Source of the DNA: an uncultured Pelagibacteraceae bacterium
GTDB taxonomy: Bacteria; Pseudomonadota; Alphaproteobacteria; Pelagibacterales; Pelagibacteraceae
DNA length: 32,582 nucleotides
Reading direction: 5' to 3'
Assembly: GCA_902598315.1 (NCBI GenBank)
Contig: CACKBP010000005.1
Span: forward strand, 1 to 32,582
The first letter of the stretch is position 1; each line of letters begins with the position of its first letter. A program made the translations under genes and the position numbers. The notes below the pieces were generated by a model. That model saw only the letters and a list, made by a program, of their open reading frames with translations, had not been told where the DNA came from and did not search any database. Shown piece by piece: positions 1-32,582 of the stretch.

Positions 1-1455
1 TTTTCTATAATATCAATTTTAATATTATTATTATTTGTTCTTATAAATTGGAGTGAAGTTTTATACGGTTTGTCCACTTACGGCGAACTAACATCAAGAA
101 TAATTAACAATACAAATCGCATGACTAATCTTGGGGGCTTATATCATATTGCAAAAAAGGGAAACTATTGCTTCATTAATTGCAATTTCAATATTGCACC
201 AATTGTTATTATTTCATTAATTACTTTTGCAGCTACTTTATTTAATTACAAGTTGAAATATTTAAAAATGATTTTGTTCATAATCATTTGCAATTACCTA
301 CCAAATTTAGGTTGGTTTCTTACTGATTTATTTAATTTAAATAAAATCAAGTCTATGAATTTCTATGAGTATGCATATTATCTATATATACCCATATCTA
401 TTCTAGCCCTGCAAATTTCAATGGAGAATAAAAAATTTTCTAAAATACCATTAGTGTTCTTATTTTTTGCTATAATGGCAGTTTTTTATGCTAAAATTGA
501 ATTTTTTAAAAAAATATATTTTGAGTCACAAAATAAAATTCATTTGGTTGAAAATTTAAATAAAAAGGAGTGGGCACATAATCAACTTGGAAGAACTACC
601 ACACTTTTTCCATATGAGCAATTTCACCCAAATTTTGCTTGGGTTTATGGATTAGAAACCTCAGATGGATGGCAACATTTTATTTTAAAAAATTATCAGT
701 TTTTTTGGGATTTTGGTATATTAAGAAAAAAACAGATCAGTGAAGAAACTAGGTACGGCGCAGATTTATACGCTGACAAATCTGAATTAACATTAGCAAG
801 AAATCAAAATAAACAAATTTATCTTAACAAATATATTGATTTAAATTTATTAGCTTTGATCAATAATAAATATATTTTATCCTATGATATTCTTGAAGAA
901 CAAAAAATAAAAAAAATTTCAGGACCAGAGGAAGCTCCATATCAAACTATTATGAGCAATGAGGATAGAACTCTAAATTTTTATTTAGATCAATTAAAAA
1001 AAAGAAATAAGTATCTAAAAAAACCACCAAATATAAATATTTACGAAATTGAGAATGCTTCTGATAGAGCCTTCCTGCCTAATAAGATTATAAAAATAGA
1101 AAATAAGCTCAGCTTAAATGAAAAATTTAACTTTATGTCAAAAAATTATACAAAAAATATTACCTTTAGTGAAACGGATAACCATAAAAAAGCAATGGGA
1201 GAAATCACAAAGGTAAAAAAAATTAAAAATGGTTATTTTGTTAAAGCAAAAATAGATAGAGAAGGTATTTTGATTTTAAACTCTTTTTATAACCCTTTTT
1301 GGAGAGTGATTGTAAACGATCAATACAAAGATATTATAAATTATAGTGATATTCATATGGGTGTAAAATTAAAAGAGGGCAGGTATGATATTAAATTTAT
1401 ATACGATAGACCTTTATTGAGAGAAAAATTAATAGAGAAATTTAAATTTTTCTAA
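1..1455 (+). CDS. YfhO-like membrane protein, 5'-truncated by window edge
   Basis: The frame is open from base 1, so the gene begins upstream and only its last 484 codons are here. The N-terminal part visible here has several hydrophobic segments (the extreme start, then roughly codons 60-90, 110-140 and 150-165). They are followed by a long soluble portion. The C-terminus (about the last 60 residues) reads as a beta-rich module with 'NSFYNPFWRVIVND' and 'GVKLKEGRYDIKFIYD'. This resembles the 'PGWxAxVDG ... L.aG.h.v.f.Y' tail of YfhO/GT-C-type membrane proteins implicated in glycosylating cell-surface polymers. That assignment rests on motif resemblance only. The gene converges on the minus-strand operon with an 18-bp gap and no visible hairpin terminator. 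It is probably part of an upstream glycan gene set outside the window. Confidence 0.6.
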   Translation, partial: FSIISILILLLFVLINWSEVLYGLSTYGELTSRIINNTNRMTNLGGLYHIAKKGNYCFINCNFNIAPIVIISLITFAATLFNYKLKYLKMILFIIICNYLPNLGWFLTDLFNLNKIKSMNFYEYAYYLYIPISILALQISMENKKFSKIPLVFLFFAIMAVFYAKIEFFKKIYFESQNKIHLVENLNKKEWAHNQLGRTTTLFPYEQFHPNFAWVYGLETSDGWQHFILKNYQFFWDFGILRKKQISEETRYGADLYADKSELTLARNQNKQIYLNKYIDLNLLALINNKYILSYDILEEQKIKKISGPEEAPYQTIMSNEDRTLNFYLDQLKKRNKYLKKPPNINIYEIENASDRAFLPNKIIKIENKLSLNEKFNFMSKNYTKNITFSETDNHKKAMGEITKVKKIKNGYFVKAKIDREGILILNSFYNPFWRVIVNDQYKDIINYSDIHMGVKLKEGRYDIKFIYDRPLLREKLIEKFKFF

Positions 1456-1473
1456 TTTAATGTCACAATTATT

Positions 1474-3075
1474 TTAGTCATGTAAATCAAGACCGTCTGA
1501 CTTGAGGTTTTTAGGTGTAAGCCTATATTTTTTGTCATACTCTTTACCTAAAATCTCGTGCATTTCGTTACCCTCAGGGGTAAATTTTTCAGCTTTTTTT
1601 ATTTCCCCCCAACGACTTTCAGGAAATTTGACATAATAAGCGAAAGTTCGAGCTAACCCTGAAATTTCCTCTTTAGGAAGCTGAGGCATATTTAACATGC
1701 TTTGACCACCGGCTGAAATTGACAGAGATACTATGTCCTCTTCTTTCATGTATCCTTTTTTAATTGCTAAATCTCTTAAAGGCGTGCCGTGATAAGGTGC
1801 AAAAACGTATGCACCAGTCGCATCTATATTTTTTGGTAATTTTCTCACAAATCTAATAGTATCAAAAATTAACTCTCTATTTTCATCTGGCATTCCAATA
1901 ATACAATTTGCTACCGCCACGTATTTTCTATCGGCAAGCATATGAAATGCTTTGATTTGCAAATCATCAGAAACATTTCTTTTAAGATATTTTTTTCTGT
2001 AAGCTTCGTTACCGTGTTCTATGCCTATATTACATCTTAACATATTCATGTCTTCCAAATCCTTGGCCCTTTTTGGAGTGACTGTTTCAGCACGTGTATT
2101 CATCCAAAAAGGAATCTTGTAGTCCATATACAGCTCTTTAAATTCATCCCATTCTTTATTGGACATTGCTAAAAAAGTATCAACAACAAAATAGATTAAA
2201 TCAACGTCATATTTTTTTACTAAAAAATCTAATTCGGTTCTAATTCTTTTAATTGATTTTTTTCTATGAAAAATTTTATTTACCTCACTTTTGTAAATTA
2301 CATTATTAGAGGGAGAGTTACAAAAAGTACAAGTGTATGGGCAGCCTCTTTGTGTTTCTAAACCTACCGCTCTATAAATCTTACCTTGCATGGGTCTATA
2401 GATACTTGTTTGATCGAACAAATCCCAATCTGGTATTGGTATAGTATCTAAACTTATCCCTGCTCTTAATGCATTACGATAAATATTACCTTCACCTTTT
2501 ACTGTAAAATTCGCCACGTTATCTATTCTATCACCGGTAATTAACCGATTGCACATTTCAATTACAGCTTCTTCTCCTTCACCTCTACAGATGTAGTCTA
2601 CATTATCGTTTTGAATTAATTTTTCAGAAGCATAAGTAGCAAACACTCCACCAAATAATGTTTTAAATGTTCTCTCTTTTTTTGGTATTAAATTTAAAAG
2701 ATCTATAGATAAGAAGTATGTACTTTCTAAAACAGATACTAATATTAAGTCTGGTTTAAAATTGTTTATTTTATTAATAAAATCTTTTTTTATTCCAGTT
2801 TTAGGTTGTTTTTTTTTTAACCATTCTGATTTGTTGAAAGCTGGTCGAGATCTATTTTTTGATCTAGCTTCATCCGCTTCCTCTCCTAAATTGGCAAAGT
2901 TAATATCTTGATAAAACGTACAATCGAACAAATCTACTTTATATCCTTGTTGTTTAAAAAGAGCAGTAAATATACCTATACTTTGTGGCATTACTCCACT
3001 CATTTGAATGTTTGGATACAACATCAAAATTCTGAAGTCCTCTGGCTTTCTACTTTTAAAGGGTGATTTTAACAT
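1474..3075 (-). CDS. B12-binding-type radical SAM enzyme
   Basis: A 533-residue protein. Residues about 14-190 form a Rossmann-like domain typical of the N-terminal cobalamin-binding half of class B/B12 radical SAM proteins ('FRILMLYPNIQMSG', then 'GYKVDLFD' and 'FGGVFATYASEKL'). The canonical DxHxxG motif is absent, as is common in this superfamily. Residues about 235-450 are the radical SAM core with the cluster motif C245-x3-C249-x2-C252 ('GCPYTCTFC'). Family members use 5'-deoxyadenosyl radical chemistry, often methylating unactivated carbons with methylcobalamin and sometimes rearranging rings. It is the last gene of the seven-gene minus operon, 45 bp after a methyltransferase gene, so the substrate is inferred to be a sugar or sugar nucleotide. 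It looks somewhat less A+T-rich than its neighbours. The family assignment is firm; cobalamin use and substrate are inference. Confidence 0.88.
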   Translation of the reverse strand: MLKSPFKSRKPEDFRILMLYPNIQMSGVMPQSIGIFTALFKQQGYKVDLFDCTFYQDINFANLGEEADEARSKNRSRPAFNKSEWLKKKQPKTGIKKDFINKINNFKPDLILVSVLESTYFLSIDLLNLIPKKERTFKTLFGGVFATYASEKLIQNDNVDYICRGEGEEAVIEMCNRLITGDRIDNVANFTVKGEGNIYRNALRAGISLDTIPIPDWDLFDQTSIYRPMQGKIYRAVGLETQRGCPYTCTFCNSPSNNVIYKSEVNKIFHRKKSIKRIRTELDFLVKKYDVDLIYFVVDTFLAMSNKEWDEFKELYMDYKIPFWMNTRAETVTPKRAKDLEDMNMLRCNIGIEHGNEAYRKKYLKRNVSDDLQIKAFHMLADRKYVAVANCIIGMPDENRELIFDTIRFVRKLPKNIDATGAYVFAPYHGTPLRDLAIKKGYMKEEDIVSLSISAGGQSMLNMPQLPKEEISGLARTFAYYVKFPESRWGEIKKAEKFTPEGNEMHEILGKEYDKKYRLTPKNLKSDGLDLHD

Positions 3076-3120
3076 TTTTCTTAGCTTATATTCACTTTAT
3101 ATAATAATTGCAACAATATT

Positions 3121-3837
3121 TTATGAAATTTTAAAACAATATCCATACTTATAATCTTCTTGCACAGTTGGCAGATTAAAAAACTTAATTTTTTTGTTAG
3201 GGTATTTACTATTTATAAAATTTTTAAAAAAAGTCTTAGAATAAAATCTTTGTGGAGTAAATTTATATTTTTTATTAAATTGTTCTCTAGTTAATTTTTG
3301 TTTTTTCATAGCATTTTTTAAAAAAATGCTCTCTAATTTTTTATTTTTAAGATCGTAAATGAAAATAGTCCTCTTTGTAACTCTTAACATCTCAGATAGG
3401 ATTTCCTTACAGTATTTTTCGCTTGTAAAATACTGAAATACTGAATTAGCTATTGTCACATCCACCTCATTATCTTTTAACTTTTTAAAGAAATCTACTT
3501 TTTTTGAATTTGCTTGGATGAATTTTGTATTTTTTAGAAAGCTTTTTTGAAAATTAATCAAAGGTTTAGAAATCTCTATACTATAAAGTTTACTTACTTC
3601 ATTTTGAAAAAAAAATAAAAATGCTCCATTCCCTGATCCAAAATCTAAAAGCTTATCTTTTTTTTTTAGATTGATTTTTTTTTGAAAGAACATTGTTATA
3701 GATTTAAATTTTTCTAAGGTTAAGTTTTCGAAAATAACTTTAGCTAAATGATAAGGCTCTAGGTTAGTTTTTTTACTTTTGATATTATATTTAAATGTTT
3801 TTTTATTAAATAATTTATACCAATTGTTTTTGTACAT
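3121..3837 (-). CDS. class I SAM-dependent methyltransferase
   Basis: A 238-residue protein with the SAM-binding motif I 'LDFGSGNGAF' at residues 64-73. It is followed by an acidic motif II ('LYSIEIS') and a motif IV-like stretch ('VDVTIANSVFQYF'). These place it among class I (Rossmann) methyltransferases of the Methyltransf_11/25 type. No membrane segments or signal peptide are seen. It sits sixth in the minus operon, 6 bp after the unknown 336-residue gene and 45 bp before the B12-type radical SAM gene. The context suggests methylation of a sugar or of a product of the radical SAM enzymes, but no substrate residue can be read from the sequence. The codons are very rich in Lys and Phe, which fits the A+T bias. 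Confidence 0.78.
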   Translation of the reverse strand: MYKNNWYKLFNKKTFKYNIKSKKTNLEPYHLAKVIFENLTLEKFKSITMFFQKKINLKKKDKLLDFGSGNGAFLFFFQNEVSKLYSIEISKPLINFQKSFLKNTKFIQANSKKVDFFKKLKDNEVDVTIANSVFQYFTSEKYCKEILSEMLRVTKRTIFIYDLKNKKLESIFLKNAMKKQKLTREQFNKKYKFTPQRFYSKTFFKNFINSKYPNKKIKFFNLPTVQEDYKYGYCFKIS

Positions 3838-3843
3838 ATTTTT

Positions 3844-4854
3844 TTAAATAAAAAGAGCCTTTTCAATTTTTTTAATGAAGTATTTGTGCTTATTTAGACT
3901 ACCCATATAACTATATATATTAAATTTTTCATAATTAGAAAATTGATGACCAAAATAATAATTAAACATTGCTTCTTCAAAATGTGTAGTAGATCTTTTT
4001 AGATCGAGGTTTTTCGAATACATATTTGAGAGTAGTTTAAAATGACTCATTTTTTCAGGTGATTTATCCAAAAAAAAATCCCATCCATAAACATTTATCT
4101 TTTTAGATATAAAAGAAACCGCAACTAAAAATGTTATAAAAGAACCAAGCTGTGTCCAAGGTAAGTATGGTTTTTCATTTGGGTATTTAATAATTTCATC
4201 CAATATTGCTATTTTCTTAACATTTTTCCTGCTAAATATTTCCTCAAAATCCTTATCTTTTATATAGTCCTCAGAATTTATTTCACCATTTTTATTTTTT
4301 CTGTAAGTGTGAACTGCTAATACATTATGACCTGCGTCGCTAAGTTTTTTTACCAATTCAGAGTTAGTGGCAACGTAAGTAATATTAGGATTTATATAAT
4401 CAACATAACTTCTCTCGTTTTTTATATTTATATTGTGACCAACGATTTGATTAGAGTCCCAAAATTTGAAATATTTACCATTCTCCTTTGTAGAGTATGC
4501 TAAGTTTTTATACTCATCTATTTGAAGAGAGTTCCAAAAACTTAAAAGATAAGTAGGTTTAGTAATATTTTTTAAATTTGTAAAATTAAAGCTGTTCCCT
4601 ACGCCTATTGCGTCAATTTCCTCATGAACTTCAAAATCATCACTTTTATCCCTCAAAAATTTATAAGGCATTTCATTAAGATTATAACGTTTCATCTTAT
4701 TTTTTTTTGATGGTAAGGCTTTTCGTGTAGAAAATTTATAAGTTATCTGAGGATAAGTATGTAAAGCAATTATCATTAAAATTACGTCGATTATTCTTAG
4801 CGCATTTTTAATAGATGCTTTAAAAGATTGAGGTAAATATTTTTTTAAATTCAT
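3844..4854 (-). CDS. unknown protein, possible DUF115/GT42-like glycan enzyme
   Basis: A 336-residue protein that I do not recognise. The N-terminus has one hydrophobic stretch (about residues 20-40) that could be an anchor. A central 'DAIGVGNSFNFTNL' near residue 85 looks like the first strand-loop of a nucleotide-sugar-binding Rossmann unit. Later, 'PWTQLGSFITFLVAVSFISKKINVYGWDFFLD' (about residues 232-263) resembles the 'G..m...A..lG..eIyl.G.Df' pattern of GT42 sialyltransferases and DUF115 proteins. I infer a weak possibility of a glycosyltransferase or sugar-phosphate enzyme. A nonulosonic-acid module lies in the same island, which would suit a sialyltransferase-like fold. It lies 6 bp upstream of the methyltransferase gene and 15 bp after the aminotransferase gene. 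The coding call is solid; the function is not. Confidence 0.6.
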   Translation of the reverse strand: MNLKKYLPQSFKASIKNALRIIDVILMIIALHTYPQITYKFSTRKALPSKKNKMKRYNLNEMPYKFLRDKSDDFEVHEEIDAIGVGNSFNFTNLKNITKPTYLLSFWNSLQIDEYKNLAYSTKENGKYFKFWDSNQIVGHNINIKNERSYVDYINPNITYVATNSELVKKLSDAGHNVLAVHTYRKNKNGEINSEDYIKDKDFEEIFSRKNVKKIAILDEIIKYPNEKPYLPWTQLGSFITFLVAVSFISKKINVYGWDFFLDKSPEKMSHFKLLSNMYSKNLDLKRSTTHFEEAMFNYYFGHQFSNYEKFNIYSYMGSLNKHKYFIKKIEKALFI

Positions 4855-4869
4855 TACTATGGACTTAAT

Positions 4870-6090
4870 CTAAAATTTTTTCTTCAATATAATTTGAGTG
4901 TGTTTTAATAATTTCTGTATTGATTTATAACTCGTAGCTGTAGAGAAAAAAATTAAGCCGTTATTAGGATAAAATATATTTTTTTTTAGTAAATATTTTT
5001 TAAAATCATTAATTTTTTTTGTTTTTTTTTTCTCTAAGAAATCTCTTTGAGGTCTATTAAAGACGTTTTTTTTTGAAAAAATTATTCTTAATATGCTTTG
5101 AAATCTATAAACTCTTGCATCAACATTATGTAATATTAAAAAATCATTCAATTTTTTTTGGAAATAATGACATTTAGCTACTAAATTTTTTAAAATTTCT
5201 TTGTTAGAATCTAAATATTTTAATGTTTCATATCCAACGAGTGAACTCATTGAATTTGCAGAAAAGGTCCCTCCGAAAAATACTTTTAGTTTATTTTTTT
5301 TTAATTTTTTATAAATTGAATTATTTATTCCTATTACTCCAATAGGTAACCCCCCACCTAAGACTTTTCCCAGTAGAGTTATCTCTGGATTTATTTTGTA
5401 TTTTTTTTGAACGCTACCCTCTAATGTTCTAAATCCGGTTATAATTTCATCAAAAATTAAATTTATTTTATTCTTTTTGCAGTAACTTTGTAAAAAATTT
5501 AGGTAACTGCCAATTGTATCCGTTGGTAATCCAGCTTGAACTGGCTCAATAATTAAACAATTAATTTTATTTTTAAATCTCTCTAAAATTTTTTTTGAAT
5601 TTGGTATATCATTATAAGGAATAAAAATTATTTTTCCTTTATTTTCCTCGATACCAGATGAAATTGGCTTAGGTTTAAAATTTTTATCGGGATAGAAAAG
5701 TGTCTTACTAACAGAACCATGCCAACTTCCAGCAACTGATACAATTAATTTTTTTTTGTTAGTTGCAAAGGAAATTCTTAGTGCTTTTGTTACAGCTTCA
5801 GTTCCAGAGTTACAAAAAACAATTTTTTTAAAATTTGGAAATTTTTTTTTAATCAGTTTTGAAAATTTTACTGCATATATATTAGGATGAGAAAAAATTG
5901 AATTTTTTTTGTTTAAGTAATTTTTTAAACTTTTGACTAATATTGAATTGTTATGTCCAAATAACAAACTTCCAGAACAATGAGATAAATCAATTAATTC
6001 TTTTCCTTTATAATATATTTTATCTTTAAAGCCTTTTTCAAATAAAATAGCTTTTTTATTGTATCCACCGTTTAAAATAATGTCATCCAT
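4870..6090 (-). CDS. class III PLP aminotransferase (glutamate-1-semialdehyde aminomutase-like)
   Basis: A 406-residue PLP fold-type I enzyme. Visible class III signatures are 'NSGTEAV' (94-100, phosphate contact), 'GSWHG' (121-125), 'IFDEIITGFR' with the PLP-ring Asp at 214, and 'LLGKVLGGGLP' with the Schiff-base Lys at 242. Class III members include glutamate-1-semialdehyde 2,1-aminomutase and many omega-aminotransferases. In polysaccharide loci, homologues are thought to aminate or transaminate sugar-linked or side-chain substrates. It is not the DegT/DnrJ/AryC1 family normally used for nucleotide-sugar amination, so it does not supply the LegC step. Its 2-bp gap to the sugar O-methyltransferase indicates co-transcription. 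Using it as the cellular HemL is unlikely, given the divergent sequence and the context. Confidence 0.85.
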   Translation of the reverse strand: MDDIILNGGYNKKAILFEKGFKDKIYYKGKELIDLSHCSGSLLFGHNNSILVKSLKNYLNKKNSIFSHPNIYAVKFSKLIKKKFPNFKKIVFCNSGTEAVTKALRISFATNKKKLIVSVAGSWHGSVSKTLFYPDKNFKPKPISSGIEENKGKIIFIPYNDIPNSKKILERFKNKINCLIIEPVQAGLPTDTIGSYLNFLQSYCKKNKINLIFDEIITGFRTLEGSVQKKYKINPEITLLGKVLGGGLPIGVIGINNSIYKKLKKNKLKVFFGGTFSANSMSSLVGYETLKYLDSNKEILKNLVAKCHYFQKKLNDFLILHNVDARVYRFQSILRIIFSKKNVFNRPQRDFLEKKKTKKINDFKKYLLKKNIFYPNNGLIFFSTATSYKSIQKLLKHTQIILKKKF

Positions 6091-6092
6091 AA

Positions 6093-7454
6093 TTAACCCT
6101 TAGTAAATATTGTACCTTTAATTTTTATTAAAGCTGCCTTTATCTTTTTTTCATTTTCCCTTGAAAAAAATTTTCTAATAAAAAGGAAAATATAATGACG
6201 AAGAAAAATTCTTAAATTTTTTTTAAAAATTTTTATTTTATGATAAAGAGAGCCTTCTATAAATCTTTTTGATATTTGATCTATTTTTTCTAATTCCTTT
6301 CTTATATTACTTTTGGAAATATCTTTCTCTCTTTTAGTTATTAATGTATGCACGTGTAAATGCCTATACGAAGTTTCAGATAAAACAACTTTCCAATTTT
6401 CATCGTAAGGATATTTTGCTATATCAGAAGCATTAAGAGGTTTATCTTTAAATAATTCTTTATTATCAAAAAAAAATCTATTGCTAATATACCTATTGAT
6501 ATTACAAAAATATCCGTCATCAGATATGTGTTTATGAATTAATTTGAAGTAATTTTTAACTACGTCAAAATCCATTTCCATCATAGAGCGGATATTTATG
6601 AAAAGATCTACAATAATATCTTTTTCGATTTTAATGTTAGATGGTAAGATAAATACGTCATATTCATTAAGTAATTTACTATTTAACGAACCTTCTTTCA
6701 AATAATCATCAATTAAAAAAAATTTTTTATCTTTCTGGCTTTTATTAAGATAGTATGATGTCAATAAATTAGCTGCTGGTAAATCAAGAGAGATAAACTT
6801 CAATTTATAATTTTTAATCAAATAGTCTGCTAAAACTCCAAATCCACCTCCAATTTCTATTACGTTTTTGATATTTGAGGAATTATCGAAAACTTTTTTT
6901 TTAAGATCATGAAAATACTTGAGATGGCATAAATTATACTCATCATAGAAAATATTTTTATACTTATACGCTATTGGAGAGTTACCTATATTTTCTATTA
7001 TTAAATTCTTTAAAACAAAATCTTCACCAAACCACTTAATCATTTTCTTAAGTTCCTCGGTGGCCATTCGTTTATTATGAATATCGAATGTGAATTTACT
7101 ATCTTCAGGCGGATTTTCCTCGATTGAATTGTAAAAATCACTCAAAAGATATGTGCTTTTTAAAAAAGCTGTTCGGTTCGAGTTAGCTTGATAAATATTT
7201 TTTTCTGATATTTTCCCTTCATTTGAAAAGGCATCATTTCTCATTCCATAACTGTCCATTCCATCTGAAAGCCAAACTTTATGACCTCTAAAATTTACAA
7301 TATTATTTTTATCTAAAAATTTTTCATGATAAAGGTCGTGCAGAAATCCCCATTCTTTTGATCTTAGGTTACTTTGATTTTTAATAAAATCATTGGCTAA
7401 CTTATAGTTAGACACTAATCTATCTAAAAAATCAGAATTTACTTTACTGCTCAT
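6093..7454 (-). CDS. putative sugar O-methyltransferase (NanM/TIGR04371-like)
   Basis: A 453-residue protein. The SAM-binding motif is 'VIEIGGGFGVLADYL' at about residues 198-212, followed by 'FISLDLPAANLLTSYYL' (acidic motif II). Further on is 'FINIRSMMEMDFDVVKNYFKLI', then 'DDGYFCNINRY'. This order and the long N-terminal extension match the 'putative sugar O-methyltransferase' family found in polysaccharide loci. Its likely job is capping or decorating a sugar hydroxyl before or after transfer. It is third in the minus operon, with 2-bp gaps on both sides that suggest translational coupling. A basic C-terminal tail (about 405-453) could associate with membrane or nucleic acid, but no clear transmembrane helix is present. 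The family call is good; the sugar is unknown. Confidence 0.78.
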   Translation of the reverse strand: MSSKVNSDFLDRLVSNYKLANDFIKNQSNLRSKEWGFLHDLYHEKFLDKNNIVNFRGHKVWLSDGMDSYGMRNDAFSNEGKISEKNIYQANSNRTAFLKSTYLLSDFYNSIEENPPEDSKFTFDIHNKRMATEELKKMIKWFGEDFVLKNLIIENIGNSPIAYKYKNIFYDEYNLCHLKYFHDLKKKVFDNSSNIKNVIEIGGGFGVLADYLIKNYKLKFISLDLPAANLLTSYYLNKSQKDKKFFLIDDYLKEGSLNSKLLNEYDVFILPSNIKIEKDIIVDLFINIRSMMEMDFDVVKNYFKLIHKHISDDGYFCNINRYISNRFFFDNKELFKDKPLNASDIAKYPYDENWKVVLSETSYRHLHVHTLITKREKDISKSNIRKELEKIDQISKRFIEGSLYHKIKIFKKNLRIFLRHYIFLFIRKFFSRENEKKIKAALIKIKGTIFTKG

Positions 7455-7456
7455 AA

Positions 7457-8272
7457 CTAATTTATTTGAAAAGCAACAAAAGTATCCAACCTTTTTGAAT
7501 CGTTTTCCATGTTTGTCTTCATTGCAACTTTTCTATCAGGAGAAAAGTAATCAAAATATATATCTTTCCTTGCGTTTTTTTTGAAAGAATTTTTTATAAT
7601 TTTTACTTTTTTAAATTTTTCTCTTAATAATTTTAAAGCTTCTTCCCAAATTGTACCTGATAAATTATTTTCTGGATCTTTAATTTTTTTTAAGTTCAAT
7701 TTCATCCTCATTACATTAATATATCCTACGTTTAAATATTTTTTATTTAAGTAAGCATCATCGAATGCAGCGATAAAACTTTTCGAAGATATATTTAAAA
7801 ATTGCTTTAATTCTTTTTTCACGTGTTCAGTTGTATGTAATGAGTCAAAAAAACCAAAATCTGCTTTTTTTTTCATTTCTTTTAAGACTCCAATACCAAT
7901 ATTTTTATCAATACTATCGAAGCCTATGAAATTCCAAATTTTATTAATATCTTTTTTAAAATGTAAACCAATTGTTTCTGTAAACAAGTTTCTAAGATAT
8001 GACCCACGACTTTGATTGATGTCCCAAGAATAAACTTCACCGCCATAGATGCAACAGTGAACTATTAATGCGATTGTACTTGCGCCACATCCTGTTTCAA
8101 TAATAATTAAAGGTTTTCTTTTTTTTAACCTTTGTTTATTTAAAATTTCAAAGATTGCTATACATTCTGAGTCAGGAATACTATTCACCCATCTAGGCAT
8201 CAATCTTTTCACAAAAAGCAAAAAGCTTTTAGGATCTTTTTTTAAATTTCCTCCAAAAATATAATTATACAT
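7457..8272 (-). CDS. Methyltransf_24-like class I methyltransferase
   Basis: A 271-residue protein. 'IIIETGCGASTIAL' (about 57-69) is a SAM-type glycine-rich loop. It is followed by 'VYSWDINQSRGSYL' (motif II) and 'ADFGFFDSLHTTEHVKKEL' (about 137-155), the 'D.vfiD..H....v..dl' pattern of the TylF/Methyltransf_24 group. A further 'FIAAFDDAY' carries acidic residues that could bind metal. Such enzymes usually methylate oxygen atoms of sugars or catechols with divalent metal. It lies between the radical SAM gene (14 bp) and the sugar O-methyltransferase gene (2 bp). Three methyltransferase-type genes in one operon suggest a heavily methylated sugar. Methyltransferase activity itself is inferred from the fold motifs. 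Confidence 0.68.
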   Translation of the reverse strand: MYNYIFGGNLKKDPKSFLLFVKRLMPRWVNSIPDSECIAIFEILNKQRLKKRKPLIIIETGCGASTIALIVHCCIYGGEVYSWDINQSRGSYLRNLFTETIGLHFKKDINKIWNFIGFDSIDKNIGIGVLKEMKKKADFGFFDSLHTTEHVKKELKQFLNISSKSFIAAFDDAYLNKKYLNVGYINVMRMKLNLKKIKDPENNLSGTIWEEALKLLREKFKKVKIIKNSFKKNARKDIYFDYFSPDRKVAMKTNMENDSKRLDTFVAFQIN

Positions 8273-8286
8273 AATTAAAAATTGTT

Positions 8287-9177
8287 TTACTTAATTTTTT
8301 TCCAAGCATCATAATGTTTTGATCCATAAACAGTGCCATCAACATTGCAAACAGAACATGGTGATGAACACCTTTTTCCATTTAGAAGCTCTCTTCGATA
8401 TTTGGATAAAAATTTACCATTCCAAATTTCAAAAAAATCTTTTTGCATTACATTACCCATTGAAATTTTTCTATTCCAATCATTTGGACAAACATACAAG
8501 TTGCCATCCCAATCTACTGTAGTTTGATAAGCTGTATAATAACATTTTTTTGTTTTATTAATTTTTCTCGTGTTCTCATCAATTTCTACATTAATAGTTC
8601 CTCCTCTATTAGATATAGCACCTAAACCGTAATCTTCATCTTTATGCCAACGTTCCCTTAAAGTGATAAAATTTTCTGGTATATTAAGTTTATTTATCAT
8701 TTTTTGAAATTTTATTTTTTGTTCCATTCCATCGTACATACTAATTAAAATTTGAGATAATTTTGAATTGTATAATTCTAAAATTGTTTTTTCAGTAATC
8801 ATGTCACCATTGGTAACCATTTCTACACCACCAAAAACACCTAACTTATTTATAATTTTTATTAAATCTTTATGAAGCATTGGCTCGCCATAACCGCATA
8901 AGCAAAATGCGCCCATAAAGTTTATCTTTTTAAGATCACTAACTAGTTTATCGATTAATGAAAGCTCCATTTTTTGATAAGTGTTAGGAGCAATATTATC
9001 ATCAAATTTTGGACAGAAACTGCACGATCTATTACATACATCTATTAAACTTAGTTCAATCCAACTTGGCAAAGGTATATTTTTAAAAAATTGTGGGTCT
9101 CGATCAAGTATGGGCTTTTTTCTTGAAGTATTCTTATTTATTGCCTCTTTTAAATTTACAGCTTCTTTTAGATCCAT
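8287..9177 (-). CDS. radical SAM/SPASM enzyme, first gene of the minus operon
   Basis: A 296-residue protein with the [4Fe-4S] motif C48-x3-C52-x2-C55 ('CNRSCSFC'). The 'GYGEP' motif at 95-99 contacts the SAM amino group. The C-terminal SPASM-type region has cysteines at 212, 230, 270, 274 and 277 ('CSSPCSVC'), which would ligate one or two auxiliary clusters. SPASM proteins modify peptides, aminoglycoside-type sugars and other substrates; BtrN and AlbA are examples of the fold. It opens the divergent operon whose other members are methyltransferases and an aminotransferase, so a sugar substrate is more likely than a peptide, and no precursor peptide is visible nearby. The ATG at 9175-9177 is the only good start and lies about 29 nt from a TATAAT box on the same strand. 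Confidence 0.85.
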   Translation of the reverse strand: MDLKEAVNLKEAINKNTSRKKPILDRDPQFFKNIPLPSWIELSLIDVCNRSCSFCPKFDDNIAPNTYQKMELSLIDKLVSDLKKINFMGAFCLCGYGEPMLHKDLIKIINKLGVFGGVEMVTNGDMITEKTILELYNSKLSQILISMYDGMEQKIKFQKMINKLNIPENFITLRERWHKDEDYGLGAISNRGGTINVEIDENTRKINKTKKCYYTAYQTTVDWDGNLYVCPNDWNRKISMGNVMQKDFFEIWNGKFLSKYRRELLNGKRCSSPCSVCNVDGTVYGSKHYDAWKKIK

Positions 9178-9205
9178 AGATTTGAGGTTATTAGCATAAA
9201 TTTAT

Positions 9206-9235
9206 ATTATAATAAAATTGACTCTTGACAGTTCA
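9206..9235 (-). promoter_or_regulatory. candidate promoter of the minus-strand operon
   Basis: Read on the minus strand, 9211-9206 is a perfect TATAAT. An 18-base spacer precedes it, with a weak -35 (TGAACT, 9235-9230, 3 of 6 consensus positions). The -10 lies about 29 nt upstream of the ATG at 9177. The -35 overlaps the first GTTCA-N5-TGAAC palindrome, so repressor binding there would be expected to block this promoter too. This is a consensus match only, and A+T-rich DNA produces chance TATAAT boxes. Confidence 0.45.
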
Positions 9236-9253
9236 TTATTTGAACAATAAGTT
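9225..9253 (+). promoter_or_regulatory. candidate promoter of the MarR/NusG-like cassette
   Basis: A perfect -35 box TTGACA lies at 9225-9230. It is followed by a 17-base spacer and a weak -10 (TAAGTT, 9248-9253). Transcription would begin about 9259-9261, only a few bases before the ATG at 9265, giving a nearly leaderless mRNA. The first palindrome occupies the spacer and the second covers the predicted start site and the start codon, a typical arrangement for repression. The call is made on pattern alone. Confidence 0.45.
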
Positions 9254-9270
9254 ATGTTCAATATATGAAC
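9231..9270. promoter_or_regulatory. twin palindromic operator, GTTCA-N5-TGAAC x2
   Basis: Two identical-arm palindromes, GTTCA-N5-TGAAC, lie at 9231-9245 and 9256-9270. Their centres are 25 bp apart, and the intervening DNA also forms the inverted pair TTGAACA/TGTTCAA (9240-9246 and 9255-9261). The sites sit in the divergent promoter region immediately before and across the start codon of the MarR-type regulator. I infer they are its autoregulatory operator and that they may control the divergent minus-strand operon as well. The repeats are seen directly; the protein partner is inferred. Confidence 0.65.
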
Positions 9271-9588
9271 AAGTCAAGAGAAAACTCTGAAAAAGAGCTA
9301 GAACTAGAGGTAATGCGAACTATTACCGATAAACCCGATATAACCCAAAGAGAGCTAGCTGACAGGTTGGGACATAGCCTTGGTAAGCTTAATTATTGCT
9401 TAAGAGAATTGAAACTTAAAGGTTTTTTAAAAATTGAAAATTTTAGAAAAAATCCTAACAAATTAAACTACCTTTATATTTTAACCCCTAAAGGCTTAGC
9501 GGCTAAAACAAAATTAACAATAAGCTTTATGAACAGAAAAATGAAAGAGTACGACGAACTAAAGAAAGAATTGGAACAAAAAAAATAA
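9265..9588 (+). CDS. MarR-family EPS-associated transcriptional regulator (TIGR04176-like)
   Basis: A 107-residue protein consisting of one winged helix-turn-helix domain. The HTH spans about residues 26-51 ('ITQRELADRLGHSLGKLNYCLRELKLKGF'), and the wing follows at about 55-75 ('NKLNYLYILTPKG'). A charged helix at 80-107 is probably for dimerisation. Size, sequence style and position match the small EPS-associated MarR-like regulators found beside polysaccharide clusters. It lies divergently from the minus operon and 3 bp before the NusG-like gene, with which it should be co-transcribed. Its start codon lies inside the second GTTCA-N5-TGAAC palindrome, so autoregulation is likely. No ligand-binding pocket is evident; what signal releases it is unknown. 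Confidence 0.88.
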   Translation: MNKSRENSEKELELEVMRTITDKPDITQRELADRLGHSLGKLNYCLRELKLKGFLKIENFRKNPNKLNYLYILTPKGLAAKTKLTISFMNRKMKEYDELKKELEQKK

Positions 9589-9591
9589 AAT

Positions 9592-10089
9592 ATGTGGGCA
9601 GTCTTTAAAATTGATAAAAGGAGAGAATTGTTTCTCTCGGAAGACATTAAAAAAAAATTAGGGCAAAATCCTATTTTTTATAAACCAAAAATGCTTCTAC
9701 AAAATTATAAAAAAAATAAGCTATTATCAAAAGAATTTAGTTTACTTGGAGATTATGTATTTTGTTTTCACCCAAAATTTAATTGCTCATCAAGTTTAAG
9801 TCTCCTGAGTTTCTGTAGAGGATTGAAATATTATTTGGTGGGATCAATCAGTTCTCAAAAAGAAATTGAGGAATTTATAAATAAATGTAAAAATGCGGAA
9901 GATCTCAACGGCAACATAACAACTAATTTTTTTAAAATTGATACAAAAAATAATTATAAATTTAAATCTGGTCCCATGACTGATAAATTATTTAAAATTA
10001 TTAATATACAGAGAAATAAATTAAAAATTTTACTGGGTGACTTAAAAACTACCATAAATAAAAAAGATTATTTATTTTACCCAGTATAA
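9592..10089 (+). CDS. NusG-paralogue / RfaH-like transcription elongation factor
   Basis: A 165-residue protein. Residues 1-100 look like a NusG N-terminal (NGN) domain: it begins 'MWAVFKIDKRRE', has 'FYKPKML' in the middle, 'LLGDYVFCFHP' in the RNAP-contact region, and ends with 'EIEEFINKC'. Residues about 124-165 look like a KOW domain ('FKSGPMTDKLFKIINIQRNKLKILLGDL'). The protein is a little shorter than typical house-keeping NusG. Its place between an EPS-type MarR regulator and a long polysaccharide operon fits a specialised NusG (RfaH/LoaP/UpxY type) that helps RNA polymerase read through long operons. This is motif-level evidence, and no general NusG context (secE, rplK) is present. 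A hairpin lies 35 bp downstream, between it and the first sugar gene. Confidence 0.72.
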   Translation: MWAVFKIDKRRELFLSEDIKKKLGQNPIFYKPKMLLQNYKKNKLLSKEFSLLGDYVFCFHPKFNCSSSLSLLSFCRGLKYYLVGSISSQKEIEEFINKCKNAEDLNGNITTNFFKIDTKNNYKFKSGPMTDKLFKIINIQRNKLKILLGDLKTTINKKDYLFYPV

Positions 10090-10123
10090 AAAAAAATGAA
10101 AAATATATAATTTTGTAAAAGAT

Positions 10124-10144
10124 GTACTTTTACGAAGTACGGAG
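10124..10144 (+). promoter_or_regulatory. leader hairpin plus GGAG, possible recruitment (ops-like) element
   Basis: A perfect 6-bp stem, GTACTT (10124-10129) with AAGTAC (10135-10140), closes a 5-base loop (TTACG). The GGAG at 10141-10144 directly abuts it and could be the ribosome binding site for the TTG start at 10157, with a rather long 12-base spacing. No U-tract follows, so it is not an intrinsic terminator. It lies in the 67-bp leader between the RfaH-like gene and the first sugar gene. That is where an ops-type element, which folds into a hairpin in the non-template strand, would be expected. There is no match to the E. coli ops sequence, so the role is inference. Confidence 0.4.
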
Positions 10145-10156
10145 TATTGGTTAAAC

Positions 10157-11149
10157 TTGAAATTCAAAAAAAAATCATTAGTAACTGGCGGAGCGGGATT
10201 TATTGGAAGCAATCTAGTAGATGAGCTTGTTAGGTTAAAGCACCATGTTACAGTATTAGATAATTTTAGCACTGGAAAAAAAAATAATTTAAAACATCAC
10301 AGTAAAAAAAATGTGAAGATAATCAATATTGATATATCTAAAAATTTAAAGATAGAAAAATATATAAAAAATATAGATTACGTATACCATCTTGCTGCTT
10401 TAGCAGACATAGTTCCTAGCATTAAATATCCAGAAAAGTATTTTAAATCAAATGTGATTGGAACATTTAATATTTTAAATGCCTCATTTAAAAATAAAGT
10501 TAAGAAATTTATCTACGCTGCTTCAGCAAGCTGTTATGGAATACCAAAAAATTTTCCTACTAGTGAAAAAAATAAAATACAAATTGAATATCCTTATGCA
10601 TTTACAAAATGGCAAGGTGAAGAATTGGTTATGCATTGGGCAAAGATATATAAATTTCCCGCTGTATCTTTAAGATTTTTTAATATTTACGGTCCTAGAT
10701 CTAGAACTTCTGGTGCATACGGAGCTGTTTTCGGAGTTTTCTTAAAACAAAAATTATCCAAATACCCTTTAACGATAGTTGGTGACGGTAGACAAACTCG
10801 AGATTTTTTACATGTTAAGGATCTTATTAAAGCAATTTTACTCGCTACTAAATCAAAGAGTGGTAAGATTTATAATGTTGGTTCCGGTAAAGAAGTTCAA
10901 GTTAATAAGATAGCCAGGCTTATTGGCGGCAGCCAAATTAACATTTCTAAGAGACCGGGAGAACCTGATAGATCATTAGCTGATATAAGTAAAATTAAAA
11001 AAGAATTAGGCTGGACTCCTAAAATAAATATTGAGGAAGGCGTGCAAACATTATTAAAAAGCATTAATCATTGGAAAAGTGCTCCATTATGGACTCCAAA
11101 TAAAATCAAAAAAGCCACAAAAGATTGGTTTAAATTTTTAAAAAAATAA
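10157..11149 (+). CDS. NAD-dependent sugar-nucleotide epimerase/dehydratase (extended SDR)
   Basis: A 330-residue extended SDR. The NAD-binding motif 'GGAGFIGS' is at 11-18, 'YAASASCYG' (with the catalytic-region Ser) at 120-128, and the active-site Y147-x3-K151 in 'YPYAFTKWQGEE'. This is the pattern of UDP-glucose/UDP-GlcNAc 4-epimerases and related dehydratases. 'RFFNIYGPRSR' (substrate loop) and 'VGDGRQTRDFLHVKDL' are also typical. The C-terminus carries an extra 'SINHWKSAPLWTP...ATKDWFKFL' tail of about 30 residues beyond the usual end. The start is TTG at 10157, since no ATG fits and the Rossmann motif begins about 9 residues later; a GGAG lies 12 nt upstream. It is the first sugar gene after the regulatory cassette, 2 bp before the kinase fusion. 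The substrate is unknown. Confidence 0.85.
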   Translation: MKFKKKSLVTGGAGFIGSNLVDELVRLKHHVTVLDNFSTGKKNNLKHHSKKNVKIINIDISKNLKIEKYIKNIDYVYHLAALADIVPSIKYPEKYFKSNVIGTFNILNASFKNKVKKFIYAASASCYGIPKNFPTSEKNKIQIEYPYAFTKWQGEELVMHWAKIYKFPAVSLRFFNIYGPRSRTSGAYGAVFGVFLKQKLSKYPLTIVGDGRQTRDFLHVKDLIKAILLATKSKSGKIYNVGSGKEVQVNKIARLIGGSQINISKRPGEPDRSLADISKIKKELGWTPKINIEEGVQTLLKSINHWKSAPLWTPNKIKKATKDWFKFLKK

Positions 11150-11151
11150 AT

Positions 11152-12672
11152 ATGGCAACTTTTTTAAATATTATACAATTATCAAAAAAAATTGATGAAA
11201 TCAGAAAAAAAAAGAAAAAAGTAGTTCTTTGTCATGGGGTGTTCGACCTATTACATGTAGGACATATAAGACACTTTGAAAAAGCTAAGACTTTAGGAGA
11301 TATCCTTGTTGTATCTATAACAGCAGATAAATTTGTGAACAAAGGTCCAGGCAGACCTGCTTTCAAAGAGGAAAATAGAGTGCATGCGGTATCCTCTATT
11401 AGAGATGTAGATTTTGTAACAATTAATCATGATTACACAGCAATAAATCTAATCAAAAAGATTAGACCAGATATTTATTGCAAAGGCCCTGATTATAGAA
11501 AGCATTCTAATGATCTAACAGGTGAAATCAAAAATGAGATAAAACATATTAAAAGAGTAGGCGGTCAAATTATATATACAGGTGGAGAAACTTTTAGCTC
11601 AAGTGTTTTAATAAATAAATTTTCGGAAAATATTTCAAGTTCTCAAAAAAATTCGATTAATAAAATTAAAAAAAGTTATACCTTTAATTCGTTAAATAAG
11701 TTGATAGAGAATTTTAAAAAAATAAAAGTATTGGTAATAGGAGAAACTATTATAGATCAGTACGTTTTTTGTGACGCTTTAGGGAAATCAGGTAAAGAAC
11801 CAGTTTTAGCCTTACGTGAAATGAAATCTGAAACTTATTTAGGAGGCGCACTTGCTATTGCAAGGCATATTTCAAAATTTTGCAAAAAAATAAATTTATT
11901 TTCAATGATTGGTGAAAAAAATGAATTCTTAAAAGAAATAAAGACAAGCTCTGAAAAAAATATTAAGTTAAATTTTATAAACAAAAAAGATTCACCAACT
12001 ATTTTTAAAAAAAGGTTTGTCGATTATATAAGTAACAATAAAATTTTAGGAGTTTACAATATTAATGATGATCCATTAAATCCGATGGATGAGAAAAAAT
12101 TTAATAATTACTTGAAAAAAAATTTAAAAAAATATGATCTAGTAATTGTATCTGACTATGGTCATGGATTTATTTCTTTAAAATCAGCAAAAATAATTAG
12201 CGAAAATTCAAAATATTTAGCTGTTAACGCTCAAATTAATGCAGCTAATATTGGTTATCACAGTATGAAAAAATATAAAAATATTAATTGCATGGTAGTA
12301 AACGAAAAAGAAGTTCGACACGAATTAAGGGATAGAACTAATGATTTAAAAATTTTAATGAAAAGATTGGCTAGAGAACAAAAAATTAAAACAGTAATTG
12401 CAACTAAAGGGCAGAACGGGTCTATCATGTATAATCTCAAAGAAAATAGTTTTGTTCAATCTGATGCTTTTGCGAAAAAAGTTGTAGATAAGATTGGATC
12501 TGGTGACAGCATGTTAGCCCTTATTTCCTTGTGTTTAAAATCTAATTTTAGTAAAGAGCTCTCACTTTTAATAGGTTCTTTAGCTGCAGCTTATTCTACG
12601 GAAACAATGGCTAACAAAGAACCAATTTCAAAAATTAAAGTATTAAAAGCACTAGAACATATTCTAAAATAA
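11152..12672 (+). CDS. cytidylyltransferase-PfkB kinase fusion, HldE-like with reversed domain order
   Basis: A 506-residue fusion. Residues about 20-155 are a nucleotidyltransferase of the RfaE2/GlyCT type, with 'HGVFDLLHVGHIRHF' containing H35-x2-H38, and 'ENRVHAVSSIRDVDFV' as the later motif. Residues about 190-506 are a PfkB/ribokinase-type sugar kinase. It starts 'IKVLVIGETIIDQYVF', has 'TYLGGALAIARHI' for sugar binding, and ends with the catalytic anion-hole motif 'DKIGSGDS' (G449-D452). E. coli HldE has kinase first and transferase second, so here the order is reversed. The predicted role is to phosphorylate a sugar at C1 and then activate it with a nucleotide (ADP-heptose-like or another NDP-sugar). 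It is packed between two SDR genes with 2- and 4-bp gaps, which supports one pathway. The true sugar may not be heptose. Confidence 0.85.
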   Translation: MATFLNIIQLSKKIDEIRKKKKKVVLCHGVFDLLHVGHIRHFEKAKTLGDILVVSITADKFVNKGPGRPAFKEENRVHAVSSIRDVDFVTINHDYTAINLIKKIRPDIYCKGPDYRKHSNDLTGEIKNEIKHIKRVGGQIIYTGGETFSSSVLINKFSENISSSQKNSINKIKKSYTFNSLNKLIENFKKIKVLVIGETIIDQYVFCDALGKSGKEPVLALREMKSETYLGGALAIARHISKFCKKINLFSMIGEKNEFLKEIKTSSEKNIKLNFINKKDSPTIFKKRFVDYISNNKILGVYNINDDPLNPMDEKKFNNYLKKNLKKYDLVIVSDYGHGFISLKSAKIISENSKYLAVNAQINAANIGYHSMKKYKNINCMVVNEKEVRHELRDRTNDLKILMKRLAREQKIKTVIATKGQNGSIMYNLKENSFVQSDAFAKKVVDKIGSGDSMLALISLCLKSNFSKELSLLIGSLAAAYSTETMANKEPISKIKVLKALEHILK

Positions 12673-12676
12673 AACC

Positions 12677-13657
12677 ATGAGAAAAATTTTAATTACTGGT
12701 GGCGCTGGGTACGTGGGGTCTGTTTTAACTCCATATCTTTTAAAAAAAGGTTATGAAATAACTGTTTTAGATTTAATGATTTATGGCAATGATGTTTTAA
12801 AAAGGGATAAAAAATTAAGTATTATTAATGGCGATATACGGGATATTAATTTACTAGAAAAAATTATACCGGGGCATGATGCTATAATCCACTTAGCGTG
12901 TATATCTAATGATCCAAGTTTTGAGTTAAACCCTGATTTAGGTAAATCTATTAATTTTGATGCATTTGAGCCCCTTGTAAATATTTCAAAAAAATCAAAA
13001 ATAAAAAGATTTATTAATGCGTCAACATCTTCCGTTTATGGCATTAAAAAAGAAAAAAATGTTGATGAGACAATGGAATTAAAACCTTTAACAGATTACT
13101 CAAAATACAAAGCTGATTGTGAAAAAATTCTTGATAAATTTAACGACTCCTCTTTCTGTGCTGTGACTTTGAGGCCGGCAACAGTTTGCGGATACTCTCC
13201 ACGTCAAAGATTAGACGTTATAGTAAATATTCTGACTAACCTAGCTTATCACAAAAGAGAGATAAGTATTTTTGGAGGGGGTCAATTACGCCCTAATATT
13301 CATATTAACGATATGATTAGAGCATACGAATTAATGTTAACATCTGAAGATAAAAAGATATCAGGAAAAATCTTCAATGTTGGCTTCGAAAATAGATCAG
13401 TTGAGGAAATTGCAAGAATAGTTCAGGATAAAGTCGGCAAAGATGTTATATTAAATAAAACCGAAACGAACGACAATAGGTCTTACCACATTTCCTCAGA
13501 AAAGGTAAAAAAAGAGCTTAATTTTTCTTGTAAATTTAATATATCTGATGCAGTAAGTGATCTAATCAATAAATTTGAAAATAAAGTTTTTAAAAATCCT
13601 TTAACAAATGAAAGATATTTTAATATTAAAACAATGAAAAAATTAAATCTTAAATAA
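12677..13657 (+). CDS. NAD-dependent epimerase/dehydratase (second extended SDR)
   Basis: A 326-residue extended SDR. 'GGAGYVGS' at 8-15 binds NAD; 'NASTSSVYG' (114-122) and Y141-x3-K145 in 'DYSKYKADCE' form the active site. 'RPATVCGYSPRQRLDVIVNILT' is the substrate-binding segment, followed by 'GGGQLRPNIHINDM'. The 'HLACISNDPSFELNP' stretch after the Rossmann core resembles members acting on NDP-hexoses or NDP-heptoses, but I cannot distinguish epimerase from dehydratase or reductase. It lies 4 bp after the kinase-transferase fusion gene and 3 bp before the E1 alpha gene. It therefore probably acts on the NDP-sugar formed by the fusion enzyme, or prepares the acceptor for the thiamine enzyme. 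It is clearly different in sequence from the SDRs at 10157 and 28635, so it is not a recent duplication. Confidence 0.82.
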   Translation: MRKILITGGAGYVGSVLTPYLLKKGYEITVLDLMIYGNDVLKRDKKLSIINGDIRDINLLEKIIPGHDAIIHLACISNDPSFELNPDLGKSINFDAFEPLVNISKKSKIKRFINASTSSVYGIKKEKNVDETMELKPLTDYSKYKADCEKILDKFNDSSFCAVTLRPATVCGYSPRQRLDVIVNILTNLAYHKREISIFGGGQLRPNIHINDMIRAYELMLTSEDKKISGKIFNVGFENRSVEEIARIVQDKVGKDVILNKTETNDNRSYHISSEKVKKELNFSCKFNISDAVSDLINKFENKVFKNPLTNERYFNIKTMKKLNLK

Positions 13658-13660
13658 GTT

Positions 13661-14704
13661 ATGAATAAAAATTTATTAAAAAAAATTTATCAGATAATGC
13701 ATCTAATTAGATTTTCCCAAGAACATCTGATAAATATTTATCATCCTGAAGATAAAATGAAATGTCCTATACACTTTTGTAAAGGACAAGAAGCTTTAGC
13801 ATCGTGTTTAAGTCAATTTTTAGTAAAAGATGACTACATTTTATCTCATCACAGATCCCATGGATATTATATCTCGAAAAAATGTCCTATAGACCAAATG
13901 GTTGCGGAGTTCTATGGAAAACGAAGCGGCTCAAATGAAGGTTTAGCTGGCTCTCAAGAATTATCTTACTCAAAAAATAATTTTTACAGCGGAACAATTC
14001 TTTCTGGCATGTTTTCAATAGCATTGGGTACTGCTTATGTTCAAAAAATTTATAATAAGAGAAATATTACATATACGGTTATTGGTGATGGAGGCATGGA
14101 AGAAGGAATAGTTTATGAAACTTTGAACTTAGCATCATTAAAATCTTTACCAATTCTCTTTATTTGTGAAAATAATAGATACTCAGTGCATACAAACATT
14201 AATGAACGAACAAAGAGCTCAAATTTTAAAAAAAAAGTCGAGTCATTTGATATTAAATACATTAAGATTTCTGAATATGAAATCGAGAGTATTTTTAAAA
14301 AACTCAAAGAAGCTATTCAATACATAAAGTCAAATGCAAAACCTGTTTTTATTGAGTACGACACAATGAGAACATGTGGACATGTTGGCCCAGAAGATGA
14401 TGACAAAGAGCATGACTATCGAAAACTAGATTTATTAAAATGGAAAAATAAAGACAGTTTTATAGATTTACGTAAAAAATTAATAAGAATATCTAATATT
14501 AAAAGCATAAATTTGATTGAAAAAAGAAATATAAATATCGTTAAAAGTGCAGTTACTAAAGCCCAGAAAGCGAAAACTCTAAATTTTAATACAAGCCTAA
14601 AATATAATCTTATTAAAAAATTTTCTAATAAAGTTAAGTCCTTTGCTAAACCTTCTATTGATTTTAAAAGTAATCAAAAAACAACAAAGCTAAACCCATA
14701 TTAA
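13661..14704 (+). CDS. thiamine-diphosphate enzyme, E1 alpha subunit (PDH/acetoin-dehydrogenase-like)
   Basis: A 347-residue protein. The ThDP/Mg-binding motif starts with 'GDG' at 142-144 and ends with 'NN' at 171-172, about 28 residues apart as in the family. 'SHHRSHGYYI' (62-71) and 'YGKRSGSNEGLAGSQ' (85-99) are typical of E1 alpha subunits of 2-oxoacid dehydrogenases. The C-terminal ~60 residues are lysine-rich and diverge from true PDH. No E2 or E3 gene is in the window and no phosphorylation loop is evident. The complex may therefore act as a free carboligase or decarboxylase rather than as part of a dehydrogenase complex. It overlaps the E1 beta gene by one base (TAATG), so the two subunits should be made in equal amounts. 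The position between sugar genes points to sugar metabolism rather than central carbon flux; that part is inference. Confidence 0.85.
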   Translation: MNKNLLKKIYQIMHLIRFSQEHLINIYHPEDKMKCPIHFCKGQEALASCLSQFLVKDDYILSHHRSHGYYISKKCPIDQMVAEFYGKRSGSNEGLAGSQELSYSKNNFYSGTILSGMFSIALGTAYVQKIYNKRNITYTVIGDGGMEEGIVYETLNLASLKSLPILFICENNRYSVHTNINERTKSSNFKKKVESFDIKYIKISEYEIESIFKKLKEAIQYIKSNAKPVFIEYDTMRTCGHVGPEDDDKEHDYRKLDLLKWKNKDSFIDLRKKLIRISNIKSINLIEKRNINIVKSAVTKAQKAKTLNFNTSLKYNLIKKFSNKVKSFAKPSIDFKSNQKTTKLNPY

Positions 14705-15678
14705 TGAAAAGAAAAATTAATTTTTCTACAGCTATAAAAGAAGCAATGTTTGAATCAATGAAATTAGATCAAAAAGTAATTGTTTATGGCCTTGGAGTTG
14801 GAACAAGTGGAAATATATATGGCACTACAAAAGGTCTTAAAGAAAAATTTGGGTCTAAAAGAGTTTTTGATGCCCCGGCAGCAGAGTCAGCCCTTACAGC
14901 AATGGGTACTGGGATGGCATTATCTGGCGCAAGACCGCTTCTCATACATCAGCGGTTTGATTTTATGATTTACTCTTTGGATCAAATAGTAAATTGGATC
15001 TCTCTTTGGAGTTACAAGTCGGCTGGTAAAAGTCAAATTCCAATAACAATTAGAACAGTTGTAGGTAAAGGATGGGGTCAAGGACCTCAACACGCAAAAT
15101 CTTTGCATTCCTGGTTTTCCAATTTACCAGGAGTTTCTGTTGTTTACCCATCTTCTCCATATGAAGCTAAAGGATTATTATTAGGTTCAATTTTTTCTAA
15201 TTTTCCTACTATTTTTTTTGAAAGTAGAAGTTTGCACGCAAGTGTTGAGAACGTTCCAATAAAACCTTATTTTTTAGATCCTACAAAATCATTTATCAGA
15301 AAAAAAGGAAAAGATTTAACTATCGTTGGCTTTGGACCTTCAATTGTAGACGCTTTAAGAGTATCAGACGAAATTGAAAAACGTAAAAAAATCACTTGTG
15401 AAATAGTTGACCTAAGAACAATAAATCCAATTGATGAAAAAACAATTATAAACTCTTTAAAAAAGACAAAAAATTTATGTGTTATTGAACATGGTTGGCC
15501 TAACTCAAGTGTTTCGTCTGATATTATCTCTATAGTTACAAAAAAAGTAAAATTAAAAAATAAACCTTTACAGGTTTGTTGGCCACAAAGTCACGTTCCT
15601 ACATCGAGTGACTTAGAAGATAAATTTTATTTTAAAATATCTGAAATAATTCAAAAAATTGAAAAAAATTTTAAGTAA
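14704..15678 (+). CDS. thiamine-diphosphate enzyme, E1 beta subunit
   Basis: A 324-residue transketolase-type protein. The N-terminal pyrimidine-binding domain starts 'INFSTAIKEAMFESMKLDQKVIVYG'. The conserved Glu needed for ThDP activation is E61 in 'APAAESALTA'. The 'HQRFDFMIYSLDQIVNW' helix follows, with 'GPQHAKSLHSWF' in the substrate-loop region. The C-terminal transketolase-C domain (about 195-324) has 'DLTIVGFGPSIVDAL' and 'IVDLRTINPID', then 'CVIEHGWPNSSVSSDI'. Together with the preceding gene it forms a complete heterotetrameric E1, which transfers two-carbon acyl or ketol units after decarboxylation. No lipoyl E2 is visible. The downstream orphan gene starts one base after its stop, so translation is coupled. 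Confidence 0.87.
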   Translation: MKRKINFSTAIKEAMFESMKLDQKVIVYGLGVGTSGNIYGTTKGLKEKFGSKRVFDAPAAESALTAMGTGMALSGARPLLIHQRFDFMIYSLDQIVNWISLWSYKSAGKSQIPITIRTVVGKGWGQGPQHAKSLHSWFSNLPGVSVVYPSSPYEAKGLLLGSIFSNFPTIFFESRSLHASVENVPIKPYFLDPTKSFIRKKGKDLTIVGFGPSIVDALRVSDEIEKRKKITCEIVDLRTINPIDEKTIINSLKKTKNLCVIEHGWPNSSVSSDIISIVTKKVKLKNKPLQVCWPQSHVPTSSDLEDKFYFKISEIIQKIEKNFK

Positions 15679-15679
15679 A

Positions 15680-15973
15680 ATGATTTCTATCCAATTTAGA
15701 GAATTAGTGAAGAAATATGAAAAAATTCTTACATCGACTTCTAGAGGCTTTGATACCAAATATGAATTTCTTGAGGCATGGGTTCCTAGTTCGGAGATTA
15801 CCCAAAGTGTTTTAGACCTAATAAACTCCGCTCTTGATTATGAAATCAAAGAATTAGAAATTTTATTTGATGTTAGCGATTTTAAAGAGCTAAATTTTGA
15901 TAAAATTAAAAAAAAGTTCCCACAAAATATTAAAATTTTGACAGAAGAAAAAAAAATAATTTTAACTGGTTAG
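15680..15973 (+). CDS. unrecognised 97-residue protein in the E1/rSAM block
   Basis: I do not recognise this protein. I chose the ATG at 15680, one base after the E1 beta stop, giving 97 residues; an alternative TTG at 15659 would overlap the E1 beta gene. It is acidic in the middle, with alternating hydrophobic and charged residues suggesting two or three amphipathic helices and a final beta strand ('IKILTEEKKIILTG'). There is no signal peptide, no membrane segment, and no conserved cysteine pair. It lacks the DSL-type serine of acyl carrier proteins and has no lipoyl motif, so it does not replace E2. Its tight placement between E1 beta and another orphan implies a role as a partner or scaffold of the E1 or radical SAM enzyme. 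This is inference from context only. Confidence 0.7.
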   Translation: MISIQFRELVKKYEKILTSTSRGFDTKYEFLEAWVPSSEITQSVLDLINSALDYEIKELEILFDVSDFKELNFDKIKKKFPQNIKILTEEKKIILTG

Positions 15974-15975
15974 TG

Positions 15976-16623
15976 ATGAAAAAAAGCATTTTTGAAAATG
16001 AAAAATTAATTTTTTCTTTTTACTATGACGAACAAACAAGTAAGTTTAGTCAGATTAATTATAAAGATAAAAAGTTGAATAATTTTGAAAAAAAAATTTT
16101 AGACGAAGCAATAAAACTTTTTTACGAATGTAGCATTCAAGAATTGTATGAACATTTAATTATAAGAATAGAAAATAGATTAAGAGATTACTCCTCTAAA
16201 CCTTATAGTGATGGAGTGTTAATGCCAGAAAATTTAAGCGAATTTTCTTTCTTTCAACATTTTTTCAGAGGTATACTTAAAAAATTAATAGCAAAAAATT
16301 TAAGTTCAAGAATTAATTTTCAATGCTTAAAACCTTCTAAAAGTTGGACTGATTTAAACGACAACCAAAAAAAAACGGCTATTATAAATGAATTTAAAAA
16401 ATTCAATTTTCCTTCTGGATATTCAGTTGATAATCTTGATATATTAAGGATCGAAAAGAATAGTGATATCTTTATAGATTTACAAAATATGCACGATATA
16501 GATATGAAAAATAAGCTTTGTTTATCACTTGAAATTTATTTAAAAAGGTCATTAGATGAGTCTTTAAACATTTACTTAGAGACTGTTGTAGACAAAAATA
16601 AATTAAGAAGGTTGAAACTTTAG
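15976..16623 (+). CDS. unrecognised 215-residue protein upstream of radical SAM gene
   Basis: I do not recognise this protein. The chosen ATG is at 15976, two bases after the previous stop; a GTG at 15973 overlaps that stop by one base and is also in frame. The protein is soluble, without signal peptide or membrane helices, and has only three or four scattered cysteines. It begins with a short beta-rich section ('NEKLIFSFYYDEQTSKF') and continues with helices through 'LYEHLIIRIENRLRDY'. It ends in a strand-helix-strand region, 'FIDLQNMHDIDMKNKL' to 'DKNKLRRLKL'. The gene ends 2 bp before the radical SAM/SPASM gene, so the two proteins are probably translated together and may interact. It could be a substrate-presenting or cluster-delivery partner; no motif proves this. 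Confidence 0.72.
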   Translation: MKKSIFENEKLIFSFYYDEQTSKFSQINYKDKKLNNFEKKILDEAIKLFYECSIQELYEHLIIRIENRLRDYSSKPYSDGVLMPENLSEFSFFQHFFRGILKKLIAKNLSSRINFQCLKPSKSWTDLNDNQKKTAIINEFKKFNFPSGYSVDNLDILRIEKNSDIFIDLQNMHDIDMKNKLCLSLEIYLKRSLDESLNIYLETVVDKNKLRRLKL

Positions 16624-16625
16624 TT

Positions 16626-17780
16626 ATGTATAATTTTGACTCAATGCAAAAACATTTAAATGAAGAGCTATCTCAATCATTAATTTTAGATGGGACTAAA
16701 ATTCAATGGTATACGGATAGAGTCAAAGAGTGGGAAAAAGGAAATAAAATTGCTCCAGTCACAATTGATATTGCTCTAACAAGGAGTTGTAATTATGCTT
16801 GTCACTTTTGTTACGCAATGACACAAGAAAATGATAGATCAGTAATTACTAAACAACATATCTTTGATTTTTTGGATGATGCAGCTGAAATTGGGGTTAA
16901 AGGAATAAGTTTAGTATCTGACGGAGAAAGTACAGTTTCACCAGTATTTGTCGATGCAGTTGAAAGGGGAGGAAAAAATGGTTTATCGATGGCAACTGCA
17001 ACTAATGGATTTTTACTAAACCAAGATAAATTAGAAAGAATATTACCTCACTTAACTTATTTAAGATTTAATATATCTGCAGGAGAACCAAAACGTTATG
17101 CAGAAATTATGGGATGCAAAGAACAGTGGTTTGAAAGAGTGTGTAAAAACATAGAACTAGCCGTGAAAATAAAAAAACAAAAAAACCTTAAAGTTACAAT
17201 AGGAATGCAAATGGTTTTTATGCCTCAGTATCACGATCAAATTTTGCCTTTGGCAAAATTAGGTAAGAGAATTAAGCCAGATTATCTTGTAATAAAACAA
17301 TGTAGCGATGATGAATATGGATCACTTGGAGTTGAATATGGAAAATATAAAGATCACTTTAAATTATTAAAAGAAGCAGAAGCAATGTCAGATGAAGATT
17401 ATAAAGTTAGAGTAAAATGGTCGAAAATAAAATCTGAGGGAGTGAGGACTTATCAAAGATGTTATGGACCTCCTTTTTTATTACAAATGTCTGGCTCTGG
17501 TTTGATCGCACCTTGCGGGCAGCTTTTTAATGAAAAATTTAAAAAATTTCATATCGGAAATATTACACAAACAAGATTCAAAGATATTTGGGAAAGTTCA
17601 AGGTACTGGGAAGTTATGAGCTATTTATCCTCTGCTTATTTCAATGCTCAAAAAATGTGTGGCAATCTATGTTTGCAACATAAAGTCAACGAATATTTAG
17701 ACGGTTATAAAAAAGGTCTAACAGATCTAAAAAAACCAGAAAGTCACGTAAAAAAACCTCAACATTTAAGCTTTATTTAA
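16626..17780 (+). CDS. radical SAM/SPASM enzyme in the E1 block
   Basis: A 384-residue protein. The radical SAM cluster motif is C55-x3-C59-x2-C62 ('CNYACHFC'), followed by 'GISLVSDGESTVSP' (93-106), a variant of the GGEP-type motif with 'SDGEST'. A SPASM-like C-terminal region has C279, C297, C345 and C349, with 'HIGNITQTRFKDIWES' (309-324), the hallmark sequence around the auxiliary-cluster cysteines. Such enzymes carry one or two extra [4Fe-4S] clusters. No precursor peptide is visible in the immediate neighbourhood, and the surrounding genes make sugar precursors. The likely substrate is a sugar nucleotide or a small molecule attached to one of the orphan proteins. The 34-bp gap to the next gene is the largest in this run and may mark the end of the module. 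Confidence 0.87.
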   Translation: MYNFDSMQKHLNEELSQSLILDGTKIQWYTDRVKEWEKGNKIAPVTIDIALTRSCNYACHFCYAMTQENDRSVITKQHIFDFLDDAAEIGVKGISLVSDGESTVSPVFVDAVERGGKNGLSMATATNGFLLNQDKLERILPHLTYLRFNISAGEPKRYAEIMGCKEQWFERVCKNIELAVKIKKQKNLKVTIGMQMVFMPQYHDQILPLAKLGKRIKPDYLVIKQCSDDEYGSLGVEYGKYKDHFKLLKEAEAMSDEDYKVRVKWSKIKSEGVRTYQRCYGPPFLLQMSGSGLIAPCGQLFNEKFKKFHIGNITQTRFKDIWESSRYWEVMSYLSSAYFNAQKMCGNLCLQHKVNEYLDGYKKGLTDLKKPESHVKKPQHLSFI

Positions 17781-17814
17781 ATCTAGCTTTCCAATTTAAA
17801 TTTTTATTATAAGC

Positions 17815-19425
17815 ATGATAGTTTTAGGAGTTCACTGCGGTTTTACATTATTCAATCATGAACCTGGCGCAGCTATTTCAAAAAATGGAAAAATAATTGC
17901 CAGCTGTGAAGAGGAAAGATATACAAGGAATAAAGAAGCTTGGGGAAATTTACCTATTTTTTCAATTAAAGCTGCTTTAAGAATAGCAAATATCAATTTT
18001 AATCAGGTCGATCTAGTCGTTTCAACGGGTGTTACCGCAAAAGGTTTAAAACTTAAATTACAGAATTTTTTTAAAGAAAATTTTAACCATTGCCCTAAAA
18101 TTATTTTAGTTCATCATCAGCTTGCACATATCTCCAGCGCTTTCTATTCTTCAGGTTTTGAAAAAGCAACATGTTTATCTCTTGATGGTTTTGGTGATGG
18201 AAAATCTGGTTTAATTTCTGAAGTTAGTTTAAAAAAAGGTATAAAAGAAATTGAGTACATCGAAAAAAAAGACTCAATTGGAAATTTTTACACCATGGTA
18301 ACAGAATTCTTAGGATATCATACAGGTGACGAATATAAAGTTATGGGTTTAGCTGCTTATGGTAAAAAAACTGTTGATTTTTCAAAAGTTATAAGTTTTA
18401 AAAAAAATTATTGGCAATGTGATGATAAATTTTATTCAGGTAGGCAGTCTCCTTACTTGAATACATATTCAGAAAAATTTGAAAAATTATTTAAAAAATA
18501 TAAACGAAATCCAGATCAAAAAATAAATCAACTTCATAAAAATTTTGCCGCTAGTGCTCAAGGGGTAGTGAACTTTGCATTATTAAAAATATTCAATTAT
18601 TCAAAATCAATATCTAAATTTAAAGAAAAAATTTGTTTTGCAGGAGGAGTAGCTCTTAACTGCTCCGCTATGAAGGAATTGCTTTATTCTGGTATATTTC
18701 AAAATATTTATATACCTCCAAACCCATCAGATCGTGGACTCCCAATAGGCTGCGCATATTTCGGAAGCACATATTTAAAAGATAAGCCTAAAAAACTAAT
18801 TACTCCTTTTTTGGGAAATAAATATTCTGATAAGCAAATTAAAAAAGAATTAAAAAATAATAATTGTATATTTTCTAAACTAGATAATCCTTCTAAAGCA
18901 GCTGCTAGTTTTCTCTCAAAAGGTAAAATAATCGGCTGGTTTCAGGGTAGATCGGAAATAGGGGCCAGAGCTTTGGGAAACAGATCAATTCTCGCAAATC
19001 CTTTAAAAAATAATATGAAAAAAATCTTAAATGCTAAAATTAAATATCGTGAGGAATTTCGTCCATTTGCACCCGCAGTTACAATTGAAGAAGCAGAAAA
19101 TTATTTTAAAACTTTGGGTAACGAGATACCTTTTATGAATTGTACAGTTAATGCCAACCCAAAGAATTCAAAAAAAATTCCCTCAGCAATTCATATTGAC
19201 AATACATCAAGGGTACAGACTGTAAATAAAAAGCTTAATCCAAAATTTTACAATCTTATTAAACAGTTTAAAAGATTGACCGGTATACCTGTTGTCATTA
19301 ACACAAGCTTTAATTTAAAAGGCCAACCTATAGTAGAAACACCTAGAGACGCCTTAATGACCTTTTTTGGAAGCGGTATTGACTATCTAATTATTGGCTC
19401 TTTTCTAGTAAAAAAAAAAAATTAA
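17815..19425 (+). CDS. NodU/CmcH-family carbamoyltransferase
   Basis: A 536-residue enzyme. It starts with 'MIVLGVHCGFTLFNHEPGAAI', the N-terminal ATP/carbamoyl-adenylate domain. 'CEEERYTRNKEAWGNLP' follows at 31-47 and a metal-binding 'HHQLAH' at about 100-105. The C-terminal YrdC-like/Carbam_trans_C part contains 'GRSEIGARALGNRSILANP' and 'NLKGQPIVETPRDAL'. These proteins transfer a carbamoyl group from carbamoyl phosphate to a hydroxyl of a sugar or nodulation factor. Here the likely acceptor is an O-antigen or capsule sugar, as inferred from neighbours. It is slightly shorter than typical NodU proteins (usually above 550 residues) but keeps the motifs. The coding sequence ends in a run of 12 A residues (19410-19421), so length variation at its C-terminus would be tolerated. 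Downstream gap is 19 bp. Confidence 0.88.
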   Translation: MIVLGVHCGFTLFNHEPGAAISKNGKIIASCEEERYTRNKEAWGNLPIFSIKAALRIANINFNQVDLVVSTGVTAKGLKLKLQNFFKENFNHCPKIILVHHQLAHISSAFYSSGFEKATCLSLDGFGDGKSGLISEVSLKKGIKEIEYIEKKDSIGNFYTMVTEFLGYHTGDEYKVMGLAAYGKKTVDFSKVISFKKNYWQCDDKFYSGRQSPYLNTYSEKFEKLFKKYKRNPDQKINQLHKNFAASAQGVVNFALLKIFNYSKSISKFKEKICFAGGVALNCSAMKELLYSGIFQNIYIPPNPSDRGLPIGCAYFGSTYLKDKPKKLITPFLGNKYSDKQIKKELKNNNCIFSKLDNPSKAAASFLSKGKIIGWFQGRSEIGARALGNRSILANPLKNNMKKILNAKIKYREEFRPFAPAVTIEEAENYFKTLGNEIPFMNCTVNANPKNSKKIPSAIHIDNTSRVQTVNKKLNPKFYNLIKQFKRLTGIPVVINTSFNLKGQPIVETPRDALMTFFGSGIDYLIIGSFLVKKKN

Positions 19426-19444
19426 GATTTTAAAATACGTCGAA

Positions 19445-20761
19445 ATGTTAAAATACCTTTTAAAACAATTTAGAGATGTAAAGAGAGAGGGCCATAAAGA
19501 ATTTATAAAAAAACTTTCTTTACTATTTAAGTTAATCACAACTATTCCATTTTATTTGGTAGCAGTAGTTTGCTGGGTTTTTATAACTCTCGTCCGCCCT
19601 TTTGTCCTTATTAGGATTGATGTGATCTCAAGTACTAATTTTGGTTATTTTGTTCTTACTCCAGCTTTATACTATTGCAAAAAAAAACTTAAAATTGATC
19701 AGCCAGAAAGGAAATGTATTGATTTGTTTTGTTTGGATCACCAAGGATTTAAAAAATATAATAAACAAATTGAAAAAATGTGGAGAAGGAAGCTTTTTTT
19801 TCTTCCAAGTATTTTATTAAAGCCAATTTATAACATAAATAAAATTATACCAAAATATAAAATACCGACACTAAATATTCAGTCGAAATTAAATATAAGA
19901 GATGTTGAAAATTTAATAGAAAAATACCAACCACTAAGCTTTACCAAAGAAGAAGAAAAAATCGGTAAGGAAAATTTATTTAAGTTTGGATTGAATGAAA
20001 ATGATAAATTTGTTTGTTTAGCAGTTAGAGATGCGGCTTACCAAAATGAAAAAATTTCACCCAAACTAACAGACTGGTCCCATCATAATTTTAGAAACGA
20101 GGATATTGATAATTTTACTCTTGCTGCAGAGGAATTAACTAAAAGAGGGTATTTTGTTTTTAGAATGGGTGTAGTTGCGGAAAAACAATTCAAGACAAAT
20201 AACCCTAAGATTATTGATTATGCATTTTCTAAATATCGAAGTGACTTTATGGATGTTTACTTAGGGGCTAAATGTTCTTTCTGCATCAGTACCGGTCTTG
20301 GTTTTGATGAGGTACCATATGTATTTGGCAGACCTATAGCGTATTTAGTTTTGCCAGTGGGCGAATTTAGAACCCATAATGAAAAATTTCTTATAACAAC
20401 AAAAAAACACTTATTACTGAACGAAAATAGAAAATTATCTCTGTCTGAAATTTTTAAATATGGTTTGGCGTATGCGTTTGACACTAAAATTTATGAGAAA
20501 AAAGGCGTGAAATTAATTGATTATGAACCAGAGGAGATAAAAGAATTTACTCTAGAGATGTTAGAAATGACTGAGAATAAATCCAAAACACGAGGGGAAA
20601 GTGAAATATTACAAAAATCCTTCCAAAAAATCTATAAAACAAGTCTGGAAAATTTAAGCCCTGAAGAAAAAGGTAAAAGCCCTTACATAAAATCCCACGG
20701 TGAAATAAAATCCAACTTTAGTTCAAGTTTCTTGGAAAAAAATAATTGGTGGTTAAAATGA
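19445..20761 (+). CDS. TIGR04372-type glycosyltransferase
   Basis: A 438-residue protein with one hydrophobic segment at about 28-55 that may anchor it to the inner membrane. The soluble part contains 'FVCLAVRDAAYQNEKISP', 'DWSHHNFRNEDIDNF', 'RGYFVFRMGVVAEKQF', 'PKIIDYAFSKYRSDFMDVYLGAKCSFCISTGLGF' and 'VFGRPIAYLVLPVG'. This series matches the TIGR04372 family of putative glycosyltransferases in surface-polysaccharide loci. It probably transfers a sugar to a lipid-linked glycan on the cytoplasmic face. The ABC transporter gene begins with ATGA overlapping its stop, so the two are translationally coupled. This pairs sugar transfer with export of the lipid-linked product. The donor sugar is unknown. 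Confidence 0.82.
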   Translation: MLKYLLKQFRDVKREGHKEFIKKLSLLFKLITTIPFYLVAVVCWVFITLVRPFVLIRIDVISSTNFGYFVLTPALYYCKKKLKIDQPERKCIDLFCLDHQGFKKYNKQIEKMWRRKLFFLPSILLKPIYNINKIIPKYKIPTLNIQSKLNIRDVENLIEKYQPLSFTKEEEKIGKENLFKFGLNENDKFVCLAVRDAAYQNEKISPKLTDWSHHNFRNEDIDNFTLAAEELTKRGYFVFRMGVVAEKQFKTNNPKIIDYAFSKYRSDFMDVYLGAKCSFCISTGLGFDEVPYVFGRPIAYLVLPVGEFRTHNEKFLITTKKHLLLNENRKLSLSEIFKYGLAYAFDTKIYEKKGVKLIDYEPEEIKEFTLEMLEMTENKSKTRGESEILQKSFQKIYKTSLENLSPEEKGKSPYIKSHGEIKSNFSSSFLEKNNWWLK

Positions 20762-22512
20762 ATCTTCAATTTTTAAAGTATATAAATTTTTTGTGTAACA
20801 AAAAACAAAAAAACTTACTTTTTTTCTTTTCTTTTTTAACTTTTTTACTAACCTTACTAGAAATGATTGGTCTAGGCTTAATTCCTATTTCAATTGGCAC
20901 TTTAATGAACGTTGAAGAATATAACAGATATCTACCTGAAATATTAATATTTAATAGTTTTATTAACAAATCGCAATTAGACCAGTTTATCTTTCTTAGT
21001 TTTATTATAATAGCTATTTTCTTTGCTAAAAATATTTTTGCCTTTTTAATAATCTTTTTTGAGGGGAAATTATTTAGAAATATCAAAACTGACAATGCAA
21101 ATAAGCTTTATAATTTATACGTAAATTTACCAATTATTCATCACTATAATTACAATATTGCTACAATTATGAAAAATGTAGTAGCAGAGTCTAGAATAAG
21201 CTCAGAATTTATTAACTCTATTTCTGTTGTAATTCGTGAATTATTTTTGTTTACGGGTTTGATGGCCTTAATGATCATCTTCAATCCATCAATAGCATTC
21301 TCAATTTTATTAGCTGGTATTTTTTTGTCTTCAATATATTTGCTCGTAATAAAAAAAAAGTTATTAAGTGAAACTAAAACTGCAGAAAGAATAAGGGAAT
21401 ATCAGATAAAAAATATTAACCAGGTTTTTTCGTCATTAAAAGAAACAAGAATACTTAATACAACAAAATTTTTTATCAAAGAGTTTTTTGGAAAGACTTT
21501 TCTCCATGAAAATTCATATTTTATCCTAAATATTTTTAATAGAATTCCAAAACTTATATTTGAATTTCTTGTAGTTTCCGGAATTCTACTATTTTCGATA
21601 TACCTTCTAAAAAGAGGATATAATTTGGAAAGTCTTTTACCTATACTTGGTTTAATCGTAGTCGTAGCAGTAAGATTATTACCTTCATTTAATGCTATAA
21701 CAGGTGCTATTACAGCTCTTAAAAGATATGAGGTTTCAGTCAAAATTATAATGGAAGAATTTAATAAATTTAAAAAAATCAATATTAAAGATTATAATAA
21801 AAAGCATAATGCAAAAATTGTAAATTTTAATGAAAGTCTCAAATTGAAAGATATTTCATTTACTTTTCCTAATGAGAATAAAAATCTGTTTAAAAACTGC
21901 AGCATTGAGATAAATAAAGGAGAAAAAATAGGTATAGTTGGTCCAAGCGGTTCTGGTAAATCTACTTTATTAAACATAATCTTAGGGTTATTAAAACCTA
22001 GTTCAGGCAAAGTTTTGGTTGATGATGAAGATATTCACAATAATATAAATTCTTGGCATTTAAAAATTGGGTACATTCCTCAAGAAATTTATTTATTAGA
22101 TGACACAATTACCAAAAATGTTGCATTAGGTTTATCTGAGGAAAAAGAGGACTTAACAAAAGTTGAGCAAGCTCTTAAACATGCAGAACTTTTTGAGTTT
22201 AGTAAAGGTCTTAAAAACGGACTAGACACAAAAGTTGGAGACAGAGGAGTTAGATTTTCAGGAGGTCAGCGTCAAAGAGTTGGTATAGCTAGAGCTTTAT
22301 ACCGTGACCCTAGTATTTTAATTTTTGATGAAGCCACAAGTGCTTTAGACGATGAAACAGAGAAAAAATTTATTGATAATATATTTACATTACCACAAGA
22401 AAAAACTCTTATACTGTCTACTCACAAAATTGAAATCTTATCAAAATGTGACAGAGTTTACGAAATTAGAAATAATAATTTAGCAATATATAAAAGCTCT
22501 TCCAATCATTAA
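20758..22512 (+). CDS. ABC transporter, MsbA/PglK-type (fused TMD-NBD)
   Basis: A 584-residue half-transporter starting at the ATG that overlaps the previous stop; upstream TTG and GTG codons are in frame but less likely. The N-terminal 330 residues carry about six transmembrane helices (roughly 19-44, 75-105, 158-200, 265-310). The nucleotide-binding domain has Walker A 'GPSGSGKST' (395-403), the Q-loop Gln at 442, signature 'SGGQRQR' (501-507) and Walker B 'LIFDEA' (521-526). It likely works as a homodimer flipping a lipid-linked oligosaccharide or glycolipid across the inner membrane, as PglK and MsbA do. Lying between a glycosyltransferase gene and sugar-modification genes supports polysaccharide export rather than drug efflux. 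Its gap to the acyltransferase gene is 1 bp. Confidence 0.88.
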   Translation: MNLQFLKYINFLCNKKQKNLLFFFSFLTFLLTLLEMIGLGLIPISIGTLMNVEEYNRYLPEILIFNSFINKSQLDQFIFLSFIIIAIFFAKNIFAFLIIFFEGKLFRNIKTDNANKLYNLYVNLPIIHHYNYNIATIMKNVVAESRISSEFINSISVVIRELFLFTGLMALMIIFNPSIAFSILLAGIFLSSIYLLVIKKKLLSETKTAERIREYQIKNINQVFSSLKETRILNTTKFFIKEFFGKTFLHENSYFILNIFNRIPKLIFEFLVVSGILLFSIYLLKRGYNLESLLPILGLIVVVAVRLLPSFNAITGAITALKRYEVSVKIIMEEFNKFKKINIKDYNKKHNAKIVNFNESLKLKDISFTFPNENKNLFKNCSIEINKGEKIGIVGPSGSGKSTLLNIILGLLKPSSGKVLVDDEDIHNNINSWHLKIGYIPQEIYLLDDTITKNVALGLSEEKEDLTKVEQALKHAELFEFSKGLKNGLDTKVGDRGVRFSGGQRQRVGIARALYRDPSILIFDEATSALDDETEKKFIDNIFTLPQEKTLILSTHKIEILSKCDRVYEIRNNNLAIYKSSSNH

Positions 22513-22513
22513 T

Positions 22514-23125
22514 ATGAGAACAAATAAAAAAATATTCATAATTGGTTCAGGAGGGCATGCTAAAACGTGTATAGATGTTATTGAAACCTTAAATAAATTT
22601 AAGATTAGTTCTTTGATAGATAAAAATATATCAGCTAAAAGATTTTTAACATATAAAATTATCAAAGAGAGTGATTTCGAAAAATTTTCTAAAGAAAAAG
22701 CAAATATATTAATAGGTATTGGGCAAATTAAAAATAGCAAACTTAGAGAAAATAAATTTATAAAATATAAAAGTCTTGGATATAACTTTCCAAATATAAT
22801 TTCTAAATTTGCATATGTCTCTAGGCACGCTTTTTTAAAAGAAGGAAACTTAGTTTGTCACGGAGCTGTAATTAATGCTAGTGTTGTAGTTGGTTCAAAT
22901 TGTATAATAAATAATCAATCACTTCTTGAACACGATACGATAATTGGAAATCATTGTCATATATCAACTGGCGCATTGATTAACGGAGGTGTTTTTATAG
23001 GTTCAAATACATTTATTGGTAGCGGCACAGTTGTTAAAGAAGGGATTAAAATAGGTAAAAATTGTATTGTAGGAGCCGGTCTTACAATAAAAAAAAACCT
23101 TAAATCATTTTCAACAGTGAAATAA
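22514..23125 (+). CDS. NeuD/PglD-type sugar acyltransferase (LegH-like)
   Basis: A 203-residue protein with the two-part PglD architecture. Residues 1-75 are a Rossmann-like sugar-nucleotide domain with 'GSGGHAKTCIDVIE' (11-24). Residues about 95-203 are a left-handed parallel beta-helix of hexapeptide repeats ('VVVGSNCIINNQS', 'GGVFIGSNTFIGSG', 'GIKIGKNCIVGAG'). The catalytic-region His is H140 in 'LLEHDT'. Such enzymes O- or N-acetylate sialic acids or the 4-amino group of NDP-sugars. As a LegB homologue, CMP-sugar synthetase and NeuB-type synthase are in the window, it could be the LegH-type N-acetyltransferase of the legionaminate route. Alternatively it is a NeuD-like O-acetyltransferase. 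The next gene is the PtmE-like nucleotidyltransferase, 9 bp away. Confidence 0.82.
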   Translation: MRTNKKIFIIGSGGHAKTCIDVIETLNKFKISSLIDKNISAKRFLTYKIIKESDFEKFSKEKANILIGIGQIKNSKLRENKFIKYKSLGYNFPNIISKFAYVSRHAFLKEGNLVCHGAVINASVVVGSNCIINNQSLLEHDTIIGNHCHISTGALINGGVFIGSNTFIGSGTVVKEGIKIGKNCIVGAGLTIKKNLKSFSTVK

Positions 23126-23134
23126 CAAATTTTA

Positions 23135-24184
23135 ATGAAAAAAATAACAATACTAAAAGATTTAACAATTATTCAAGCTATGAAAAAAATAGCAACGTCT
23201 GGAAGTAGATGTTTAATAGTGGCTGATAAGTCGAATAAATTATTAGGAACACTTACTGATGGTGATATAAGAAGAGCAATATTGAAAGGAAAAAAGCTTT
23301 CAGATACAATAAGTTTGATTTATAACTCAAAGTCAAATTATTTAGTTAAAGGTAAGTTTTCACTTAAACAAGCAAAAAAAATACTCTTAACTAAAAATCA
23401 TATTTTATTACCTGTAGTAAAAGAAAATTTAAAAATAATTGATTATTTAAATTGGGAGAAAGTATTTGGTGAAAATAAAAAATTAAAAATTTCAAATAAT
23501 ATTCCACTGGTGATCATGGCTGGAGGAGAGGGTAAAAGATTGAGGCCCTTTACAGAAATTCTTCCAAAAGCTTTAATACCCTTAGGAAACAAAACTATCA
23601 TCGAGAGAATAATAGATAATTTTTGTGAGTTCGGTTTTAAGAACTTTTACATAAGTACGCTATACAAAAGTCAAATATTAAAATCTTATTTTAACGATAT
23701 TAAAAAAAACTATAAATTAATTTTTTTAAACGAAAAAAAACCTCAAGGCACTGTTGGAGGATTGGCTGCACACAAAAAAAAGTTTGATGAAACTATATTT
23801 TTATCTAATTGCGATATATTGATTAGTGCAGACTATACACAGATGTTAAAGTTTCATCAAAATTACAAAAATGATATTACAATAATTGTTTCAACAAAGT
23901 CTTACAAAATTCCGTATGGTGTTTGCGAATTAGATAGAAAAGGTAAGTTTACACGAATATTTGAAAAACCTACAAAATTTCATCTTATTAATACTGGATT
24001 ATATATACTTAATGTAAAAGTTTTAAATTTAATTCCTAAAAATAAATTCTTTCACATGACTGATTTAATTAAAGTTTTAAAAAATAAAAAGAAAAAAATT
24101 GGTATTTATCCCATTGATGAGAGCAATTGGATAGATGTTGGGCAATGGCCTGAGTACCAAGAAAATAAAAAAAAATTTATATAA
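23135..24184 (+). CDS. ptmE: CBS domain-nucleotidyltransferase (PtmE-like)
   Basis: A 349-residue protein. Residues 1-110 form a CBS pair ('SRCLIVADKSNKLLGTLTDGDIRRAI' and 'NHILLPVVKENLKIIDYL'). Residues about 124-349 are a sugar-1-phosphate nucleotidyltransferase with 'VIMAGGEGKRLRPFT' (126-140), 'LPKALIPLGNKTIIE' and the Mg-binding 'NCDIL' strand. The CBS-NTP_transferase fusion is characteristic of PtmE of the Campylobacter jejuni legionaminic-acid pathway, which makes GDP-glucosamine. The CBS part probably senses adenine nucleotides. Its presence with LegB-, PtmA- and PtmB-like genes supports a GDP-sugar route to legionaminate. The symbol is by similarity of domain architecture and context; guanylyl versus another nucleotide cannot be read here. 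Confidence 0.8.
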   Translation: MKKITILKDLTIIQAMKKIATSGSRCLIVADKSNKLLGTLTDGDIRRAILKGKKLSDTISLIYNSKSNYLVKGKFSLKQAKKILLTKNHILLPVVKENLKIIDYLNWEKVFGENKKLKISNNIPLVIMAGGEGKRLRPFTEILPKALIPLGNKTIIERIIDNFCEFGFKNFYISTLYKSQILKSYFNDIKKNYKLIFLNEKKPQGTVGGLAAHKKKFDETIFLSNCDILISADYTQMLKFHQNYKNDITIIVSTKSYKIPYGVCELDRKGKFTRIFEKPTKFHLINTGLYILNVKVLNLIPKNKFFHMTDLIKVLKNKKKKIGIYPIDESNWIDVGQWPEYQENKKKFI

Positions 24185-24196
24185 TTTTATAAATAA

Positions 24197-26014
24197 ATGA
24201 GTGATTTATTCTTTTTAGACAAAAGAGATAAAAATAATTCTTTCATTAGATTTAAGGTTCCTGAGTTGAATATGAGGCTCACTAACAAAATATTTGAGCA
24301 AGTTTCAAAAAATCAATTGTATAAAATTTTGATAGAATCTTTACCAAAAGAATATATAGATCTATATTTTAAAAAAAAAATATTTTATGACATTAAAGAT
24401 ATAAGCTCAAAAATAATTATTAACGAATGGAATTTTTATAATAAAAAAAATAATTTTTTAAAGGAAATAAAAATAGATAATTCACCTTTTATTAACATTA
24501 TTAATAAAGAATTAATCGGCTCCGTTTTCAAAATTAAAAGCAGCAGAATTAATTTAAAATATTTTAATTTTTTTTTAAAAGAAAAATATGCAATTTACAT
24601 TAAATTTTTAAAATTTAAAAAATTCTTCACAATATATAAAAAAAAAAATCATTTTGATAAATTTGACACAAAAATAGGCGTTAATTTCGTTGAAGGATGT
24701 AATCCTAATTTTAGGAATGATCTATTTTTTTTGAAAAAAAATAAAATTAAATACTCATCAATCGTTTATTATTGTGAAAATAAAAAACTAATAACTAAGT
24801 ATCTTGATGGTACTAAAAATCTTGAAGATTTAGAAAAAAAGGGAATAAAATTTGTAAAATTATGGGAGTGGAATAATATAAAAAATATCAGCTTTTTGGA
24901 GAATATAAAAAAAAATATAGAAAACTTTAATAATAAAGACAAATTTAATTTATGGTTATTAAAAGAGATTAAAAAATTAATATTACAAATAAATTTCTGG
25001 TACTGTTTTTTTTCAGATTATAATATTAAAATTCATTTTAACTCAGAAGAACACGGTATATCAAACGTTATCAAACAAATTGCTATAAAAAAACTTGAAT
25101 CTTGCTCTATTGGAAAATGTAGATCAGCGCCTCAAAAAATTGAGAATTATTGGTTTGGGTTTTATCCAAATGACATCTTTTTTGTGTGGGGCACTGATAG
25201 TGGAAACAGTATTATGAGATCAACAAATTTCTTTAAACATGTTATTATTTCTGGTTATCCATATCAACAAAGTAAAAATCAATTTAAGGAAATTTTTTTG
25301 GTAAAAAATGAATTAGCAAACCAAGGAGTAAAATTTACTTTATTACTTACAGATGGCTCTTATTCAAATAATAAATCATCTACGCATCAATTATTTCCTA
25401 ATGATCAAATGTCAAAATATTTGAATTATTTCCTAAGAATATTAATTGAAGAAAAAGAAATGGGTCTAATAATAAAATCAAAGAAACCAGGTTATTTATC
25501 CTCTTTGAACGGTATTAAAGAATTATTGCAAAAAGCAAAAGAAACTAAGAGGGTTTACATTTTTGATAATTTAGGTTTGGAACCCAAATCTTTTTCAAAA
25601 ATTGTAGACTTCGCAATTGGTACATCAGTAGATTTTCCTTCCTCAATTATACAGTTAGCAATCTATGGATCTAAATGTGCGATTTATGATTATTCAAATT
25701 TTAGACCTTCAGAAAAACTTCTATATTCATGGGGTGAAAATAAAGTAATATTCAGTGATTTAGACAGGATTTTAAAAGAGTTTTTAAACCATTTTAAACA
25801 CAGAGACATAAAAAGTCGTTTCGGTGACTGGTCTAAAAATATCAGTTCTTATGATATGTTTTGTGATGATAGAGGCGGGGAGAGAATAGAGGAATATGTT
25901 AAAGATTTAAAAAACTCTTTAGATAATGGAAAATCAGTTAACGAAAGCTTAAAGATTGCTAATGATTATTATGCTAACAAATGGGGTAAAGAGACTTTTT
26001 TAAGATTTGATTGA
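24197..26014 (+). CDS. large unknown protein, probable GT-B-fold glycosyltransferase
   Basis: A 605-residue protein with no signal peptide or clear membrane helix. I do not recognise the family. The N-terminal half is Lys/Asn-rich and low in recognisable motifs. The second half has 'FFVWGTDSGNSIM' followed by 'HVIISGYPYQQSKNQF' (near residues 325-355), the pattern 'vwG ... v.i.G.P' of two-lobed surface-glycan transferases. Then come 'MGLIIKSKKPGYL', 'IFDNLGLEPKSFSKIVDFAIGTSVDFPSSIIQLAIYGSKCAIYDY' and 'NKVIFSDLDRIL', which look like the donor-binding lobe. The gene follows PtmE and precedes the B12 operon. It could transfer the nonulosonic acid made by the flanking genes. That is inference, and its TGA stop (26012-26014) overlaps the -35 of the next promoter. 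Confidence 0.62.
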   Translation: MSDLFFLDKRDKNNSFIRFKVPELNMRLTNKIFEQVSKNQLYKILIESLPKEYIDLYFKKKIFYDIKDISSKIIINEWNFYNKKNNFLKEIKIDNSPFINIINKELIGSVFKIKSSRINLKYFNFFLKEKYAIYIKFLKFKKFFTIYKKKNHFDKFDTKIGVNFVEGCNPNFRNDLFFLKKNKIKYSSIVYYCENKKLITKYLDGTKNLEDLEKKGIKFVKLWEWNNIKNISFLENIKKNIENFNNKDKFNLWLLKEIKKLILQINFWYCFFSDYNIKIHFNSEEHGISNVIKQIAIKKLESCSIGKCRSAPQKIENYWFGFYPNDIFFVWGTDSGNSIMRSTNFFKHVIISGYPYQQSKNQFKEIFLVKNELANQGVKFTLLLTDGSYSNNKSSTHQLFPNDQMSKYLNYFLRILIEEKEMGLIIKSKKPGYLSSLNGIKELLQKAKETKRVYIFDNLGLEPKSFSKIVDFAIGTSVDFPSSIIQLAIYGSKCAIYDYSNFRPSEKLLYSWGENKVIFSDLDRILKEFLNHFKHRDIKSRFGDWSKNISSYDMFCDDRGGERIEEYVKDLKNSLDNGKSVNESLKIANDYYANKWGKETFLRFD

Positions 26015-26036
26015 CTTAGAATAATTTTAATATAAT
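26007..26036 (+). promoter_or_regulatory. candidate promoter of the B12 uptake operon
   Basis: TTGATT at 26007-26012 (five of six -35 consensus if shifted wobble is allowed at the last bases) is followed by an 18-base spacer and a perfect TATAAT at 26031-26036. Transcription would start near 26043, immediately before the riboswitch. The -35 overlaps the stop codon of the preceding glycosyltransferase-like gene, so the B12 operon has its own promoter within the polysaccharide run. Pattern evidence only. Confidence 0.55.
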
Positions 26037-26045
26037 TTGATAATT

Positions 26046-26165
26046 GTGTTGAACAAGTGAGTGGGGAATCAGTGTGAAATTCACTGGCTGTTCCTGCAAC
26101 CGTAAAGTCGGAGCGCCACCCAACATAGCCCGCTGTTGAATGAAGGCCAGGAAAAGCCTAGTTCT
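26046..26165 (+). ncRNA. cobalamin (B12) riboswitch
   Basis: The non-coding region carries the conserved landmarks of a cobalamin riboswitch in order. These are 'GGGGAATCAGTGTGAAATTC' (26063-26082; GGGAA then GGTG-aAa-TCC-like), the core 'CTGTTCCTGCAACCGTAAAG' (26088-26107), 'GGAGCGCCACC' (26110-26120, replacing the usual GCCACTG), and the 3' B12-box-like 'AAGGCCAGGAAAAGCCTAG' (26143-26161). It is clearly richer in G and C than its surroundings. It sits between a TATAAT-type promoter and the btuB-type gene. It should reduce expression when cobalamin is abundant. The platform holds an 8-bp hairpin (26200-26207 with 26211-26218, loop TTT) but no U-tract, so translational control fits better than termination. 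Confidence 0.88.
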
Positions 26166-26237
26166 GCTATTAAAAATTAACATCGGCAAATTATCAAAGT
26201 TTAGCAATTTTTGCTGAACAAAAGACTATAGGCTGAT

Positions 26238-28097
26238 ATGAAAAAAATTTTCTTTATATTATTTGTATTAATTTTTTTGACACCTCTTTACAGTAAAGAG
26301 ATGAAAAATTGTGAATGGAAAAATGAGAACGGCGTTCCATGCTTAACAATTTTTTCAGCGCCAAATACTTCAAAAATAACTGAGAGCACTTTAGGTAAAA
26401 CGATAATTACAAGAAAGCAAATTACCGATTCTGGTTATAAAGATGTAAGAAGCGTTTTAGAATATGTTGTAGGCGTAGATGTATACGCGAATGGACCTAA
26501 AGGCCAAAATACCTCAGTATTTATGAGGGGCTCAAATTCAAATCACACTCTAGTCTTACTCAATGGAATACCAATAAATGATCAAGGTGCACCAAAAGCT
26601 CAGTTTGATTTTGGTTATGACTTTTTACAGGGTATACAACAAATTGAAATTTACAAAGGTGCTAGCGGAGCAATTTTCGGGCCAGCTGCAATTGGCGGGG
26701 CAATAAATCTAGTTACTGATATAGAATATGAAAATAGTGCATCGATTAGCGCTAATGATAAGAGAAATAATTCTCTCAGTGCTAATTATACTTACATTAC
26801 CAAAGAGGGATGGCACCATAATATTAAAGGTGGATCAACTCAATCAGAAAAAATCTCTGCAAAAAATAATCAAAAAGATCTTGATGGAACAAAAAATTTT
26901 ACAATGAACTATAACACTCAAAAATTTTTGACGGATAATTTGAAATTTAAAGGAACAGGATATCTTAGAAAAACGGAGTCAGGGTATGATGTTTCAGCAG
27001 ATGAATACGCATCTGGAACGAACATCATGTATGCTCTTCAATCTAGTTTAGAGAATAAAAAAGACAATAAATTTGATATTTTTACTTCTCACATCCACGT
27101 TTATGACAGAATTTATGATGAGGATGTAAAAAATAAGTATTATTCACAAGCTTATACTTTAAAAGCTGAGAGAAAAGTAAATTTTTCAGAAAATTTTTCA
27201 TATGGTTTTGGAGGGGATTACAAATATAATAAAGGTGATTTTATAGTTAATGGCACTTACGGTAGTTCAGCAAAAGGACACTCAGATAATTTAGGAATTT
27301 TTTCTAATTTAGGTTACAGATTTGACGATACAACTATCTTTTCTTTCCATACTAGGGGAGATTCTCACAAATATAGTGAGGAAAACCTTACTTATAGATT
27401 AAACGCGACTAAAATTATAGATAAACTTACATTAAGTTTATCTGAGTCAACTGGCATCAGACATCCTGATTTATACGTCTTACATGGCGGTAATAGTAAT
27501 TCTAGTTATTACAATGGATCGTTTAAAGCTATGTTAACTACCAAACCAGAGACGAGCTTGACACGTGAACTTTCAGCTCGATATAGTTTTTCTGATAAAA
27601 TTTTTTTCGATACTACAGCTTATCGTAGTTCGGTATCAGATGTATTAAATCGCAGTAATTCAACGGGAGGATACAACGAGACTATTGATATTGATCAAGA
27701 AGGATTAGAAAATAGTTTTACTTTTAAGGATGATAAACAAACGCTTAAACTATCAGGTACGTTTTCTAAAAGCACAGAGGGTAGCGGGAAACCTCAATTA
27801 AGAAGACCAGAAAAGCAATATGGAATAAATTATAATGCGGAATTGAAATCTAATTTCTTCGGGCCATTAGGGTTAAATATCGACTACAGACATGTAGGAA
27901 AAGCAGAGGATTACGTAGGTTTTATTAGAAAAAAAGTAGACAGTACAGACATCGTCAATGTGTCTCTCTCGAAAAAATTATTTGGATTAGATTGGATTGT
28001 AAGTGGAACTAATTTAACCGATGAATATTATCAGAGGCCTTACGGATATAATCAAGAGCGCAGAGAATTTAATCTATCCTTAAGAACTAAATACTGA
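26238..28097 (+). CDS. btuB: TonB-dependent vitamin B12 receptor (BtuB-type)
   Basis: A 619-residue outer-membrane receptor. Residues 1-19 are a signal peptide (Lys-Lys, then a hydrophobic core ending 'PLYS'). The plug domain spans about 40-155, with 'ITDSGYKDVRSVLEYVVGVDVYANGPKGQNTSVFMRGSNSNHTLVLLNGIPINDQ' features and 'GASGAIFGPAAIGGAINLVTD' closing it. The rest is a 22-strand-type beta-barrel of alternating hydrophobic/polar strands ending in a C-terminal Tyr ('NLSLRTKY'), as required for barrel assembly. The size is typical of BtuB. The cobalamin riboswitch 73 nt upstream identifies the ligand as B12 or a corrinoid rather than a siderophore. TonB/ExbBD and BtuCDF genes are not in the window. 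A weak AGG lies 5 nt before the ATG. Confidence 0.87.
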   Translation: MKKIFFILFVLIFLTPLYSKEMKNCEWKNENGVPCLTIFSAPNTSKITESTLGKTIITRKQITDSGYKDVRSVLEYVVGVDVYANGPKGQNTSVFMRGSNSNHTLVLLNGIPINDQGAPKAQFDFGYDFLQGIQQIEIYKGASGAIFGPAAIGGAINLVTDIEYENSASISANDKRNNSLSANYTYITKEGWHHNIKGGSTQSEKISAKNNQKDLDGTKNFTMNYNTQKFLTDNLKFKGTGYLRKTESGYDVSADEYASGTNIMYALQSSLENKKDNKFDIFTSHIHVYDRIYDEDVKNKYYSQAYTLKAERKVNFSENFSYGFGGDYKYNKGDFIVNGTYGSSAKGHSDNLGIFSNLGYRFDDTTIFSFHTRGDSHKYSEENLTYRLNATKIIDKLTLSLSESTGIRHPDLYVLHGGNSNSSYYNGSFKAMLTTKPETSLTRELSARYSFSDKIFFDTTAYRSSVSDVLNRSNSTGGYNETIDIDQEGLENSFTFKDDKQTLKLSGTFSKSTEGSGKPQLRRPEKQYGINYNAELKSNFFGPLGLNIDYRHVGKAEDYVGFIRKKVDSTDIVNVSLSKKLFGLDWIVSGTNLTDEYYQRPYGYNQERREFNLSLRTKY

Positions 28098-28109
28098 TAA
28101 TTTAAGTTT

Positions 28110-28610
28110 ATGAAAAACAATCTATTAATTTGTATTGGAGTCTTTTTTTCACTAGCAGTTAGTAGATTTATACCTCATCCTCCTAATTTTACTAGCTTAG
28201 TTGCTTTAAGTTTTTATGTTCCTGTTTTTTTTGGCCGAAAATATATACCTGTAGTTATCTTAAGTTTTGCTATTACTGATTTAATAATAGGATATCATAA
28301 TGGAACGCATTGGACATGGGGAAGTGTTTTGGTAATTGGTTTGGTATCTTCTTTCTTTGCAAGTAAATTAATGTATAGAATTTTAGGGTCTTTAATTGGA
28401 TGCGTTATTTTTTATGCTATGACTAACTTTGGTGTTTGGACCACAGGCATGTATGGATTAACATTTAATGGTTTAATCGAATGTTATATTCTTGCTATTC
28501 CATTTTTCGGTAATACTTTATCTTCAACACTAATTTTTTCAATAATAATAGAACTAACATATATTTGTTTAATTAAGATTAAAAAAAAATACTTACTTAA
28601 ATACAAATAA
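28110..28610 (+). CDS. DUF6580-like membrane protein, putative S-component for B12 or precursor
   Basis: A 166-residue integral membrane protein with about five transmembrane helices (roughly 5-20, 25-42, 46-64, 73-110 and 125-155). It has the family-like signatures 'SRFIPHPPNFTSLVALSF', 'AITDLIIGYHNGTHWTWGS' and 'AMTNFGVWTTGMYG', which resemble DUF6580 proteins, compact membrane proteins in the size range of ECF-transporter substrate-binding components. It starts 12 nt after btuB and should be governed by the same riboswitch. That context makes it a good candidate for a cobalamin or corrinoid-precursor inner-membrane permease working with a shared ECF energy module. BtuM is a known Gram-negative analogue with a different sequence. 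Substrate and mechanism are inferred. Confidence 0.75.
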   Translation: MKNNLLICIGVFFSLAVSRFIPHPPNFTSLVALSFYVPVFFGRKYIPVVILSFAITDLIIGYHNGTHWTWGSVLVIGLVSSFFASKLMYRILGSLIGCVIFYAMTNFGVWTTGMYGLTFNGLIECYILAIPFFGNTLSSTLIFSIIIELTYICLIKIKKKYLLKYK

Positions 28611-28634
28611 TAAATTTTTTTTTATTAATCATTT

Positions 28635-29618
28635 ATGAAAAACAATATATTAATTACTGGCGCCACAGGATTTATTGGGTCTCATCTAACAGAAATGTTT
28701 GTGAGAAAAGGATTAAAAGTTGTAGCATTCGATAGATATAATATTAATAATGATCACGGGTGGTTAAATAAATCTAAATTTAAAAATAAATTTAAAATTA
28801 TCTTAGGAGATATAAGAGATCAAGACTCAGTGATAAAGGCAATGAAAGGCTGTGATACTGTAATTCATCTAGCTGCATTAATTGGCATACCTTACTCCTA
28901 TGTTTCACCATTAGCATATGTAAAAACTAATATTGAGGGAACTTATAATGTCTTGGAAGCTGCTAAAATCTTAAAATTAAAAAATATTATTATAACTTCA
29001 ACAAGTGAAATTTATGGAACGCCAAAAAAATTACCAATTAGTGAAAATGACCCAATAAATTGTCAGTCCCCGTATGCAGCCACTAAATCATCTGCAGATC
29101 AATTATCGTTGAGTTATTACAAGTCATTTAATCTGCCTGTAAAATTAATAAGACCTTTTAATACCTATGGACCAAGGCAATCTAACAGAGCGATAATACC
29201 TACAATAATTAATCAATGCCTAAAAAATAAAAATAGAAAAATTAAATTAGGTAATTTGAATACCACAAGAGATTTTAACTACGTAGAAGATATCTGTAAT
29301 GCTTTCTATGAGGTTTATAGATCAAAAAATACTTTCGGTGAAATTTTAAATGTCGGTAGCAATACAAATATTTCAGTGAAAGATTTAACAAACAAAATAA
29401 TGAAAATTTTAAACGTTAAATATAAAATTGAGATTGTTAAAGAAAGAGTAAGACCTAATGCAAGCGAGGTATTACATTTAAAATGTAACAATAATAAAAT
29501 AAAAAAATTAACCAGATGGAGAAATAAGACATCTTTAATTCAAGGCCTTATTAAAACAATAGACTGGTATAAAAAAAATGTTACTGCAGCTGGTGAAAAT
29601 CAGAATTATCAAATTTAA
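28635..29618 (+). CDS. legB: LegB-like NDP-sugar 4,6-dehydratase
   Basis: A 327-residue extended SDR. 'GATGFIGS' (9-16) binds the cofactor. 'HLAALIGIPYSYVSPLAYVKTNIEGTYNVLEAA' (78-110), 'TSTSEIYGT' (121-129) and Y147-x3-K151 in 'QSPYAATKSSADQL' are strongly reminiscent of LegB. So are 'IRPFNTYGPRQSNRAIIPTII' and 'LNTTRDFNYVEDI'. LegB makes the 4-keto-6-deoxy intermediate from GDP-GlcNAc at the start of the legionaminic-acid route. The gene opens the post-B12 part of the island and overlaps the cytidylyltransferase gene by one base. It could also be a related UDP-sugar dehydratase, but the 'IPYSYV' loop favours LegB. Confidence 0.85.
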   Translation: MKNNILITGATGFIGSHLTEMFVRKGLKVVAFDRYNINNDHGWLNKSKFKNKFKIILGDIRDQDSVIKAMKGCDTVIHLAALIGIPYSYVSPLAYVKTNIEGTYNVLEAAKILKLKNIIITSTSEIYGTPKKLPISENDPINCQSPYAATKSSADQLSLSYYKSFNLPVKLIRPFNTYGPRQSNRAIIPTIINQCLKNKNRKIKLGNLNTTRDFNYVEDICNAFYEVYRSKNTFGEILNVGSNTNISVKDLTNKIMKILNVKYKIEIVKERVRPNASEVLHLKCNNNKIKKLTRWRNKTSLIQGLIKTIDWYKKNVTAAGENQNYQI

Positions 29619-30301
29619 TGAAAATACTTTGCACTATCTGTGTTAGAGCTGGTTCAGAGGGTTTAAAAAATAAAAATTTTTTAAAACTAAGGAACAAGCA
29701 TCTAATTCATTACACTATAGAGACTGCTATAAAATCAAAAATATTTACTGATATTGCTGTTTCAAGTGATAGCAAAAAAATAATTAAGCTAACAAAAAAA
29801 TACAAAAATGTTATCAAGATCCAAAGGCCTAACAGATTAGCCACTAGTTCTGCCAGTAAAATAGAGGCAATTAGGCATGCTGTATTATTTTGTGAGAATA
29901 AAAATCACTCAAAATATGATCTGATCTTTGACTTGGATGCCACATCAGTTCTTAGAGAAGTCGAAGATATAAAAAAAGCTTTAAAAATATTAGTTAAAAA
30001 AAAAGCAGACAATCTTTTCTCTGTTAATTACTCTAGAAGGAACCCTTACTTTAATATTGTCGAAAAAAGAAATGGAAAAATACAAGTAGTAAAAAAAAAT
30101 AAAGAAAATATTACAAGACGTCAAGATGCACCATTAACTTACGATATGAATGCATCAATGTATATTTATAAGAGAAAGGTTTTGTTTTCAAATAATTGCT
30201 TGTTTAGAAAAAAAACTGAAATTTACATAATGGATTTTGAGCGTTCAATTGATATTGATACAAAATTTGATCTTTTAATGATAAAAAATTTGATAAAATA
30301 A
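29618..30301 (+). CDS. ptmB: CMP-nonulosonic acid synthetase (PtmB/LegF/NeuA-like)
   Basis: A 227-residue cytidylyltransferase. The N-terminal 'CVRAGSEGLKNKNFLKL' (about 8-24) is the R-x-GS-x-GLxxKN nucleotide-binding motif of acylneuraminate cytidylyltransferases. 'SSDSKKI' (49-55), 'IQRPNRLATSSASKIEAIRHA' and 'DLIFDLDATSVLRE' follow, the last being a variant of the usual 'LQPTSPLR' (the Gln-Pro is replaced). The metal-site 'DFERSIDIDTKFDLL' is close to the end. It would activate legionaminic or another nonulosonic acid with CMP before transfer. The one-base overlap with legB and an 18-bp gap to the SDR support one operon. NeuA, LegF and PtmB cannot be separated by eye; PtmB is chosen from the neighbours. 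Confidence 0.83.
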   Translation: MKILCTICVRAGSEGLKNKNFLKLRNKHLIHYTIETAIKSKIFTDIAVSSDSKKIIKLTKKYKNVIKIQRPNRLATSSASKIEAIRHAVLFCENKNHSKYDLIFDLDATSVLREVEDIKKALKILVKKKADNLFSVNYSRRNPYFNIVEKRNGKIQVVKKNKENITRRQDAPLTYDMNASMYIYKRKVLFSNNCLFRKKTEIYIMDFERSIDIDTKFDLLMIKNLIK

Positions 30302-30318
30302 TTGGTGACAAAGTTTTT

Positions 30319-31077
30319 ATGAAAAAAAAAATCGTATTTATTTTAGGTGGATCTGGGTTAATAGGTAGTGAGGTAACTAGAATCTTATTGGAAAAAAAAA
30401 TATATGAAATAATAAATCTAGATATTAAAAAAAACAAAAGCCAAAATAACAACGAAATTTTTTTTAAATTCGATTGTAATAATAATATCGACAATAAAAT
30501 TAAAAGAGTTATAAAAAAATTTGGGGTCCCAGATATTTTTATTAACTGCTCCTATCCAAAAACTAGGGATTGGAATAAGAGTTCATTCAAAGAGATAAAA
30601 TATAAATCATTAAACAGAAATACAAAATCCCATCTCATTTCATCTTGTTATCTTGCAAAATTAATTGCAGATGAGAGTGTTAAAAAAAATAAAAAATGTA
30701 GTATTGTTTTATTGTCATCGATTTACGGATTAGTTGGTCAGGATGCTTCAATTTACAGAAATACTTCAATTAAGGAAAATATGGCTTACTCTATTATTAA
30801 AGGCGGAATTGTAAATTTTACTAAACAAATGGCTTCTCACTACTCAAGAAAAGGTATTAGAATAAACAATGTTTGTCCAGGTGGTGTAATAGAAAAGCAT
30901 AAAATGAAACTTAAGAAATATAGAAATTTAGTAAAAAATTATTCGTCGAGGAGTCCTATAGGAAGATTGGCTGAACCCAAAGAAATAGCTAACTCAATAA
31001 TTTTTTTGTCTTCTGATGATTCATCTTACATAACAGGCACTAGTTTGATCGTAGACGGTGGTTGGACTGCAATATAA
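30319..31077 (+). CDS. ptmA: classical SDR oxidoreductase (PtmA-like)
   Basis: A 252-residue classical short-chain dehydrogenase. The cofactor motif is 'LGGSGLIGSEV' (9-19, a variant of TGxxxGIG). The catalytic Ser is in 'VLLSSIYGLVG' (S133/S134) and the active site is Y157-x3-K161 in 'MAYSIIKGGI'. 'INNVCPGGV' and 'SPIGRLAEPKEIANSIIFLSSDDSSYITG' complete the fold, ending 'VDGGW'. The insert 'GQDASIYRNTSIKENMAY' between Ser and Tyr is typical of PtmA-like SDRs near flagellar or surface nonulosonic-acid loci. It lies 18 bp after the CMP-sugar synthetase gene. Its exact reaction is not clear even in known clusters, so the symbol is by similarity. Confidence 0.75.
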   Translation: MKKKIVFILGGSGLIGSEVTRILLEKKIYEIINLDIKKNKSQNNNEIFFKFDCNNNIDNKIKRVIKKFGVPDIFINCSYPKTRDWNKSSFKEIKYKSLNRNTKSHLISSCYLAKLIADESVKKNKKCSIVLLSSIYGLVGQDASIYRNTSIKENMAYSIIKGGIVNFTKQMASHYSRKGIRINNVCPGGVIEKHKMKLKKYRNLVKNYSSRSPIGRLAEPKEIANSIIFLSSDDSSYITGTSLIVDGGWTAI

Positions 31078-31097
31078 CAAATAAATGATATAAATTG

Positions 31098-32009
31098 ATG
31101 AAAGTCTTAATAATTGGATTTGGCTCAATAGGAAAAAGACATTTTTCAATAATTAAAAATAATTTAAAGTTTGCAAAAATTTTCATTTTATCAAGAAGAA
31201 ATCTCAATATAAGAGGCGCAAAAGTTAATAAAAATATAAACGAAATTAAAAATATTAAATTTAATTACATAATAATTGCCAACGAGACAAGCCAACACTA
31301 TTCTACGTTAAAATATTTAGAGAAAAATTTTAAAAATACAAAAATTCTCATAGAGAAACCACTTTTTCATAAGTATATAAATCTTAAAAGTAAAAATAAA
31401 ATTTTTATAGGTTACAATTTACGCTTTCATCCTGGAGTAATTTTATTTAAAAAATTAATAAAAAATCAATCTATTTTTAATATAAAAGTGATCGCAAATT
31501 CTTACTTACCTAATTGGAGAAAAAATGATTATTCTCAAAGTTACTCAGCGAATAGCAAAAAGGGGGGAGGAGTAATTTTAGATTTAAGCCATGAAATAGA
31601 TTTAGCAATGTGGATTTTTGGTAATATTAAAATCGTGAATTGTTATCAAGGGAAAATTTCTAATTTACAAATTTCTTCAGAAGACTATTTAAAAATTTTT
31701 GGAAAAATTAAAAAGTCTAATTTTTATTTAGAATTATCTTATTTTTCTAAAAATGAAACAAGATCTATTCAAGTTGATACAAACAAAAATTCAATTTTAC
31801 TCAACTTAAAAAAAAATTATTTAAAAATAGATAACAAGAAAAGTAAAATTTTTAAATATAGTATGGATAAATCTTATTTAGATATGCATAAAGCTATAAT
31901 CTATAACAAAAATTCAGATTGTTTATGCTCTTATGAGAAGGGTAAGAAAATATTAAAACTAATTCAAAAAATTAAAAAATTTGAGAATAAAAGCAAAAAA
32001 TATTTATAA
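31098..32009 (+). CDS. Gfo/Idh/MocA-family oxidoreductase
   Basis: A 303-residue NAD(P)-dependent oxidoreductase. I chose the ATG at 31098; a TTG directly upstream at 31095 is also in frame. The Rossmann motif is 'IIGFGSIGKRHFSII' (5-19). The conserved 'ILIEKPLF' (EKP motif) lies near residue 94, 'IGYNLRFHPGV' follows, and 'GGGVILDLSHEIDLAMWIFG' (about 155-174) carries the catalytic-region His. The family usually measures about 330-350 residues, so this copy is compact. In nonulosonic-acid clusters such enzymes sit beside PtmA and NeuB-type genes, but the reaction is not established. It lies 6 bp before the NeuB-like gene. Confidence 0.8.
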   Translation: MKVLIIGFGSIGKRHFSIIKNNLKFAKIFILSRRNLNIRGAKVNKNINEIKNIKFNYIIIANETSQHYSTLKYLEKNFKNTKILIEKPLFHKYINLKSKNKIFIGYNLRFHPGVILFKKLIKNQSIFNIKVIANSYLPNWRKNDYSQSYSANSKKGGGVILDLSHEIDLAMWIFGNIKIVNCYQGKISNLQISSEDYLKIFGKIKKSNFYLELSYFSKNETRSIQVDTNKNSILLNLKKNYLKIDNKKSKIFKYSMDKSYLDMHKAIIYNKNSDCLCSYEKGKKILKLIQKIKKFENKSKKYL

Positions 32010-32015
32010 AAAAAT

Positions 32016-32582
32016 ATGATTTTAAAAAAAGAAAAGCCAATCGTCATTGCTGAAGTTGGTGTAAATCATAATGGAAGCATAAGTAAAGCGAAAAAGTTAA
32101 TAGAGCATGCATCAAGATGTGGGGCGGACGTTGTAAAATTTCAATATTATAAGACTGAATTATTAGTTTCAAAATCTCACTATATAAAAAACTCAGATTA
32201 TAACCCTAAAAAAGTATTTAATATGTTAAAGAAATATGAATTAAATTTTAACCAATTCAAAGAGCTTAAGAAATATGCAAAAAGAAAAAAAATAATATTT
32301 ACAGCTACACCCTTTGATAAATTAAGTGTTAGAGAGCTTGATAAACTTAACGTACCTTTTTTCAAATTAGCATCCAGTGACATCAATAATTTCCCTTTAA
32401 TTGAAGAAATTTTAAAGAAAAAAAAACATTTAATTTTTTCTACAGGAAGATCTTCAATAAAAGAAATAGAAAAAACAATCAATTTTTTAAAAAGGAAGAA
32501 ATTTAAAAAATTTTCAATCTTATATTGTGTCAGTTCATACCCAACTCAATTAGAAGAATTAAATTTAAATGCTATTAAATAC
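32016..32582 (+). CDS. NeuB/LegI-type nonulosonic acid synthase, 3'-truncated by window edge
   Basis: The frame opens with ATG at 32016 and remains open for 189 codons to the last base, so the gene continues beyond the window. Early sequence 'PIVIAEVGVNHNGSISKAKKLIEHA' (8-32) is the NeuB signature with metal- and PEP-site residues. It is followed by 'GADVVKFQ', 'FTATPFDKLSVREL' and 'FFKLASSDINNFPLIEEI', then 'LIFSTGRSS' and 'YCVSSYPT'. All are in NeuB order. The enzyme condenses PEP with a 6-carbon amino sugar to make sialic, legionaminic or pseudaminic acid. The neighbours favour legionaminate (LegI). The C-terminal antifreeze-like SAF domain is expected downstream. Confidence 0.88.
   Translation, partial: MILKKEKPIVIAEVGVNHNGSISKAKKLIEHASRCGADVVKFQYYKTELLVSKSHYIKNSDYNPKKVFNMLKKYELNFNQFKELKKYAKRKKIIFTATPFDKLSVRELDKLNVPFFKLASSDINNFPLIEEILKKKKHLIFSTGRSSIKEIEKTINFLKRKKFKKFSILYCVSSYPTQLEELNLNAIKY

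Follow-up and report, generated by a model that had tools for sequence, protein, structure and literature searches.

Five adjoining genes of an uncultured Pelagibacteraceae bacterium encode the two subunits of an E1-type thiamine diphosphate (ThDP) enzyme, two orphan proteins and a radical SAM/SPASM enzyme, and the question that the locus raises is what these proteins might do together. The first-pass annotation of the 32,582-nucleotide stretch of DNA analyzed here (the window) had taken them for a possible, tightly coupled sugar-modifying system, in which the E1 pair would act as a carboligase on a sugar nucleotide, with the orphans as carrier or scaffold. We have followed up this proposal by comparing the block with related loci in other genomes and by modeling the folds of the small orphan and of a relative of the larger one.

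Organization of the block

The five ORFs lie on the + strand in one adjoining block, with spacings of -1, +1, +2 and +2 bp, and their coordinates confirm the layout and gaps described at first. The block opens with a 347-aa E1 alpha-like subunit, the ThDP-binding half (13661..14704; Pfam E1_dh, 4.7e-48), followed by a 324-aa E1 beta-like ThDP subunit, the pyrimidine-binding half (14704..15678; Transket_pyr, 1e-24; Transketolase_C, 1.3e-22). Next come a 97-aa orphan (15680..15973), a small alpha/beta domain referred to as the N domain or N97, and a 215-aa orphan (15976..16623) with IscU/NifU_N-like and Nfu-like alpha/beta domains, as predicted from the fold of a relative. Both orphans were read from an ATG, the alternative starts being a TTG at 15659 (giving 104 aa) and a GTG at 15973 (216 aa), respectively. 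Within the 215-aa protein, the IscU-like middle domain spans 16021..16329 (alignment A6, 25 rows) and the C-terminal domain (C-domain), with its Nfu-like predicted fold, 16330..16620 (alignments A4 and A8). The last gene encodes a 384-aa radical SAM/SPASM enzyme of type RS1 (16626..17780; Radical_SAM, 4.1e-16; SPASM, 6.7e-6). Upstream on the same strand are SDR0, a GalE/dehydratase-like sugar SDR according to Pfam (10157..11149), KT, a fusion of cytidylyltransferase-like and PfkB kinase domains that is HldE-like with the domain order reversed (11152..12672), and SDR1, an NAD-dependent sugar epimerase/dehydratase (12677..13657; Pfam Epimerase, 1.5e-41). The block sits in a glycan region of this small SAR11-type genome.

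Recurrence and separability of the genes

Eighty loci were gathered by similarity to the radical SAM protein, including an outlier at 37% identity (L096) and counting only the second member of each duplicate pair (L010=L073, L011=L091, L097=L075, L098=L020 and L008=L017). ORF calling was mechanical, and its output includes some over-extended starts as well as antisense noise at GC-rich loci. A relative of the C-domain was found in 74/80 loci, in 68 of which it ends no more than 300 nt from where the radical SAM gene starts, and a same-strand ThDP enzyme was found in 66/80. This enzyme was of the E1 type in 58 loci, a transketolase in nine and AHAS-like in two, with two types in three loci. Among the 14 loci in which no same-strand ThDP enzyme was found, eight are on stretches of at most 12.0 kb and six on stretches of 13-19 kb. 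Four loci belonging to one radical SAM clade (L032, L049, L054 and L092) have no ThDP enzyme in sight. The C-domain profile (A8) was itself built from radical SAM loci; in an orphan-first test, based on seven other genomes found earlier, both the ThDP enzyme and the radical SAM gene were present in 7/7. A scan of genome contigs with the orphan alone gave no relative. The co-occurrence that the first-pass annotation had suggested looking for across genomes is thus conserved, and the recurrence of C-domain, ThDP enzyme and radical SAM gene is more than chance.

The ThDP component itself is exchanged between loci. A split transketolase replaces the E1 pair in L050, L051, L056 and L090; in the last of these, KT-SDR1-DegT-DegT is followed by TKN-TKC-C-rSAM, where E1a-E1b-C-rSAM is found in that place elsewhere. 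In L007, L009 and L055 an AHAS-like enzyme occupies the ThDP place. On the radical SAM tree, a quick search with SH-aLRT support only, the ThDP type must have changed at least six times when the closest enzyme up to 8.5 kb away is considered, and at least 5, 4 and 3 times at limits of 5, 3 and 1.5 kb, respectively. The transketolase genes of L035, L074 and L077, separated from the radical SAM gene by 3-8 kb, may not be its partners. The C-domain protein of L086 neighbors an AHAS-like enzyme, with the radical SAM gene 9.8 kb away.

Within the Pelagibacterales, E1 can occur apart from the other genes of the block. An E1-type profile matched 38/294 genomes, 26 of them strongly (E < 1e-58), and the orphan domain was present in only four of the 38; the C-domain was not found in 34/38, nor in 22 of the 26 strong ones. 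Regions were taken from 20 of these 22 genomes, several ended by contig ends, and an RS1 radical SAM gene was seen in 1/20 (L243), where the orphan could lie past the contig end since the RS1 frame starts 178 bases from the contig start. That E1 mostly occurs without the orphan domain argues that it belongs to a wider sugar pathway, to which the radical SAM enzyme and the orphans are an add-on. An obligate five-gene unit was rejected on the same 34/38 genomes. The block does recur in the radical SAM loci, but the tight coupling claimed earlier is weakened by the Pelagibacterales counts.

The E1 pair and its sugar-nucleotide context

E1 alpha carries GDG at 142-144, NN at 171-172 and GHV at 240, and E1 beta the catalytic Glu E61 and GPQH at 127, the GDG, NN and E61 motifs being just as first annotated. 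Both subunits score under the curated values of the models compared, E1 alpha with 199/394 bits for the PDH E1 model TIGR03182, and E1 beta with 212/454 bits for the equivalog NF008854 and 233/321 for the subfamily NF006667. The observation that no E2 lies nearby was upheld by a genome-wide search (genome 83% complete) for the E2 catalytic domain PF00198, which occurs at one site on contig 10 and one on contig 11, and was not found on contig 5, the contig of the window. The contig 11 E2 adjoins an AceE homodimeric-type E1 (1461/860 bits), the genome's own pyruvate dehydrogenase, and the contig 10 E2 is directly 3′ of a 962-aa E1 gene. A role as housekeeping PDH was rejected for the E1 pair because both genomic E2s adjoin another E1. 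In trees obtained by quick searches with SH-aLRT support only, the 51 E1 alphas of the system fall on one side of a single branch (98*) and 28 further ones from the class on the other, the latter being the best PF00676 places in 41 genomes of one class, with E2 linkage as no criterion.

The context claimed for the E1 pair, that of sugar-nucleotide genes, was borne out by the HldE-like kinase-transferase, SDR, SIS and DegT genes of the loci. KT relatives were identified, by cluster or HMM, in 57/80 loci, and in 47/55 of those longer than 15 kb, while the SDR1 cluster occurs in 37/80, the SDR0 cluster in 36/80 and SIS (GmhA-like) in 42/80. The DegT pair and the SIS-cluster gene, common in relatives, were not found in the window. 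KT falls under both curated HldE scores (135/345 and 112/181.5 bits). The SIS and HAD genes of relatives suggest a heptose-like route.

Since the E1 is not tied to an E2 and is swapped for transketolases or AHAS-like enzymes, carboligase would be the simplest role for the E1 pair, and the fact that all three enzyme types share carboligation supports this reading. The proposal that the pair acts as a carboligase on a sugar nucleotide therefore gains from the missing E2 tie, the swaps of ThDP type and the sugar-nucleotide context; the transfer of a pyruvate-derived two-carbon unit to a keto sugar is inferred, with the swaps as indirect evidence.

The orphan proteins

Neither orphan has a Pfam match above cut-off (the best for the 97-aa protein is Bfc, 13.6/27 bits) or matches NCBIfam at E 0.1. 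The N97 domain, present in 39/48 RS1 rows, also forms the N-terminus of 25 fused proteins, in which it is joined to the NifU-like protein. Its model (pLDDT 89, pTM 0.80) gave no clear match in fold searches, Foldseek reaching an E of 0.44 at best and VIA a Z of 6.3. The fold of the larger orphan was modeled on a relative, L018 (pLDDT 91), for which all 50 Foldseek matches listed are IscU/SufU/NifU proteins; the likeness to the IscU fold has a Foldseek E of 7.1e-5 and a VIA Z of 13.8. Using hhalign, the probability of relationship to IscU was 76% (E 2.2e-5) for the domain alone and 39% (3.1e-4) for the whole protein. NifU_N (PF01592) matches 1/37 members at E 0.0025, yet DUF1904 matches one member at 2.2e-4, and with the profile of the middle domain against PDB sequences IscU comes up at E 0.74 and 1, SAM synthase ranking higher (0.31). 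The putative relation of the 215-aa protein to IscU rests mainly on the predicted fold.

In the middle domain (numbered from the GTG at 15973), H61 is found in 25/25 rows, N87 in 24/25 and N115 in 23/25, and there is no conserved IscU cysteine triad in the 25 A6 rows. One column alone has Cys in more than 3/25 rows (Cys in 21/25, Ile in the window), and it aligns with a non-ligand position; the third IscU ligand falls beyond the aligned part, where no conserved Cys column was found. The C-domain of the L018 model has a VIA Z of 8.8 to NFU1 and 8.2 to CnfU, with other folds reaching 7.8. Membership of Nfu was rejected, the hhalign probability being 0.4% and CxxC being rare (1/31 C-only rows and 1/37 A5 rows). 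This domain is the part that the module variants have in common, and its C-terminal motif is strongly conserved.

Whether the orphans could be E2-like, which would have spoken against the original proposal, was also considered. No match to a lipoyl-Lys or phosphopantetheine-Ser Pfam domain was found for either of them, and the 31 C-only relatives have no invariant Ser, Lys or Cys, one Lys reaching 90% or more. The orphans as E2 or acyl carrier were rejected on the missing Pfam match, the different folds predicted for the relative of the 215-aa protein and the absence of an invariant Lys or Ser in the C-only rows. Because there is no invariant Ser, Lys or Cys and the predicted folds are without conserved ligand cysteines, an adaptor or scaffold fits better than a carrier, so that only the scaffold half of the carrier-or-scaffold idea is retained.

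The radical SAM enzyme

The window enzyme has CX3CX2C at 55-62 and SPASM cysteines at 279, 297, 345 and 349. Cys columns were compared over 83 radical SAM sequences (48 RS1 rows and 35 RS2). The four SPASM cysteines are lacking in 34/35 RS2 members (the L094 sequence is incomplete), and neither N97 nor the IscU-like domain was seen in any of the 35 RS2 loci (L079 being incomplete at its start); the C-domain is kept. As RS2 is one clade on the radical SAM tree, the co-loss of the SPASM cysteines and of N97 and the IscU-like domain may be a single event. In L057, L050, L051 and L056 the SPASM cysteines are kept and only the C-domain was found, in divergent form in the last three. All 25 NCBIfam matches listed for the enzyme are far under cut-off, several of the best being maturases, and naming its reaction from them was rejected; TIGR04426, for instance, matches at 1.4e-9 and 37.2 bits, with a cut-off of 450. 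A PDB profile search returned SkfB alone (3.9e-10).

Proposed pathway and alternatives

We give about an even chance to the block helping to build an unusual nucleotide-activated surface-glycan sugar, in a pathway that combines ThDP carboligation, a radical step and adaptor orphans. The product of KT and the SDRs would be a keto-bearing nucleotide sugar, which the E1 pair, acting without E2 as a ThDP carboligase, would extend by two carbons, most likely an acetyl unit derived from pyruvate. The position of the pair is taken in other lineages by an AHAS-like enzyme or a split transketolase. The radical SAM enzyme would then work on the sugar so extended, or on a precursor of it. As for the orphans, they may constitute a NifU-shaped adaptor (N97, IscU-like, Nfu-like) devoid of the IscU cysteine ligands, whose probable binding partner is the radical SAM enzyme, the ThDP enzyme or both. 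A bolder version, in which a metal-free former Fe-S scaffold docks the radical SAM enzyme onto the ThDP carboligase in a three-part assembly, the two-carbon unit is directly radical-processed on the nucleotide sugar, and interchangeable ThDP enzymes set the unit added, is tentative and on balance unlikely.

Other explanations center on the orphan. It could be a genuine Fe-S carrier or maturation factor of the NifU/Nfu type that loads or repairs the radical SAM clusters, the ThDP enzyme being a mere genomic neighbor in the same sugar pathway. The NifU architecture is an IscU-like followed by an Nfu-like domain, the order of the folds predicted here, and the joint absence of SPASM cysteines, N97 and the IscU-like domain in RS2, with N97 in most RS1 rows, would agree with such a role. 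However, the ligand cysteines of IscU are not conserved and CxxC is rare, RS2 retains the C-domain without SPASM cysteines after what may be one event of loss, and four loci show the reverse, SPASM cysteines with only the C-domain; a carrier function therefore seems to us improbable, though not negligible. In peptide-maturing SPASM systems a small protein gene usually lies directly upstream, as the C-domain gene does, and the conserved C-terminal motif and the maturases among the best sub-cut-off NCBIfam matches would also fit a C-domain protein that serves the radical SAM/SPASM enzyme as substrate, the E1 pair modifying or using the product. But the domain is confidently folded according to prediction and is often the terminal part of a longer protein (317-433 aa as called), no variable core is seen in the alignments, and that of L086 stands far from the radical SAM gene, which makes peptide modification very unlikely.

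The place of the ThDP enzyme can likewise be read differently. It may act early, forming a ketose phosphate in a DXS- or transketolase-like manner that SIS isomerizes and KT activates, with the radical SAM enzyme and the orphan acting later on the nucleotide sugar. The frequency of SIS and KT genes and the split transketolases in place of E1 are in line with this, whereas the AHAS-like enzymes, the window without a SIS-cluster gene, and published E1 pairs, which the relevant passages of PMC4802897 and PMC4753412 assign to nucleotide-sugar steps, are not, and we consider an early step a slender prospect. That the pair serves as the E1 of an ordinary 2-oxoacid dehydrogenase and feeds a genomic lipoyl E2 is highly improbable: in spite of the E1_dh match, PDH E1 alphas as best PDB matches of the alpha subunit and two E2 genes in the genome, each of these E2s has an E1 of its own beside it, the system E1 alphas stand apart from the 28 others, and the pair is replaced elsewhere by transketolase or AHAS types.

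Significance and comparison with known systems

On the preferred reading, the module appears to make an unusual higher-carbon or branched sugar. If true, radical chemistry would be joined to ThDP-built sugars, and a protein of predicted IscU fold without the IscU ligands would offer a test of the role of such a fold without metal. The module was found in records titled alpha- and betaproteobacteria, Nitrospira, Myxococcales, Acidobacteria and others, many of them MAGs and some perhaps misbinned, and named strains of Azospirillum, Nisaea, Herbaspirillum, Polynucleobacter and Methylomonas make it testable. Full-text literature searches on combinations of its parts showed, among the papers listed, no description of the module.

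Several known systems share single features with the block. DesII-type sugar radical SAM enzymes resemble it in their sugar-cluster context and through the weak TIGR04426 match, although the window enzyme is not a member. KT has both HldE-like domains, and SIS and HAD genes in relatives recall GmhA and GmhB, but its domain order and its scores set it apart from HldE. With the IscU/SufU/NifU scaffolds, the likeness lies in the predicted fold of the middle domain and the IscU-then-Nfu-like order, whereas the module orphan is without conserved ligand cysteines, has the extra N97 and is encoded in glycan loci, next to a radical SAM gene. YerE of yersiniose is an AHAS-like ThDP flavoenzyme, and loci L007, L009 and L055 are similar to that system in their AHAS-type enzyme, the window having an E1 pair instead. 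The passage on YerE in PMC4753412 credits this enzyme with adding the two-carbon branch to an O-antigen sugar. For the E1 pairs Plm8/Plm9 of the paulomycin sugar (PMC4802897) and Pau11/Pau12 and AviB1/AviB2, the last from avilamycin (PMC4753412), attachment of a pyruvate-derived two-carbon unit or branch to nucleotide deoxysugars is described as proposed or genetically supported in the passages that treat them. These passages concern Streptomyces antibiotics and a 4-keto-deoxyhexose acceptor, unlike the block, and mention no radical SAM or NifU-like protein. As far as these accounts go, they share with the block, in whose window there is no E2, an E1 pair set in a sugar cluster.

Results

The five open reading frames at 13661-17780 (+), their spacing and their ThDP motifs, as described in the first-pass annotation, were all borne out when the sequence was re-read. 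The genome holding them comprises 939 kb in 18 contigs and is 83% complete. Pfam clearly placed E1 alpha, E1 beta and the radical SAM/SPASM protein, and gave no family match for either orphan (97 and 215 residues). The closest radical SAM relative, with 72% identity, comes from an uncultured Pelagibacteraceae bacterium (L017). The five-gene observation is correct, and more general than was visible from the window alone.

With the orphan as query, six of 297 Pelagibacterales genomes matched, the window genome included, and its C-terminal domain (C-domain) matched four of 398 genomes of the phylum, one of them weakly and not recovered with a later profile. Conservation is far stronger in the radical SAM protein, for which the genome contig collection yielded 87 relatives; 80 of these were retained as the locus set. 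A C-domain HMM was positive in 74 of the 80 loci, the domain ending at most 300 nt from the radical SAM start in 68 of these, and relaxed settings added divergent copies in three more (L050, L051, L056). A ThDP enzyme lies on the same strand in 66 loci and is absent from that strand in 14, eight of which are on stretches of up to 12.0 kb. Since the set was selected by radical SAM similarity, a test from the orphan side matters: all seven other genomes with a solid orphan match (G191, G195, G117, G194, G240, G360, G576) carry the radical SAM gene and a nearby ThDP enzyme. One radical SAM clade (L032, L049, L054, L092) has no ThDP enzyme nearby, and all but L032 nevertheless retain a protein joining the 97-residue, IscU-like and C-terminal domains.

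Viewed from E1, the association is looser. The E1 alpha profile matched 38 of 294 Pelagibacterales genomes at 1e-30, the weaker matches often with in-frame stops, and 26 below 1e-58; only four of the matching genomes, that of the window (G000), G191, G195 and G117, have the C-domain. In 20 regions examined from the 22 strong E1 genomes lacking it, no C-domain was found, and a radical SAM gene occurred once, at a contig end (L243). Three regions (L233, L235, L238) keep the complete order SDR0-KT-SDR1-DegT-DegT-E1 alpha-E1 beta, KT being an HldE-like kinase-transferase and DegT an aminotransferase. On this evidence the sugar pathway to which E1 belongs is broader than the block, with the orphans and the radical SAM gene as an addition that is usually accompanied by a ThDP enzyme. 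The original interpretation is partly supported.

The E1 pair is not the housekeeping pyruvate dehydrogenase: one E2 gene of the genome adjoins a fusion of a lipoyl domain with AceE (aceE equivalog, 1461 against 860 bits), and the other immediately follows a 962-aa E1 gene. One branch (support 98) parts 51 E1 alphas of the system from 28 others of the class; the window protein is a long branch in this tree.

The ThDP enzyme itself varies. Among the 80 loci, 58 have E1, nine transketolase halves and two an AHAS-like enzyme, with two types in three loci; in L007 and L009, outside the set, an AHAS-like enzyme sits between orphan and radical SAM gene. Pfam confirmed examples of each type, and found Transketolase_C missing from the short second transketolase half (163 aa) of L050 (8228-8719) and L035 (3159-3650). 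Mapped onto a tree of 83 radical SAM sequences, the type of the nearest ThDP enzyme changes at least six times when the limit is 8.5 kb, and five, four and three times at limits of 5, 3 and 1.5 kb; at every distance tried there is more than one change.

Two forms of the radical SAM protein were distinguished. All four SPASM cysteines are kept in 48 of 48 RS1 rows, and the domain of the 97-residue protein is found in 39 of them. The RS2 clade (35 sequences, support 100) has lost them in 34, L094 being cut, and its partner is seen as the C-domain only in 35 of 35 (L079 cut at its start). The tree needs only a single event for this split, and four loci (L057, L050, L051, L056) are exceptions to the pairing of SPASM cysteines with the IscU-like domain; for these reasons, the idea that the IscU-like part may serve the SPASM clusters is a lead, not proof.

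In 25 fused relatives the two orphans form a single protein, the 97-residue protein matching its N-terminal domain and the 215-residue protein the remainder. Structure prediction for a relative, L018, gave a confident model (pLDDT 91, pTM 0.74). Its middle domain has the IscU/SufU/NifU fold (best 50 Foldseek rows all from that group; VIA Z 13.8 against IscU). In single profile comparisons with 22 IscU sequences, the domain alone reached 76% probability (E 2.2e-5) and the whole protein 39% (E 3.1e-4), which is reasonable though not strong evidence of shared ancestry; a PDB sequence search did not support the relation. The C-domain resembles NFU1 (Z 8.8) and CnfU (Z 8.2) in fold only, since other folds reach Z 7.8. 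The IscU cysteines are not retained in the 25 aligned rows; conserved instead are His61 (25/25), Asn87 (24/25) and Asn115 (23/25), which suggests a different site. Modelled alone, the 97-residue protein gave a confident model with no clear match in fold searches.

KT was found in 57 of 80 loci by clustering or HMM (47 of the 55 longer than 15 kb). Clustering, with names from Pfam, placed SDR0 in 36, SDR1 in 37 and DegT aminotransferases in 45; the GmhA-like gene SIS is in 39 by clustering and 42 by HMM. A second radical SAM/SPASM family occurs in 14 of the 80 loci (L083:4488-5588 and 13 further ones), directly upstream of SDR0 in 13.

Elsewhere in the window, an AdoCbl-II cobalamin riboswitch (87 bits) precedes genes for a TonB-receptor plug-domain protein and a DUF6580 membrane protein (26046-28610), a pair that likely takes up B12 or a precursor in this SAR11-type genome. 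The window also encodes a B12-binding radical SAM protein (1474-3075, minus strand), and a protein cluster of B12-type radical SAM enzymes is represented in five of the 80 loci too. A 296-aa radical SAM/SPASM protein (8287-9177) and a class-III aminotransferase (4870-6090) share a minus-strand run.

Discussion

Lipoate acyl transfer is not common to E1, transketolase and AHAS, whereas all three are capable of carboligation, which would therefore most simply be the conserved role, judging from the known families. The swaps among ThDP types thus make it likely that the E1 pair acts as a carboligase, as had been proposed. As to the orphans, the suggested carrier function was not borne out; a scaffold-like adaptor is plausible.

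Parallels exist in known systems. NifU has an IscU-type followed by an Nfu-type domain, YerE is an AHAS-like enzyme, and DesII is a radical SAM enzyme that acts on a sugar. The gene content of the loci resembles the heptose activation route, although KT scores under the HldE cut-offs. Precedents for E1-type two-carbon addition have been described (PMC4802897, PMC4753412).
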